Origin: Chloroflexota bacterium
Lineage (GTDB): Bacteria; Chloroflexota; Limnocylindria; Limnocylindrales; CSP1-4
Direction of reading: 5' to 3'
NCBI GenBank assembly: GCA_003156975.1
Contig: PMIE01000071.1
Coordinates: 25,881 to 65,481 of the forward strand
Length of the DNA stretch: 39,601 nucleotides
Under the pieces are notes generated by a model. The model did no database searches. It saw only the letters and a list, made by a program, of their open reading frames with translations, and was not told the DNA's origin. A program made the translations under genes and the position numbers. Below, one piece after another: positions 1 through 39,601 of the stretch; positions within the stretch are counted from its first letter, which is position 1; every line of letters begins with the position of its first letter.

Positions 1-1
1 C

Positions 2-85
2 GGGGCAGCCACCCTGCGCATCGAAGCGCTCCAGTGGGATGCGGACGGCTGGCCCCAATCGCCTTCTGCTCTGCTGGGTATCTGA
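2..85 (+). CDS. C-terminal tail of a probable GH43 (arabinanase-like) glycosidase, partial
   Basis: An open frame enters from the left edge and ends at the TGA at 83-85. The visible 27 residues contain TLRIEALQWDADGWP. As I recall, a Leu-Arg-Ile-x-x-Leu-x-Trp-Asp-x-Asp-Gly-Trp-Pro ending is common at the C-terminus of GH43 endo-arabinanase-type proteins, where it forms the last propeller strand. The catalytic residues lie outside the window, so the assignment rests on this ending alone. A plant-polysaccharide enzyme here would suit the sugar-uptake genes further right. Confidence 0.5.
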   Translation, partial: GAATLRIEALQWDADGWPQSPSALLGI

Positions 86-143
86 GCGAGGCAGAGCGGG
101 AGCAGGCCGCGACGCCTCCTTACCCCGTGGGATCATAGATAGC

Positions 144-527
144 GTGACTGATCCCACGGCCGCCGACGAGACACGCATCGACCGCTGGCTGTGCGCGGTG
201 CGCCTCGTGAAGACACGCCCTTTCGCGACGCGGCTGTGCGAGGGCGGCCACGTTCTCGTGAACGGGTCGCCGGCGAAGCCGTCGACCAAGGTTCGCCCAG
301 GTGATCGGGTGGAGGCCCTCATCGCGGATCGCGAGCGCGTCGTCGAGGTGGTGCGGCCGATCGAGTCGCGGGTCGGGGCCCCCGCCGCCGCGACCTGCTA
401 CTTGGACCACAGCCCGCCGGTCGTGCCGGCGGCCGAGCCTGGGATGATGCCCATCCGTGGGGAGGGCCGGCCCGGTAAACGTCTCCGGCGCGAGCTCGAG
501 CGCCTGCGCCGGGCCGGCGACGCCTGA
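144..527 (+). CDS. S4-domain RNA-binding protein (HslR-like)
   Basis: A 127-residue protein made mostly of one S4 RNA-binding domain. Residues about 10-60 hold the family pattern: TRIDRWLCAVRLVKTR, then a GGHVLVNG turn and a KVRPGDRVE strand. HslR (Hsp15) proteins bind the 50S subunit with a nascent chain attached and help recycle stalled ribosomes. The basic C-terminal tail (RPGKRLRRELERLRRA) is also typical of that group. The frame is open back to 39, but the domain starts just after the GTG at 144, so I use that start. No Shine-Dalgarno sequence is visible and the preceding bases (catagatagc) are AT-rich, so a leaderless message is possible. It converges on the membrane-anchored gene ending at 567. 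Confidence 0.85.
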   Translation: MTDPTAADETRIDRWLCAVRLVKTRPFATRLCEGGHVLVNGSPAKPSTKVRPGDRVEALIADRERVVEVVRPIESRVGAPAAATCYLDHSPPVVPAAEPGMMPIRGEGRPGKRLRRELERLRRAGDA

Positions 528-566
528 GCCCGAGGCCGGGAGTGACTTCTCTCGCCGCCCGAACCC

Positions 567-1463
567 CTACGGGAGCGGCGACTGGTCCCAGTCGATGGCC
601 ACTTCGTTCATCTTGTCGGCCATGTTGACGGCCACGGCCAGTCCTACGCCAGGACCGACCGTGCCTACTTTGGCCTGCGGCACGTAGTGGCCCATGACGG
701 CCGGCCACGTGCCGTTGCCGGGAACGGTGACCTTCAACGTGAAGAGCCACTCCGGATCGTCCAGGTGCGCCGTTGCGTGCGGATTCATCTGGCGAACCGT
801 CTTGCCAAGAGGCTGGCAGGTGGTGATCACCGCGGTGCCGCGCATTCCGCTCGCCAGGATCTGGGCCGCGCTGTTGTGGATAATCTTCTGCGTCCCGGTC
901 GCGACCCCGCCGACCACGTCGTCGAGGCTGGTCGTGGCCGGGTTCATGTTGGCGTCGAAGGCGAAGTCGAGGCCGGGCTTCGCGCCCGTCGGGATGGCAC
1001 CAGGCGCCGAGCCGGTGGCGGTGTGCCAGCTCTTGTCCAGAGGCGGGGCCAACCGCGAATGGTCCACCTTGACCCGTTTGGGGTTCGTCGGCGAGATGAT
1101 GATCGGGACTCGAGTGCCGACGCTGGGGTCCATGAAGGAGTCGAGCTGGGCTCTCACGTGGGTTGTGACGGGCGCTCCGCCTCGCACCGGCATGACCTCG
1201 AGCTGGAGGTCGTATATCGTCGAGCCGAGGCTCCCAGCGCCGCTGCTCTCCGCCATCCCCGTGTCTCGCCACGCCACGATGGTCCCCTCGCTGCGGACTC
1301 CGTTCCAGATGGGCAGCGAGAAGCCCGTGACGCGGACCGCCCAAACGACGCAGGCGACGACGGCCACGAGAACGAACAGCCCCATGACAGCACCCACCAG
1401 GATCCTCCTCGTCTTTCGGCGGCCGGGATGTGGCGGTGCACGAGCGCGTTTCCCGGCTGGCAA
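567..1463 (-). CDS. Membrane-anchored protein with two DUF3592-like repeats
   Basis: A 298-residue protein with a basic N-terminus (about residues 1-20, rich in Arg/Lys) and one hydrophobic helix at about 21-48, so it should be anchored with its bulk outside. The rest appears to hold two copies of one fold. Residues ~57-135 run from GTIVAWRDTG to VGTRVPIIISPTNPKRV, and ~205-298 run from GTAVITT to an aliphatic strand ending VAIDWD. The first copy resembles DUF3592, whose members end in V.V.Y.P.NP..V, and a more typical DUF3592 gene lies at 2689-3189. The start is TTG at 1463; no good ribosome site precedes it, so the true start could lie a few codons downstream. Function unknown. Confidence 0.6.
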   Translation of the reverse strand: MPAGKRARAPPHPGRRKTRRILVGAVMGLFVLVAVVACVVWAVRVTGFSLPIWNGVRSEGTIVAWRDTGMAESSGAGSLGSTIYDLQLEVMPVRGGAPVTTHVRAQLDSFMDPSVGTRVPIIISPTNPKRVKVDHSRLAPPLDKSWHTATGSAPGAIPTGAKPGLDFAFDANMNPATTSLDDVVGGVATGTQKIIHNSAAQILASGMRGTAVITTCQPLGKTVRQMNPHATAHLDDPEWLFTLKVTVPGNGTWPAVMGHYVPQAKVGTVGPGVGLAVAVNMADKMNEVAIDWDQSPLP

Positions 1464-1565
1464 CGTCTAGCTTAGCGGGCCGGGCAACGCGGGAAGCCAC
1501 ATCCGCGAAGTACCTGGTGGCAGGCCATTCTGCGCGGCCCCGGGGCGCCCCGAACCTCAGCGAAT

Positions 1566-1591
1566 CGGCGGTTCAAATCCTCTCGCCCCTC
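1566..1591 (+). tRNA. Possible tRNA 3'-end fragment (T-arm plus acceptor), not a complete tRNA
   Basis: GGTTCAAATCC at 1570-1580 matches the T-arm consensus GGTTCRANYCC and is followed by TCTCGCCCCT, which looks like the 3' acceptor strand. The T-stem is imperfect: one C-T mismatch and one G-T wobble. I found no matching 5' acceptor strand, D-arm or anticodon arm in the 90 bases upstream. At best this is a 3' fragment such as a site-specific integration can leave. A chance match to the short consensus is possible. Confidence 0.3.
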
Positions 1592-1597
1592 AGTCAG

Positions 1598-1614
1598 GGC
1601 AGGCTCCGCCTGCC
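1598..1614. other. Short GC-rich hairpin
   Basis: GGCAGGC, loop TCC, GCCTGCC: a perfect 7-bp stem just after the tRNA-like fragment. No T-run follows, so it is at most a weak terminator. Its place would suit a former tRNA terminator. Confidence 0.4.
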
Positions 1615-1711
1615 GCTCTCAGCAGCCGCGTAGTGGGACATCCTCAAGCTGGTCAGTCGACGTCCTCGCACATCTGTGGAAGTGCCTTTATTACAATCTC
1701 CTTTGCCTCAT

Positions 1712-1922
1712 CAAGTGGAGGCGGTTCTGGACTCCCTCACCGGCCGCGAGCGTCGCGTCCTCCAGCTCCGCTTGGACTGGAAGACGGCCGGGCCCGCACG
1801 TTGGAGGAGGTCGGGAAGGAATTCAACGTGACGCGCGAACGCATTCCCCAGATCGAGCCCAAGGCCTCCGCAAGCTCCGCCACCCGTCCCGGTCGCGCAA
1901 GCTCAAGCACCATCTCGACAAG
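1712..1922 (+). pseudogene. Frameshifted remnant of sigma-70 (RpoD/SigA) region 4
   Basis: Three successive frames together read like the C-terminus of a group 1 sigma factor. Frame 2 from 1712 gives QVEAVLDSLTGRERRVLQLR. Frame 1 from 1777 gives LEDGRARTLEEVGKEF, then NVTRERIPQIEPKA. Frame 3 from 1866 gives LRKLRHPSRSRKLKHHLDK. Each switch is explained by one missing base, near 1772-1776 and near 1866. In the recognition helix the usual RERIRQIEAKA has become RERIPQIEPKA, two changes to proline that should break the helix-turn-helix. Regions 1-3 are absent upstream. This is a dead 3' fragment of rpoD, about 70 codons long, presumably copied or moved here. Sequencing errors could explain the shifts but not the prolines or the missing N-terminus. 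Confidence 0.85.
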
Positions 1923-2676
1923 AATCGCCACCCTCCATTCGGCAGTCGTCGCCGTCCCGCGTGCGGCCTCGCCCCTCCAGCTCGAGGACTGGATCCTGGC
2001 GGCCTGGGTGGCACTCGCCGCGCCGGCCCTGTTTCAGGCGCAGGGTGGCGGAGGGCTGCTGGCCCCAAGCCGGCCCATTGATGGGCTTCTGTGGCTGGTC
2101 GGGGTGGTTGGCGCGGCGGTCTGCCTCGTCACACGCAGTCCCGACCAGGAGATCCCGGCGAGACCGCTGACCACGGGCATCCCGTCCATGGTCGCATTCG
2201 GGATGTTCCTCGTGGGCGTCGGCGCTTGCATGGCCCTGGGCATTCCGACTTGGGTCGGAGTGGCGCCGACGGTCGCGGCAGCCGGCTTCATGTTCGTGTA
2301 TCCCATGCAACTCCCCGGCATTCCCACCGAACCTCCGGTTCTCAAGGACGGCACGCGGCGAGCCCTGGTGGTGCCGTACTGCCTCACGACGGGCTCGATC
2401 CTCTATGGGGCGATTGGGGCGATCTTCGGGTCGCCGAACCTGATCCGCCAGGTCTTCATCAGTGTGGCCGGCTCCACGCCTGCCTTCATCCCCGTGCTCA
2501 TTGTCAGCGGGATGGGGATGGTTGCCGGAGTCGCCATGGTCTACGCGGTCCTCGTCTACTACCCTCGCCAGATCGTGAGGCCGGAGACCGGGAGGATTCT
2601 CTGGATCGCAAGGTTCGCCGTCTTCTTGATCGGGCTAGTCTTCGGAATGGGAATCCTGTCGGCCCTCGGCATGTAA
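1828..2676 (+). CDS. Multi-pass membrane protein whose start lies in the sigma remnant
   Basis: A protein of unknown function with about seven hydrophobic helices, beginning at EDWILAAWVALAAPALF and ending at GLVFGMGILSALGM. A soluble loop (PTEPPVLKDGTRRALV) sits in the middle. The membrane part has no ATG, GTG or TTG at its natural beginning near 1970. The first in-frame candidate inside it, GTG at 2008, would cut the first helix. Upstream, GTG at 1828 has AAGGA eight bases before it and lies inside the sigma-70 remnant, in the frame of the remnant's middle part. Using it gives 282 residues with a sigma-derived and frameshift-derived leader of about 45 residues. Another in-frame start is TTG 1801. 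The DUF3592 gene follows after 12 bases, so the two are probably co-transcribed. Confidence 0.6.
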   Translation: MTRERIPQIEPKASASSATRPGRASSSTISTRIATLHSAVVAVPRAASPLQLEDWILAAWVALAAPALFQAQGGGGLLAPSRPIDGLLWLVGVVGAAVCLVTRSPDQEIPARPLTTGIPSMVAFGMFLVGVGACMALGIPTWVGVAPTVAAAGFMFVYPMQLPGIPTEPPVLKDGTRRALVVPYCLTTGSILYGAIGAIFGSPNLIRQVFISVAGSTPAFIPVLIVSGMGMVAGVAMVYAVLVYYPRQIVRPETGRILWIARFAVFLIGLVFGMGILSALGM

Positions 2677-2688
2677 TAGGAGAGGATC

Positions 2689-3189
2689 GTGTCTTCCACC
2701 CAGTCGTTCCTGTCGGACCCGTTCACCGTTCTGATCATGTCGCTTGTCCTGGTCCTCAGCGGGCTGCTCCTCAGCTTGATCTGCGTGGCGCTTATCAGGG
2801 CGGACCTCCAAGCCCGGAAGTGGCCGACCGCCCAGGGCAAGATCACGGCCTCCACTACGGAGCGCGAGGCCACCGGCTACGACAGCCAGCACCACATGGG
2901 CCACGCGTGGGTACCGGAGATCAGGTACGCATACGAGGTGGGTGGGACGCAGTTCCACGGCAAGCGCATCGGCAACGGCGTCTACTCCTCGAGCTGGCCA
3001 GGCAGCGCCAAGCGCGTCGCGCTTCGATATCGCTCGGGCACGGCGGTTACGGTCCACTACAACCCCGCGGATCCGGGCGATGCGGTGCTGAACACATTCA
3101 CCCTCTCCAACGTGGTTGGGCTCGTCATCTCGCTGATGGTCGTCGCAGCCGGCTTGGTCCTGCTGGGGTTCTGCTTCCACCTGCTGTGA
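2689..3189 (+). CDS. DUF3592 domain membrane protein
   Basis: A 166-residue protein with a hydrophobic helix at each end (residues ~14-38 and ~141-165) around a soluble domain. The domain begins KWPTAQGKITAS and carries YAYEVGGTQFHGKRI and AVTVHYNPADPGDAVL, the hallmark pattern of DUF3592: W..(T.G.I..S), Y.Y...G....G, V.V.Y.P.(D)P..(A.L). The two helices place the domain on one face of the membrane. The GTG start has a good ribosome site (ggagagg at 2680-2686). It lies 12 bases after the upstream membrane gene. The biochemical role of DUF3592 is unknown to me. Confidence 0.8.
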   Translation: MSSTQSFLSDPFTVLIMSLVLVLSGLLLSLICVALIRADLQARKWPTAQGKITASTTEREATGYDSQHHMGHAWVPEIRYAYEVGGTQFHGKRIGNGVYSSSWPGSAKRVALRYRSGTAVTVHYNPADPGDAVLNTFTLSNVVGLVISLMVVAAGLVLLGFCFHLL

Positions 3190-3434
3190 GTCTGACCGCC
3201 GAACCGCCTGCGGCCGGGAGTGGCCGGCCCCGGCATCGTCATGAGGGCGACGATGATGTCGGCGCGTCACGCGAAAGCCGTCCGATGACGGCATCGGCAT
3301 CCTCCGGCCCGAGATCGATCAGAGCGCATCGTCTATGCGCGCCGCCGTCGGGTCGTATGATGGGCGCGACCCGCCGGGGGCTACCTCCGATGCCGATCGG
3401 GTTTGTGTCGCAGCCCGTGCACGCGAGGGAATCG

Positions 3435-3863
3435 ATGCTCAAGTACCGCTTGCTCCATCCCGAAGTTCTGCGCGCCCTTGGGGAGGCCGGACACGGCGCC
3501 CGGATTCTGATCGCCGACGGGAACTACCCCCTCATAACGAGAAGTTACGCCGGGGCTCATCGGGTCTACCTGAACTTCGCCCCGGACCTCCTCAGCGTCA
3601 CAGACGTGCTGGGCGTGCTGACCACTGCAATTCCCATCGAATCCGCGCACACCATGGTCACCGATTCCGGCGAGGAACCGCCCATCTTCGAGGACTTCCG
3701 CCGGATCCTTCCGGGCGTGGACCTGGAGCCCCTGGAGCGGCACTCGTTCTACGAGATCGCTCGCGGACAAGACCTCGCGCTGGCCATCGCGACCGGCGAG
3801 AGCCGCACCTACGCGAACATCATCCTCACCATCGGCGTCGTACAACCGGCGACGCGAACCTAG
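3435..3863 (+). CDS. RbsD/FucU-family sugar mutarotase (pyranase)
   Basis: A 142-residue protein, the usual length of this family. RbsD and FucU interconvert sugar ring forms or anomers so that downstream enzymes receive the right isomer. Visible signatures are the N-terminal LLHPEVLRALGEAGHGA, which carries the family's catalytic His; ILIADGNYP, matching the Asp-containing strand (IADAGLP in RbsD); and the C-terminal TYANIILTIGVV, matching the YANIIL motif. Start ATG 3435 has gaggga five bases upstream. The long loop SYAGAHRVYLNFAPDLLSVTD looks more like FucU than RbsD. It faces a LacI gene and belongs with the PfkB kinase and the FrcBCA-like importer, supporting a role on ribose, fucose or fructose. 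The substrate cannot be fixed from sequence. Confidence 0.85.
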   Translation: MLKYRLLHPEVLRALGEAGHGARILIADGNYPLITRSYAGAHRVYLNFAPDLLSVTDVLGVLTTAIPIESAHTMVTDSGEEPPIFEDFRRILPGVDLEPLERHSFYEIARGQDLALAIATGESRTYANIILTIGVVQPATRT

Positions 3864-3896
3864 GCTGGGATCCGACCGGCCCTCAAAGTGATGCGA

Positions 3897-4928
3897 TCAG
3901 GGCTGCAACTCGCCCGAACCCCTCTGGATCAACTTGGTCGGGACCACCTCGCCGATAGTCGCGGAGTCATCCCCATCCAGGCGCCGGAACAGCAGTTCGG
4001 CTGCGATTCTGCCCATTGAAGTCGGATCCTGCGCGACCACGGTTACTCCCGGTTGGAGCATGTCTGCCAGCAGGAAGTCGTCGAAGCCGATCAGTGCCAC
4101 GCGGTGCTCGAGCCCCATCTTGCGCAGGGCGCGGTAGGCTCCGATCGTGAGCATGTTTTGCGCGGAAAAGAGGGCCGTCGGAGGGTTGTCCGATGAAAGC
4201 AGTTCGGTGGCGGCCTCTTCCGCATGGTCGATTCCCGTCACGCCCAGCCGCACGAGATCCGCGTCGAGCGAAAGGGAGTGCCTCTCCATCTCCTCCCGAT
4301 AGCCCGCGTACCGGAGTTTCGCGGTGGCGATCGTCTGGACGTCGCCGAGGTAGCCGATGCGGCGGTGACCGATATCGATGAGATGGCGGACGCCAGCCCG
4401 AACGCCTCCGATGTTGTCCGAGACAACCGAGTCGGCATCGAAGAAGCACGGAGTGCGATCCACAAAGACCATGGCCGTGCCCGCCTTGCGCTCGCTCAGC
4501 AGGTAGCTGTGATCGAGACCGGCCGGCACGATCACGAGGCCATCGACCCTGCGCGATGCAAACGCGCCGATGAGGTGCTTCTCGCGTCTCGCGTCCTCGT
4601 CCGAACTGCCGGCGAGCACGAGGACTCCACGGCGCATGGCGACGTCCTCGATCGCACGCTGCAAGGCGGAGGAGAACGGGTTCGACACGTCTTCGAGCAC
4701 GAGGCCGATCGTGGCGCTCCTCCCATCCGTGCGCCTCAATCTACTCGCGGTGAGGTCGGGACGGTAGTCCAGCCGTTCGATGGCGTCCAGGACGCGTGCC
4801 TTCAACTTAGGGGATGAGCCTGGCACCTGGTTGACCACACGGGAGACGGACTTGGGGCTGACGCCAGCCAACGCCGCGACATCGCGAATTGTGGCCCGCG
4901 CACCCACTGGACGCGTCCTTGTCAGCAT
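3897..4928 (-). CDS. LacI-family transcriptional repressor of the FrcBCA-like module
   Basis: A complete 343-residue LacI regulator. Residues ~12-35 (ATIRDVAALAGVSPKSVSRV) form the helix-turn-helix, followed by the hinge region and a periplasmic-binding-protein-like sensor domain from ~68 (TIGLVLEDVSNPFSSALQRA) to the end, with the VALIGFDDFLLADMLQPG segment typical of the family. ATG 4928 is preceded by AAGGA at good spacing. It is divergent from the PfkB kinase and convergent with the mutarotase. Two near-identical palindromes with central CG, at 5077-5096 and 6490-6505, are its likely operators; both overlap -35 boxes. The first lies 149 bases from its own start, so self-regulation is possible. 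The inducer is presumably the imported sugar or its phosphate. Confidence 0.9.
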   Translation of the reverse strand: MLTRTRPVGARATIRDVAALAGVSPKSVSRVVNQVPGSSPKLKARVLDAIERLDYRPDLTASRLRRTDGRSATIGLVLEDVSNPFSSALQRAIEDVAMRRGVLVLAGSSDEDARREKHLIGAFASRRVDGLVIVPAGLDHSYLLSERKAGTAMVFVDRTPCFFDADSVVSDNIGGVRAGVRHLIDIGHRRIGYLGDVQTIATAKLRYAGYREEMERHSLSLDADLVRLGVTGIDHAEEAATELLSSDNPPTALFSAQNMLTIGAYRALRKMGLEHRVALIGFDDFLLADMLQPGVTVVAQDPTSMGRIAAELLFRRLDGDDSATIGEVVPTKLIQRGSGELQP

Positions 4929-5076
4929 GGTGTGCCGTCCTTCATGAGCCAGTTCCCACGCTGCTAGACACCCGACCTCCCCTCCACGGCCGGGGCTCTT
5001 GGGTGGCTCCCACCGGGACCGGCCGATTGTACCGCAGCCCCGTGCGGGCGGCCGACACGGGCGGCCGATAGGAGTA

Positions 5077-5117
5077 CGGTGTCAACGTTGACACCGCCAA
5101 CGACGGCGCGACATAAT
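5077..5117 (+). promoter_or_regulatory. Promoter of the PfkB kinase with an overlapping LacI operator
   Basis: CGGTGTCAACGTTGACACCG at 5077-5096 is a perfect 20-bp palindrome with the central CG of LacI-family operators. Its right half contains TTGACA (5088-5093), which is followed after 18 bases by CATAAT (5112-5117), a good sigma-70-type promoter. A bound repressor would cover the -35 box. The same arrangement is seen at 6490-6527. Confidence 0.85.
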
Positions 5118-5135
5118 GTGATACGCCCTGCGATG

Positions 5136-5180
5136 CCAGGCCCGCAGAGGTGGACCTCCGTCCCACCTCTGCGGGCCTGG
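5136..5180 (+). other. Perfect 18-bp stem-loop in the 5' leader of the PfkB kinase gene
   Basis: 5136-5153 (CCAGGCCCGCAGAGGTGG) pairs without a mismatch with 5163-5180 around a 9-base loop. It begins about 12 bases after the expected transcription start and ends 86 bases before the ATG. Only three Ts follow (gggttt), so it is not a classic terminator. It could attenuate or stabilise the message, or stop transcripts arriving from the left. Confidence 0.75.
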
Positions 5181-5266
5181 AGGGTTTGCGGGCGAGGGAG
5201 GCCCAGCACGGGGCTCCAACGCTCCTCCAGTCAACCTGGCCACAGACGCAGCGATACGGTGGGTCG

Positions 5267-6169
5267 ATGAAAGCCTTGGGTGTCGGCGAGCTCCTTTGGG
5301 ACTTCCTGCCAATGGGTCCCAGGCTCGGGGGCGCGCCGTTCAACGTCATTGCGCACCTCGCCAAGCTCGGGTGCGACGTCGGCTACTTCACTGCCGTCGG
5401 CGAGGACGAACTCGGGATGCGAGCCCTTGACGAGGCCTGCCGTCTCCAGGTCGATCCCGCCTTCATCCAGAAGGTTGCCTTGCCGACCGGGACTGTCCGC
5501 GTCCACCTCGAGGGCGACGGCGTGCCCGAGTACGAGATCGCCTCCCCCGCCGCATACGAGGCGCTATCGCCGGTTGAGCTGGAGGGCCGGTTTCGCGAGT
5601 TCGAAATCCTGGTATTCGGCACGCTTGCCCAGCGCTCGCCTGGGACTGCGTCAATCACCCGCAGCCTCGCGGCGATGCGGCCCGAAGCCATGCGCCTGTA
5701 CGACCTCAACTTCCGGCGCGGTTGCTGGACTCTGCCTCTGGTCGAAGAGCTTATGACCCTCGCCACGGTCGTCAAGATGAACGAGAAAGAGGCCAGTATC
5801 CTCGCCGACCTGATGTCGCTGGACCCGGACTCCACCGAGTCCTTGTCCAGGTCCCTGGCCGAAAGGTTCGGGCTCAACGGAGTCTGCGTGACCCGCGGCC
5901 CTCGTGGGGCCGTGCTGCTCACGAACGGCACCTATTGCGAGGCCATGGCGTTGCCCGTGGAGGTGGTCGACACGGTTGGGGCAGGCGACGCTCTCTCCGC
6001 GGGACTTGCGTTTGGGATCGCCTCGGGCTGGCCGCCCGAACAAGTGCTCGACCTGGGAATGCGGTTGGCAGCGCTGGTGGCAGCCCGCCGGGGAGCGATT
6101 CCGGACTGGAGTCCGGCGGAATTGGGGATCGCCATCGTTCCGGGGTCGCCGCGCTCGGCCTTCGCCTAG
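5267..6169 (+). CDS. PfkB-family carbohydrate kinase (fructokinase/ribokinase-like)
   Basis: A 300-residue sugar kinase of the ribokinase (PfkB) family, which transfers phosphate from ATP to a sugar hydroxyl. Residues 20-35 carry the first signature (LGGAPFNVIAHLAKLG). Residues 235-241 are DTVGAGD, with the catalytic base Asp241 and the GAG anion hole. The protein lacks a lid insertion much beyond the fructokinase norm and matches that subfamily in length. ATG 5267 is chosen because the family begins directly with K.L..GE...D; the frame is open further upstream through the leader hairpin. Within this cluster it should phosphorylate the monosaccharide brought in by the ABC importer, most likely fructose. 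It is under the LacI-controlled promoter at 5077-5117. Confidence 0.88.
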   Translation: MKALGVGELLWDFLPMGPRLGGAPFNVIAHLAKLGCDVGYFTAVGEDELGMRALDEACRLQVDPAFIQKVALPTGTVRVHLEGDGVPEYEIASPAAYEALSPVELEGRFREFEILVFGTLAQRSPGTASITRSLAAMRPEAMRLYDLNFRRGCWTLPLVEELMTLATVVKMNEKEASILADLMSLDPDSTESLSRSLAERFGLNGVCVTRGPRGAVLLTNGTYCEAMALPVEVVDTVGAGDALSAGLAFGIASGWPPEQVLDLGMRLAALVAARRGAIPDWSPAELGIAIVPGSPRSAFA

Positions 6170-6367
6170 GAGCGGTCGGACGACTCGGGTCACTGCCGGT
6201 TGATCATGATCATGTCCGCGCCGGGCGCCGGCTCAGGGAGTTGGCGGGTGGGGCATTCCTCTTCGGCCGCCCGGGGTCGGCAGCCCGCACGCGACCAGGG
6301 TTGACTCGCTCGGATTGCCGTTCCGCACCCGCACCCGGCGCATCCGGACGAGTGCCGACACTCCCCT

Positions 6368-6420
6368 GAGGGCAGAGCGACGGGCGTCGAAATCGGCTCG
6401 GCGTCCGTCGCTCTGCCCTC
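6368..6420. terminator. Long stem-loop between the kinase and the importer operon
   Basis: 6368-6386 and 6402-6420 form a 19-bp stem with a single G-T pair and a 15-base loop. It lies after the kinase and before the importer promoter at 6499. No U-run follows, so it may act with Rho or simply block read-through. Confidence 0.6.
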
Positions 6421-6450
6421 CGTGCCCTCCCCCGCCCACGGGGGGTCTAC

Positions 6451-6462
6451 GCAACATGTTGC
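6451..6462. promoter_or_regulatory. 12-bp palindrome upstream of the importer promoter
   Basis: GCAACATGTTGC is a perfect palindrome 28 bases upstream of the LacI operator at 6490-6505. Its centre is AT rather than CG, so it is probably not the same repressor's site; an activator or second regulator could bind it. Only the sequence symmetry supports this. Confidence 0.35.
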
Positions 6463-6489
6463 ATGGACGGGCGTGGCAGCGTTTGGGCG

Positions 6490-6527
6490 TTGTCATCGTT
6501 GACAATGGAGTCGGATGACTGTATAAG
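6490..6527 (+). promoter_or_regulatory. Promoter of the FrcB-like operon with an overlapping LacI operator
   Basis: TTGTCATCGTTGACAA at 6490-6505 is a near-perfect palindrome sharing TGTCAWCGTTGACA with the operator at 5077-5096. Its right half holds TTGACA (6499-6504), followed after exactly 17 bases by TATAAG (6522-6527), a strong sigma-70-type promoter. The start codon is at 6670, giving a leader of about 135 bases. Confidence 0.85.
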
Positions 6528-6669
6528 CCTTCTTGGACTTTCCCAGAGGGTCCCCGGGGTCCAGGCGTGCGCCCCTTTGGCCAATGAGCGCCGGTGTCCT
6601 GGCCGCGGGTTATCGGAGGGAAGGTTGCCTCGTGGCCATTTGGCCTTGCGTCAACCCAGAGGAGTGGAG

Positions 6670-7746
6670 ATGCGACGTACATTCATAGCCCCGTTCCTGA
6701 TCCTTGGGCTCATCGTGGGCGGCTGCAGCAGCAGCAGCACGGCTACAAGCGCAGCGCCCGGAACGCCCGCCACGGGGGCGACCCCGGCCCCCGCGACCAG
6801 CGCTGCCGGACAGCAGTTCATTTTCGGCCTCGTCACCAAGACGGAGACCAACCCCTTCTTCGTCAAGATGAAGGAAGGCGCTCAGGCGAAGGCCACCGAG
6901 CTTGGCGTCAAGCTGATGACGGGCGCCGGCGCCAAGGACGGTGACAACGCCGGCCAGGTCACAGCGATCGAGAACATGGTCAACGCCGGGGCCAAGGGCA
7001 TCCTGATCACCCCCAGCGACACGAAAGCCATCGTGCCGACCATCGCGAAGTATCGCGCTCAGGGCATCCTCTTCATCGCTCTCGACACCGCCACCGACCC
7101 GCAGAGCGCGGTCGACGCACTGTTTGCCACCAACAACTTCAATGCCGGGCTCCTGATCGGTCAGTGGGCTAAGGGCAAGATGGCCGGCAAGACCCCGGTC
7201 ATCGCCACCCTCGACCTGCAGCCGGGCATCACCGTCGGCGCGCAGCGCCACAACGGCTTCCTGCAGGGCTACGGCCTGATCACCGGCGCCGACCCGAACT
7301 CGAGCGATCTCCAGACCGCTTCGGTAGTCGTCTGCTCTCAGGACACTCATGGTGACCAGACCGAAGGTCAGACCGCCATGGAGAATTGCCTGACCAAGAA
7401 CCCGAACATCAACCTCGTCTACACCATCAACGAGCCTGCCGCGTTCGGTGCCTACACGGCCATCAAGAGCGCCGGCAAGGACAAGAACATCACCATCGTT
7501 TCCGTCGATGGTGGGTGCCAGGGCGTCCAGGGCGTCGTGGACGGCAAGATCGCCGCTACATCTCAGCAGTACCCGCTCAAGATGGCCTCCATGGGCATCC
7601 AGGCGATGTACGACTGGGCCAAGGGCGGCGCGAAGCCGAGTGGCTACACCGACACCGGCGTGACGCTCATCACTGACCAGACGCAAACCGGAGTCGACAG
7701 CAAGGACAGCGCCTACGGGACTGCCAACTGCTGGGGCACCAAGTAG
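6670..7746 (+). CDS. Sugar ABC importer substrate-binding lipoprotein (FrcB-like)
   Basis: A 358-residue extracellular sugar-binding protein. The signal peptide ends in a lipobox (LIVGGC), so Cys19 should be lipidated, and a Ser/Thr/Ala/Pro-rich linker to about residue 47 follows. The binding domain is of the RbsB type (Peripla_BP_4). The stretches GLVTKTETNPFFVKMKEGAQ, AIENMVNAGAKGILITPSD and DGGCQGVQGVV are like the fructose-binding protein FrcB as I remember it. ATG 6670 has ggagtggag just upstream; the frame is open further but the signal peptide fixes the start. It is the first gene of a binding-protein/permease/ATPase operon in the frcBCA order. Fructose is the best guess; ribose or mannose are alternatives. 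Confidence 0.85.
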   Translation: MRRTFIAPFLILGLIVGGCSSSSTATSAAPGTPATGATPAPATSAAGQQFIFGLVTKTETNPFFVKMKEGAQAKATELGVKLMTGAGAKDGDNAGQVTAIENMVNAGAKGILITPSDTKAIVPTIAKYRAQGILFIALDTATDPQSAVDALFATNNFNAGLLIGQWAKGKMAGKTPVIATLDLQPGITVGAQRHNGFLQGYGLITGADPNSSDLQTASVVVCSQDTHGDQTEGQTAMENCLTKNPNINLVYTINEPAAFGAYTAIKSAGKDKNITIVSVDGGCQGVQGVVDGKIAATSQQYPLKMASMGIQAMYDWAKGGAKPSGYTDTGVTLITDQTQTGVDSKDSAYGTANCWGTK

Positions 7747-7760
7747 GTATTTGACCGGGA

Positions 7761-7791
7761 AGGTGACGGCGGATCCAAGCCGCCGTCACCT
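7761..7791 (+). other. Intercistronic stem-loop after the binding-protein gene
   Basis: AGGTGACGGCGG, loop ATCCAAG, CCGCCGTCACCT: a perfect 12-bp stem starting 14 bases after the stop codon and 20 bases before the permease GTG. No T-run follows. Such hairpins commonly protect the upstream message and keep the binding protein more abundant than the permease. Confidence 0.7.
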
Positions 7792-7811
7792 CCGGTTTCG
7801 GAGGAGGGCTC

Positions 7812-8807
7812 GTGGAAGCAGCTATCGGCAGGGTTCCGGGGGTTCGGTCGGGTAGTCTCAGGAAGCTACTGGGCTCGCAGATCATCGGCCCCCTTGCGGC
7901 GCTGGTGATCGCGATCATCTTCTTCACCACTCAGAGCTCCGTGTTCCTCACGGGCCATAACTTCTCTCTGATCCTCCAGCAGGTCATGGTCGTCGGCACC
8001 CTGGCCATCGGCCAGACCCTGGTGATTCTCACCGCCGGCATCGACCTGTCCTGCTCGTGGATCATGGCCCTTTCCAGTGTCCTGATGACCGGACTGGCAA
8101 CTCGGGCCGGGTTCGATCCCTTGGTCGCCATCCTCGCCGGAGTGCTCGTCGGAATGGCGTTCGGCGTTCTCAACGGCTGGCTGGTCACGGCAATCAGACT
8201 GCCCCCGTTCATCGTGACCCTGGGCGTTCTGAGCATCACTTCGGCCCTTGTCCACCTCTACACGACCGAGACGCTCAACAACCTGCCGCCCATCATGACG
8301 GTCCTCGGAAATACGTTCAATGTCGGCGGAACTGACATCACGTATGGCTCCGTGGTGATGCTGCTGCTGTACGCCGTGGTCTGGTTCGTCCTCCGCTCCA
8401 CTACTGCCGGTCGGTCCGTGTACGCGGTCGGTGACAACCCCGAGGCCGCCAGGCTCGCCGGCATCAACGTCAATCGCGTCCTGCTGGGCGTGTACGCGAC
8501 AGCGGCTCTCTTCTACTCGATTGCCGGCCTCCTTCTCGTGGCGAGAACGCAGGTTGGAGATCCGAACGCCGGCGGCGCAGCGACCCAAGACAACCTCGCC
8601 GCGATCACGGCGGTGGTGCTGGGCGGGACCAGCCTCTTCGGCGGGCGTGGGTTGATCCTGGGGACCCTCATCGGTGCTCTGATCGTCGGCATATTCCGCA
8701 ACGGGCTGCAGCTGATGGGCGTGGAGTCGAACACCCAGACGCTCGTCACCGGCATGCTGATCCTCCTCGCCGTGGCCGTCGACACTCTGTCGCACCGCAA
8801 CCGCTAG
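7812..8807 (+). CDS. Sugar ABC importer permease (FrcC/RbsC-like)
   Basis: A 331-residue integral membrane permease of the BPD_transp_2 family, used by ribose/fructose/galactose-type importers. Hydrophobic helices run from about residue 26 (GPLAALVIAIIFF) to the end. The conserved segments GQTLVILTAGIDLS (about residues 71-84) and ITAVVLGGTSLFGGRG (about 263-278) are family hallmarks; the latter includes the loop that contacts the ATPase. The GTG start has a strong ggaggaggg site. It lies between the binding protein and the ATPase and is probably a homodimer in the membrane. Confidence 0.9.
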   Translation: MEAAIGRVPGVRSGSLRKLLGSQIIGPLAALVIAIIFFTTQSSVFLTGHNFSLILQQVMVVGTLAIGQTLVILTAGIDLSCSWIMALSSVLMTGLATRAGFDPLVAILAGVLVGMAFGVLNGWLVTAIRLPPFIVTLGVLSITSALVHLYTTETLNNLPPIMTVLGNTFNVGGTDITYGSVVMLLLYAVVWFVLRSTTAGRSVYAVGDNPEAARLAGINVNRVLLGVYATAALFYSIAGLLLVARTQVGDPNAGGAATQDNLAAITAVVLGGTSLFGGRGLILGTLIGALIVGIFRNGLQLMGVESNTQTLVTGMLILLAVAVDTLSHRNR

Positions 8808-8829
8808 ACGAGCAGGAGGCGTGAACACA

Positions 8830-10335
8830 ATGAGCACATCAGTGTCCGATGGTGTCGCCCTGCTCGAGATGCGGGACATCGGCAAGTCATTCCCGGGCGT
8901 TCGAGCTCTGGAGGGCGTCCATCTCAGCGTCAGGGCGGGTCAGGTCCACGCGCTATTGGGGGAGAACGGCGCTGGCAAGTCCACCCTCATCAAGATCCTC
9001 TCCGGCGCCTACGCGAAAGACCAAGGTCAGATCTTCTTCGAGGGCCGGCCAGTCGAGATCCACAGCCCGCACGATGCCCAAATGCTGGGAATCTCGACCA
9101 TCTACCAGGAATTCAACCTCGCCAACAATCTGACTGTGGCCGAGAACATCTTCCTCGGCCACCTTCCCCGCAGGGGCGGCATCGTCGATTGGAAGACCGC
9201 CAGGGCGCGCTCACAGGCGATTCTGGACACGCTGGGAGCCACGTTCTCGGTCGACGCACCGGTCTCGAGTCTCTCGATCGCCGGTCAGCAGCTGGTGGAA
9301 ATCGCCAAGTCCCTCAACCGCAAGACTCGGGTCCTGATCATGGACGAGCCATCGGCATTGCTCGGCGACAAGGATCTCGAGCACCTATTCAAGGTCGTTC
9401 ACTCGCTCCAGGCCCAGGGTATCGGGTTGATCTACATCTCCCACCGCCTCAAGGAGATCTTCGAGGTTGCCGACGAGGTGACGGTCCTCAAGGACGGCCG
9501 GTATGTCGCCACCAGGAACGTGTCGGACGTTTCTATGGACGAACTCGTAAAGTTGATGATCGGACGCGACCTCAAAGACGTGTATCCAGAACGGCGAGTG
9601 GACCCAGGCGAGGTTCTCCTCGACGTCAAGGGTCTGTCTCAGCCACGGCTCGTGCGGGACGTGTCGTTCCAGCTTCGTGCCGGAGAGATCGTCGGGTTCG
9701 CGGGGATTGTGGGCTCCGGGCGGACCGAATTGGCGCGGGCCATCTTCGGCGCAGACCGGCATTCGGGCACCATGGAGATCTCCGGAAAGCCCTTCAATCC
9801 CAAATCCCCGATTGACGCGATCAATCGGGGAATGGCCTTCGTGACCGAGGATCGAAAGAGCCAGGGCCTCTTCCTGCAGCTGAGCGTGAAGATCAACACG
9901 ACAATCTCCAGCCTGAAGCGATTGTGCCGCTTCGGCATCATCCAGGCCGCGAAGGAGCGGGCTCTCGTCCTGAACCTGATTCGGAACCTTGCGATCAAGA
10001 CTCCGAGCCCGGAGTTCCAGGTAGTCAACATGAGCGGCGGAAATCAGCAGAAGGTCGTGCTGGCGCGCTGGCTCAGCTTGGGGACGCGCATATTCATCCT
10101 GGACGAGCCCACACGTGGCGTCGACGTCGGCAGCAAGTCCGAGATCTACCAGATCATGGACCGGCTGACGCATGAGGGTGCGGGGATCATCATGATTTCA
10201 TCGGAGCTCCCCGAGATTCTGGGCATGAGCGACCGGATCATGGTTATGCGTCAGGGCAAGCTCGTGAAGGAACTCTCGAACTCCGAGGCCAGCGAAGAGG
10301 TCATCATGAGCTTCTGCTCGTACGTGTCGGCCTGA
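8830..10335 (+). CDS. Sugar ABC importer ATPase with two nucleotide-binding domains (FrcA/RbsA-like)
   Basis: A 501-residue tandem ATPase. The first domain has Walker A GENGAGKST, a signature-like segment LSIAGQQLVEIAKSL and Walker B VLIMDEPSALLG. The second has a degenerate Walker A (GIVGSGRTELA, with Arg replacing the Lys), a good signature NMSGGNQQKVVLARWL and IFILDEPTRGVDVGSK. This asymmetry is normal for RbsA/FrcA/MglA-type subunits. I choose ATG 8830 because AGGAGG at 8814-8819 is ten bases upstream of it but only one base from the alternative GTG at 8821. The gene closes the operon; a large stem-loop follows at 10353-10403. Confidence 0.92.
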   Translation: MSTSVSDGVALLEMRDIGKSFPGVRALEGVHLSVRAGQVHALLGENGAGKSTLIKILSGAYAKDQGQIFFEGRPVEIHSPHDAQMLGISTIYQEFNLANNLTVAENIFLGHLPRRGGIVDWKTARARSQAILDTLGATFSVDAPVSSLSIAGQQLVEIAKSLNRKTRVLIMDEPSALLGDKDLEHLFKVVHSLQAQGIGLIYISHRLKEIFEVADEVTVLKDGRYVATRNVSDVSMDELVKLMIGRDLKDVYPERRVDPGEVLLDVKGLSQPRLVRDVSFQLRAGEIVGFAGIVGSGRTELARAIFGADRHSGTMEISGKPFNPKSPIDAINRGMAFVTEDRKSQGLFLQLSVKINTTISSLKRLCRFGIIQAAKERALVLNLIRNLAIKTPSPEFQVVNMSGGNQQKVVLARWLSLGTRIFILDEPTRGVDVGSKSEIYQIMDRLTHEGAGIIMISSELPEILGMSDRIMVMRQGKLVKELSNSEASEEVIMSFCSYVSA

Positions 10336-10352
10336 CATAGCTTTCCCACTCG

Positions 10353-10403
10353 CCCGGTTGGTGGACGAGTCCTCTGCCGCAGCCGAGGACTCGTCCAACC
10401 GGG
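10353..10403. terminator. Stem-loop between convergent genes, probable bidirectional terminator
   Basis: 10353-10374 pairs with 10385-10403 as a 19-bp stem with a 3-base bulge and a 10-base loop. It sits between the ends of the importer ATPase and of the second LacI gene, which face each other. There is no T-run on either side. Confidence 0.65.
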
Positions 10404-10426
10404 AAGCCCGCCAGCGAATGGACTGA

Positions 10427-11494
10427 TCAGGTTCTGACACCGTCGAATGCTTCGCCGGCTGAGCGGTCGACATCGGCTATGTCTCGTGGCGCACTGCCGG
10501 TCGTCCGGCGGACGACCAATTCCACCGGGAGGTCCTTTCGTCTCGGTCCGAGACGTGGCCCGGCCATCTCGTCGAGCAGCATTCTGACGGCCTGCCGTCC
10601 GGACTCGCCCAGGGGCTGATGGATGGTCGTCAAGCCCAGGTACTCGGCCGCCTCGATGTCGTCGTAGCCCACTACCGAGAGGTCATCCGGCACGGCAAGG
10701 CCCAGAGCGCTCGCTGCCTCGAGCACGCCGATCGCCTGCGTGTCGCTGGCGCAGACAGTCGCCGTTGGACGGTTCCGGCTCCGCAGCAGGCCGCGCGCCA
10801 GCTCGCGCGCTGCGTCTCTCGAGTGATCACCCAGCGCGACGAGTTCGGGCCGGAAGCTGACGCCACGGCTGAGGATCTCCCGTCGCAGGCCCCACAGACG
10901 GAGTCTGCTCGACGAGAAGCCCCAGGGGGACCTGGGGAAATCGCCGATGAAGGAGATGCCTTCGTGGCCCGCATCGAGAAGATGGCGCGCAGCGAGTCGG
11001 CCGCCCTGAATGTCGTTGCACACGATCCTGGGGAGTGTTGGCGAATGGCTGTCGAGCAGTACTGTGGGAATGCCCGTAGCCCGAAGGCGCTCCGTCTCGT
11101 ACCGATGGAGCGGTATCGAGACAATGATCAGGCCATCCACGCGGCCGCTGCGTGAGAGCTCGTGGATACGCTTGTCCCTGTGGGCTGGAGATTCCACGTT
11201 GTAGACGAGCATGTCGTACTCAGTCGAAGCCAGCTCGAGCTCGATTCCGGCCAAGCGCGTTACGACCGAGGGGCGCGTCATGAAGGGAACGACCACACCG
11301 ACGCACCAGGTTCTTCCGGTCGACAACCGTCGAGCGGCTGCCGACGGCGCGTAGTCGAGGCTGCGGATCGCTTCCTCGACGCGAGACCGAGTGGACGGAT
11401 CGACTCTCGGGCTGTCATTCAGGACTCTGCTTACGGTCTGCCTGCTGACGCCCGCGCGGCGCGCTACATCCCTGATCGTGACGCTCTGGCCCAA
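10427..11494 (-). CDS. LacI-family regulator of the disaccharide importer
   Basis: A 355-residue LacI regulator. VTIRDVARRAGVSRQTVSRVLND (split here only as a motif) at the N-terminus is a full helix-turn-helix, and the rest is the sugar-binding-protein-like sensor domain with DLSVVGYDDIEAAEYLGLTT near its end. The frame is open far upstream, but TTG at 11494 is preceded by GGAGG (complement of 11502-11506) at seven bases and starts directly before the helix-turn-helix, so I take it as the start. The gene is divergent from the type-1 binding protein at 11810. The recognition helix (SRQTV) differs from that of the first LacI (SPKSV), in line with the different palindrome found here (11637-11650). 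Presumed inducer: the disaccharide imported by the neighbouring system. Confidence 0.9.
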   Translation of the reverse strand: MGQSVTIRDVARRAGVSRQTVSRVLNDSPRVDPSTRSRVEEAIRSLDYAPSAAARRLSTGRTWCVGVVVPFMTRPSVVTRLAGIELELASTEYDMLVYNVESPAHRDKRIHELSRSGRVDGLIIVSIPLHRYETERLRATGIPTVLLDSHSPTLPRIVCNDIQGGRLAARHLLDAGHEGISFIGDFPRSPWGFSSSRLRLWGLRREILSRGVSFRPELVALGDHSRDAARELARGLLRSRNRPTATVCASDTQAIGVLEAASALGLAVPDDLSVVGYDDIEAAEYLGLTTIHQPLGESGRQAVRMLLDEMAGPRLGPRRKDLPVELVVRRTTGSAPRDIADVDRSAGEAFDGVRT

Positions 11495-11809
11495 GGCGTG
11501 ACCTCCATCGGATCGGAGTCTATCCGAAGACGTGACGTCCATCTGAACTTGAGACCGCTTCGAGGCCGGTCGAGTACGTTCATTACCTCGCCCAAATCGT
11601 TCCGTGAAGCCTATTGACAGGCTTGATATCGTGGCGTGTGAACGGTCACATCTTCCCGCTTGGACGACTGTCGTCTGGGGCCAGGCCCCGTTCACCTGGG
11701 CCCAGACGGTGGTTGCTCGGTGGGTCGACGCCACCGAGGAGGGTCTTGCCTAGAGGTTGACGCACGCAGCAGCGCTTCGATCCAGACTGCCCAAAGGAGG
11801 AGACGAACA
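11495..11809. promoter_or_regulatory. Divergent promoter region of LacI and the disaccharide importer
   Basis: A 315-base gene-free stretch. TTGACA at 11614-11619 is a likely -35 box toward the importer, but no convincing -10 is spaced 16-18 bases away. TGTGAACGGTCACA at 11637-11650 has perfect 5-bp arms around a central CG and is the best candidate operator for the LacI gene to the left; it would cover the -10 region. A leader hairpin follows at 11672-11708. AAAGGAGG at 11793-11800 is the ribosome site of the next gene. Confidence 0.6.
11672..11708 (+). other. Leader stem-loop before the binding-protein gene
   Basis: CGTCTGGG (11672-11679) pairs perfectly with CCCAGACG (11701-11708), and a smaller GGGG/CCCC stem could form inside. 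It lies about 100 bases before the start codon. No role can be read from sequence. Confidence 0.4.
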
Positions 11810-13204
11810 GTGTTCCTGGCATTCAACAGATCTAGAAAGGTCCTGGGAGGATTGGCGGCCATCGCGCTCGTAGCCAGCGCATGCAGCAGTTCGACGGCGA
11901 CCGCGACCCCGGCCACTTCCCCCACCACGGCCGCTTCGACCGTGGCCTCGGCACCGGCCTCTTCGCCCGCCGCGGGAGCGACCGCCTGCGGTACGGCTCC
12001 GGTGACGCTCAGCGCCTACTTCGAGACCGGCTTCCAGATCCCCTTTAGTGAGACGGCGGAATTCACCAAGGAATTCCCGAACGTAACCTTCAACATCACT
12101 TCGGACCAGTACGCCAACATCTCGACCTCCGCGGCGAGGTTGCTGGCTTCGGACACCCCACCGGACCTCATCCGCCTCCCCACCGTGGTGTCGCTGGTGA
12201 AGGACAAGCTCCTGAAGAACCTCGATAGCTACGCCACCACCTACGGCTGGGACAAGTGGCCGGCTTCCGAGCTTCTCCAGAACCGCGTCAGCGCGACCGG
12301 CGAGCGCGGATCCGGCTCCCTCTATGCGTTCGGCTTGAACTACAGCATGACCGGCGTCTTCTACAACAAGAAGCTGGCCACCCAGATCGGCATGACCACG
12401 CCTCCGACGACGGTGGCCGATTTCGAAGCCCTGCTGGCCAAGGCCAAGGATGCTGGAATCACGCCGATCATGCAGTGGAACGCTTCCAAGAGCGGCGGCG
12501 GGCTTGTGTTCCCGCTTCAGGATCTCATGGCGTCGTACGGCCCGACCCAGCCGATCAACGACTGGGTCTTCGACAAGGCTGGTGCGACGATCGACACCGC
12601 GGCCAATCTGACCGCCACCCAGCACCTTGAGACGTGGATCAAGAACGGGTACTTCCCGTCTGACGTCAACTCCATTGAGTATGCGGACGCCAACACCCGC
12701 TTCACCTCGGGCAAGGCGCTCTTCCTCTTCAACGGTGACTGGTCGAACGCCGACATGGACAAGAATGCGGCAGGTAACGTCGGCTTCTTCGTCTTCCCGT
12801 CCGCCACGGCTGGTGGCTCATTCGGCACCATGGCTTCGCCGCTCCAATATGGTATTGCGGCGAGTGCCAAGCACGCCGACTGCGCAGCCTTCTTCTTCAA
12901 TTGGGTCGCGACCAACGCGGCCGCCCGCCAGATCAACGTAACCATCGGCGGCTCGAACCCCGGTGGCCCTGCGGACCTTCCAGTTCCGCCGGCCGCTTCC
13001 GGTTCGGTTACCAACGAGACGCTGGCAGTCGGGCCCGCCATTGCCAAGGCCAACGGCCAGATGGACTTCATCGCCAACGCGACTGGATCCATTTATGCGT
13101 CTGGCTGGACGCCCGAGCTCCAGAAGATGGTGGGTGGTAAGGAAACGGCCGCCGGCCTTCTCAAGGCCGTCCAGGCCGAGTACGTGAAGGAACAGAACCA
13201 GTAA
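11810..13204 (+). CDS. Type-1 sugar ABC importer substrate-binding lipoprotein
   Basis: A 464-residue extracellular solute-binding protein, family 1 (the MalE/MsmE group), which binds di- and oligosaccharides. The lipobox LVASAC puts the lipidated Cys at residue 25, followed by a Ser/Thr/Ala/Pro linker. The domain begins VTLSAYFETGFQIPFSE, and FAFGLNYSMTGVFYNKKL-type and GKALFLFNGDW segments are typical of the family. GTG 11810 has AAAGGAGG nine bases upstream. The TAA stop overlaps the ATG of the first permease, so the three importer genes are tightly coupled. No ATPase gene is in the cluster; such importers often share an MsmK-like ATPase encoded elsewhere. Sucrose is the likely ligand, inferred from the phosphorylase at 15948. 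Confidence 0.88.
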   Translation: MFLAFNRSRKVLGGLAAIALVASACSSSTATATPATSPTTAASTVASAPASSPAAGATACGTAPVTLSAYFETGFQIPFSETAEFTKEFPNVTFNITSDQYANISTSAARLLASDTPPDLIRLPTVVSLVKDKLLKNLDSYATTYGWDKWPASELLQNRVSATGERGSGSLYAFGLNYSMTGVFYNKKLATQIGMTTPPTTVADFEALLAKAKDAGITPIMQWNASKSGGGLVFPLQDLMASYGPTQPINDWVFDKAGATIDTAANLTATQHLETWIKNGYFPSDVNSIEYADANTRFTSGKALFLFNGDWSNADMDKNAAGNVGFFVFPSATAGGSFGTMASPLQYGIAASAKHADCAAFFFNWVATNAAARQINVTIGGSNPGGPADLPVPPAASGSVTNETLAVGPAIAKANGQMDFIANATGSIYASGWTPELQKMVGGKETAAGLLKAVQAEYVKEQNQ

Positions 13205-14160
13205 TGAATGCCGCTGACAGATCGATGCCTGAGACCAGTGCTCAGACCGACGGTCAGCGGCGGTCCCTGCGGACCCTCCCGTTCGGGAAGGTCCGCAGGG
13301 ATACCCTGCTCGGCTGGCTGTTTGTGCTGCCTGCGCTCGCCGTATATGGCGTGTTCGTACTGTTCCCAGTCGCCATGACCGTCAACTACTCGCTATACCG
13401 CTGGGACGGCTTCAACGTCCCTAAGTGGGTCGGTCTGGACAACTACAAGACAGTGCTCACAGACCCCGAACTGGTCAACACGCTCTTCAACGCATTCCGG
13501 TTGATATTCTTCTTCACCGTAATCCCGGTAGTTCTCGGACTCGTCGTGGCTGCCGTGATTCGGGGAAGCGCCACAGGCAAACTGGGCCACCTCGCCCGAA
13601 CGGTTCTGTTCCTCCCGCAAGTCATCCCTCTCGTTGCCGCGGGCATCGTGTGGACCGTGGTCCTATCGCTGAATGGCATCGCCAATCAGTTTCTGACCGC
13701 GATTGGGCTCAAAGGAATCACTCAAGCGTGGCTCGGCTCCTTCGATTGGGCCCTGGCGGCAGTGGGCATGATCGGGGCATGGGTGCTGCTCGGACTCTGC
13801 ACTCTCCTGCTACTCACGGGCATGTCGAAGATCGACAAGGCCCTGTACGAAGCCGCACGCATCGACGGGGCGGGCGCCTTCCGCGAATTCTTCGCGATCA
13901 CTCTCCCGAGCCTCAAGCAGGAGCTGGCGGTCTGCATCACCGTCACGGTCATCGCGGCCCTGAGGAGCTTCGACATCGTTTACGTCAGCACGGCCGGTGG
14001 ACCGGGAAATAGCACGATGGTTCCGGGACTCGAAATTTACGATCTTGCTTTCTTCGGACGCTCGGTGGGCACCGCGTCGGCGCTGGGCGTTGTGCTGATC
14101 CTCATCATCTTGGTTCTCATCCTTCCGATCCAGTGGCTGAGCCGGGAGACAGGCGAATGA
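13204..14160 (+). CDS. Sugar ABC importer permease, MalF type
   Basis: A 318-residue permease with six or so membrane helices from residue ~35 (LLGWLFVLPALAVYGVFVLFP). The cytoplasmic EAA loop reads EAARIDGAGAFREFFAITLP near residue ~220, where the missing ATPase would dock. The ATG shares its first base with the TAA of the binding-protein gene, so translation is coupled. The first 35 codons contain a strong hairpin (13264-13301) that may lower permease output. The gene overlaps the next permease by four bases. Confidence 0.9.
   Translation: MNAADRSMPETSAQTDGQRRSLRTLPFGKVRRDTLLGWLFVLPALAVYGVFVLFPVAMTVNYSLYRWDGFNVPKWVGLDNYKTVLTDPELVNTLFNAFRLIFFFTVIPVVLGLVVAAVIRGSATGKLGHLARTVLFLPQVIPLVAAGIVWTVVLSLNGIANQFLTAIGLKGITQAWLGSFDWALAAVGMIGAWVLLGLCTLLLLTGMSKIDKALYEAARIDGAGAFREFFAITLPSLKQELAVCITVTVIAALRSFDIVYVSTAGGPGNSTMVPGLEIYDLAFFGRSVGTASALGVVLILIILVLILPIQWLSRETGE
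13264..13301 (+). other. Stem-loop inside the first codons of the MalF-type permease
   Basis: TCCCTGCGGACC (13264-13275) pairs perfectly with GGTCCGCAGGGA (13290-13301), with an inner CCCG/CGGG. It lies 60 bases into the coding sequence. In the other importer the corresponding hairpin sits between the genes (7761-7791); here the genes overlap and the hairpin lies inside the permease. Confidence 0.65.
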
Positions 14161-14981
14161 AGATCGACCGCCGCGAACTCTACTCCGGCCGGATAACGCT
14201 CCTCGTGCTCATGGCCCTTACGCTCGTGCCGTTCGTAAGTATGTTCACGACTGCGCTTCACCCATCCGGGTCCTACCCTGTAGGCATCGAATGGCCTGCG
14301 GATCCGCAATGGGGCAATTTTGTTGACGCGTTCAACGTGGCCAACATGGGTGTGCTCCTGGCCTCGAGCCTATTCATCGTGGCTCTTGTGGTGCCCGTGT
14401 CGCTCGTCATTTCCACGATGGCAGGGTTTGCCATCGGACATCTGCGAATCGCGGGCGCCAGTCTTCTATTGCCTTTGTTCTTGTTCGGCCTGACCCTCCC
14501 GTATGAGGCCATCGTTACGCCCCTCTATCAATTTGAGAAGGCGATCGGGATTCTGAATACGCGTCTTGCGATCTCGTTGCCGCTGATCGCCCTGTACATG
14601 CCTTTCGCGGTGTACTGGATGCGAGCTCACTTCGTCAGCGTGCCGCGAGAGATCAGCGAGGCAGCCCGCGTCGACGGGGCCGGGGTGTGGGCCCTGTTCT
14701 TGAAGGTCCATGTTCCCCTGGCTCGACCTGCGATCGCGTCGCTCGGAATCCTGATGACGGTGTGGACCTGGAACCAATTCATCCTCGCGCTCGTGCTCGT
14801 GGAGGATCCGACGCAGCGGACTGCAGCCGGCGCCCTTGGCGCCTTCCAGGGCCACTACGCGACGGACATCCCGTTGCTCTGCGCTGGCTCGCTACTGATC
14901 CTCCTGCCTACTGTCATTGTCTTTGTCGCCTTCCAGCGCCAGGTCATCGCCGCCCTTCTGCAAGGGTCGGTCAAGGGATGA
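14157..14981 (+). CDS. Sugar ABC importer permease, MalG type
   Basis: A 274-residue permease, partner of the MalF-type subunit. It starts at ATG 14157 in a four-base ATGA overlap with the previous gene. The EAA loop is EAARVDGAGVWALFLKVHVP, about 80 residues before the end, as expected for the MalG group. Hydrophobic helices include LVLMALTLVPFVSMFTTAL at the start and LLCAGSLLILLPTVIVFVAF at the end, followed by a short basic tail (GSVKG). It closes the transport part of the operon. Confidence 0.9.
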   Translation: MKIDRRELYSGRITLLVLMALTLVPFVSMFTTALHPSGSYPVGIEWPADPQWGNFVDAFNVANMGVLLASSLFIVALVVPVSLVISTMAGFAIGHLRIAGASLLLPLFLFGLTLPYEAIVTPLYQFEKAIGILNTRLAISLPLIALYMPFAVYWMRAHFVSVPREISEAARVDGAGVWALFLKVHVPLARPAIASLGILMTVWTWNQFILALVLVEDPTQRTAAGALGAFQGHYATDIPLLCAGSLLILLPTVIVFVAFQRQVIAALLQGSVKG

Positions 14982-15279
14982 GGAGCGGTGGTCGAGCCAG
15001 AAGAGCCGTCGATGACAAGACACGCCGATCGGGCGCATGGCTCGGTTTGCGTCCCAGGGGACGTTGCGTCTGCGCTCGTCCAGGGTTGCCGTTTGGGCCT
15101 CGACGCGCCTGCAGCACCCTGTTGAGCTGAGTTCGCACGACGCGGCGAAGACGGGAATGTTCGACGAGCCGGCCCGGCCAGGCAGGACCGCCTGGGGCTG
15201 GCATGGCAGCAGGACGTAGCCACTTGTGGCCCGCGATGGACTTGCGGGACGGCGCCTGCGCGCACGAGATGGAGGAACT
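14982..15279. other. Gene-free stretch between permease and kinase
   Basis: About 300 bases with no convincing coding frame, promoter or strong hairpin. GGAGG at 15271-15275 is the ribosome site of the kinase. The kinase and phosphorylase may be read through from the importer promoter or have a promoter here that I cannot identify. Confidence 0.5.
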
Positions 15280-15957
15280 TTGAAAGGGGATGTCGTTCTC
15301 ATCGAGGAGCATCATCGGAGGGTCGCCACAAGGATTACCCAGGCGATCTCCGGGAGGCTCCAAAGTAAGCAGGGTCGGTTCGCGCTGTCCGTCGCCGGTG
15401 AGTCTGGGTCTGGGAAGTCCGAGACTGCGGCGGCGCTGGCCGAGGAGCTGGGACGCAGACTCTTTCCGGCTGTTGTGCTTGGGCAGGACGACTACTACGT
15501 CCTTCCGCCACGATCAAATGATGCCCGGCGCCGGCAGGACCCCGATTGGCTTGGGCCCCATGCGGAGGTCAGGCTCGATCTCCTGCAGGCCAACGTCGAC
15601 TCTGCTCTGTCCGGCGCATCGTCGATAGAGAAGCCAGTGATCGACTACGACGCCAACAGAGTCGCGACTGAGGAGTTGAGCCTCGAGGGAGTCAAGGTCG
15701 TCATCGCTGAAGGGACCTACGTCTCGCTTCTGCGGAACCTTGACGTGCGAGTGTTCATCGCGAGGAACCGCGTCGATACGCTGGCCCACCGGGAGAAGAG
15801 GAACCGCGGCAGTGAGGTGGGCGACCCCTTTATAGAACGGGTGCTTACTGTTGAACACAAGATCATTGCCGGACACCGTCATCTGGCTGACTTCGTGGTA
15901 ACGCGAGGCTATGACGTGTTCGAGCGCGACTCGGGTGAAGGTCGTTCATGTCGATGA
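15280..15957 (+). CDS. Uridine-kinase-like P-loop kinase, candidate sugar kinase
   Basis: A 225-residue P-loop kinase of the uridine kinase/phosphoribulokinase superfamily. Walker A is GESGSGKS (residues 40-47, Lys46). GQDDYY (68-73) matches the substrate-side Asp-x-Tyr motif of that superfamily, and VVIAEGTY matches its Walker B-like EG motif. A basic lid segment (ARNRVDTLAHREKRNRG) follows. TTG 15280 is the start: GGAGG lies four bases before it and no ATG or GTG suits. The last ten bases overlap the phosphorylase gene. A nucleoside-salvage role does not fit this place between a sugar importer and a sugar phosphorylase. I infer a sugar substrate: sucrose (to sucrose 6'-phosphate), fructose, or another sugar alcohol or acid. 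A related P-loop protein, FrcK, accompanies rhizobial fructose importers (from memory). Confidence 0.75.
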   Translation: MKGDVVLIEEHHRRVATRITQAISGRLQSKQGRFALSVAGESGSGKSETAAALAEELGRRLFPAVVLGQDDYYVLPPRSNDARRRQDPDWLGPHAEVRLDLLQANVDSALSGASSIEKPVIDYDANRVATEELSLEGVKVVIAEGTYVSLLRNLDVRVFIARNRVDTLAHREKRNRGSEVGDPFIERVLTVEHKIIAGHRHLADFVVTRGYDVFERDSGEGRSCR

Positions 15958-17417
15958 AGAACAAGGTGCAATTGATCACCTACGCGGATTCCCTGGGTGG
16001 GAGTCTGCGCCACCTAGAAGAGGCCCTCGACGAATGCTTTCCTCAAATCTTCGAGGGCGGCATCCACATCCTGCCGCCTTTTCCATCGTCCGGAGATCGT
16101 GGCTTTGCACCATTGACATACCTTGAGATCGACCCTGCTCTTGGCACATGGGAAGACATTCGCAGGCTCGGAGATCGCTACGACATCATGCTCGATGTGA
16201 TGGTCAACCACATATCGAGCAGATCCCTGTACTTCCAGGACTTTCTGGAGAACGGGCGCCAGTCCGAATGGGCCGATCTATTCATCACCCTGGACAAGAT
16301 CTGGCCCGACGGCAAGCCAGTCCAGGAGGACATCAACCGGATCTTTCTCAGAAGGCTGCGTCCATATTCAACGTTCACGACCGGGCCAGAGCGCAAGGAA
16401 GTGGAAGTCTGGACAACGTTCGGGAAGGAAGATCCGTCGGAGCAGATCGACATGGACTGGCGGTCCCCACTGTTCCGTCGTTTGATCGCCGGCTTCTTTG
16501 CCAACTTCTCTCGCTATGGGGTCAAGGCCGTCAGGCTCGATGCGGTGGGCTACGTGGTGAAGAAGCTCGGGACGAGTTGCTTCTTCGTTGAACCGGAGAT
16601 CTATGAACTCATGGATTGGGTCCACGCAGTCGCGGACAGCCATGGCATGGAGTTGCTGCCCGAGGTGCATTCCCGTCGCGCCGCGCAGAATTCTCTAGCG
16701 GCACACGGATACTGGATCTACGACTTCATCCTGCCATACCTGGTTCTGGAGGCTCTGTCGATCCGCTCATCGATCCATCTCCGACCGTACCTGGTGTCGC
16801 GGCCGGAACGTCAGGTAACGATGCTCGACTGCCATGATGGAATTCCCGTAAAGCCGGACATGGACGGACTGTACGCTGCGGAGGACGCGCGGCGGCTCGT
16901 GAATTCTTGCCTGGACCGGGGAGCCAACCTGAGCGTGGTCTACTCCGACCAGCACAAGGACCCCAATGGCTTCGATGTCCACCAAATACGTGGAACTTAC
17001 TACTCGCTCCTGGGTTGCGATGACGATGCCTACATCGCCGCACGGGCGATTCAGTTCTTCACGCCAGGAATCCCGCAGGTCTACTACGTGGGGTTACTCG
17101 CAGGGGAGAACGACTTCGAGGCCGTGGCGCGGGACGGCGACGGGCGAGAAATCAATCGTCACAACTTCTCACTCGATGAGATCCGCGCGGCTTCGAAGAA
17201 GGACGTCGTGCGCCGTCTCGTTCGGCTGATCCGTTTGAGGAACTCAAATCCGGCGTTCGACGGCAAATTCGAGGCACTCGACACGTCTCCCTCCCGCCTG
17301 CTCATGAAATGGAGCAAAGATGGAGAGTCATGCGCGCTGGACCTCGACCTGGCGTCCTTCACGTCTGTTGTGGAAGTGGTCCATGGCGACGGCCAGGTCC
17401 AATCGCTCGTTCTCTGA
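15948..17417 (+). CDS. GH13_18 sucrose 6'-phosphate phosphorylase-like enzyme
   Basis: A 489-residue enzyme of the sucrose phosphorylase subfamily. It should split an alpha-glucoside with phosphate, giving glucose 1-phosphate. The start (MKNKVQLITYADSLGG) is the family signature. Catalytic residues are visible: nucleophile Asp198 in VRLDAVGY, acid/base Glu239 in LPEVHS, and Asp297 in CHDGIP. The loop ILPPFPSSGDRGFAPLTY and WTTFGKEDPSEQIDMD match, from memory, the Thermoanaerobacterium enzyme shown to prefer sucrose 6'-phosphate, rather than Bifidobacterium sucrose phosphorylase (ILPFFTPFDGADAGFDP). The products would be glucose 1-phosphate and fructose 6-phosphate. The ATG at 15948 (or 15954) overlaps the kinase gene, so the two are translationally coupled. 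Glucosylglycerate- or glucosylglycerol-type specificity is the alternative. Confidence 0.85.
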   Translation: MSMKNKVQLITYADSLGGSLRHLEEALDECFPQIFEGGIHILPPFPSSGDRGFAPLTYLEIDPALGTWEDIRRLGDRYDIMLDVMVNHISSRSLYFQDFLENGRQSEWADLFITLDKIWPDGKPVQEDINRIFLRRLRPYSTFTTGPERKEVEVWTTFGKEDPSEQIDMDWRSPLFRRLIAGFFANFSRYGVKAVRLDAVGYVVKKLGTSCFFVEPEIYELMDWVHAVADSHGMELLPEVHSRRAAQNSLAAHGYWIYDFILPYLVLEALSIRSSIHLRPYLVSRPERQVTMLDCHDGIPVKPDMDGLYAAEDARRLVNSCLDRGANLSVVYSDQHKDPNGFDVHQIRGTYYSLLGCDDDAYIAARAIQFFTPGIPQVYYVGLLAGENDFEAVARDGDGREINRHNFSLDEIRAASKKDVVRRLVRLIRLRNSNPAFDGKFEALDTSPSRLLMKWSKDGESCALDLDLASFTSVVEVVHGDGQVQSLVL

Positions 17418-17648
17418 CAATCGTGCCAATCGGTGTCCGTCGCAACCTGGCTCGCACGCCCCATCTCGCTCTCGGACGAGAGCTCGGACCTTCACCCGCG
17501 TAGTGTCGGACTGATTCATCTCGCCCCGACCATTCAGGCACTCGCAGCCTGCCCGTGCCGGGATCGCGATCGCATGTTCTGGGCTCCCACCGGCCCGCGC
17601 TTCACGCGCAGCTCGCGGCGCTGTCCTACGTCCACCGTCACCCGGCTG

Positions 17649-17665
17649 GCCGCCGCTCCGGCGGC
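17649..17665. terminator. Hairpin between convergent genes
   Basis: GCCGCCG, loop CTC, CGGCGGC, a perfect 7-bp stem between the phosphorylase and the propeller gene that faces it. No T-run is present, so the terminator role is only likely. The rest of 17418-17680 shows nothing else. Confidence 0.4.
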
Positions 17666-17680
17666 GACGCGCGTCGCCGA

Positions 17681-19051
17681 TCAGCGAAGCTCTCCGACGA
17701 AGACGTGCACCCCCGCCATTACCGCTCCGGCCGCGCCAAAGTTGCTGATCGCCAGAACGGCGTGGCCGTCGAACACGGTCATGGACGCGTTGAATAGGCC
17801 GACCGGCAGTGCGTCGTCCGTTGGCATCGCGGTCCAGCTGATCCCATCGATCGATATCGAAGTCCGTGGCCTCTCGGTGGAGCCGTCCACCTTGATGGAG
17901 CCTACCGCCACGATCTCCCCGTCGACGACAGCGGCTCCGTTGAACAGGAACGGCGGGTCAACAGCGGCCATTTGAGATTCGGCCCATGTCAGGCCATCGA
18001 GAGACGACTTCGAGGCGGGGACAAGGCCGAGATCCTTGTCCGGCAAGTAGCCCAGGAGCACGACGCGATCGCCGACCGCGAGGACCCTCTTCAGGCTGAA
18101 CTCCCCGACGTTCACGGCCGACTTCTGCCAGTCCGTTCCGTCGGCCGAGGTCCAGACCGCGGTCCTCTGGGCGTCGTCGCAGGCCACGATGAACTCGCCC
18201 TTCCAGATCGTTATGTCGGGGCCCATGCAGCCGGAGGCCCCGGGCAGCACCCGGTGCTTCCAACTGTGCGCATCCATGGAGAACCAGAGGTCAACAGTCG
18301 TAGACACGCCGTTTGGGTCGCGGTGCCACCCAACCGCCACCATTTCGCCGGCGCGAGATGCGACTGCGTCGATGCTCGCGCCCGGGCTGTCTTCGACCTG
18401 GGCCCTGGTGAACGTCAAACCATCGCTGGAATGCCAGATCGCGGGCGTAACTTTGGGTTCACTGCCGACGACATTCTCACCGACCACGAGGATTCCGCCG
18501 GATCCGTCTTCCGCAATGGCCTGCGCGGAGAAGCCGGAGCCGATCGCTGGGTCGAAGGAAACGGGCTGCCAGCTCACGGCATCGGCGGACGAGTAGACCT
18601 CGGTCTTCTCGTCCTCGCCCCACTTGGTGCCGACCAGGAATAGCCGGCCGCCGGCCGAGGCCAGATGCGGCTCTTGCGCGGTCAGAGGCACCGTGGCGCT
18701 GGCACGCCAGCTGACCCCCGCGATTCCGGTTCGGGCCGAGGGCGTAGGCACGGCCGATGGCACGGGCGTGGTCGCCCTCGCCGCATGTTGCGCGGGGAAC
18801 CTCCCGATGACGGCCACCAGCCCGGTTGCCGCGACAACGGCTGCCAGCGCGAGACCGACGAAACCGGCCATGCGGAATCGGTGGCCGGGCAAACCCCCTG
18901 GCGGATTCGCAATCCGATGCCCGCGAGAGCGGGCTCGATCATGGTCGCGTCGATCGGACGCCACCGCCAGCCACAGCCGACTTGATGGCTCAGGGCTCGG
19001 GGCACCCCGCCAGCGCTTCTGAAGCCATTCTTCGAGACTCTCGCCGCTCAT
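17681..19051 (-). CDS. Membrane-anchored Asp-box propeller protein, probable partner of the ECF sigma factor
   Basis: A 456-residue protein with a ~60-residue basic cytoplasmic segment, one membrane helix at ~61-83 (MAGFVGLALAAVVAATGLVA) and a large outer domain. The outer domain has six repeats close to the Asp-box pattern S-x-D-x-x-x-W: SSADAVSW, SSDGLTF, SMDAHSW, TSADGTDW, SSLDGLTW and SIDGISW. This predicts a sialidase-like beta-propeller. Its ATG overlaps the stop of the ECF sigma gene by four bases, the usual position of an anti-sigma factor. The cytoplasmic part has no zinc anti-sigma HxxxCxxC motif, so if it binds the sigma factor it does so differently. The ligand is unknown. Confidence 0.75.
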   Translation of the reverse strand: MSGESLEEWLQKRWRGAPSPEPSSRLWLAVASDRRDHDRARSRGHRIANPPGGLPGHRFRMAGFVGLALAAVVAATGLVAVIGRFPAQHAARATTPVPSAVPTPSARTGIAGVSWRASATVPLTAQEPHLASAGGRLFLVGTKWGEDEKTEVYSSADAVSWQPVSFDPAIGSGFSAQAIAEDGSGGILVVGENVVGSEPKVTPAIWHSSDGLTFTRAQVEDSPGASIDAVASRAGEMVAVGWHRDPNGVSTTVDLWFSMDAHSWKHRVLPGASGCMGPDITIWKGEFIVACDDAQRTAVWTSADGTDWQKSAVNVGEFSLKRVLAVGDRVVLLGYLPDKDLGLVPASKSSLDGLTWAESQMAAVDPPFLFNGAAVVDGEIVAVGSIKVDGSTERPRTSISIDGISWTAMPTDDALPVGLFNASMTVFDGHAVLAISNFGAAGAVMAGVHVFVGELR

Positions 19052-19584
19052 CGCGCTACCTCAGGAAGCTCGCGCTCCTCACCTGCCGTGAGTCGCTTGC
19101 GCATCGTGGCCAGGGAGTGATGCAGCCTGGACTTGACCGTGCCGAGCGGCCAACCGAGGCGTTCCGAGATCTGCTCGAGCGGCAGGTCGAGCCAGAAGCG
19201 CAGCACGATCAGGATCCGTTGGTCCGGCGTGAGGGCGTCCAGCGCGGGGCCGAGCTCATCTCGGTCGAGGAATTCGCGAAATGGGTTGCAGCCTTCCAAC
19301 TCGCCGCCTGCTTCGAGAGCGACTATCTGAATGACTCGCCGCCGGCGCAGGCGGTCGCGGCAGACGTTCACGAGGATTCGGTCGAGCCAGGCATCGAAGA
19401 CGAGCCGATTACGCAGCGTGCGGCGGGAACTCCAGGCCCGAGCCATCGTCTCCTGCACGGCATCCTCGGCTTCGGTCGTGTCGCCCAGCAGGTAGCCCGC
19501 GAGGCCGTACGCGCGCCGGATCGAGTCGTCGCACAGCGCGGCGAACTCGGTGTCGATCCGATCTTCGCTTTCGAGCTCGGTCAT
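19048..19584 (-). CDS. ECF (extracytoplasmic function) RNA polymerase sigma factor
   Basis: A sigma-70 family protein of about 178 residues with only regions 2 and 4. Region 2 holds YLLGDTTEAEDAVQETMARAW and FDAWLDRILVNVCRDRLRRRR. Region 4 holds LTPDQRILIVLRFWLDLPLEQI and GWPLGTVKSRLHHSLATMRKRL, the helix-turn-helix that reads the -35 element. The start is uncertain: ATG 19584 begins 15 or so residues before region 2, while GTG 19641 would add 19 residues; neither has a clear ribosome site. It overlaps the membrane propeller gene by four bases, implying that the pair forms one signalling unit. Its regulon cannot be read from this window. Confidence 0.88.
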   Translation of the reverse strand: MTELESEDRIDTEFAALCDDSIRRAYGLAGYLLGDTTEAEDAVQETMARAWSSRRTLRNRLVFDAWLDRILVNVCRDRLRRRRVIQIVALEAGGELEGCNPFREFLDRDELGPALDALTPDQRILIVLRFWLDLPLEQISERLGWPLGTVKSRLHHSLATMRKRLTAGEERELPEVAR

Positions 19585-20187
19585 GTGATCAATCTGCCGA
19601 CTACCTGCGAGCGCGTCCGCACTTCCATGGATGCCTGCCACGATAGACGAGCCTGGGTCACAAAAGGTTCTCGGCCTTACGCGGGACTGGCCGCGAAGAC
19701 CGGAATCCAGGGCGCTACGGCTTCACCTGCGCGCCGACGTCGGCCAGCAGCCAGAGCGACCTCCCCTACAAGATCCACTTCGATTTGGCCGGCACCCAGA
19801 AGGGACCTGCACTCGAGTTGATCTGTCAAAGAAGCGTGGCGCAGGGTATAACTGGCACCAAGCCGCAGGCTCGAAGGGCGACATCGATCACGAGATGATG
19901 GCCGTGCGATACGAGGTACCACTACGCCATGGATAAGGCCCTCGGCCGGGGTCAGGACGGCTCCGTTTGGTAGTAGTACGGCGGCCGAAGCTAGCAGCTA
20001 GCGCCGTTGCTCGGAGCGGATCGTCGTCCAGATAGATGGCCATCAGAACCGACGCCGGCAAGACCTGGACTTCGAGACCCCTCGGACTCAAGGGAGGTGC
20101 AACGCGGCGCCGAGACAACCGCTGGCGGGCCTGCAACTCTTCGGACGCAACGCACCGCGTTGTGGTGGCCCGGCTGGCCGGCGCTCG
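19585..20187. other. Gene-free region between the ECF sigma factor and a response regulator
   Basis: About 600 bases. Short frames exist in several phases but none has a recognisable family, a ribosome site or consistent codon use. A small repeat (GCTAGCAGCTAGC near 19990) is the only structure I noticed. It must hold the ECF promoter; I could not define it. A decayed gene is possible. Confidence 0.4.
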
Positions 20188-21009
20188 TTATCGGGCTGAG
20201 CCGGCCTCTGCCGCGAGGGCCTCGACAATGCCGGCAATCGCCTGAAGCTTGTCGATCGAGCGACGCATGTCGTGGTGGTACTCGGCGATCTTTCCCGACA
20301 TGCCGGTGCTCATCGATACCGTGTCGAGCGTCGTCTCGCCGTACGCGGTCGCGACTGAGCGATTGTCGAACATGCGCGTCAGGATGTCGCGGTTCATCAC
20401 CGACCATTCCCGCCGGGCAACCCTCGCCTTAGCGAGATCCAGGAGCGACATGACGCTGGCTTCCAGAAGAACGCTGCCCGTCGCGATTTGCTGGGCGATG
20501 CACGCCCGAGCCTCATCGATCGGGATGGCGATCTTCGGGGCCGGAAGTCGCTCTTTGCCCGGTGCCACGCGGCACTTGTCTTCCGGGTCACTCAATCGAG
20601 GGAGCGTCGTTGCCAGATCCCGAGATTCGGTGACCTGGGGGCTCTCCGCTGCTGCGATCGCAAGCTTCTCCAGGACGACCTTGGACGTGATCGGCTTCAC
20701 GATGAAATGCCGAATTCCCAGGCGCATGGCCTCCTTGATGGTAGGTTCGTCGGCGAAGCCGGTGCACAAGATGAAGGTCAGGTGCCGGAAGCGGACATCC
20801 GCGCGTATCGCCGAGTACAACTCGAGGCCGGTCATCTGGGGCATGTTCTGGTCGGTGATCACCATCTCGCATGAGCCGGGGCCTTCAAGCCAGGACACAG
20901 CCTCGGCCGCGCTCGCGGCGGCAGCGGTGGCGTAGCCCTCGCCGGCGGCGATCAGTTCGAGCGTTCTGATCGACACCGGATCGTCGTCAACGATCAGGAT
21001 TGTCCTCAA
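20188..21009 (-). CDS. Response regulator with an unusual C-terminal region (paralogue of 24190-24927)
   Basis: A 273-residue protein. Residues 1-120 are a receiver domain with the acidic pocket Asp8-Asp10, the phospho-acceptor Asp53 (VITDQNMP), Thr83 and Lys105 (IVKPIT). The remaining ~150 residues are mostly helical, have no DNA-binding or enzymatic motif I recognise, and contain YHHDMRRSIDKLQAIAGIVEALAAEAG at the end. TTG 21009 is taken as the start because the receiver begins there (LRTILIVDDD) and AAAGGTG lies upstream. Over the first 110 residues it is about two-thirds identical, by eye, to the regulator at 24190. It is divergent from the hybrid kinase and probably one of its outputs. 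Confidence 0.85.
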   Translation of the reverse strand: MRTILIVDDDPVSIRTLELIAAGEGYATAAAASAAEAVSWLEGPGSCEMVITDQNMPQMTGLELYSAIRADVRFRHLTFILCTGFADEPTIKEAMRLGIRHFIVKPITSKVVLEKLAIAAAESPQVTESRDLATTLPRLSDPEDKCRVAPGKERLPAPKIAIPIDEARACIAQQIATGSVLLEASVMSLLDLAKARVARREWSVMNRDILTRMFDNRSVATAYGETTLDTVSMSTGMSGKIAEYHHDMRRSIDKLQAIAGIVEALAAEAGSAR

Positions 21010-21376
21010 CCGACCGCACCTTTCTTCATGATGCGAAGTTCCGTCCCAAACCGTTGGACAGGGTCTCCTGAGTTGCGACCAGACCAGTTGACCGCGGCTC
21101 CATGGTTGCGACAACGCGCAGGCGCGCATTTGCCGCGGCGAGATTCCACGACCTGGGGGGAATCGGTAGCCGAGGCCGGACTCTGAAGGCCCGGTTGTAC
21201 GGCGAGACCGAGGCCGCTGGCCGGCGTCACGGTTGGCGATGGTCGGGCCCACGGTCGAAAGGGCGGCGAGGGTACAGGTTGGCGCGCGCCCACCGAATAC
21301 CCCAACGCGGCCCGCCTCGGACCGCCGGGCGCCCTTTCGCGGACGGCGCCCCGCCACCTGCAGGACTGCCAGGCAG
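21010..21376. other. Divergent promoter region of the two-component set
   Basis: A 367-base gene-free stretch that must carry the promoters of both the leftward regulator and the rightward hybrid kinase. GGAACTT is present on the minus strand near 21035, resembling an ECF -35 box, but I see no matching -10. No strong hairpin. Confidence 0.4.
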
Positions 21377-24193
21377 ATGACAAGCTTCCAAGAGACTGAC
21401 CCGTCCCGCGACGTGCCCCCAAAGGGACCCGGAGGCCTCCCCCTGCCCGTGGAACTCTCCGACCAGATCCTTCGGTTCGACCGTACCGGGCGTCTCGTCC
21501 GAGCCGAGAGTCCGGCTACCCCGGCGCCATTCCTAGCCGATGCCATCGGCAAGACGTTCGCGGAGTATCTCCCGGCGCCTGCGGCGCGAAGCTGTGAGGA
21601 CGCAGTCGAGATCGCCATTGGGGAGGGACAGGTTGCTGTCGTCTCCTATTCGACGGTCGGCCAGGATGGGGTCCACGACTTCGAGGCACGCTTCTGCCCC
21701 GCGGCCGACGGACTATGCCTCGCCTCGATCCGGGACGTTACGCGGTCGAATAGTGCCCGGGCACGACTGCAGCGAATGGCCAGCATCTTCGACGCGAGTC
21801 CAGACTTGATCTGCTCGTTCGCCCTTGAAGGCGCGGTCGACTACGTCAACTTTGCCTTTGCCGAGTTGCTCGGTAGTCGCGTCTCTGAGCTCCGCCAGAT
21901 GTCCGACGTCCTCGACCAATTTCCGCAGACCAGGGAACGGTTTGAGGAGACGGTGATCCCGAGCCTGCTCGAACACGGGTACTGGCGAGGCGACCTCGAT
22001 TTCGTCTGCGGCAATCGGGACAACCCCGTCTCGCCGATCGTCATCGGGCACAGGCGCCCGGGCAGGCTCCCCGAATACGTGTCGATCGTTGCTCGTGACA
22101 TCCGCCGAACGCTGCGCAACGAGCGGGAACTGATCGCTGCCCGACAGGCGGCCGAGGCCGCAAGCCGGGCGAAAGGAGACTTCCTTGCGACGATGAGCCA
22201 CGAGATTCGCACCCCGATGAATGGCGTCATTGGCGCGGCCGAACTGCTCCTGGGAACCGAGCTGACGCTCGAGCAGAAGGACCTGACGACAATGCTCCAC
22301 GATTCGGGCGAGGCACTGCTCGACATCGTCAACGACGTCCTCGACTTCTCGCGGATCGAGGCCAACGCCATGCAGCTCGAGCAGATTCCGTTCGACCTTC
22401 GCGAGGCCCTGGACGGGGCGTGCAAGATCCTGGCGGCGGCCGCCAACCGCAAGGGCCTCGAGTTGCTCGTCTCCATGGGGGAGGACGTGCCGTCCTGGCT
22501 GGTCGGCGATCCCGGCCACCTGCGCCAGATCCTCGTAAATCTGACCGGAAACGCTGTGAAGTTCACGGAGCGAGGGCGCGTAATCGTTCGTGTGGCGCCC
22601 GAACCCGGGCCCTCGGCCGGAGGGGTCAAGCTCCGCTTCGAAGTGCAGGACACAGGGCCGGGCATCCCGCCGGACGTGCAGGCCCGGCTCTTCCGACCCT
22701 TCACCCAGGCAGACAGCTCAATGAGCCGTCGCTTCGGGGGCACGGGTCTAGGGCTTGTCATCGCCAGCAGGCTCACGGGCCTCATGAGCGGGGAGATGGG
22801 CGTCCTGAGCGAGGCGGGGAGCGGGAGCACCTTCTGGTTCACCGCCGAGTTCGGGGTCGCGGAAGCCCCCGACAAGCCCCGTGCCGAGAACCCCCTGGAT
22901 GGACGCCGCGCTCTAGTGCTCGATGGCGACGCGACCAGCCAGGAGATGATCCTCCGGCAGCTCGCCGGCTGGGGCATGCGAGTGGCCGCGGCGACGAGCG
23001 AGCGGGACGCCCGCAGGGCGTTGATTTCGGCCCGCGAGGCCGGAGACGCTGTTGCCTGCCTGCTGATCAACGACTCTGGCCACGCCCCCAACGGGGCCGT
23101 CACTACCACGTTCGACCCGGCATCAGAGCTGCTGGACACCAGCGTCGTCCTGCTGGGCCGGCCGGAGGAGCGTCCGGCCTCCCTTCCGAAGTGGGCGGCC
23201 TTCGTCTCCAAGCCCGTCAGAGCTAGTGACCTTCACGACGCGATCCTCGATCTCATCGCCAAGGCCGCTGGTCATGTGGTTCCTGATACCGGCGTCGCGG
23301 GCGAGTCGGTGGTCCCGGCGGACGAAAGAGCCGCCGGCGCGAGGATCCTCCTCGTCGAGGACAACGAAATCAATCGCAGGATCGCCTCCGCGATGCTCCG
23401 CAGCCTTGGCTATGCGACTGAAACCGCCGACGACGGCTTCAAGGCCCTCGACGCGGCCTCACGGACCCATTACGACTTGATCCTCATGGACTGCCAGATG
23501 CCCGGCATGGATGGCTTCGAGGCCACGCGAAAGCTCCGGGCCGGCGAGGACGGCGGCAGGCATGTGCCCATCGTCGCGCTTACCGCAAACGCGATGGCAG
23601 AGGACCGCGACCGATGCCTCGCCGCGGGCATGGACGATTACCTGACCAAGCCGCTGCGGCCGGGGATCCTCCGAGATACGCTGAGTCGCTGGCTCGCAGG
23701 CGTGACACCCGCGTCAGACCTCGAGTCCCCAACGCCCCCACAAGCGGCTGCGCCGACGGAAGGTCCCGCCGCCTCGGGCGAGATCCTCGACCCTCAGGCC
23801 ATGGACGACATCCGCTCGCTCGACCCGGAGGGTGGAGACGCCCTCGCCCCACTGGTCGACCTCTTGCTGGAGAACAGCAGGAGCCTGCTCGGGGATATGG
23901 GGGCTGCCGTGGAGGCCGGCGACGCCGCTGCGCTCGCGGCGGCGTCCCACACGCTCAAAGGGGCCTCGCGCAACGTCGGGGCGCGCTTCCTGGGAGACCT
24001 ATGCGCGGAAATGGAACGGCGAAGCAGAGAAGGGTCAGCTGAGGAGACGGCGCTCCTCGACGAGATGAGAGCCGCCCTGGACACGACCGCGCTCGCCTTC
24101 GCCGCAGAGGCGGCCGATTACCAGAGGAGAGTCGATCCCGAGCGGGGCGCGGAGTCGTCGCCTCGCGGAGGCAAGAGAGGCGAAGCGGCATGA
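21377..24193 (+). CDS. Hybrid histidine kinase: PAS-PAS-HisKA-HATPase-REC-REC-HPt
   Basis: A 938-residue soluble sensor kinase with no membrane helix. In order: PAS-like segments at ~30-123 and ~133-243; HisKA with the phosphorylated His275 (ATMSHEIRTPMNG); HATPase with N-box Asn392 and the DTGPGIP and FGGTGLGL loops (~425-460); a first receiver (~509-628); a second receiver (~655-772) with Asp705 and Lys758; and an HPt domain with His858 (SHTLKGAS). The first receiver has a weakened acidic pocket (LDGDAT) and a loose Asp566, so it may not be phosphorylated. The HPt end suggests a phosphorelay to separate regulators, and two paralogous regulators flank the gene. ATG 21377 is used; the start of the following gene overlaps its end (ATGA). 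Confidence 0.9.
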   Translation: MTSFQETDPSRDVPPKGPGGLPLPVELSDQILRFDRTGRLVRAESPATPAPFLADAIGKTFAEYLPAPAARSCEDAVEIAIGEGQVAVVSYSTVGQDGVHDFEARFCPAADGLCLASIRDVTRSNSARARLQRMASIFDASPDLICSFALEGAVDYVNFAFAELLGSRVSELRQMSDVLDQFPQTRERFEETVIPSLLEHGYWRGDLDFVCGNRDNPVSPIVIGHRRPGRLPEYVSIVARDIRRTLRNERELIAARQAAEAASRAKGDFLATMSHEIRTPMNGVIGAAELLLGTELTLEQKDLTTMLHDSGEALLDIVNDVLDFSRIEANAMQLEQIPFDLREALDGACKILAAAANRKGLELLVSMGEDVPSWLVGDPGHLRQILVNLTGNAVKFTERGRVIVRVAPEPGPSAGGVKLRFEVQDTGPGIPPDVQARLFRPFTQADSSMSRRFGGTGLGLVIASRLTGLMSGEMGVLSEAGSGSTFWFTAEFGVAEAPDKPRAENPLDGRRALVLDGDATSQEMILRQLAGWGMRVAAATSERDARRALISAREAGDAVACLLINDSGHAPNGAVTTTFDPASELLDTSVVLLGRPEERPASLPKWAAFVSKPVRASDLHDAILDLIAKAAGHVVPDTGVAGESVVPADERAAGARILLVEDNEINRRIASAMLRSLGYATETADDGFKALDAASRTHYDLILMDCQMPGMDGFEATRKLRAGEDGGRHVPIVALTANAMAEDRDRCLAAGMDDYLTKPLRPGILRDTLSRWLAGVTPASDLESPTPPQAAAPTEGPAASGEILDPQAMDDIRSLDPEGGDALAPLVDLLLENSRSLLGDMGAAVEAGDAAALAAASHTLKGASRNVGARFLGDLCAEMERRSREGSAEETALLDEMRAALDTTALAFAAEAADYQRRVDPERGAESSPRGGKRGEAA

Positions 24194-24927
24194 GGACCAT
24201 CCTGGTTATCGACGATGACCCAGTCTCGATCCGGCTGATCGAGATGATCGCAACCCGATATGGCTACGAAACGGTCTCAAAATCGAGCGGCCATGACGCG
24301 CTCACGTGGCTCGACACCGCAGAGTCGGTCGAGATGGTTATCAGCGACCAGCGCATGGCCAACATGAGCGGCCTGGAACTCTTTTCGACCGTTCGCGCCG
24401 ACGTCAGGTTCCGGCACCTGCCCTTCATCCTGTGCACTGGTTTCGCCGACGAGCCAACTGTGCGCGAGGCAATACGCCTTGGGATCCGGCACTTCATCGT
24501 CAAGCCGATCACGCCCAAAGTGGTAATGGAGAAGATATCGCTCGTCGAATCCGAAAGGCCCCGGATCATGGAGTCGAGAGACGCGGCCATGGCGCGCCTG
24601 CGGTTGAGCGACCTGGAGTACAAGAGCCTCGTGCGCACCTGTCGGGAGCACATCCTGACACTACGGGACGAGCTCTCGAAGGCGTTCAAGGGAGGCGACC
24701 GCATCACCATGGTCATGGTGGCCGCCCGACTACGTGAGCCGGTCACGCTGGTGGATGCGACCCGGCTGCTACACGCGATCGACGGCCTAGAGAGCACTCG
24801 GACGTGGAAAGACCTCGACGATGCCGCGACGCTCGTCTTCAGGGAGATTGGCGAACTCGAAGTGGCGCTTGAAGAGGAGACTCGCCCGCACCTGGCCGGC
24901 CGTTCCATGGGATCTCTGGCGCCGTAA
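24190..24927 (+). CDS. Response regulator overlapping the hybrid kinase gene
   Basis: A 245-residue protein: receiver at 1-120 with Asp8-Asp10, Asp53 (VISDQRMA), Thr83 and Lys105, then a helical tail of ~125 residues with no recognised output motif. The ATGA overlap with the hybrid kinase implies coupled translation and that it is a phosphorelay target. Residues 61-110, including RADVRFRHLPFILCTGFADE, are almost the same as in the regulator at 20188-21009, while the C-terminal parts have diverged. The pair therefore looks like a duplication whose outputs have specialised. The tails might bind protein partners; a DNA-binding role is not supported. Confidence 0.85.
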   Translation: MRTILVIDDDPVSIRLIEMIATRYGYETVSKSSGHDALTWLDTAESVEMVISDQRMANMSGLELFSTVRADVRFRHLPFILCTGFADEPTVREAIRLGIRHFIVKPITPKVVMEKISLVESERPRIMESRDAAMARLRLSDLEYKSLVRTCREHILTLRDELSKAFKGGDRITMVMVAARLREPVTLVDATRLLHAIDGLESTRTWKDLDDAATLVFREIGELEVALEEETRPHLAGRSMGSLAP

Positions 24928-24989
24928 CCGCCGGCCAAACCACCGATCCAGAGAGCGGAGTCGTTCGGACGAACTCGCGTCCGCCGCCG

Positions 24990-25856
24990 TCACTTATACG
25001 GCTCGTCCTGGACGCCAAGAGTGGATTCTCGGCAGATGAGCTCCGCCGAGAGGACGATCCGCCTTGGTTCCGACTCCGGGGCCTCCACCCTGTGCACCAG
25101 CAGATCCACAGCTTCACGGCCCATGTGCTTGGCCGGCTGGCGAATGGTCGTGAGCGGCGGGCGCGAGTTCCACGAGATCGGTGAATCGTCAAAACCGATC
25201 AGGGCAACATCCTCGGGAACGCGTTTGTGAGCCCGCAACAGGACTCGAAGCGCGGCCGCGGCCATCACATCCGAGGGGGCGAACAGACCGTCGAGATCCG
25301 GGTGGGCGACGAGCAAGCGCTCCGTAGCGAGAAAGGCCCGGTCTGCGGTGTAGTCGCCTTCTTCGATCAGCGTTGGGTCGGCGGTGATCGCGGCCGCGGC
25401 CAACGCTTCTCTGTAGCCCATCAGGCGCTCGGCCCCGCTGGTCATCCGGAGATTGCCGGTCACAGTCCCGATGCGCCGTCGCCCCAGCGAGATCAGATGG
25501 CCGACGGCGATCTCGGCGGCTTCCTTGTTGTCGATGTCCACCGAGTCCACGTTCAGTCCGGCCGGCGAGGAGCCAAGCAGGACTACGGGCAACCCTGACT
25601 CGAGCACGCGACCAAGCAGCGGGTCATCGTCGCGGGAGTTGAGCAGGATCGCTCCGTCGACCTTCCCGCTGCAGAGGAAAGCTTGCGCCAGCTCGGAGCT
25701 TCGGCCGACCCCCGCCAACAGCAGCACCGAGACGATGGATCTCTCGACCAACGCGGCGTCCACGCTCTGGGCGACGTCGGTGTCGAAGGGGTGGCTGTAG
25801 AAGAAGGACGATGGCTCCGGAATCACCAGCGCAACTGACCCGAGAGGCTCATGCAT
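24990..25856 (-). CDS. LacI-type sugar-sensor domain without a DNA-binding domain
   Basis: A 288-residue protein that begins at GSVALVIPEPSSFFYSHPFD, precisely where the effector-binding domain of a LacI regulator starts. It continues to the family end with VALIGFDDSPISWNSRPPLTTIRQP. The ~55-residue helix-turn-helix is missing. An in-frame TGA lies about 15 codons upstream of the ATG at 25856, and none of the three upstream frames reads as a helix-turn-helix. The short stretch GARS-TP just before the ATG faintly recalls the LacI hinge, so a deletion of the 5' end is likely. It could be a dying gene, or a free cytoplasmic sugar sensor or dominant-negative partner for full-length LacI proteins such as those at 3897 and 10427. 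Confidence 0.75.
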   Translation of the reverse strand: MHEPLGSVALVIPEPSSFFYSHPFDTDVAQSVDAALVERSIVSVLLLAGVGRSSELAQAFLCSGKVDGAILLNSRDDDPLLGRVLESGLPVVLLGSSPAGLNVDSVDIDNKEAAEIAVGHLISLGRRRIGTVTGNLRMTSGAERLMGYREALAAAAITADPTLIEEGDYTADRAFLATERLLVAHPDLDGLFAPSDVMAAAALRVLLRAHKRVPEDVALIGFDDSPISWNSRPPLTTIRQPAKHMGREAVDLLVHRVEAPESEPRRIVLSAELICRESTLGVQDEPYK

Positions 25857-26139
25857 CGGCGTAGATCGAGCTCCTGATCCTGGCGCGACTTGACGTCACG
25901 GCTCGCCCCCGGAACAAGGTCGACACCGGCTGCCGACACTCGCACGAATTGTAGTCCTGCCTCATGTCGCAATGCCGAGGGGCTATTCGCGGCCTACGTT
26001 CGCATTGCACCCGACGAATGTTGCGGACCGAAGCGACAGCTAAAGCGCGCGAGAACGGCAACCGAGTACTGACCTATCCGGACCACACGGGAGTTTCCCG
26101 GTGATGCGGGCCTGGATGCCAGAAAGTAGGTAGGGATCG
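25857..26139. other. Gap between the headless LacI gene and the chemoreceptor
   Basis: 283 bases between two divergent genes, with no DNA-binding domain encoded in any frame. It contains the 8-bp palindrome TGACGTCA at 25891-25898 and an inverted GCAATGC/GCATTGC pair near 25970 and 26005. The chemoreceptor ribosome site (AGGTAGGG) is at 26127-26134. Confidence 0.4.
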
Positions 26140-28263
26140 GTGCAGGGTTCGCGAGGCGTGTCTGTGCGGACGAAGCTGGTTGGTGGCTTCGTCGTCGTTC
26201 TCCTTCTCATGGGCTCTACCCTCGCGGTGGACATCCTCGCAAGCGGCAATCAGTCGGCGATCTCCGACCGCATCGTCAACCACCTCGACCCGGCACGGAT
26301 CGCCGCCGCCAAGATCGTGACTCTGGTCCGGTCGATCGACGACGACGGCGCCTGGGTCGTCAACAGCATGTCCGGCGACAAGGCGCACTCCGATCAGGTC
26401 CTGCTGACCTACTACTCCGAAGTGGACCAGTTGAAGCAGGCCGTCGCCACGACCCTCGACCTCGCCGACACTGACGCTCAGCGCGCCGCGATCGAGAAGT
26501 TCCAGGCCTTCTACTGGGGCGCCAAGCCGCTCACGGACGCCGATCGCAAGACGCTCGACGCCCAGTCGAAGGACGTCTTCACCGGCTCCGACAGCTACCT
26601 GTTCGGCAACGAGCAGATATTTGTCGAGGCCCGGTCCGGCCAGTACCTGAAGGCCGCGTTCGACTACACGACCGTGCCGTTCGTTGGAGCGCTCGATTCC
26701 GCGCAGGTCTACATCGACGCCGTCCAGACCCAGATCGACAAGGCCACCGCAGATGTGCGCGCCGCCGCGACCCTCACCCAGACACTGAGCATCGGCCTTG
26801 GGCTCCTGGCGATGCTGCTCGGTCTCGCGGTTGGCTGGTTCCTGGCCCGCTCCATCGTGAATGGGGTCAAGGCCGTCCAAGCGATGATGACGTCGCTGGC
26901 CGAGAACGACACCGCCGAGCTGGAAGTGGGTCTCGCGGCCCTGGCGCAAAACGACCTCACGGTCGCGATCCATACGGCAACGCCCCGAATTGACCGCCAC
27001 GGCAGCGACGAAATCGGCCAGGCGGCCGCCGTGGCCAACAAGATGCTCGAGCGGCTGCAGTCGGCCTTCGGAAGCTACGAAACCGCACGAGTCGGTCTCG
27101 CCGGCACCGTGGGTCAGGTGAAGACCGCCGCCGAGGCGGTGGCCAGGACGTCGAGCGAACTGAGCGATGCCGCGGCCCAATCGGGCAATGCGAGCGGCCA
27201 GATCGCCCAGACAATCAACCAAGTGGCATCGGGAGCCTCGGAGCAGGCCCGGGCCAGCTCGGACACCAGCAACGCCGCTCAGGAACTGGACGCGATCATC
27301 GTCCAGGTGGGATCGGGCGCCTCTGACATCAGCGCCAAGGTCGATGCCGCGTCCGTGGCTCTCGGCGACATGGCCGCCGCAATCAAATCGGCCACGGCTG
27401 CCTCCGAGGAAGTCGGCAACGTTGCCGCGACGGCCGCCGAGGCAACGGACCTTGGTCAGGCCGCGGTCCGCGAGACGGTCGGCGAGATGGAACGCATCAG
27501 GCAGACCGTCGAGACGGCCGGCGTCAAGGTAACTGAGCTGGGTGCCAAGAGCGATCAGATCGGCGCCATCGTGGAGACGATCGACGACATCGCCGAGCAG
27601 ACCAACCTTCTTGCTCTCAACGCGGCCATCGAGGCCGCCCGAGCCGGCGAGCAGGGCAAGGGCTTCGCGGTGGTGGCGGACGAGGTCCGCAAGCTCGCCG
27701 AGCGCTCGTCGCGTGCCACCAAGGAGATCGCCGCACTCATCGCCGAGGTTCAGCGAGGCACCGAACAAGCTGTCACGGCCATGGCCGCGGGAGCGGAAGA
27801 AGTCCAGCATGGGTCCGAGTTGGCGACCCAGGCCGGCTCTTCGCTCGACGCCATCTCCGAGTCCGTTTCGGCCACCAAACGAGCGGTGGAACGGATCACG
27901 GCCGCAGTCGAGGCAATGAGCCAGGCTTCAGCGGGTGTCGTGGCCGCGTCGGACGCAATCGCCACGATCGCCGCCCAGACTGACGAGGCGGCCGCGCGCA
28001 TGACGGCTTCTGCCCGCGTGGTCTCGGGCTCGGTTGAGTCGATCGCTGCCATCAGCGAGGAGAACAGCGCCTCCGCCGAGGAGGTATCCGCCGCCACGGA
28101 GCAGATGAGTGCCCAGGCCGAGGAGGTCGTGGCCAGCGCCACCTCCCTCGCGAGCATGGCCGACGAACTCGATGCGATCGTGGCCCGCTTCCGGATCGAG
28201 GCCGGCAGCGGCGCAACCACACCGGTGAACGTCACCGAACTGCGCCGCTCTCGGGCCGCGTAG
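26140..28263 (+). CDS. Methyl-accepting chemotaxis protein
   Basis: A 707-residue chemoreceptor. The first membrane helix is at ~13-32 and the second at ~215-236, enclosing a ~180-residue outer sensor domain of helical character. A HAMP-like linker and a long coiled coil follow, ending with the signalling hairpin. The hairpin tip reads [20 protein letters not shown] followed by [16 protein letters not shown], the most conserved part of the family, where CheW and CheA bind. GTG 26140 has AGGTAGGG at good spacing. No CheA, CheW, CheB or CheR gene is in the window, so this is an orphan receptor feeding an array encoded elsewhere. Its neighbours are a sugar-sensor domain and further signalling genes. 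Confidence 0.95.
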
Positions 28264-28395
28264 GGTTCCGGGCAGCAGCCGACTGACCGTAGGTTCGGGG
28301 CCGCCCGCCGACACGATCCGGTGGCGAACCATCAAGCCCGCGGCAGGACACAACCAGGCCGTCCGGCAATCGTCGAGACGCGGGCGGAATGAGCG

Positions 28396-29259
28396 TCAGG
28401 GCCGCTCGCCGAGCACGCCCGGGAAGTACTCGTGGCCGCAGCTCGGGCACATGCCGTGCGTGAGTTCGCTCCCGGTCCGACGCCCTGCGAAGTCCTCGAG
28501 CGTGATCCAGTCGCCTTCGTCCTGGATCTTCTTGCACCACGCGCACACGTGCAGCAGCGAGCGCATCCTGAGGAGTTCGGCTGCGGCTCCGCGGGCCGAG
28601 ACGTCGTATAGCACAACTATGCCGAACACGGTGGCGATGAACAGTGCGACATCGACAATGTGCGCCGCGTCGCTTGTGACATTGGCCTGACCAAACGTGA
28701 GCCCGAGTTGGCGCGCTGCGAATATGACACCGGCGGCGGCGAGCGCGAGAAGGAGGCCCCTCTCAGTACTCCTCAACCCTTCCGGAACGGCGACATCCTC
28801 AGCCCGCGGCGCGCTCCAAGCCCATGCGGCCAGGGGAAGGAGGACGAGCCAGAAGGGCCTCGTGGGTTCGAATAGGCTCGTGGTAAGGGAGTGCAGAATC
28901 AGGAACGCCCACAACGTCGCCATCACCGTCCAGAAGAGCCGCGCCAGCGGGGCGCCCAAGCGGAGCGCCAGCAGGTGCCCGGCCATGACCAAGACGAAGC
29001 AGCCGATGATGATGGCCGCAACCTGCGCGCCCTCGACAATGTCCGCGAAGCACGAGGCGGTCCCAAGGAGTACAGCGAGAGCGCAGACTCCGATCCCGAA
29101 CCGGAGCCGAAAAGCATCGCGCCCCTCAATCGGACCCTCGGGGCGGAACCACAGAATGGCCCGCTCCATCAGAGAGGCGATACGCCTATCGATTTCCAGA
29201 TTGAGGGCATGCCGTGTCCGCATCCGCCGAGCCGCCTTGGCCTCCAGATACTCGCTCAA
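28396..29259 (-). CDS. Multi-pass membrane protein with a C-terminal CAWCKK/CPSC zinc-ribbon-like motif
   Basis: A 287-residue protein with about six hydrophobic helices (residues ~50-215) and a cytoplasmic C-terminal tail. The tail, LLHVCAWCKKIQDEGDWITL then LTHGMCPSCGHEYF, has the CxxC...HGxCPxC spacing of a short module often found at the end of sensor kinases and receiver proteins (CAxCKKIRD..G.W), probably a zinc site. The start appears to be TTG 29259, with AAAGGA very close; ATG 29223 is an alternative. It lies 69 bases downstream of the truncated receiver gene on the same strand, so the two probably form one unit. No catalytic motif is visible. A membrane sensor is the best guess. Confidence 0.7.
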   Translation of the reverse strand: MSEYLEAKAARRMRTRHALNLEIDRRIASLMERAILWFRPEGPIEGRDAFRLRFGIGVCALAVLLGTASCFADIVEGAQVAAIIIGCFVLVMAGHLLALRLGAPLARLFWTVMATLWAFLILHSLTTSLFEPTRPFWLVLLPLAAWAWSAPRAEDVAVPEGLRSTERGLLLALAAAGVIFAARQLGLTFGQANVTSDAAHIVDVALFIATVFGIVVLYDVSARGAAAELLRMRSLLHVCAWCKKIQDEGDWITLEDFAGRRTGSELTHGMCPSCGHEYFPGVLGERP

Positions 29260-29328
29260 GTCCTTTCTAGTTGTCGGGCTCGCGTTGCTCGGTCATTGAG
29301 CGGCGCCGCCGTCTGGCTCCTACCTCGA

Positions 29329-29760
29329 TCAGTTGGGAGCGTCGACGGCGGTGCCCGCGTTGGGCGGCCGCACGAGCCGCAGGATCGCCTCGTAACAGTA
29401 TTCGTGGGCGTATTCTGCCAGCCTCTCGCCTAACTCTTCGGCGATCTCATCCCTCGATTTGACCGCCAGGCAGAGCTCGAAGCCGGATTTGTCGGGCAAG
29501 CCCACGTCCATCAGTATCAGATCCGGGGTTGAGCTCGCCAGGAATCGAAGTGCCAGAGACGCGTTCGATGCCGGATGGACGTGGTAGCCGGCGTCGTTCA
29601 GGACGGCATAGACCGTCGCGAGGTCTGCAGGATCATCTTCGACGACCAGAACTCGGGGGGCAACGCCTCGCTCCTTGCCCGCCGACCGGGGCTGCGCGGA
29701 GGGAGCGGCGCCGCTGCCGGGCGTCGCAGAGAGCTCCACGGGAGGACCAGCGCGCTCCAT
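29329..29760 (-). CDS. Receiver-domain protein lacking the second half of the fold
   Basis: A 143-residue protein. After a 34-residue Pro/Ser-rich lead, the receiver starts normally (RVLVVEDDPADLATVYAVL) and continues through the phospho-acceptor Asp (LILMDVGLPDKSG) to about residue 100. The second half of the domain, with the conserved Thr/Ser and Lys, is missing. In its place is a short helical tail (AEELGERLAEYAHEYCYEAI) ending LVRPPNAGTAVDAPN. I could not find the missing half in another frame, so an internal deletion or a replaced C-terminus is more likely than a simple frameshift. It may still be phosphorylated poorly or act as a decoy; it may also be a pseudogene. ATG 29760 is the start. 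Confidence 0.65.
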   Translation of the reverse strand: MERAGPPVELSATPGSGAAPSAQPRSAGKERGVAPRVLVVEDDPADLATVYAVLNDAGYHVHPASNASLALRFLASSTPDLILMDVGLPDKSGFELCLAVKSRDEIAEELGERLAEYAHEYCYEAILRLVRPPNAGTAVDAPN

Positions 29761-30093
29761 CGGTCAACTCCGCGGTTGTCCGTGCCTTCGGCGTGTCGTG
29801 CCGCACCAGGTTCCTGGCGATGCGAGTGCGTATGACACCTGTTCGCGCCAAGTCCGAGCCCGTCATGCGCGCCGTCTTTCGCCATTCTAGTCAGGCTGTC
29901 ATCGGGCGGAATACCTCAATCGGGGCCCGGGAACAGCCGACCGGTGACGAATCGCGGCTGGACAATCGACGAGCGCCGGCCGATGTGCGCCGAACCAGTC
30001 GCGAGTTTCAGGCTCGCGCCCATCCTGGGCGCGAGGCCACTGATCACCAAGCGGGCCGCGGGCCCTGCCTGGTTTAGGTGCACCAAAACAGCA
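29761..30093. other. Gene-free region upstream of the truncated receiver
   Basis: Over 300 bases with no supported gene. It should hold the promoter of the leftward receiver/membrane-protein unit, and it ends at the terminator of the exporter gene. Confidence 0.4.
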
Positions 30094-30129
30094 GGAAGGA
30101 GCGCCTCGCCGTTGCGAGACGCTCCTTCC
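30081..30129 (-). terminator. Intrinsic terminator of the MMPL exporter
   Basis: Read on the minus strand, a 16-bp stem (30114-30129 with 30094-30109, one mismatch, 4-base loop) begins 17 bases after the exporter stop codon and is followed by GCTGTTTTGG. The stem plus T-run is a standard Rho-independent terminator, the clearest one in the window. Confidence 0.85.
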
Positions 30130-30146
30130 CAGTTCCTGGGCTTCGT

Positions 30147-32492
30147 TCAGCCGATCGAGAGCCGAGCCCGGATCGCGCTGGCCAGTCCACGCTCTGACAT
30201 TTGCGGCCTCTTGACGAGGGCCACCGCGAGGGGCGGAACGACGATCAACGTGGCTCCGAGGCAGAGAAGGACGTCGAAAACGGTCACGAGACCGAACTCC
30301 CGGATCGCCGGGAACGACGAGGCAGCGAGGGCCGCGAACCCGGCCACGACGGTGAGACCCGAGGCCGTGATGGCCGGCCCGATGCGCCGGACCGCTTCCT
30401 GCATCGCTTCGCGCGGAGCGGATCCGCGACCCAGCTCCTCCCAGTACCGGCCGAGCAGCATCACGGAGAACTCCGTGCCGATGCCCACGATCAGCGCGCT
30501 CATGACCGCGGTGAGCGGGTTGAGCTCGATGCCGAAGACGTACATGGCAAGGGACGACCAGCCGGTTACGAGAGCGATCGGCACTACGGGGACGAAGGCT
30601 CTGGCCAGGTTCCGGTAGACCAGCAGGAGACCGAGGAACACCGCGAGGAAGCCGGCGATGGCGATCTGGCCGCGGCGATCGGTTATGGCGCCGATTACGG
30701 AGGCCATGATCGAAGGCGTGCCCGCCGCGCGGACTGTGACTCCGGCGGGCGGCTGCGCGTCGGCCTGAACGGAGTTGATGAGGAGCGACAGAGCATCGAT
30801 CGACATTGGTTGGAAGTTGAAGGTGATCGATGCCGACTTGTGGTCGCTGGAGATCAACGAATCGAGGATGGGCGCAGGAACCTGAGCCAGTGCCGCAGCG
30901 GGCGAACTCGCGGCCGCGGAGCCGGACGCTGCGGTCGCAGAGCCGGAGGCTGCGGTCGCAGCCGAGGCCGAGGCCATCAATGTGGTGAGGCTGTTGACGC
31001 TCGTGATCTGCGAGTGCGCCTTCATTTCACGAGCCTGGAACTGGCTCATCCAACCCAGAACCTGTGGCGACGTAACGTCGTCGGCCTGGACGAGAAATTG
31101 GATATAGGCGCTGCTACCCGTCACGTCTCGCACCTGATTCATCGCCACGACGGCGGGCGCATCGGACGGGATCAGCTTGAGGAGATCCGTCTGGACGGGG
31201 ACGAGATGGTCCGCGCCGAGGCCGCCGAGGCCGGCGAGCACCGCGAGCGCAAAGACGGCAGGCCCGAATCGGACGGACATCTTGGAGATCCAGGCCAGGC
31301 GAGAACCGAGATCGACCCGGGGAAGCCGAGCCTTGATTCTGGCAAAGCTGCCGGCGGGCGATCCCTCGAGTGCTGTGCGGGAGTCGGAAGCCACCCGAAC
31401 CGCTCGCCCCTTGTCGAGGCGGGAGAGGAGGGCGTTGAGGACGACGAGCGAAACGACATACAGGACCACGACGCCCAGCGCGAGCAGCGCGCCGAAGTCG
31501 CGGACGGCCGGGATAGACGAGATGCCGAGAGTGGCGAAGCCGAGGACGGTGGCCAGGATCGCCGTGCCGACGGTCGGGCCGATGTGCGAGAGCGCGTCGA
31601 CCATGCCGGACGCCGGCGTATCGCCGCGGGCCAGCTCCTCCTCATAGCGGTTGTGGAACTGGATGGCGAAGTCCATGCCCAGCCCAAGCAGGATCGGCAG
31701 ACCGGCCATCGTGACCAGGGTCAGCGCGACTCCGGCCGCACCGGTGATTCCGAACGTGATCAGAACGCCGATGAGGACGATCGGAAGCGCCAGCAGACGC
31801 CGGCGGACGGGGAAGACGATGTAGAGGACCGCGATCATCAGGAGAATTGCCACAATTCCCGTGACGGCCATGTCGTGCGTTACCGTCGAGACCATCTCGC
31901 CGTACAGGCGCGGATATCCGGCAACCACGCTTGCCGTGGGCAGACCGGCGTTCACGACATCGGCTCGAACGCTATCGGCCAGCTTGCCCTGGCCGTCGAT
32001 GCCGACGCTCGACTTGACCGAGATCTGGACCAACTCGTAGCCGGTCGGAAACAGGCCGGCCAGCGCCGCGTTCGGCTTGCCGTCCGAGCCGTAAACCATG
32101 CTCGTGGCGACGCCCGGTTGGTCCAGGGAAACGCCTGCCGGGAGTGGCGCAGCATTCAGGAAGGTAAGCGGGCTGACCACCGACTTCACGCCGGGATTGG
32201 CCGCGAGCACATCGTTCAATGTCTTGATCTTCGCGAGCATCTGCGGACTCGTCAGTTCCTGGGGCGTGCCCGGGATCATCACGACGAGCGGATCGGCGCC
32301 GAAAGTGGCCGCGTAGGCCGAGTAGTCCTGGTAGGTCTGGCTCGACGTGTCGGCGAACACTTCCTCAGATGTGACGATCTTCGTCTGGGCCGCGCCGACT
32401 GCCGCGACCAGGATCACGGCGATCGTGATCCCGAGGATAGTTGCCGGTCTCGACTCGACGAATCGGCCGAGACGGGTATAGAGCGAGGACAT
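30147..32492 (-). CDS. MMPL/RND-superfamily exporter (HAE3-like)
   Basis: A 781-residue transporter with the twofold RND layout: helix 1 (~17-35), a large outer loop, five more helices, then the same again. The conserved fourth-helix motifs are GLGMDFAIQFHNRYEEE in the first half and GIGTEFSVMLLGRYWEE in the second, with acidic residues likely used for proton coupling. The second outer loop contains a low-complexity Ala/Ser/Gly/Thr stretch encoded by a 21-bp tandem repeat at 30919-30960. ATG 32492 has AAAGGAG six bases upstream. MMPL and HAE3 proteins move lipids, hopanoids or hydrophobic drugs. A winged-helix regulator precedes it on the same strand and an intrinsic terminator follows. Confidence 0.88.
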   Translation of the reverse strand: MSSLYTRLGRFVESRPATILGITIAVILVAAVGAAQTKIVTSEEVFADTSSQTYQDYSAYAATFGADPLVVMIPGTPQELTSPQMLAKIKTLNDVLAANPGVKSVVSPLTFLNAAPLPAGVSLDQPGVATSMVYGSDGKPNAALAGLFPTGYELVQISVKSSVGIDGQGKLADSVRADVVNAGLPTASVVAGYPRLYGEMVSTVTHDMAVTGIVAILLMIAVLYIVFPVRRRLLALPIVLIGVLITFGITGAAGVALTLVTMAGLPILLGLGMDFAIQFHNRYEEELARGDTPASGMVDALSHIGPTVGTAILATVLGFATLGISSIPAVRDFGALLALGVVVLYVVSLVVLNALLSRLDKGRAVRVASDSRTALEGSPAGSFARIKARLPRVDLGSRLAWISKMSVRFGPAVFALAVLAGLGGLGADHLVPVQTDLLKLIPSDAPAVVAMNQVRDVTGSSAYIQFLVQADDVTSPQVLGWMSQFQAREMKAHSQITSVNSLTTLMASASAATAASGSATAASGSAAASSPAAALAQVPAPILDSLISSDHKSASITFNFQPMSIDALSLLINSVQADAQPPAGVTVRAAGTPSIMASVIGAITDRRGQIAIAGFLAVFLGLLLVYRNLARAFVPVVPIALVTGWSSLAMYVFGIELNPLTAVMSALIVGIGTEFSVMLLGRYWEELGRGSAPREAMQEAVRRIGPAITASGLTVVAGFAALAASSFPAIREFGLVTVFDVLLCLGATLIVVPPLAVALVKRPQMSERGLASAIRARLSIG
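30919..30960. repeat. 21-bp tandem repeat, two copies, inside the exporter gene
   Basis: 30919-30939 and 30940-30960 are identical except for one base. They encode a seven-residue Ala/Thr/Ser/Gly unit in an outer loop and keep the frame. Confidence 0.8.
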
Positions 32493-32640
32493 GAATCTCC
32501 TTTCGAGGGTGCACGAAACCAGGCGGTCGGTCGCGCCGTTCGCGAATCGGCCGCTTGGGATCACGAGTGGGTATGGCTCCGCGGGAACCGAAGCGCGCCC
32601 TGTGGCCTGCTTTGTGGAGAGGCCTGCTTGAGGCCGCCCC

Positions 32641-33375
32641 CTAGCTGTTCGTTCGACGCGTCGCCGGGCGGCGCCCGCGGGCCTCCATGGCTACGAGCAA
32701 CTGCGCGGCGAAGGCTGTGATCGAAGCCGCCTCATCGACGGAGAGATCTCCGAGCGCCGTCTGCAGCTTCGTCAGCTGTCGTTCGAGACGCCCGGCGAGG
32801 CTCCGCGTCGCTCGATCGGCGAGCGCCAGGCCGAGCAGCATTCCGCTCAGAGTCGAGAGGCTGAACCTGGTTGCGGGTCGCGCGACCAGATCGGCGAGTT
32901 GATGCTCCTGCTCTTCTGCGGCACTGCTTTCGACACCGATCATGAGCGCGGCGATCATCCGGGCGGCAGTCTCCACCGGCGTCTGAGGCCGGTCCAGGCC
33001 GCCAACCAGCAGCTCGATGGCCTGGGCGGTGTCCCCGTCGTCGGACGCCAGGACCTCGAGCACGCGCTGACGGGTGAGGTCCCAGCCCTCGTCGGCCTGG
33101 CCGCCCTCGGCCATGCCGACAACGGTCGCGTGCGCAAGATCGGTCGGCTCGAAGAGAACCTGAGATCTGCCGGCTCCGGTCTTCTCCGGCCGAACGGCGT
33201 AGGTCGCCCTGGCGTAACCAAGCGACTCGGCCAGGCGGAGCATTCGGTAGGCGGTGGTTGTCGACACGCCGAGCCGCTCCGCGACGCGGGCGTATGCGAT
33301 GGGCTGACGGCGGCCCTCGTCATACATGTCGAGCAACGCCGCCACGGCGTCGGATTGGCGGCCAGTCAGCTTCAT
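32641..33375 (-). CDS. Winged-helix transcriptional regulator of the exporter
   Basis: A 244-residue protein. Residues ~1-65 form a winged helix-turn-helix: KLTGRQSDAVAALLDMYDEG, then IAYARVAERLGVSTTTAYRMLRLAE and LGYARATYAV, closest in style to IclR/MarR-like domains. The C-terminal ~170 residues are helical with no ligand domain I can name. ATG 33375 is chosen because the DNA-binding domain begins there, although the frame is open to 33525. The exporter starts 148 bases downstream on the same strand, so the regulator probably controls itself and the exporter. The dyad and direct repeats at 33489-33542 are candidate binding sites. Confidence 0.7.
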   Translation of the reverse strand: MKLTGRQSDAVAALLDMYDEGRRQPIAYARVAERLGVSTTTAYRMLRLAESLGYARATYAVRPEKTGAGRSQVLFEPTDLAHATVVGMAEGGQADEGWDLTRQRVLEVLASDDGDTAQAIELLVGGLDRPQTPVETAARMIAALMIGVESSAAEEQEHQLADLVARPATRFSLSTLSGMLLGLALADRATRSLAGRLERQLTKLQTALGDLSVDEAASITAFAAQLLVAMEARGRRPATRRTNS

Positions 33376-33864
33376 CGACGCACGCCTTCGCCGGCGGCGG
33401 GATTCGCCGCGCCCGTCCGGAGCGCCTCGGTGCTGCCTGCCCGTGGATGGTCCATTGATGTCTCCGATGATGTTCGTCGCATGGAGGGTGCAAGCAATTC
33501 GCGCCTCGTCTCGCGTCGTCTGCAAGCAATGTAAAGAATTGCCGTCCTCGTGTCAAGGTCGCTGGGCTATCCAGGTGCCAGCACGCACCATTTGAGCGCT
33601 CGTGGATGGGGCCCGCTCGAAATCGGCGGCGAAAGCTACTGGATAGAATGCATGAAGTGCGGCCAGAATCGGAGGGCTGCAGCGCAGATTCTCCGCCCGC
33701 GATCAGGACGGCTTCCTCGCGCCGAAGCCCGGAGACCCGGCGGTTGGGGCATAGGCGGACCGATCCCTCACGGGAACCGGCAACGCCCATCGAACGTCAT
33801 CGTGGTATCTACCCGCCGATGCGACGACTCGTCTCGGCGCAGCACACACCACAGGAGAACCCCG
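33376..33864. promoter_or_regulatory. Divergent intergenic region with a direct repeat and a dyad
   Basis: 489 bases between the regulator and the I42 lipoprotein. TGCAAGCAAT occurs at 33489-33498 and again at 33521-33530, 32 bases apart (about three helical turns). The second copy overlaps the dyad GCAAT-GTAAAGA-ATTGC at 33526-33542. These lie in the most AT-rich part, where promoters are expected. The remaining 300 bases toward 33864 show nothing further except AGGAGA at 33853-33858, the ribosome site of the lipoprotein. Confidence 0.5.
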
Positions 33865-34524
33865 ATGTTCGTTCGCTCCTCGATCGGCGCGCGCCTTGTC
33901 GTTGTCATGGGCCTGTCGGCCATGATGATCGTCGCCGGTTGCTCCTCGCCGGCGCCCAGTTTCGAGCATCCGGCGTCGAGCCAGGCAGCACGCACGGCAA
34001 CGGCGACGTCCGCCGCGAAGACAACTGCCGCCGGGGTTCCAATGGCTGCCAACATCGCTCCCCCGACCTCACAGCTGACCATCGATTGCGACGCATTCGC
34101 CAGGCAGCCGAAGGCCAGCGCCAAAGTCCATCTCGCGTCGGGTGACGTGCTCTACGTGACGCTCTGCTCGAACGCGAGCACCGGCTTCTCGTGGGATCAG
34201 CCCGTCATCTCGGGCGACGCGCTCAGCTCCTCGGGCGTGTCCACCGGCATGCCCGCGTCTGGCCCGGCCGATGCCGGCACCCCGGTCCCGCCCGTGGGCG
34301 TCGCGCCGAGCGATTCCCAGGCGGTTGGCGTCTCGGGCAATCAGGCGACCCTCGTCTCAGAGGGTCCGAGCGACTCTGTGGTGGTCGGGGCCGCCAGCAG
34401 CACGACGTTCATGCTCAAGGCCGAGCACGCCGGCAGCAGCACGGTGACGCTCTCGTACAGTCGGCCTTGGGCGGGCGGCGAGAAGGGCGTCTGGGAGTAC
34501 ACGATCGACGTGACGATCGACTGA
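33865..34524 (+). CDS. Lipoprotein with a chagasin-type (I42) cysteine protease inhibitor domain
   Basis: A 219-residue exported protein. The lipobox MIVAGC puts the lipidated Cys at residue 26, followed by an Ala/Thr/Ser-rich linker to ~68. The C-terminal domain has the inhibitor family I42 pattern: strand VLYVTLCSN leading into the loop NASTGFSW (103-110), and the loop RPW (200-202) in LSYSRPWAGGEKGVWEYTIDV. In chagasin-like proteins these two loops plug the active site of papain-type proteases. An insert of about 40 residues rich in Gly, Pro, Ser and Ala (~117-160) separates them, longer than usual. ATG 33865 has AGGAGA six bases upstream. The target protease, self or foreign, is not in the window. 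Confidence 0.8.
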   Translation: MFVRSSIGARLVVVMGLSAMMIVAGCSSPAPSFEHPASSQAARTATATSAAKTTAAGVPMAANIAPPTSQLTIDCDAFARQPKASAKVHLASGDVLYVTLCSNASTGFSWDQPVISGDALSSSGVSTGMPASGPADAGTPVPPVGVAPSDSQAVGVSGNQATLVSEGPSDSVVVGAASSTTFMLKAEHAGSSTVTLSYSRPWAGGEKGVWEYTIDVTID

Positions 34525-34538
34525 CCGTATCAGCACAT

Positions 34539-34578
34539 CGCCGCCACGGGCCGCGGGTCGCCGCGCTCTGTGGCGGCG
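34539..34578. terminator. Bidirectional terminator-like structure between convergent genes
   Basis: CGCCGCCAC (34539-34547) pairs perfectly with GTGGCGGCG (34570-34578), and an inner CGCGG-GTCG-CCGCG stem forms within the loop. TCGTCTTTCTGG follows on the plus strand, a modest T-rich tail. It lies between the ends of the I42 lipoprotein and the PAS kinase. Confidence 0.6.
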
Positions 34579-34662
34579 TCGTCTTTCTGGGCCGGCGCTG
34601 ACGACGATCTGGAGCCCTTTGCCCGCCAATACGCGATGGGGACGGCCCGGGCCGTCAAGCGC

Positions 34663-37473
34663 TCATCCGGAGCCGTCCAGAACCTCGCGGACTTTGCGGG
34701 CGAGTCGCTCCGGCGTGTACGGCTTGGCCAGGAAGGCATGGTGCAGCTCGGGCGCGTCATCGAGGACTGCCGAATCCGCGTGGCCGGACATCAGCAGGGA
34801 TCGCGCCCGGGGGGCAAGGACGGCGAGTTCCCGTATGAGCATCGGGCCGCTCATGCCGGGCATCATGACGTCGCTGACGATCAGATCGAGGGCGTTGCCC
34901 GTTCGGGTCGCGACTCGGATCGCATCCGCGCCGTTTGCCGCCTCGAGGACCGTGTATCCGCGGGCACGGAGACCAAGCAGCACCAACCGCCGGACGCTCG
35001 GCTCATCCTCGACGACGAGAACAGTCTCCTTCCCTACGGACGACAGCGGGGCCGATGGCGCGACCGGTCGAGGATCGGCCGGGCCGCCCTGACTGGGCAG
35101 GTGGACCAGGAACATCGTCCCCTGGCCCGGCTCGGAAAAGACCTCCATGTGACCGGACAGTTGCCTCACGATGCCGTGACACGTTGCCAGGCCGAGCCCC
35201 GTGCCCTTGCCCGGTCCCTTCGTTGTGAAGAACGGTTCGAACAGGCGAGAGCGGACCTCCTCGGTCATCCCGTCGCCCGTGTCGGTGACGGTGAGAAGGA
35301 CATGCGGCCCCGGCACCGCGCCTGGATGCGCCTTGATGGTTTCGGTATCGATCAGCTCGTTGGCGACCTCGATGACGAGGCGGCCCCCGTGCGCCATCGC
35401 GTCCCGGGCGTTGACGGTGAGGTTCACGAGGAGCTGCTGGATCTGGCCCGGATCGGCCACGACGGTCCGCAGGTCACGAGCCAGCGAAGTCTCGATCTCG
35501 ATGTCGTCGCCGAGCAAGCGCTGAAGCATGTTGACCAGATCCGTGACCAGCGAGCTGATGTCCAGTCGTTCGGGCGCGACGATCTGACGGCTGGCGAAAG
35601 TCAGCAATTGCCTGGTGAGACTCGCCGCCCGTTCCCCGGCCGCGGCCACTTCCTGCAGATCGACTCGGGCAGGGTGGTCCGGCGGCAGTTCCGGCGGCAG
35701 GTCGGTGCTGCACATTTCGACGTAGCCCAGAATCGCCGTGAGGAGGTTGTTGAAATCGTGAGCCACGCCACCGGCGAGGCGGCCGATCCCCTCCATCTTC
35801 TGTGCCTGGAGCAGCTGATTTTGGAGCATCTTCGGTTCGTTGATGTCCTCGATCAGTCCCTCATAGGCAGTCGGCGTGCCATCCACGTCGAAACGTAGGA
35901 CGAGCGTCTGGCGGACCCAGCGCACGACCCCGTCCTTGCGGCGAAGCCGATATTCGATCGGGGCAATGCGGACGCCGGCCAGGGCGCGACGCGTGCTCTC
36001 CTCGACGAGTTGGCGATCCTCCGGCAGGACCAGGCTGCCCCAGAGGTCGGGATCGGCATTGAGCTCGTCGGGCGTGTAGCCCGTGATCGCGACCGACCCC
36101 GGTCCGTGGGTCACACTGACCGGCACTCCGTGGGCGAGCCGCACGCTCACGATGTAGTTGGTGATCGAGTCGATGATGTGCCGGTATCGTTCCTCGCTCT
36201 CGCGCCGCCCCTGTTCGGCCGCCTTGCGAGTCGTGATGTCTTCTGAGATGCCGAGCACGTAGCGAACCTTGCCGCCGTCGCCGAAGAGAGGGACCTTTAT
36301 CGTGTGCAGCACGATGGGTCCCAACTCGGGATTGGTAATGGTCTCCTCGAGGATTTCCACCGTCTGACCGGTCGACGCAACGATCCGGTCGGTCTCAAGA
36401 AAATGCGCCCCCTCCTCGGGAGGCACCAGATCCGAGCTGTCCTGGTTGATCAGGCGCTCCCGCTGGTTGCCGAGTATCCGCTCGCCGGCCTTGTTGAGGC
36501 GTACGAAACGGAAGGTCACGGCGTCCTTCACGAAGACCATTACCGGGATATTCTCGATGACGCTGTCGAGGAACCTCTCGCTTTCCCGAAGCGCTTCCTG
36601 GGCCCGTTTCTGGTCGGTGATGTCCTGGTAGGCCCCAAGAACGCCGATGACCCGGCCGTCCTTGTCCCGCATGGGCACCTTGCTCGTCCTCGCCCAGCCG
36701 TCTGAGCCGTCCGTTCGGGTCATGGGCTCTTCGTATTCGATCCTCGCGATGCCGCTCCGCATGATCTCCTTGTCATCGGCGCGATACATCTCGGCGTCGG
36801 AGTGCGTGTGGATCTCGAAGTCCGTCTTGCCGACGATCTCCGATGGATCCGCAAGCTTCAGGTTCCGGGCGAAGGCCGCGTTGCAGCCGACGAACACGGA
36901 ATCGCAATCCTTCCAGAAGACACGCTGCGGGAAGGTATCCAGGACCGACCGCAGCATGACCTGCGACCTGAACAACTCGTCCTCGACGCGTCGCCGAGCT
37001 GTGAGGTCGCGAAGAGATATCGCGCAGCCGTCACCGAGCCTGCTGACCCTGATCTCGACGCTCGGGGTAAGGTCGCCGGCTCCGCTCCACTCGAAACCGG
37101 GCTGTTCTGGCAGCGACTCCTCGGTCCGCGCCGGACCTGCCTCGACGGCCTGGACGCAGATGCCGAAGAGCCCGTCCGCCCAGGTTGGGAACATCTCGAG
37201 CATCCGCCGGCCGACCAATTCATCGAGCGGGCGATCGACTAGCCGGCCGAATGCCTGGTTCGCATACTCAATGACGAAGTCGACGATATGCCCGGTGTCG
37301 TCCCTGATGGCGCTCTGAAAGGCGATGCCGTCGGCCATTTCATCGACGAATGCCGTGGGCAGCCCATCGGACCGGGCTTGAGGCGCACCTGCCCCATCGG
37401 TTGCGCCGCGCTCGCTGTTCGGGCCGGAACCGCCCACCTCGTCCGGTCGCGACCGTCGATCATGCGAATTCAT
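34663..37473 (-). CDS. Hybrid histidine kinase with four PAS domains and a C-terminal receiver
   Basis: A 936-residue soluble kinase. PAS domains lie at ~45-160, ~170-285 ([13 protein letters not shown]...[11 protein letters not shown]), ~300-415 ([11 protein letters not shown]) and ~430-545 (GYTPDEL...YEGLIEDIN). HisKA carries His572 in [17 protein letters not shown], the HDFNN type. HATPase follows with NARDAM, DTGDGM and GTGLGL. A receiver (~815-930) has EDEP, the phospho-acceptor Asp in [13 protein letters not shown] and Lys in [10 protein letters not shown]. With no membrane helix it should sense something in the cytosol, such as redox state, light or a small molecule. ATG 37473 has GGAG five bases upstream; the frame is open to 37542. 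No separate regulator gene adjoins it. Confidence 0.9.
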
Positions 37474-37732
37474 CTGACTCCGACCGTTCGTCCCCGCGCA
37501 CCTATGGTAGCGACTTAACCGGCAGTCCGGCAATCCGCTCAACCCTGGCGGGCTGACCGAAAAGGGGGTTGAGTCTAGCCTCGCTCAACGCCTCGACGAT
37601 GGAGCCGCCCGAGTAGCGGCACAAGACCCTGCCTGGGCCATGTCCACCAGCATCCCGAGCGCGGACGCTACGGCACAGGTCGGTCGGAAGCGTGGCCGCA
37701 ACCCCTCGCGCCCCGACCAGACTTCCCCTGGC

Positions 37733-38113
37733 TCACTTCACCACTAGCACGTACTGCTGCGTCGCGGTCTGGCCGCCGACCTGCGTGCCGTAGCACCAGA
37801 CGTGGATGGTGAAGATAAACGTGCCCGCGACGGTGGGCGTTCCCGAGATCTGGATCGTGTTGATGGGCTCCTTGGCCAACGCGAGGTCTATGCCCGCGGG
37901 GAGCGCGCCGTCCTGGATCCCGGCGCCGCCGACAGGTGTGGCAGCCTGACTTACGGTGATGGTGGCCGCGTAGAATGCGCCGACCTGGGCGTCGGGCAGG
38001 GTCGTGGGCGCGAACTGGAGCTCCGATCGGGGCATGCAGCCGAGCACCACGGTGAGCGCGAAGACGCACGCGATCATCGCGTGAATGAAGCGGCGATGTG
38101 TGCCGGCCTGCAT
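37733..38113 (-). CDS. Small lipoprotein with an Ig-like (He_PIG) domain
   Basis: A 126-residue exported protein. The signal peptide FIHAMIACVFALTVVLGC gives a lipidated Cys at about residue 26. The rest matches the putative Ig domain: a LPDAQVG-type start, then GALPAGIDLAL and ISGTPTVAGTFIFTIHVW, ending in YVLVVK. Such domains are usually adhesive or structural modules of larger surface proteins; here one stands alone. It is divergent from the pentapeptide protein, 107 bases away. Confidence 0.7.
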   Translation of the reverse strand: MQAGTHRRFIHAMIACVFALTVVLGCMPRSELQFAPTTLPDAQVGAFYAATITVSQAATPVGGAGIQDGALPAGIDLALAKEPINTIQISGTPTVAGTFIFTIHVWCYGTQVGGQTATQQYVLVVK

Positions 38114-38220
38114 GCGGCAACACTAGCGGAGTCGAGTTGCCGGGACTATTGTCTTGCCGCCGGGCGGGCCGCGGACTTGCCGTTGCCACTGGGCGTCCGA
38201 GCTCCGGGGAGGTTCGCGCC

Positions 38221-39024
38221 TTGGCAGATGCCACGGACTTGCGTCCAGATTGCGAGCGTTGCTGCGGGCTGTGTTGCGTCGCGCCCGCGTTTCTTGTATC
38301 CGCCGACTTCGCCATCAAGAAGGCGGAAGGCCAGCCGTGCCCGAACCTCCAGCCGGACTTCCGGTGCGCCATCCATCCGAGACTGCGTGTCCTGGGATTT
38401 CCGGGGTGCGTCGCCTACGACTGCTTCGGCGCGGGGCAAGTGACTCAAGAGGTATTCGCCGGGTCCGACTGGCAGGCGAATCCCGAGATCGCGTCGCGCA
38501 TGTTCGCGGTCTTCTTCGTCGTGCGCCAGCTCCACGAATTGCTGTGGTACCTGACCGAGGCGCTCGCAATTCCGGCGGCGCGTCCGCTTGCGGCCAGGCT
38601 CCGCGCGGCCATCGCCGAGACCGACGACCTGGTTCGCGGCGGAGCCGAAGTGCTGGGCGCGCTGGATCCGGCGGACCATCGATCGCGGGTGAACGAGCTC
38701 CTGAGGCAGGCCAGTGCACTCGCGCGCGCGTCCTCGCGTGGCCCGTCGCTCGACAAGCGCGGCGCCGACCTCGTCGGCTGGGACCTCCGACCCATCGACC
38801 TTCGCGGTGCCGACCTCCGCGGTGCGCTGTTGGTCGGCGCCGACCTTCGCGGGGCGAACCTCGCCCTGGCCGACCTTACGGGAACCGATCTCCGAGGCGC
38901 CGATCTCGCCGGCGCCGACCTGAGGAACGCCCTATTCCTGATGCAATCCCAACTCGAGTCTGCCCGTGGCAATCGCGCGACTACCCTGCCGGCGACACTG
39001 AGCCGCCCTGCTCACTGGACCTGA
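38221..39024 (+). CDS. Pentapeptide-repeat protein with an N-terminal Cys-rich domain
   Basis: A 267-residue protein. The N-terminus holds a cluster of cysteines: C11, C14, C15, C18, C19 (DCERCCGLCC), then C40, C49 with H52, C63 and C68 (YDCFGAG). This arrangement suggests a metal or Fe-S site, as in CxxC.C-type (YkgJ-like) proteins. A helical middle of ~100 residues follows, then about ten pentapeptide repeats (LRGADLRGALLVGADLRGAN and on) at ~185-240, which should fold as a right-handed beta-helix. TTG 38221 is preceded by GGGGAGG at eight bases and opens directly on the Cys-rich domain, so I prefer it to ATG 38098. I recall this two-part architecture from actinobacterial genomes, with no known function. 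Confidence 0.8.
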   Translation: MADATDLRPDCERCCGLCCVAPAFLVSADFAIKKAEGQPCPNLQPDFRCAIHPRLRVLGFPGCVAYDCFGAGQVTQEVFAGSDWQANPEIASRMFAVFFVVRQLHELLWYLTEALAIPAARPLAARLRAAIAETDDLVRGGAEVLGALDPADHRSRVNELLRQASALARASSRGPSLDKRGADLVGWDLRPIDLRGADLRGALLVGADLRGANLALADLTGTDLRGADLAGADLRNALFLMQSQLESARGNRATTLPATLSRPAHWT

Positions 39025-39046
39025 GGAGTGCGCAGGCCCGCGGACC

Positions 39047-39601
39047 TCAGACGGGATCGCGCAGGAGCGGGCAGGTCATGCAGTGGCCGCCACCACGGCC
39101 GCGGCCGAGCTCGGAACCGTCGAGGGTGAGGACCTCGATCCCGGCCTTGCGCATCAGTGCGTTGGTCGATTCGTTGCGCTCATAGGCAACCACAACCCCA
39201 GGCTCGAGCGCGACCACGTTGTTGCCGTCGTCCCACTGTTCGCGCTCGGCCTGCCAGGCGTCGCCGCCGGTCCCGATCACTCGGAGGCTCTTGATCCCGA
39301 GTGCGTCACTCACGGCGTCGAGGAACGAGGCCTCGCGGCGGACGTCGAGCTCACCGGCCTTGTCGGCCGGGCGGACCGAGTACGCCGTGATCGAGTCGAC
39401 CACGGACGGGAACAGCGTCACGCAGTCTCTGTCCAGGAACGTGAACACCGTATCGAGATGCATGTGCGCGCGATCCCGCGACATCCCCGCCACGATGATC
39501 CGGTCCGCGGCCCCGGCGGCAAACAGGGAGAGAGCGATCTTCTCGATCATCTGCCCGGTGGTGCGCTCGCTCATCCCGATGAGCACGGTGCGGTTGCCGA
39601 T
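39047..39601 (-). CDS. arcA: Arginine deiminase, C-terminal part (runs off the right edge)
   Basis: The visible 184 residues are the C-terminal half of arginine deiminase, which converts arginine to citrulline and ammonia. Conserved catalytic-domain segments are [22 protein letters not shown] (catalytic His), [38 protein letters not shown] and the nucleophile Cys in GGHCMTCPL. All of these are intact. The start of the gene lies beyond 39601. It converges on the pentapeptide-repeat gene with a 22-base gap. The rest of an arginine deiminase pathway (arcB, arcC, arcD) would lie, if present, to the right. Confidence 0.93.

Follow-up and report, generated by a model that had tools for sequence, protein, structure and literature searches.

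A candidate PTS-independent sucrose route built on a P-loop kinase and a sucrose 6F-phosphate phosphorylase in a Chloroflexota bacterium

Introduction

Sucrose 6F-phosphate phosphorylases (SPPs) are described as receiving their substrate from a PTS, or from an unknown environmental or metabolic source (PMC7178133). How, then, could an enzyme of this kind be fed in a bacterium where it is encoded in an operon with an ABC sugar importer? We addressed this question at a locus in the window, the whole 39,601-nucleotide stretch of Chloroflexota DNA analysed here. An earlier sequence-only reading of the locus proposed that free sucrose is imported, phosphorylated on the fructosyl 6-OH by the kinase encoded next to the phosphorylase, and then phosphorolysed. 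We followed up this proposal by comparing the operon, its two enzymes and their relatives across bacterial genomes.

Results

The operon and its genome

The genes of the operon and the divergent regulator are as follows.

10427..11734, minus strand: LacI-family regulator, divergent (PF00356/PF13377); the ORF start is probably too far upstream
11660..13204, plus strand: sugar-binding lipoprotein of the importer, with sub-cut-off NCBIfam matches to carbohydrate-binding proteins; the true start is probably within the ORF
13204..14160, plus strand: ABC sugar importer permease 1 (PF00528)
14133..14981, plus strand: ABC sugar importer permease 2 (PF00528)
15280..15957, plus strand: stand-alone P-loop kinase (PRK/uridine-kinase fold), proposed ATP:sucrose 6F-phosphotransferase
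15948..17417, plus strand: predicted GH13_18 SPP of the TtSPP type (loop A GFDVHQ; R135/Y202/H345)

The ABC importer described by the sequence-only reading is present as a binding protein and two permeases, with the LacI gene divergent from them. The lipoprotein at 11660..13204 had no Pfam match at 1e-3, and no importer ATPase gene was seen in the gene set of the operon. The 298 bases between permease 2 and the kinase are crossed by mechanical ORFs only. A second ABC system, of the ribose type (binding protein, permease and double ATPase), is located at 6463-10335 of the window, just before the LacI gene.

The genome containing the window comprises 2.78 Mb in 153 contigs and is 84.7% complete. 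The pair may work without a PTS, as had been suggested. No match to PTS_EIIC (PF02378) was found in this 84.7% complete assembly, nor among the operon genes tested, but a PTS enzyme I match is present.

The phosphorylase has the acceptor site of an SPP

The phosphorylase comprises 489 residues, from the ATG at 15948 to 17417. Starting from an alternative ATG at 15954 would shorten the overlap with the kinase to four bases (ATGA), and this spacing (-4) occurs in several relatives. The best solved match is TtSPP from Thermoanaerobacterium thermosaccharolyticum (6s9v, 663 bits), followed by a sucrose phosphorylase (7qqj, 430 bits). In loop A (DPNGFDVHQIRGTY) the motif N(L/V)D(I/L/V)YQ is replaced by GFDVHQ, the SPP mark of TtSPP (PMC7178133); the earlier reading had not cited this mark. 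Residues R135, Y202 and H345 correspond to Arg134, Tyr201 and His344 of TtSPP, which hold a sulfate in the 6S9V crystal (PMC6720575). The discriminating residue is the histidine, since the arginine and tyrosine are also present in DIYQ-type rows of the alignment. The catalytic D198, E239 and D297 are all kept. Alignment with GH13_18 members thus agrees with the assignment of the enzyme as SPP-like.

That assignment had been based on two other loops, which differ in value. The 12-residue WTTFGK..PSEQ loop (WTTFGKEDPSEQ) is a good mark: the PSEQ end occurs in 57 of 61 Tt-type rows, and the matching loop has eight residues in all 17 DIYQ-type rows. The second loop, ILPPFPSSGDRGFAP, is mainly one residue apart from the DIYQ-type rows (P for F), and hence a weaker mark.

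TtSPP also accepts sucrose (PMC7178133) and, by analogy, the window phosphorylase may accept free sucrose too. We rejected glucosylglycerate phosphorylase as an identity because such rows have YE in loop A and stand without the kinase; the naming of the YE rows follows the glutamate that marks glucosylglycerate phosphorylases (PMC6720575). The window genome has one GH13_18 match and no GH32 match.

The kinase belongs to the uridine kinase superfamily

The kinase is located directly upstream of the phosphorylase, and the ten-base overlap reported earlier is correct with the phosphorylase ATG at 15948. Its mechanical ORF spans 15226-15957. Because relatives share a conserved N-terminus (MKGD...), we set the start to the TTG at 15280, in agreement with the earlier reading, which gives a protein of 225 residues ending at 15957. 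The nearest kinase loci (L001 and L002) are from Chloroflexi.

The protein matches PF00485 (30.6 bits), and its structure model (pLDDT 91.6) has the same predicted fold as uridine kinase. Together with the fact that it is the sole PF00485 match in an incomplete genome, this could be taken to mean that it is a uridine/cytidine kinase whose location is incidental. However, while it belongs to the uridine kinase, pantothenate kinase and phosphoribulokinase superfamily, its substrate region and scores do not fit uridine kinase. It remains far under the curated NCBIfam cut-offs, with 46.1 of 180 bits for NF004018 and 44.4 of 220.3 bits for TIGR00235, and it carries WLGPHxEV where uridine kinase has its NYDHPDAFD stretch. 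Its pairing with SPPs over about ten phyla, described below, also speaks against an incidental location. We therefore rejected the uridine kinase identity, which is scarcely credible, in line with the earlier remark that the usual substrate makes no sense here.

The kinase tracks sucrose 6F-phosphate phosphorylases

We scanned GTDB genomes with the kinase as the query. The matches listed included 80 loci, out of a total of at least 80, and the distances to their neighbours were measured by tblastn. A GH13_18 gene was found in 77 of the 80. In 75 it lies on the strand of the kinase match and starts -3 to 260 bases beyond it (median 28); in one of the others it lies 3.5 kb further on, behind importer genes (L060), and in another it is on the opposite strand from the kinase (L006). 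For three listed loci (L004, L073 and L074) no GH13_18 gene was found in the fetched stretch.

Typing of loop A from the alignment divided the 77 partners into 59 of the Tt type (GFDVHQ or close variants), 16 of the Ic type (YYQ) and two left untyped since the contig ends before loop A. Two loci were typed by hand (L018 and L078), and the GFDAHQ variant of L078 was counted as Tt type. All 75 typable partners in the listed loci are therefore SPP-like. Tt-type partners are 54-71% identical to the window phosphorylase and Ic-type partners 30-35%, while the kinases beside them are 42-70% and 56-64% identical to the window kinase, respectively.

On a quick kinase tree the Ic-type partners appear at three separate places. 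This tree comes from a short search with SH-aLRT only, has 35 of 92 inner branches open and treats L018 and L078 as untyped; partner changes were counted as three, with two more, from short contigs (L045 and L057), left out. Since one kinase family accompanies two differently built SPP acceptor sites, the common factor would be sucrose 6F-phosphate. Taken by the taxa in the database records, the pair occurs in about ten phyla, including Chloroflexota, Bacteroidota, Acidimicrobiales and Bacillota.

In a further kinase search with matches in 106 genomes, an SPP was near the kinase in all 12 regions examined, which were chosen by score and match pattern; the remaining matches were mostly weak. 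In another sample the kinase occurred in 5 of 87 genomes, with neighbours examined at G468 only.

At L073:4465-8651 and L074:4500-8651 the neighbours of the kinase are ABC importer genes, together with those for a GT4 glycosyltransferase and for GalT-like and GH32-like proteins, as family tests on L074 indicate. This gene run is perhaps another route for sucrose phosphate use.

Controls in the phylum and in a Clostridia family

Among 301 genomes of the window's phylum, GH13_18 occurs in 40 (41 places) and the kinase in three. We typed 30 of the 41 places and obtained 3 GFDVHQ, 2 (E/A)VD(V/I)HQ and 25 YE; the 11 places left out of the typing are 28-34% identical to the window enzyme. Within these 30 typed places, the three kinase-bearing genomes are the three GFDVHQ genomes.

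The second control covered 397 genomes of one Clostridia family, with the kinase in 30 of them and 63 GH13_18 places in 55 genomes, all examined. Every one of the 29 YYQ-type SPPs adjoins the kinase or is fused to it (26 start -37 to 885 bases off, and three are fused). The other 34 places (17 DIYQ, 3 VVYQ, 6 others and 8 YE) had no kinase beside them in the fetched stretches, which was cross-checked by a whole-genome search. The difference between 29/29 and 0/34 gives a Fisher p of 1.3e-18, with related genomes counted as independent. In the thirtieth kinase genome (G942) the kinase is fused to a GH13_18 domain that ends at the contig end (L192), outside the 63 places. The kinase of this family is mostly a longer relative, and the profile used there (A2) includes window-type and long kinds; its long members were chosen by kinase match and not by neighbours. 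The samples overlap slightly (L002 is G257, of the same genus as the window, and L037 is G248). The pairing of kinase and phosphorylase is far beyond chance, and the kinase tracks the 6'-phosphate clade, which was one of the checks proposed in the sequence-only reading.

These data bear on the alternative named in that reading, namely that a plain sucrose phosphorylase cleaves free sucrose, leaving the kinase to phosphorylate the fructose set free. YYQ-type SPPs, which proved strict for sucrose 6F-phosphate where tested (PMC6720575), come with the kinase, and it is absent beside 17 of 17 Clostridia DIYQ-type genes, where a fructokinase would help. In addition, a ROK kinase stands directly upstream in 7 of the 80 listed loci, so a hexose kinase would already be there; the one ROK kinase we tested had fructokinase ScrK as its best match (269.7 bits against a cut-off of 400). 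We rejected this alternative as unlikely and rank it well behind phosphorylation of sucrose.

Several loci around these samples deserve a separate mention; of these, L252, L216 and L217 count against the pairing rule, as do L004, L073 and L074. At L252:3995-6438 (genome G858) a GFDVHQ SPP lies beside ABC genes without a window-type kinase, and a PfkB-family kinase is directly upstream; it is possible that this unrelated kinase replaces the P-loop kinase there. Two loci of the window's own family (L216:5971-7404 and L217:5486-7180) have importer genes like those of the window and a phosphorylase with (E/A)VD(V/I)HQ in loop A. The kinase had no match in either genome, and our guess is that the substrate is free sucrose. 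They lend themselves to comparison as regards loop A and loss of the kinase. The GH13_18 motifs AVHQ, FDAYQ, KSYQ, RRYQ and QRYQ, seen in loop A at L248, L249, L250 and L251, match no specificity motif compared.

The kinase is distantly related to a sucrose kinase

Three proteins are kinase-SPP fusions, of 789 (L151), 815 (L194) and 834 (L195) residues, in addition to the incomplete one at L192. Two others, of 938 (L190) and 932 (L191) residues, are GH36-kinase proteins encoded ahead of an SPP. In L190 the GH36 part aligns almost letter for letter with 2YFN, the crystal structure of R. gnavus AgaSK (1638 bits over 720 residues), which identifies L190 as AgaSK or a protein very close to it. A profile of 40 window-type kinases detected L190 and L191 with 88.6 and 87.1 bits, and the best solved chain with the window-type kinase alignment scored 42.3 bits. 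Aligned with the AgaSK kinase domain over 198 residues, the window kinase is identical at 53 of them (27%).

On its own, the R. gnavus AgaSK kinase domain (RgSK) phosphorylates sucrose in vitro with a Km of 1.0 mM (PMC7688924). Given this activity and the homology, the window kinase is distantly homologous to a proven sucrose kinase, and like RgSK it is clustered with an SPP. At 27% identity its substrate may have drifted from that of RgSK. The earlier statement that a P-loop disaccharide kinase would be new does not stand, as the homologous RgAgaSK domain already has this activity (PMC7688924).

Two further arrangements were seen. At L193:5699-7846 a 716-residue ORF ends in the kinase, and its N-terminal stretch of ~420 residues matches no seed protein. 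A paralogous P-loop kinase, 27-32% identical to the window kinase, is encoded directly before a ROK kinase at L005:717-1349, L007:6276-6986, L013:4336-4968, L024:6282-6917 and L031:6348-6980, and a HAD-GH65 fusion precedes it in L007, L013, L024 and L031. Gene order suggests that the paralogue may phosphorylate a disaccharide as well, with a GH65 phosphorylase as its partner.

Sugar supply in kinase-bearing genomes

We submitted 50 of the 80 listed loci to a PTS count, with PTS_EIIC (PF02378) as the sole PTS membrane family searched. There was no match in 39 of the 50 kinase-bearing genomes, which are of unstated completeness, and a match in 11, of which 10 were over the cut-off. These 11 genomes, like the PTS enzyme I match in the window genome, speak against the PTS-independent reading. 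The fetched stretches of the 80 listed loci contain two ABC permease clusters (in 26 and 23 loci), a TonB-dependent receptor cluster (in 24), an MFS cluster (in 23) and a sodium symporter cluster (in 6), with the last three each identified from one representative.

Another explanation would be that sucrose 6F-phosphate is imported as such and that the fructose 6-phosphate released from it is the substrate of the kinase, which would be a 6-phosphofructokinase. One review mentions that sucrose 6F-phosphate might be taken up from an unknown source, and the TtSPP operon includes a putative phosphofructokinase (PMC7178133). However, the kinase stays constant while the transporters vary between ABC, MFS and sodium-symporter types, and its homologue RgSK phosphorylates sucrose (PMC7688924). 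We regard this explanation as extremely improbable.

Discussion

In our judgement, based on comparison of sequences, the operon quite probably encodes a PTS-independent sucrose route. Through the ABC importer, free sucrose would enter the cell. The kinase would use ATP to phosphorylate it at the fructosyl 6-OH, giving sucrose 6F-phosphate; this step is suggested by the homology to the proven RgSK and by the strict pairing with SPPs. The GH13_18 enzyme would then phosphorolyse sucrose 6F-phosphate with inorganic phosphate, yielding glucose 1-phosphate and fructose 6-phosphate, as its TtSPP-type loop and phosphate-binding residues indicate. The net cost would be one ATP, and both halves of the sugar would end up phosphorylated. 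We infer that the route runs in this direction physiologically. The order of steps proposed by the sequence-only reading is thus favoured by kinase-SPP tracking, by the SPP residues and by the homology to RgSK.

Among the closest known systems is RgSK with RgSPP at the Rgaga1 locus. A P-loop sucrose kinase homologous to the window kinase is found there beside an SPP, with supply through an ABC importer, as is proposed for the window. However, RgSK is fused to a GH36 alpha-galactosidase, its partner SPP is of the YYQ type and its reported target is the glucosyl 6-OH, whereas the window kinase, 27% identical, stands alone. TtSPP (6S9V) is of the same phosphorylase type as the window enzyme, with GFDVHQ and R134/Y201/H344, but is encoded in an operon together with PTS and phosphofructokinase genes (PMC7178133) where the window has an ABC importer and a P-loop kinase. 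The third system is IcSPP from Ilumatobacter coccineus (6S9U), with a KxxYYQ acceptor site unlike the GFDVHQ of the window and strict for sucrose 6F-phosphate in vitro (PMC6720575). In three Ilumatobacter loci (L011, L018 and L019) a YYQ-type SPP is immediately preceded by an orthologue of the kinase, and the SPP paired with the kinase at L011 matches 6S9U with 915 bits. In the main text of the IcSPP paper the word kinase occurs once, in a context other than the Ilumatobacter kinase (PMC6720575).

The association of a kinase gene with SPP activity is already in print for the R. gnavus and T. thermosaccharolyticum clusters: PMC6521584 notes the relationship and shows the two phosphates as following different paths, and PMC7178133 repeats it. 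The AgaSK cluster is said to have spread to few Firmicutes only (PMC7688924), and the kinase-SPP pair reaches much further. What is new here is the stand-alone form of the kinase, its spread over about ten phyla, the kinase-SPP fusions and the genomic evidence for 6F against the published 6-glucose assignment. In the open-licence literature searched, we found no paper on a stand-alone kinase of the window sort.

That published assignment is a point against phosphorylation at fructose. For RgAgaSK the reported site is the glucose 6-OH (PMC7688924), and a 6-glucosyl phosphate should be no substrate for an SPP. If the window kinase also acted at the glucosyl 6-OH of sucrose, its partner would have to obtain sucrose 6F-phosphate from a separate source. 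The SPPs studied use the 6F phosphate, and strict pairing and four kinase-SPP fusions would be odd if the product were a dead end for the partner; the RgAgaSK product was named in 2020 by mass spectrometry (PMC7688924). Action at the glucosyl 6-OH is in our opinion very unlikely. From the strict pairing and the fusions we infer that the kinase makes the substrate of the SPP, the 6F phosphate.

On balance we incline to a broader view. The whole kinase family, including RgAgaSK, would be ATP:sucrose 6F-phosphotransferases, and the kinase with an SPP would be a general sucrose pathway in bacteria free of a sugar PTS, in which the kinase has been combined with phosphorylases of two different builds. 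In that case the glucosyl-6 product published for RgAgaSK would have been misassigned, and the GH65-adjacent paralogue would represent another disaccharide kinase built on this plan.

The literature now contains a contradiction, in that a kinase reported to form a 6-glucosyl phosphate stands beside a phosphorylase that requires a 6-fructosyl phosphate. Uridine-kinase-like genes that adjoin an SPP are probably sucrose kinases, and the kinase would supply the substrate source for SPPs outside PTS bacteria.
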